A stretch of DNA of 7,959 bases, taken from NCBI GenBank assembly GCA_018457305.1, contig JAGYHM010000054.1:1-7959 (forward strand), in the 5' to 3' direction. The translations under genes and the position numbers were made by a program. This stretch comes from Fusobacterium sp. GTDB lineage: Bacteria > Fusobacteriota > Fusobacteriia > Fusobacteriales > Fusobacteriaceae. The notes under the pieces were generated by a model. That model did no database searches, was not told the origin of the DNA, and was given only the letters and a program-made list of their open reading frames with translations. Below are positions 1-7,959 of this stretch, piece after piece (position 1 is the stretch's first letter; the number at the start of each line of letters is the position of its first letter).

Positions 1-2
1 TA

Positions 3-98
3 GAAACAACTCCAGCACTTGTTGTTGATAATAAAGTAGTGAGTCATGGAAAAGTTTTAACTGTTGATGAATGTTTAGAAATTTTAAAAAATAGATAA
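3..98 (+). CDS. Small thioredoxin-like redox protein, C-terminal end only (partial)
   Basis: Only the last 31 codons and the TAA stop are present; the 5' part lies before the window. The visible peptide starts ETTPALVVDNKVV and continues SHGKVLTVDECLEIL. This resembles the C-terminus of small thioredoxin-fold 'redox-active disulfide' proteins: a Thr-cis-Pro, a beta strand (ALVVD), a beta turn (NKVVSHGK) and a final helix. The CxxC active site would be upstream and cannot be seen. No terminator hairpin is visible between its stop and the next promoter. The role of this family is poorly defined (thiol-disulfide chemistry, sometimes metal-related). It probably has no functional link to the pyrimidine genes, which have their own promoter. 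The family assignment is by recall of motif and is moderate. Confidence 0.6.
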   Translation, partial: ETTPALVVDNKVVSHGKVLTVDECLEILKNR

Positions 99-136
99 AA
101 GAAAAGATAGAGAAAAAAGATAAAAAATAAATATAT

Positions 137-165
137 TTGACAAGTAAGAAAGAATATTATATAAT
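137..165 (+). promoter_or_regulatory. Sigma-70 promoter of the pyr operon
   Basis: A perfect -35 box TTGACA (137-142) and a perfect -10 box TATAAT (160-165) are separated by 17 bp, the ideal spacing. Transcription should start near 171-173. That places the whole PyrR-binding/attenuator region in a leader of about 180 nt before pyrR. Such a strong promoter fits an operon controlled after initiation, by attenuation, rather than by a repressor. Confidence 0.93.
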
Positions 166-180
166 GATTAAAATTACAAT

Positions 181-214
181 CCTTTTAAGGGGAGTCCAGA
201 GAGGCTAACAAGGG
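181..214 (+). promoter_or_regulatory. PyrR-binding loop (anti-antiterminator) in the leader RNA
   Basis: Positions 193-206 read AGTCCAGAGAGGCT, an exact match to the PyrR RNA-binding consensus ARUCCNGNGAGGYU known from Bacillus-type pyr attenuators. The lower stem can form between CCTT (181-184) and AAGG (210-213), with an internal loop below the consensus stem-loop, as in the Bacillus elements. When UMP/UTP is high, PyrR-UMP is expected to stabilise this structure, block the antiterminator and let the downstream terminator form. It lies just downstream of the predicted start site. Confidence 0.92.
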
Positions 215-299
215 TATATAATATAAAATAAATTTTATTACTTAATTTTTATTTAAGTATAAGATTATTTATTTTTTGTGTATATAATACCTGAAGCCT
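202..299 (+). promoter_or_regulatory. Antiterminator of the pyr leader
   Basis: AGGCT (202-206), inside the PyrR-binding loop, is complementary to AGCCT (295-299), inside the terminator. GGTAT (213-217) is complementary to ATACC (287-291). The AT-rich sequence beyond (218-225 and about 279-286) can add imperfect pairs. This structure overlaps both the PyrR-binding loop and the 5' arm of the terminator, so it excludes both, as expected for a PyrR attenuator. The pairing was read by eye, with no free-energy calculation. Confidence 0.8.
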
Positions 300-320
300 A
301 GAGTTTCAGGTTTTTTATTT
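290..320 (+). terminator. Intrinsic terminator (attenuator) upstream of pyrR
   Basis: CCTGAA (290-295) pairs with TTCAGG (305-310). A G-U pair (296/304) and a C-G pair (297/303) leave a 5-nt loop. TTTTTTATTT (311-320) follows at once. It sits 30 nt before the pyrR start codon and shares its 5' arm with the antiterminator, so it is the conditional attenuator of the operon and not the end of an upstream transcript. Confidence 0.92.
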
Positions 321-350
321 AAAAAATACAGTTTAAGAAAAGAGGTTAAA

Positions 351-872
351 ATGAAAATACTTTTAGATGAAGTTGGAATAAGAAAATCAATGACAAGAAT
401 TTGTTATGAGATTATTGAAAGGAATAAAGATTTAGATAATTTAGTATTTGTTGGAATAAAAAGTCGTGGAGATATACTAGCAGAAAGAATGAGAAAAAAA
501 ATTAAAGAATTAGAAAACATATTTATACCTCTTGAAATTTTAGATATTACATATTATAGAGATGATAGAGATAAAAAGAGTGAAGATGTTGATATTAAAG
601 AAAAAGAATTTGAAATTAATTTAACGGGAAAAACAGTAATAATAATTGATGATGTTCTTTACACGGGAAGGACAATAAGAGCAGCCTTAGATGCTATTCT
701 TAGAGATTCAAGACCAGCAAAAATTCAACTGGCTTGTTTAATAGATAGAGGACATAGAGAATTACCAATAAGAGCAGACTTTATAGGAAAGAATATTCCT
801 ACATCAAAAGATGAAAATGTTGAAGTTCATTTAAAAGAACTTGATGGAATTGATGACGTAGAAATAATATAA
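351..872 (+). CDS. pyrR: PyrR: pyr operon RNA-binding attenuation regulator / uracil phosphoribosyltransferase
   Basis: The 173-residue protein matches the size of Bacillus PyrR (about 180). PyrR binds UMP/UTP and then the leader RNA, causing premature termination of the pyr operon; many homologues also convert uracil and PRPP to UMP. The sequence shows a type I phosphoribosyltransferase fold. GIKSRG (residues 35-40) is the pyrophosphate loop, and VIIIDDVLYTGRTIRAAL (96-113) is the PRPP-binding motif with the paired acidic residues D100-D101 and the TGRT loop. LIDRGHRELPIRADFIGK (130-147) is the typical C-terminal block, which includes basic residues of the kind used in RNA contact. An AGAGG Shine-Dalgarno (341-345) lies 5 nt before the ATG. 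It is the first gene after its own target attenuator, which gives negative autoregulation. No truncation or unusual residues were seen. Confidence 0.96.
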   Translation: MKILLDEVGIRKSMTRICYEIIERNKDLDNLVFVGIKSRGDILAERMRKKIKELENIFIPLEILDITYYRDDRDKKSEDVDIKEKEFEINLTGKTVIIIDDVLYTGRTIRAALDAILRDSRPAKIQLACLIDRGHRELPIRADFIGKNIPTSKDENVEVHLKELDGIDDVEII

Positions 873-903
873 ATTTTAAAATTTAATTGAAATTTATACT
901 TTG

Positions 904-949
904 CTATTTAGAAGATGCTTATTATTTTAATTTTATTTCTCCTAAGTAG
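904..949 (+). promoter_or_regulatory. Candidate antiterminator hairpin in the pyrR-pyrB gap
   Basis: CTATTTAGAAGA (904-915) is a near-copy of the 3' arm of the downstream terminator hairpin (CTATTTAGGAGA, 962-973). It can pair with that hairpin's 5' arm TCTCCTAAGTAG (938-949): 11 of 12 positions pair, counting one G-U, with an A-C mismatch at 912/941. The loop is 22 nt and U-rich (916-937). Because it uses 938-949, it excludes the 938-973 hairpin. The alternative pairing is seen directly in the sequence. A regulatory role is inference, and no ligand or protein site was recognised. Confidence 0.55.
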
Positions 950-980
950 TTAAGTAAATAACTATTTAGGAGATTTTTTT
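938..980 (+). terminator. Terminator-like hairpin that also sequesters the pyrB ribosome-binding site
   Basis: TCTCCTAAGTAGTT (938-951) pairs with AACTATTTAGGAGA (960-973) as a 14-bp stem with one G-U pair and an 8-nt loop, followed directly by seven T residues (974-980). The ATG of pyrB is the next triplet (981). The GGAG Shine-Dalgarno of pyrB (969-972) lies wholly inside the 3' arm, 8 nt before the start. The hairpin could therefore end transcription right at the pyrB start, or block ribosome entry, or both. The structure is seen in the sequence; its effect on pyrB is inferred. Confidence 0.8.
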
Positions 981-1880
981 ATGAAAAAAAAGATTAAAAA
1001 CTTATTAAAAATGGAAGATTTAACGAATGATGAAATTTTAAATTTAATTAAGAGAGCATTAGAATTAAAAAATGGAGCAGAAAATAAAAAAAATAGAAAT
1101 ATTTTTGTAGTAAATTTATTTTTTGAAAATTCAACAAGAACTAAAAAAAGTTTTGAAATTGCAGAATTAAAATTAGCCTTAAATAAAATTGATTTTGAAG
1201 TCTCAACTTCGTCAGTACAAAAGGGGGAAACTTTTTATGATACTTGTAAAACATTAGAAATGATAGGAGTTAATATTTTAGTAGTAAGACATAATCAAAA
1301 TAAATATTATAAAGAACTTGAAAAATTAGAAATTCCTATAATAAATGCTGGAGATGGAAGTGGAGAACATCCTTCCCAATGTTTATTAGATTTGATGACT
1401 ATATATGAAAATTTTGGAAAATTTAAAAATTTAGAAGTTATTATAGCTGGAGATATAAAAAATTCAAGAGTTGCAAGAAGTAATAAGGGAGCTCTTACAA
1501 GACTTGGAGCAAAAGTTAGTTTTGTAGCTCCAGAAATTTGGCAAGATAAAAGTTTAGGAGAATTTAAAAATTTAGATGAGGTTATTGATAAAGTTGATGT
1601 CTGTATGCTTTTAAGAGTTCAACATGAAAGACATGAAACAGAAGAAAAAAATAATTTTTTAAAAGAAGAATACCATAAAAATTATGGATTAACAGAGCAG
1701 AGATATAAAAAATTAAAAGAGGATTCCATTATTATGCATCCTGCACCAGTAAATAGAAACATTGAAATTGCAGACAGTTTGGTGGAAAGTAAAAAATCAA
1801 AAATTTTTGAGCAAATGAAAAATGGAATGTTTATGAGGCAAGCTATTTTAGAATATATCATAGAAAAAAATAATTTATAA
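981..1880 (+). CDS. pyrB: Aspartate carbamoyltransferase catalytic subunit
   Basis: This enzyme transfers the carbamoyl group from carbamoyl phosphate to aspartate, giving N-carbamoyl-aspartate, the committed step of pyrimidine synthesis. The 299 residues match unregulated Bacillus-type PyrB (about 304). The carbamoyl-phosphate domain comes first: FENSTRT (48-54), SSVQKGET (77-84, catalytic Lys81), VVRH (101-104) and HPSQCLLDL (130-138). The aspartate domain follows: SRVARS (162-167), LLRVQHERH (210-218) and HPAPVNR (253-259). All expected active-site residues are present. No pyrI regulatory subunit gene follows, so a simple catalytic trimer is likely. The start at 981 is the only good one: no other ATG, GTG or TTG lies in frame before Met11, and the family's N-terminal LLxMEDLT-like block begins only at residue 8. 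Its Shine-Dalgarno is buried in a hairpin. Confidence 0.96.
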
Positions 1881-1882
1881 AA

Positions 1883-2027
1883 AGAGAGGGAAACAGCGTT
1901 CACTACACTCTACTTACACCGCTTTCAGCTAAGCATCTAAGAGTTTCTAAATGAACAAGTTCATCAAGAAACTCTAAGAACTGTCTTCCCACTCTGCGAG
2001 GCTTGGGGCTGTCGCCCCCACCCCCAA
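1883..2027 (+). repeat. GC-rich intergenic hairpin repeat, copy A (between pyrB and pyrC)
   Basis: This non-coding element is much richer in GC than its surroundings. Outer arms AGAGAGGGAA (1883-1892) and TTCCCACTCT (1986-1995) are complementary at 9 of 10 positions. Inside is a strong hairpin: TCTAAGAGTTTCT (1936-1948) pairs with AGAAACTCTAAGA (1967-1979) with one A-A mismatch, topped by ATGAAC/GTTCAT (1951-1956/1959-1964). The tag CTCTGCGAGGCTTGGGGCT (1992-2010) follows, then a GGGGC/GCCCC hairpin (2005-2009/2014-2018, loop TGTC). A related, rearranged copy lies at 7048-7190. No open frame with coding character was seen in it. No T tract follows, so it is not a classic terminator. The rest of the gap to pyrC (2028-2076) is plain A-rich spacer. 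Confidence 0.85.
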
Positions 2028-2086
2028 AAAGATATACTTTGTTTGAAAAAATAAAAAAATATAATAAAAAATAAAAGGGAGGGACT

Positions 2087-3382
2087 ATGCTTTTAAAAAA
2101 TTGTAAAATTTTAAAAAATGGAGAATTAGAAAAAGTTGATATTTTATTAGAAAAAAATAAAATTAAAAAAATTTCTGAAAAAATAGAGGAAAAAGAATTA
2201 GAAAATAAAAAAATAAAAATTATAGATGTGGAAGAAAAATTTGTTTCAGCAGGCTTTATAGATGTGCATGTGCATTGGAGAGAACCAGGATTTTCGCATA
2301 AAGAGACTATTTACTCTGCTTCAAGAGCAGCAGCAAGAGGAGGATTTACAACTGTGATGACTATGCCTAACTTAAAACCTGTTCCAGATAGTAAAGAAAA
2401 TTTAAATAAACAGTTAGAAATAATAAAAAAAGATTCTGTGATTAGAGCAATTCCTTATGGAGCAATCACAAAAGAAGAACACGGAAAAGACTTAACAGAT
2501 ATGGAAGGAATGGCAAAAGATATTTTTGCTTTTTCAGATGATGGAAGAGGAGTACAAGATGCGAATGTAATGTATGAGGCAATGCTTGTTGCTTCCAAAT
2601 TAAATAAACCTATAATTGCCCATTGTGAAGATAATTCTTTGGTAAGAGGTGGCTCAATGCACGAGGGAATTAAAAATAAAGAATTAGGAGTGAAAGGAAT
2701 TTTATCTGTCAGCGAATCTGTACAAGTTGCAAGAGATATTCTTCTAGCAGAAGCTGCAAATTGTCATTACCATGTTTGTCATATTTCAGCAAAAGAATCT
2801 GTAAGAGCAGTAAGAGAAGGAAAGAAAAATAATATTAAAGTTACTTGTGAAGTGACACCACATCATTTATTAAGTTCTGAATTAGATATAAAAGAAAATT
2901 CTGGATTTTGGAAAATGAATCCACCACTTAGAGGAGAAGATGACAGAAAAGCCTTAATAGAAGGAATTTTAGATGGAACTATAGATATTATAGCAACAGA
3001 TCATGCTCCACATAGAGAAGAAGAGAAAAATTTAGAAATTGAAAAAGCATATTTTGGAATAGTTGGATCTGAAACTGCTTTCTCTCAACTTTATACAAAA
3101 TTTGTAAAAACTAAAATATTTACACTAGATTTATTAGTAAAACTTATGACAGAGAATGTAGCAAAAATTTTTAACCTAGATTACGGTAAATTAGAAGAAA
3201 ATAAGTTAGCTGACTTAGTTGTAATAAATTTAGAAAAAGAAATTATTATAGATAGAGAAAAATTTATAAGCAAAGGGAGAAATACTCCTTATCATGGAGA
3301 AAAAATAAATGGGATTCCAATTCTAACTATATGTGATGGAAAAATTGTTTATCAAGATAAAGAAGAAATAAAAATAAATTAA
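2087..3382 (+). CDS. pyrC: Dihydroorotase, class I
   Basis: This cytoplasmic metalloenzyme cyclises N-carbamoyl-aspartate to dihydroorotate, the third step of the pathway. Its 431 residues match the class I (Bacillus/Aquifex type) enzymes of about 425 and are much longer than E. coli PyrC (about 348). Amidohydrolase metal ligands are visible: HVH at 61-63 in DVHVHWREPG, the bridging aspartate in FSDDG (149-153), His179 in IIAHCED, His232 in VCHISAKES, and Asp305 in IATDHAPH (302-309). Arg65 and the FxxxNPPLR-like block (274-282) are expected substrate contacts. The C-terminal GKLEENKLADLVV (367-379) is the usual return to the small beta-sandwich. A strong GGGAGGG Shine-Dalgarno lies at 2077-2083. 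It follows the GC-rich repeat and precedes carA by 19 nt. No defects were seen. Confidence 0.96.
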   Translation: MLLKNCKILKNGELEKVDILLEKNKIKKISEKIEEKELENKKIKIIDVEEKFVSAGFIDVHVHWREPGFSHKETIYSASRAAARGGFTTVMTMPNLKPVPDSKENLNKQLEIIKKDSVIRAIPYGAITKEEHGKDLTDMEGMAKDIFAFSDDGRGVQDANVMYEAMLVASKLNKPIIAHCEDNSLVRGGSMHEGIKNKELGVKGILSVSESVQVARDILLAEAANCHYHVCHISAKESVRAVREGKKNNIKVTCEVTPHHLLSSELDIKENSGFWKMNPPLRGEDDRKALIEGILDGTIDIIATDHAPHREEEKNLEIEKAYFGIVGSETAFSQLYTKFVKTKIFTLDLLVKLMTENVAKIFNLDYGKLEENKLADLVVINLEKEIIIDREKFISKGRNTPYHGEKINGIPILTICDGKIVYQDKEEIKIN

Positions 3383-3401
3383 AAATATAAAGGAGGAACT
3401 A

Positions 3402-3878
3402 ATGTTTAACAAAAAATTAGTTTTAGAAGATGGAACAGTATTAGAAGGAAATTTTTTTGGAGCAGAAAAAGATTTCGTAGGTGAATTAACTTTTGATATT
3501 TCTATGTTTGGTCAAGAAAAAATTTTAGCAGATGAAAAAGTAAAAAGTAAAGCAGTAAATTTTTCTTACCCATTAGTAGGAAATTATGGGGTAAGCAAAG
3601 AAGATTTTGAAAAATTAAATTTGAAGGCAGAAGCAATAGTAGTAAAAGAACTTTGTGAGAAAGCATCAAATTTTCAAAATGATTATTCTTTTGAAGACTT
3701 ACTTAAAAAAAATAATATTGTAGGGATACAAGGTATTGATACAAGATATATAACAAAAAAAATTAGAAAAGTTAGAGAAGAAAATAAAAAATTATATGGA
3801 GCAATAGTAGATATAAATAAAAATAATGAGGAAATTTTAAAAGAAATTTTAAAAATTAAGGAGGCTAATAATGGCTAA
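3402..3878 (+). CDS. carA: Carbamoyl-phosphate synthase small subunit, N-terminal domain only (no glutaminase domain)
   Basis: The 158 residues cover only the N-terminal domain of CarA; normal CarA has about 350-380 residues. Recognisable family blocks are [15 protein letters not shown] (6-20), SYPLVGNYG (55-63), [11 protein letters not shown] (81-91) and [15 protein letters not shown] (108-122). The whole C-terminal class I glutaminase domain is absent: no catalytic Cys nucleophile elbow and no His-x-Glu. No remnant can be hidden downstream, because carB starts 8 nt before this stop. The usual FNTGMTGYQEILTDPSY-type block is altered here (residues 31-47, [17 protein letters not shown]). Shine-Dalgarno AAGGAGG (3390-3396) is strong. 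The family is clear. The inferred role is a structural partner of CarB in an ammonia-dependent enzyme, or one that borrows a glutaminase encoded elsewhere. A truncated relic is possible, but the intact frame, good ribosome site and coupling to carB argue for use. Confidence 0.88.
3858..3864 (+). promoter_or_regulatory. Strong ribosome-binding site of carB, inside the end of carA
   Basis: AAGGAGG lies 6 nt before the carB ATG (3871) and within the last codons of carA, whose TAA is at 3876-3878. The 8-nt ATG/TAA overlap suggests translational coupling of the two subunits. It also shows that the shortened carA end is the natural junction with carB and not a recent frameshift. Confidence 0.85.
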
Positions 3879-6800
3879 GAGACAAGATATAAAAACAATT
3901 TTAGTTATAGGTTCAGGACCAATAATAATAGGTCAGGCAGCAGAATTTGATTATGCAGGAACTCAGGCTTGTTTATCTTTAAAAGAAGAAGGATATAAAG
4001 TAATTTTAGTAAATTCTAATCCTGCAACGATAATGACAGATACAGAGATAGCAGATAAAATTTATATAGAACCCTTAAATTTGGAATTTTTAACAAGAAT
4101 AATTAGAAAAGAAAAACCAGATGCTTTGCTTCCAACATTGGGGGGACAAGTTGGACTAAATTTAGCAGTGGAATTATATGAGAGTGGAATTTTAGAAGAA
4201 TGTGGAGTTGAAATTTTAGGAACAAAATTAAATTCTATAAAGCAAGCAGAAGACAGAGAATTATTTAGAGATTTAATGAATGAATTAAATGAGTCAGTCC
4301 CAGAATCGGATATAATTCATTCAGTTGAAGAAGCAAAGAAATTTGTTGAGGAGATAGGTTATCCAGTAATAATAAGACCTGCTTATACTATGGGAGGAAC
4401 AGGGGGAGGAATTTGTAATAACTTTGAAGAGTTAAAAGAAATTGTGAGCAATGGTTTAACTTATTCGCCAGTTAGACAGTGCTTAATAGAAAAATCAATA
4501 GCAGGTTATAAAGAAATTGAATACGAGGTAATAAGAGATAGCAGCGATAAGGCTATGGTTGTATGTAATATGGAAAATGTTGACCCTGTTGGAATACACA
4601 CAGGGGATTCAGTTGTAGTTGCACCAACTCAAACTTTAACTAGTGAAGAATGTGAAATGTTAAAAAATATTTCTTTAAAAATAATTAGAGCTTTAAAAAT
4701 TGAAGGTGGTTGCAATGTTCAAATAGCATTAGATCCAAATTCTCTAAGATATTATATTATTGAAGTAAATCCAAGAGTTTCTCGTTCATCAGCTCTTGCT
4801 TCAAAGGCAACAGGTTTTCCAATAGCAAGAATTGCTTCAAAAATTGCAGTGGGAATGAATTTAGATGAAATAATTAGTCCTATCACAAAAGTTCCTTATG
4901 GACATACTGGGATAAGTGTTGATTATGTTGTAAGTAAAATTGCAAGATTTCCATTTGATAAATTTGTAGATGGAGATAGAAGTTTAGGAACACAAATGAA
5001 GGCAACAGGAGAAGTGATGTCAATAGGCAGAACTTTTGAAGAATCTTTATTAAAAGGTATTCGTTCACTTGAATATGGAGTTCATCATTTAGGTTTACCT
5101 AATGGAGATAAATTTAGTTTAGATAAGATTATGAAAAAAATAGAAATTGCAAGTGATGAGAGATTATTTTTTATAGGAGAGGCATTAAGAAGGGATATTA
5201 CAGTAGAAAAAATTTATGAAATAACTAAGATAGATTTATTTTTCTTAAATAAAATGAAAAATATAATAGATTTAGAACATTGCTTAAAAAAAAATAAAGG
5301 GAATATAAGTTTATTAAAAAAAGTTAAAACTTATGGTTTTTCGGATAAAATAATTGCTCATAGATGGGAAATGGAAGAAAGAGAAATTTATGAATTAAGA
5401 CAAAAAAATAAAATTAAACCAGTTTATAAAGTAGTAGATACTTGTGCAGGTCTATATGATTCTGATATTCCATACTTATATTCAACTTATGAATTTGAAA
5501 ATGAATCTATAAGAAGTGATAAAGAAAAAATCGTTGTGCTTGGTTCAGGACCAATAAGAATAGGACAGGGAATAGAATTTGATTATGCAACTGTTCATGC
5601 AATACTTGCAATAAAAAAAATGGGATACGAAGCAATAATTATAAATAATAATCCTGAAACAGTTTCAACAGATTATACAATTTCAGATAAATTATATTTT
5701 GAACCTTTAACAGAAGAAGATGTAATGGAAATTTTAGATTTTGAAAAACCTTTGGGAGTTGTAGTTCAATTCGGAGGACAAACAGCAATAAATTTAGCAG
5801 ATAAAATTTCAAAAAGAGGAATAAAAATTTTGGGAAGTTCTTTAGAGAGTATAGATACTGCAGAAAATAGAGATAAGTTTGAAAAATTATTATCAGATTT
5901 AAAAATACCTCAGCCTTTAGGGAAAACAGCATTCAATCCGGAAGTAGCATTAAAAAATGCGAATGAAATTGGCTATCCAGTTCTTGTGAGACCATCTTAT
6001 GTTTTAGGTGGAAGAGCAATGGAAATAGTCTATAACGATGAAGACTTGAAAAAATATATGGAAACAGCAGTAAAAATAAATCCAGAATATCCAGTTTTAA
6101 TAGATAGATACTTACTTGGAAAAGAAATAGAAGTTGATGCGATATCAGACGGAGAAAACACTTTAATTCCAGGAATTATGGAACATATAGAAAGAGCAGG
6201 AGTACACAGTGGAGATTCAATAGCAATTTATCCTCCACAAACTTTATCAAAAGATGAAATAAAAAAAATAATAGATTATACAAAGAAATTAACAAAAGGA
6301 TTAAAAGTAAAAGGTTTAATAAATATACAATATATAGTGAGCAATGGAGAAATTTATGTACTTGAAGTAAATCCAAGAGCCTCAAGAACGGTTCCGTTTT
6401 TAAGTAAAGTAACAAAAGTTTCTATACCTAATATTGCAATGCAATGTATCTTAGGAAAAACTTTAAAAGAATTAGACTTAGATAAAGATATGATAGAGTT
6501 TAACAAAGAAATTTCAGTAAAAGTTCCAGTATTTAGTTTTCAAAAATTAAAAAATGTAGAGACTGCACTAGGTCCTGAAATGAAATCTACTGGTGAAGTA
6601 ATGGGAACAGATATGAATTTAGAAAAAGCCTTATATAAAGGTTTAACTGCAGCTGGAATTAAAATTAAAGATTATGGAAAAGTTTTATTTACAATAGATA
6701 ATAAAAATAAAGAAGAAGCTTTAAATATGGCAAAAAGATTTTATGAAATAGGTTATGAAATTTTAGCAACGGAAGGAACGGCTAAATATTTTATAGAAAA

Positions 6801-7047
6801 TAATATTGAGGTAAAAGTTGTTGGAAAAATAAATAAATCAGAATATTCTGTTTTAGATGCTATCTCAAGTAGAGAAGTTGATATAGTTGTAAATACGACG
6901 ACAAAAGGAAAAATTAGTGAAAAAGATGGATTTAAAATTAGAAGAAAATCAATAGAGAATGGAATAATTTGTTTTACATCATTAGATACAGCAAATGCTC
7001 TTTTAAAAGTTATAGAATCAAGAAATTTTAAAATAAAAACTATATAA
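3871..7047 (+). CDS. carB: Carbamoyl-phosphate synthase large subunit
   Basis: This subunit makes carbamoyl phosphate from bicarbonate, ammonia and two ATP. It is full length: 1058 residues against about 1073 in E. coli. It shows the normal tandem layout. The first synthetase half has GSGPIIIGQ (14-22), an ATP-grasp lysine/arginine region [18 protein letters not shown] (163-180) and metal-binding EVNPR (298-302). An oligomerisation segment follows (about 400-550). The second half has GSGPIRIGQ (558-566), [15 protein letters not shown] (701-715) and EVNPR (832-836). The C-terminal MGS-like allosteric domain (about 936-1058) keeps ATEGTA (966-971) and VNTTT (1007-1011), positions that bind UMP or IMP in E. 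coli, so feedback control by nucleotides is plausible. No catalytic residue appears lost, so CarB should be active with ammonia even though its CarA partner lacks a glutaminase domain. It overlaps carA by 8 nt. Confidence 0.97.
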
Positions 7048-7190
7048 GCAAATGGGAAACTGCGATTTGCTTTGCAAACCTGTTTCCCCTCTCTGCGACG
7101 CTTGGGGCTTTCTTAGTTTTTCTTAACGAACTTTGTTCGTTTAGAAAATCTTAGATGCTTAACGAAGTGGTAGAGTACGCCCCAAACCCC
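7048..7190 (+). repeat. GC-rich intergenic hairpin repeat, copy B (rearranged relative to copy A)
   Basis: This element starts at once after the carB stop. GGGAAAC (7054-7060) pairs with GTTTCCC (7082-7088), enclosing TTTGC/GCAAA (7066-7070/7074-7078). The tag CTCTGCGACGCTTGGGGCT (7091-7109) matches copy A at 18 of 19 positions. A long hairpin follows: AACGAAC/GTTCGTT (7125-7131/7135-7141) extended by further pairs out to 7111 and 7155. TTGGGGC (7102-7108) pairs with GCCCCAA (7179-7185), closing the structure. The segment 7111-7176 is the reverse complement of the copy A core (1907-1979), while the tag keeps the same orientation. No T tract follows the 7054-7088 hairpin, so it is a poor intrinsic terminator, and carB-pyrF read-through is likely. 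Confidence 0.83.
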
Positions 7191-7221
7191 ATTATAATAA
7201 CAAATTAAAAACTTTTGTATT

Positions 7222-7281
7222 AGGGAGGTGGGGCGTCAGCCCCGCCCTAAAGGGCGAGCAGAGCTTTGCTCGTAGCGAGCC
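7222..7281 (+). repeat. GC-rich multi-hairpin module before pyrF
   Basis: Three adjoining hairpins lie in about 60 nt. GGTGGGGC (7227-7234) pairs with GCCCCGCC (7239-7246) around GTCA. GCCCT (7244-7248) can pair with AGGGC (7251-7255). GAGC/GCTC (7261-7264/7268-7271) competes with GCTCG/CGAGC (7268-7272/7276-7280). It is not similar to the inverted core shared by copies A and B, apart from the general GGGGC/GCCCC theme. A short AT-rich spacer with the pyrF ribosome site follows. It looks like an extragenic palindromic repeat unit. Whether it recurs elsewhere in the genome cannot be seen here. Confidence 0.72.
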
Positions 7282-7313
7282 AAGAAATAAAAATAAATAA
7301 GGAGTTTAAAAAG

Positions 7314-7959
7314 ATGAAAAGAGAAGTAATTATTGCCTTAGATTTTCCGACAATAGAGAAAACTTTAAATTTTTTAGATAAATTTGGAGAAGAAAAATTA
7401 TTTGTAAAAGTTGGTATGGAACTTTATTTACAAAATGGAATTAAAGTTATTGAAGAAATAAAAAAAAGAGGTCATAAAATATTTTTAGATTTAAAATTAC
7501 ATGATATTCCAAACACAGTTTATTCAGCAACTAAAGGATTAGTAAAATTTGATATAGATATTTTAACAGTTCATGCAAGTGGTGGCTCTGAAATGTTAAA
7601 AGCTAGTAAAAAAGCAGTTGAAGAAACGGAAGCAAAAACTAAAATTATAGCTATAACTCAACTTACTTCAACAAGTGAAGATAATATGAGAAAAGAGCAA
7701 AATATTCAAACAAGCATAGAAGAATCTGTTTTGAATTATGCAAAACTTTCAAAAGAAAGTGGAGTTGATGGAGTTGTTTCTTCAGTTTGGGAAACAAAAA
7801 AAATTAGAGAACAAAGTGGAGAAAATTTTATAATAATAAATCCAGGAATTAGATTAAAAGAAGATTCAAAAGGAGATCAAAAAAGAGTTGCAAATCCAAT
7901 TGAAGCAAAAAATAATGGAGCAACTTATATAGTAGTAGGTCGTTCTATAACAAAAAATT
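7314..7959 (+). CDS. pyrF: Orotidine 5'-phosphate decarboxylase (3' end beyond the window)
   Basis: This enzyme decarboxylates OMP to UMP, the last step of de novo UMP synthesis. The window holds 215 codons and part of the next without a stop; the family is usually about 230-240 residues, so only a short tail is missing. Class I motifs are visible: IIALDFP (6-12, Asp10), VKVGMELY (31-38, Lys32), the catalytic DLKLHDIPNTV (59-69, with Asp59, Lys61 and Asp64), LTVHASGG (84-91), INPGIR (175-180) and the phosphate-binding VVGRSIT (207-213). The Shine-Dalgarno AAGGAG (7299-7304) is 9 nt before the ATG. It is 266 nt after carB, separated by two GC-rich repeat units. In Bacillus operons pyrK and pyrD lie between pyrAB (carB) and pyrF; here they do not. 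Confidence 0.95.
   Translation, partial: MKREVIIALDFPTIEKTLNFLDKFGEEKLFVKVGMELYLQNGIKVIEEIKKRGHKIFLDLKLHDIPNTVYSATKGLVKFDIDILTVHASGGSEMLKASKKAVEETEAKTKIIAITQLTSTSEDNMRKEQNIQTSIEESVLNYAKLSKESGVDGVVSSVWETKKIREQSGENFIIINPGIRLKEDSKGDQKRVANPIEAKNNGATYIVVGRSITKN

Follow-up and report, generated by a model that had tools for sequence, protein, structure and literature searches.

A carbamoyl-phosphate synthase whose CarA subunit is reduced to its N-terminal domain in a group of Fusobacterium-like sequences

Textbooks present carbamoyl-phosphate synthase (CPS) as an example of ammonia channelling. The locus studied here raises the question of where a bacterial CPS would take its ammonia from when its small subunit, CarA, has no glutaminase. 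An earlier note, made from the sequence, had claimed that the class I glutaminase (GATase) half of CarA is cleanly gone from this DNA while CarB is intact, and had proposed that the enzyme may use free ammonia or recruit a glutaminase from another locus. We analyzed the whole stretch of DNA, 7,959 nucleotides of a Fusobacterium sp. contig (JAGYHM010000054.1), called the window below, together with related proteins and genomes.

A short carA and a complete carB in a pyr operon

All genes of the window were found on the plus strand, in the order pyrR-pyrB-pyrC-short carA-carB-start of pyrF, by combining open reading frames (ORFs) with family profiles. The operon begins with pyrR (351-872; NF003548, 240.8 bits for a cut-off of 218), pyrB, encoding aspartate carbamoyltransferase, the consumer of carbamoyl phosphate (981-1880; NF002032, 357.1 bits, cut-off 263), and pyrC, encoding dihydroorotase (2087-3382; NF006837, 662.3 bits, cut-off 575). 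These are followed by the short carA (3402-3878; ORF and Pfam), encoding 158 aa that correspond to the CarA N-terminal domain (PF00988) without a GATase, and by carB (3871-7047; Pfam and an equivalog profile), encoding a complete CPS large subunit of 1058 aa. The last gene, pyrF (7314-7958; ORF and profile), has a start set by comparison with Fusobacterium vincentii and runs off the end of the window. Rfam at gathering scores gave zero matches in the window.

The closest record with DNA used for operon comparison was that of F. vincentii SB055 (L014, NZ_CP084075.1), a 2.1-Mb chromosome-like record that PLSDB classes as a plasmid and that carries a single annotated feature. Judged from its ORFs, the operon of this record runs pyrR-pyrB-pyrC-carA(358 aa)-carB-pyrK-pyrD-pyrF-pyrE, and its proteins are 76% (PyrR), 79% (PyrB), 76% (PyrC), 80% (CarB), and 83% (PyrF) identical to those of the window. 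The F. vincentii operon has both the GATase half and pyrK-pyrD, the latter between carB and pyrF (L014 11441-13185), and the window is thus without both at the same place. In the window, pyrF comes directly after carB across a 266-base gap (7048-7313), and no trace of PyrK or PyrD was detected there by tblastn (best E value 1.2); a carB-pyrF neighborhood likewise without pyrK-pyrD was seen in Paenibacillus. A GC-richer repeat (52 nt, 87%) occurs in opposite orientation in the two long gaps of the operon (1881-2086 and 7048-7313). Apart from two short matches (28 and 39 nt), these gaps have nothing alike in L014.

The short carA has its own ribosome-binding site AAGGAGG (3390-3396, plus strand). 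As the earlier note had claimed, carB starts inside the end of carA, with an AAGGAGG of its own within the carA frame (3858-3864, plus strand); the TAA stop of carA (3876-3878) lies 8 nt inside carB, which begins with ATG at 3871. The GC content of the three codon positions of the short carA (0.41/0.22/0.10) is like that of the other genes, its second-position value being the lowest of them. The encoded protein has the CarA N-terminal CPSase_sm_chain domain, PF00988 matching with 124.6 bits over profile positions 1-119 of 126; the sole other Pfam line, PF22712, stayed at 20.4 bits, under its cut-off of 27. The equivalog profiles for full-length CarA were under their cut-offs (TIGR01368, 124.4 versus 307.35 bits; NF009475, 130.6 versus 221 bits). 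In the predicted model of the short CarA, the N-domain fold is kept and residues 1-158 align with residues 2-155 of E. coli CarA, so that the protein ends at the domain boundary, again as the note had stated. According to Thoden and co-workers, the N-domain of E. coli CarA reportedly ends near residue 153. The C-terminal helix of the model, residues 142-157 (3825-3872, plus strand; model secondary structure and alignment range), is located where E. coli CarA continues into its GATase half.

No Pfam match to PF00117 or to another class I GATase was obtained for the short CarA, an HMM of GATase halves matched none of the six frames at an E value of 1e-4 or 1, and tblastn with the F. vincentii GATase half gave no line at an E value of 10. 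The short CarA therefore has no C-terminal class I GATase with its Cys-His-Glu triad; an inactive glutaminase-like S2 domain of the CPS1 type was not found in the six frames of the window either. The partner subunit is complete (TIGR01369, 1492.8 bits, cut-off 1027), with PF02786, PF02787, and PF02142, that is, a two-ATP-grasp CPS large subunit with oligomerisation and MGS domains. These results confirm the clean loss of the GATase half next to an intact CarB. The residues that we take to be the gate where the ammonia tunnel ends, in E. coli numbering C232, A251, and A314, are kept in the window CarB (alignment to 1bxr_A). The available part of PMC4655335 names this gate with CPS1 numbers.

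The closest CarBs are 93, 90, 86, and 83% identical to that of the window, followed by those of Fusobacterium russii (81%) and F. nucleatum (80%). The window CarB and P0122-P0124 form one group (86-93% identity) separate from the F. russii set. By its CarB, the window sits with Fusobacterium, which fits the amino-acid-fermenting anaerobe that the earlier note had supposed. Only 13 group-specific changes were counted in 608 conserved CarB columns (P0121-P0123, with P0124 set aside), which gives no clear indication that CarB had its ammonia entrance rebuilt.

Short CarAs of relatives and change in the kept domain

A search restricted to proteins of similar length revealed three more short CarAs, P0002 (156 aa), P0003 (153 aa), and P0004 (147 aa), which are 77, 71, and 65% identical to that of the window and match PF00988 only. 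Because short CarAs of similar extent occur on other contigs, the short form is more than chance. P0003 and a CarB that is 90% identical to the window's (P0123) share a source, with a longest contig of 10811 bases, and are probably on one contig. A further protein, P0005 (134 aa, 52%), groups with the four short CarAs in the tree (support 0.969); the counts of four given below do not include it, and its end may not be natural because its contig has only 1591 bases.

The comparison of carA length across relatives that the note had suggested thus gave a divided answer: carA is full-length in F. vincentii, but the closest relatives found have the short form. The domain loss is real and common to a group of Fusobacterium-like sequences. 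No full-length CarA more than 50% identical to the short CarA was found among the best 120 of 180 matches of a domain search; this lack of close full-length relatives is suggestive only, as the F. vincentii-type CarA is absent from those 120 of 180 despite its would-be 122 bits. P0241, encoded on a 6130-base contig, is a full-length CarA close to the F. vincentii one. A scan of genome contigs gave a single, distant locus, from Clostridia, whose CarA is normal (365 aa), and nothing was found in either scan of viral contigs for the short CarA and CarB.

The kept N-domain has diverged far more than its partner, being 43% identical to that of F. vincentii versus 80% for CarB. Five normal carA-carB pairs, in ten comparisons, had N-domain identities 3 to 15 points under the CarB identity (for example, 65 and 69% between F. 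vincentii and Bacillus). For the window, the gap was 37 points to F. vincentii and 24-25 points to Bacillus, Paenibacillus, and the Clostridia locus; to Eubacterium it was 12 points, which is within the normal range. In matched seven-taxon trees, the branch leading to the short group was 6 times as long for the N-domain (0.714) as for CarB (0.119), and the corresponding distance ratio was 1.55 between F. vincentii and Bacillus and 3.4 inside the short group. These ratios point to a burst of N-domain change, then to continued but reduced constraint.

The change is concentrated in codons 30-55 (3489-3566, plus strand), with E40K, P45E, S46K, and Q50K among others, as judged from counts of conserved columns. 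Among the columns conserved in full-length CarA, all four short CarAs keep 2/16 in this stretch and 21/29 elsewhere (8/29 lost), making 23/45 overall. The first count used 118 full-length CarAs, 117 of which had been found via words shared with the query, so kept columns are inflated in it; the count was repeated with 34 sequences picked otherwise, namely 30 loci of the Clostridia survey described below plus Bacillus, Eubacterium, Paenibacillus, and F. vincentii. It should be noted that the range 30-55 was picked from the first count and that the same four short CarAs served in both, so the two tests are not independent. At position 40, each of the four short CarAs has Lys in place of a conserved Glu. 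The changed stretch also spans the position of E. coli Ser47, which is Lys in 4/4 short CarAs and Ser in 34/34 comparison rows, and the conserved GYQE..DPSY..Q stretch around it is lacking in the short CarA. Ser47 of E. coli CarA is said by Thoden and co-workers to contact glutamine; nothing on Ser47 in CPS was found among the literature matches listed.

Possible source of the ammonia and role of the kept domain

The window CPS is a variant of a known enzyme, and comparison with known systems helps to frame how it may work. It differs from the bacterial glutamine-dependent CarAB enzymes, such as those of E. coli (1JDB) and F. vincentii, in having no GATase half and in the changes at positions 30-55 of the N-domain. 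The CPS1 of urea-cycle animals (5DOT/5DOU) keeps an inactive glutaminase-like S2 domain in one fused, NAG-activated chain, according to the available part of PMC4655335, whereas S2 is absent from the window and the counterpart of S1 is a separate protein. Precedent for a bacterial ATP-dependent amidotransferase working on free ammonia is given by NadE of type N, a single-domain ammonia-dependent NAD synthetase; it is an unrelated enzyme whose glutaminase-free form is held to be ancestral (PMC3376133, in the part available), unlike the secondary loss in the window. A 2012 table of 600 genomes, as far as it is available (PMC3376133, Table 1), lists CPS as fused in 1%, clustered in 72%, and remote in 27%, and none without glutaminase. 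No published glutaminase-less bacterial CPS was found among the literature matches listed, most subscription journals being outside the scope.

What the data support directly is the loss of the domain across a group of sequences, together with the fold kept in the model, the change at positions 30-55, and the intact CarB; from this we consider it fairly probable that this CPS has lost its glutaminase half, uses free ammonia, and keeps the N-domain as a CarB-bound entrance subunit. CarB, with both phosphorylation domains and the allosteric domain, would make carbamoyl phosphate from bicarbonate, two ATP, and free ammonia; an amino-acid fermenter should have ammonia in abundance, and it would replace glutamine. 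The 158-aa N-domain would be kept as a separate subunit, most likely still on CarB, where it may cap the ammonia entrance and form one wall of a side route for external ammonia, as proposed for human CPS1 at this same interface. We infer the binding of the short CarA to CarB, its structural and entrance role, and ammonia as the substrate from several lines of background. In the available part of PMC4655335, E. coli CPS with a blocked or perforated glutamine tunnel is described as normal with external ammonia. For human CPS1, an enzyme unable to use glutamine, a candidate side tunnel for external ammonia is described there, with its mouth between Glu82 and His142 and its course following the interface of the two halves. 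Both residues lie in the part of CPS1 matched by the short CarA, as judged by the alignment range and not residue by residue. A passage on F. nucleatum (PMC4234264) belongs to the same background. The truncation work of Guillou in 1989 reportedly put CarB binding in the N-half of CarA. More tentatively, the enzyme could be a bacterial counterpart of animal CPS1, reached by deleting the glutaminase and not through mutation of its active site, with the N-domain reused as a free-standing ammonia entrance subunit; we hold this to be possible, at somewhat under even weight.

The evidence on other explanations is mixed. CarA may now be two proteins, with the GATase half encoded at another locus and docking in trans on the N-domain and CarB, so that glutamine is still used. 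A carA split near the domain boundary exists in Clostridia (L013, L021, L022, L047), so separate chains seem to be tolerated, and a normal Fusobacterium has class I GATases besides that of CarA, F. vincentii showing six PF00117 places, of which five exceed the cut-off and one of these five is in carA. However, among loci where carA is split or frameshifted and the N-domain is matched, the GATase part adjoins the N-domain in 9/9 (L013, L021-L027, L047), which is not the case in the window, and the N-domain positions lost in the short CarAs, including Ser47, are those that GATase-bearing CarAs conserve and that a docking GATase should keep; we therefore regard a separate GATase as unlikely. The lineage could instead be losing de novo pyrimidine synthesis, with the GATase half and pyrK-pyrD gone and the N-domain a drifting remnant. 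The fast evolution of the N-domain could indeed reflect weakening constraint and not a new role, and the absence of pyrK and pyrD beside carB, where F. vincentii has them, could mean that the pathway is decaying. Yet CarB, PyrB, PyrC, and PyrF remain 76-83% identical to those of F. vincentii with intact frames (pyrF being truncated where the window stops), four sequences keep the short frame and have retained about half of the conserved columns, and the Paenibacillus neighborhood is also without pyrK-pyrD, so that decay appears quite improbable.

The window copy would be redundant or regulatory if the genome had another carA, of full length, at a different locus. Two or three PF00988 places were present in 12/61 genomes of one Clostridia phylum (the third place in G136 being below the cut-off), and P0241 shows that full-length CarAs close to the F. 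vincentii one do occur; a place in the pyr operon beside CarB, as in the window and, it appears, on another contig as well, is nevertheless odd for a spare copy, and we judge this explanation very unlikely. The window proteins are listed on a single 7959-base contig, which the window seems to fill, so single-contig errors are conceivable, but the dropping of about 600 bases by an assembly or sequencing error, which the earlier note had named as a potential pitfall, is contradicted by the three further short CarAs on other contigs and by the clean end of the gene, with the carB ribosome site inside the carA frame; its probability seems negligible. The direct use of free ammonia is in our view the most likely of the readings, and in a small Fusobacterium-like group the first enzyme of pyrimidine synthesis thus probably does without glutamine. 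In a natural CPS that has, of CarA, just the half without catalysis, the two roles of this subunit are separated, and both the role of the N-domain and the external route of ammonia into CarB become directly testable with it.

Intact, decayed, and split carA genes in Clostridia

A survey of one Clostridia phylum revealed 62 PF00988 places in 48/61 genomes, 57 of them in open frames of at least 355 codons. The loci looked at were 30 that were fetched plus L063 and L064. GATase sequence was found at all 30, in L047 as a split gene and in L062 cut by the contig end. Among 38 loci (30 from the survey, seven from a family search, and L028), 37 had both the N-domain and the GATase, 36 of these in one frame, with L047 split.

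The locus of genome G152 encodes a 305-aa CarA (L064 3313-4230) in the order pyrB-pyrC-carA-carB; these genes were named by likeness of their translations, only CarA being scanned with profiles. This protein matches PF00988 weakly (53.3 bits), and the score of its GATase half is 13 bits versus a cut-off of 22.8. Alignment with normal CarAs showed other residues in place of the catalytic Cys (FGIC.GH) and His (FHPE). Four of the five genomes of this order have a single PF00988 place each, all weak (50-59 bits), and the fifth has none; both residues are replaced in 3/3 aligned CarAs (G152, L071, L072), the fourth decayed locus (L073) having been left out of the alignment. A PF00117 search of G152 gave three further frames (517, 575, and 248 codons). 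Searching with the F. vincentii CarA matched nothing in G152 beyond the decayed CarA and the frame of 517 codons, only the decayed CarA in G159, G160, and G161, and nothing in G105; as completeness is unstated for all of these genomes, genes missing from them are no proof. Another phylum thus has an apparently glutaminase-dead CPS, and in its searchable genomes no CarA-type replacement came up.

This order (L064, L071, L072) likely has its own ammonia-dependent CPS. The CarAs of G152, G159, G160, and G161 resemble that of the window in lying beside CarB in a pyr operon with no normal glutaminase possible; unlike it, they belong to another phylum and still have a GATase half without Cys and His, as in CPS1. 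The GATase half is kept in a decayed form and not deleted, so the order is an analogue of the window in another state. If the comparison with CPS1 holds, the order would have arrived at this outcome independently, by another route, and the two groups together suggest that bacteria can give up coupling to glutamine more than once.

Several loci that looked like further short CarAs were rejected. In the broken-looking or weak carA genes of one family of small Clostridia genomes (L013, L021-L028), the GATase part adjoins in 8/9; in the remaining one, L028, neither the N-domain nor the GATase model matched, and the earlier match had been weak (E value 7.9e-4). L063 (114 codons) is cut by a contig end. 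In four Clostridia genomes (L013, L021, L022, L047), an N-domain frame and an overlapping GATase frame are split near the domain boundary and are perhaps true gene splits; as in the window, the N-domain has its own frame, but unlike in the window, the GATase frame directly overlaps it. In three genomes of one Clostridia family (L024, L025, L026), the carA frame breaks inside the N-domain at almost identical points, HMM positions 106-109, with the remainder in an overlapping frame, possibly through a shared frameshift, which might be programmed, or through a repeated sequencing error. At L009 (G037:C16), finally, CarA was matched within a 1229-codon open frame, perhaps a fusion or perhaps no more than a long open frame.
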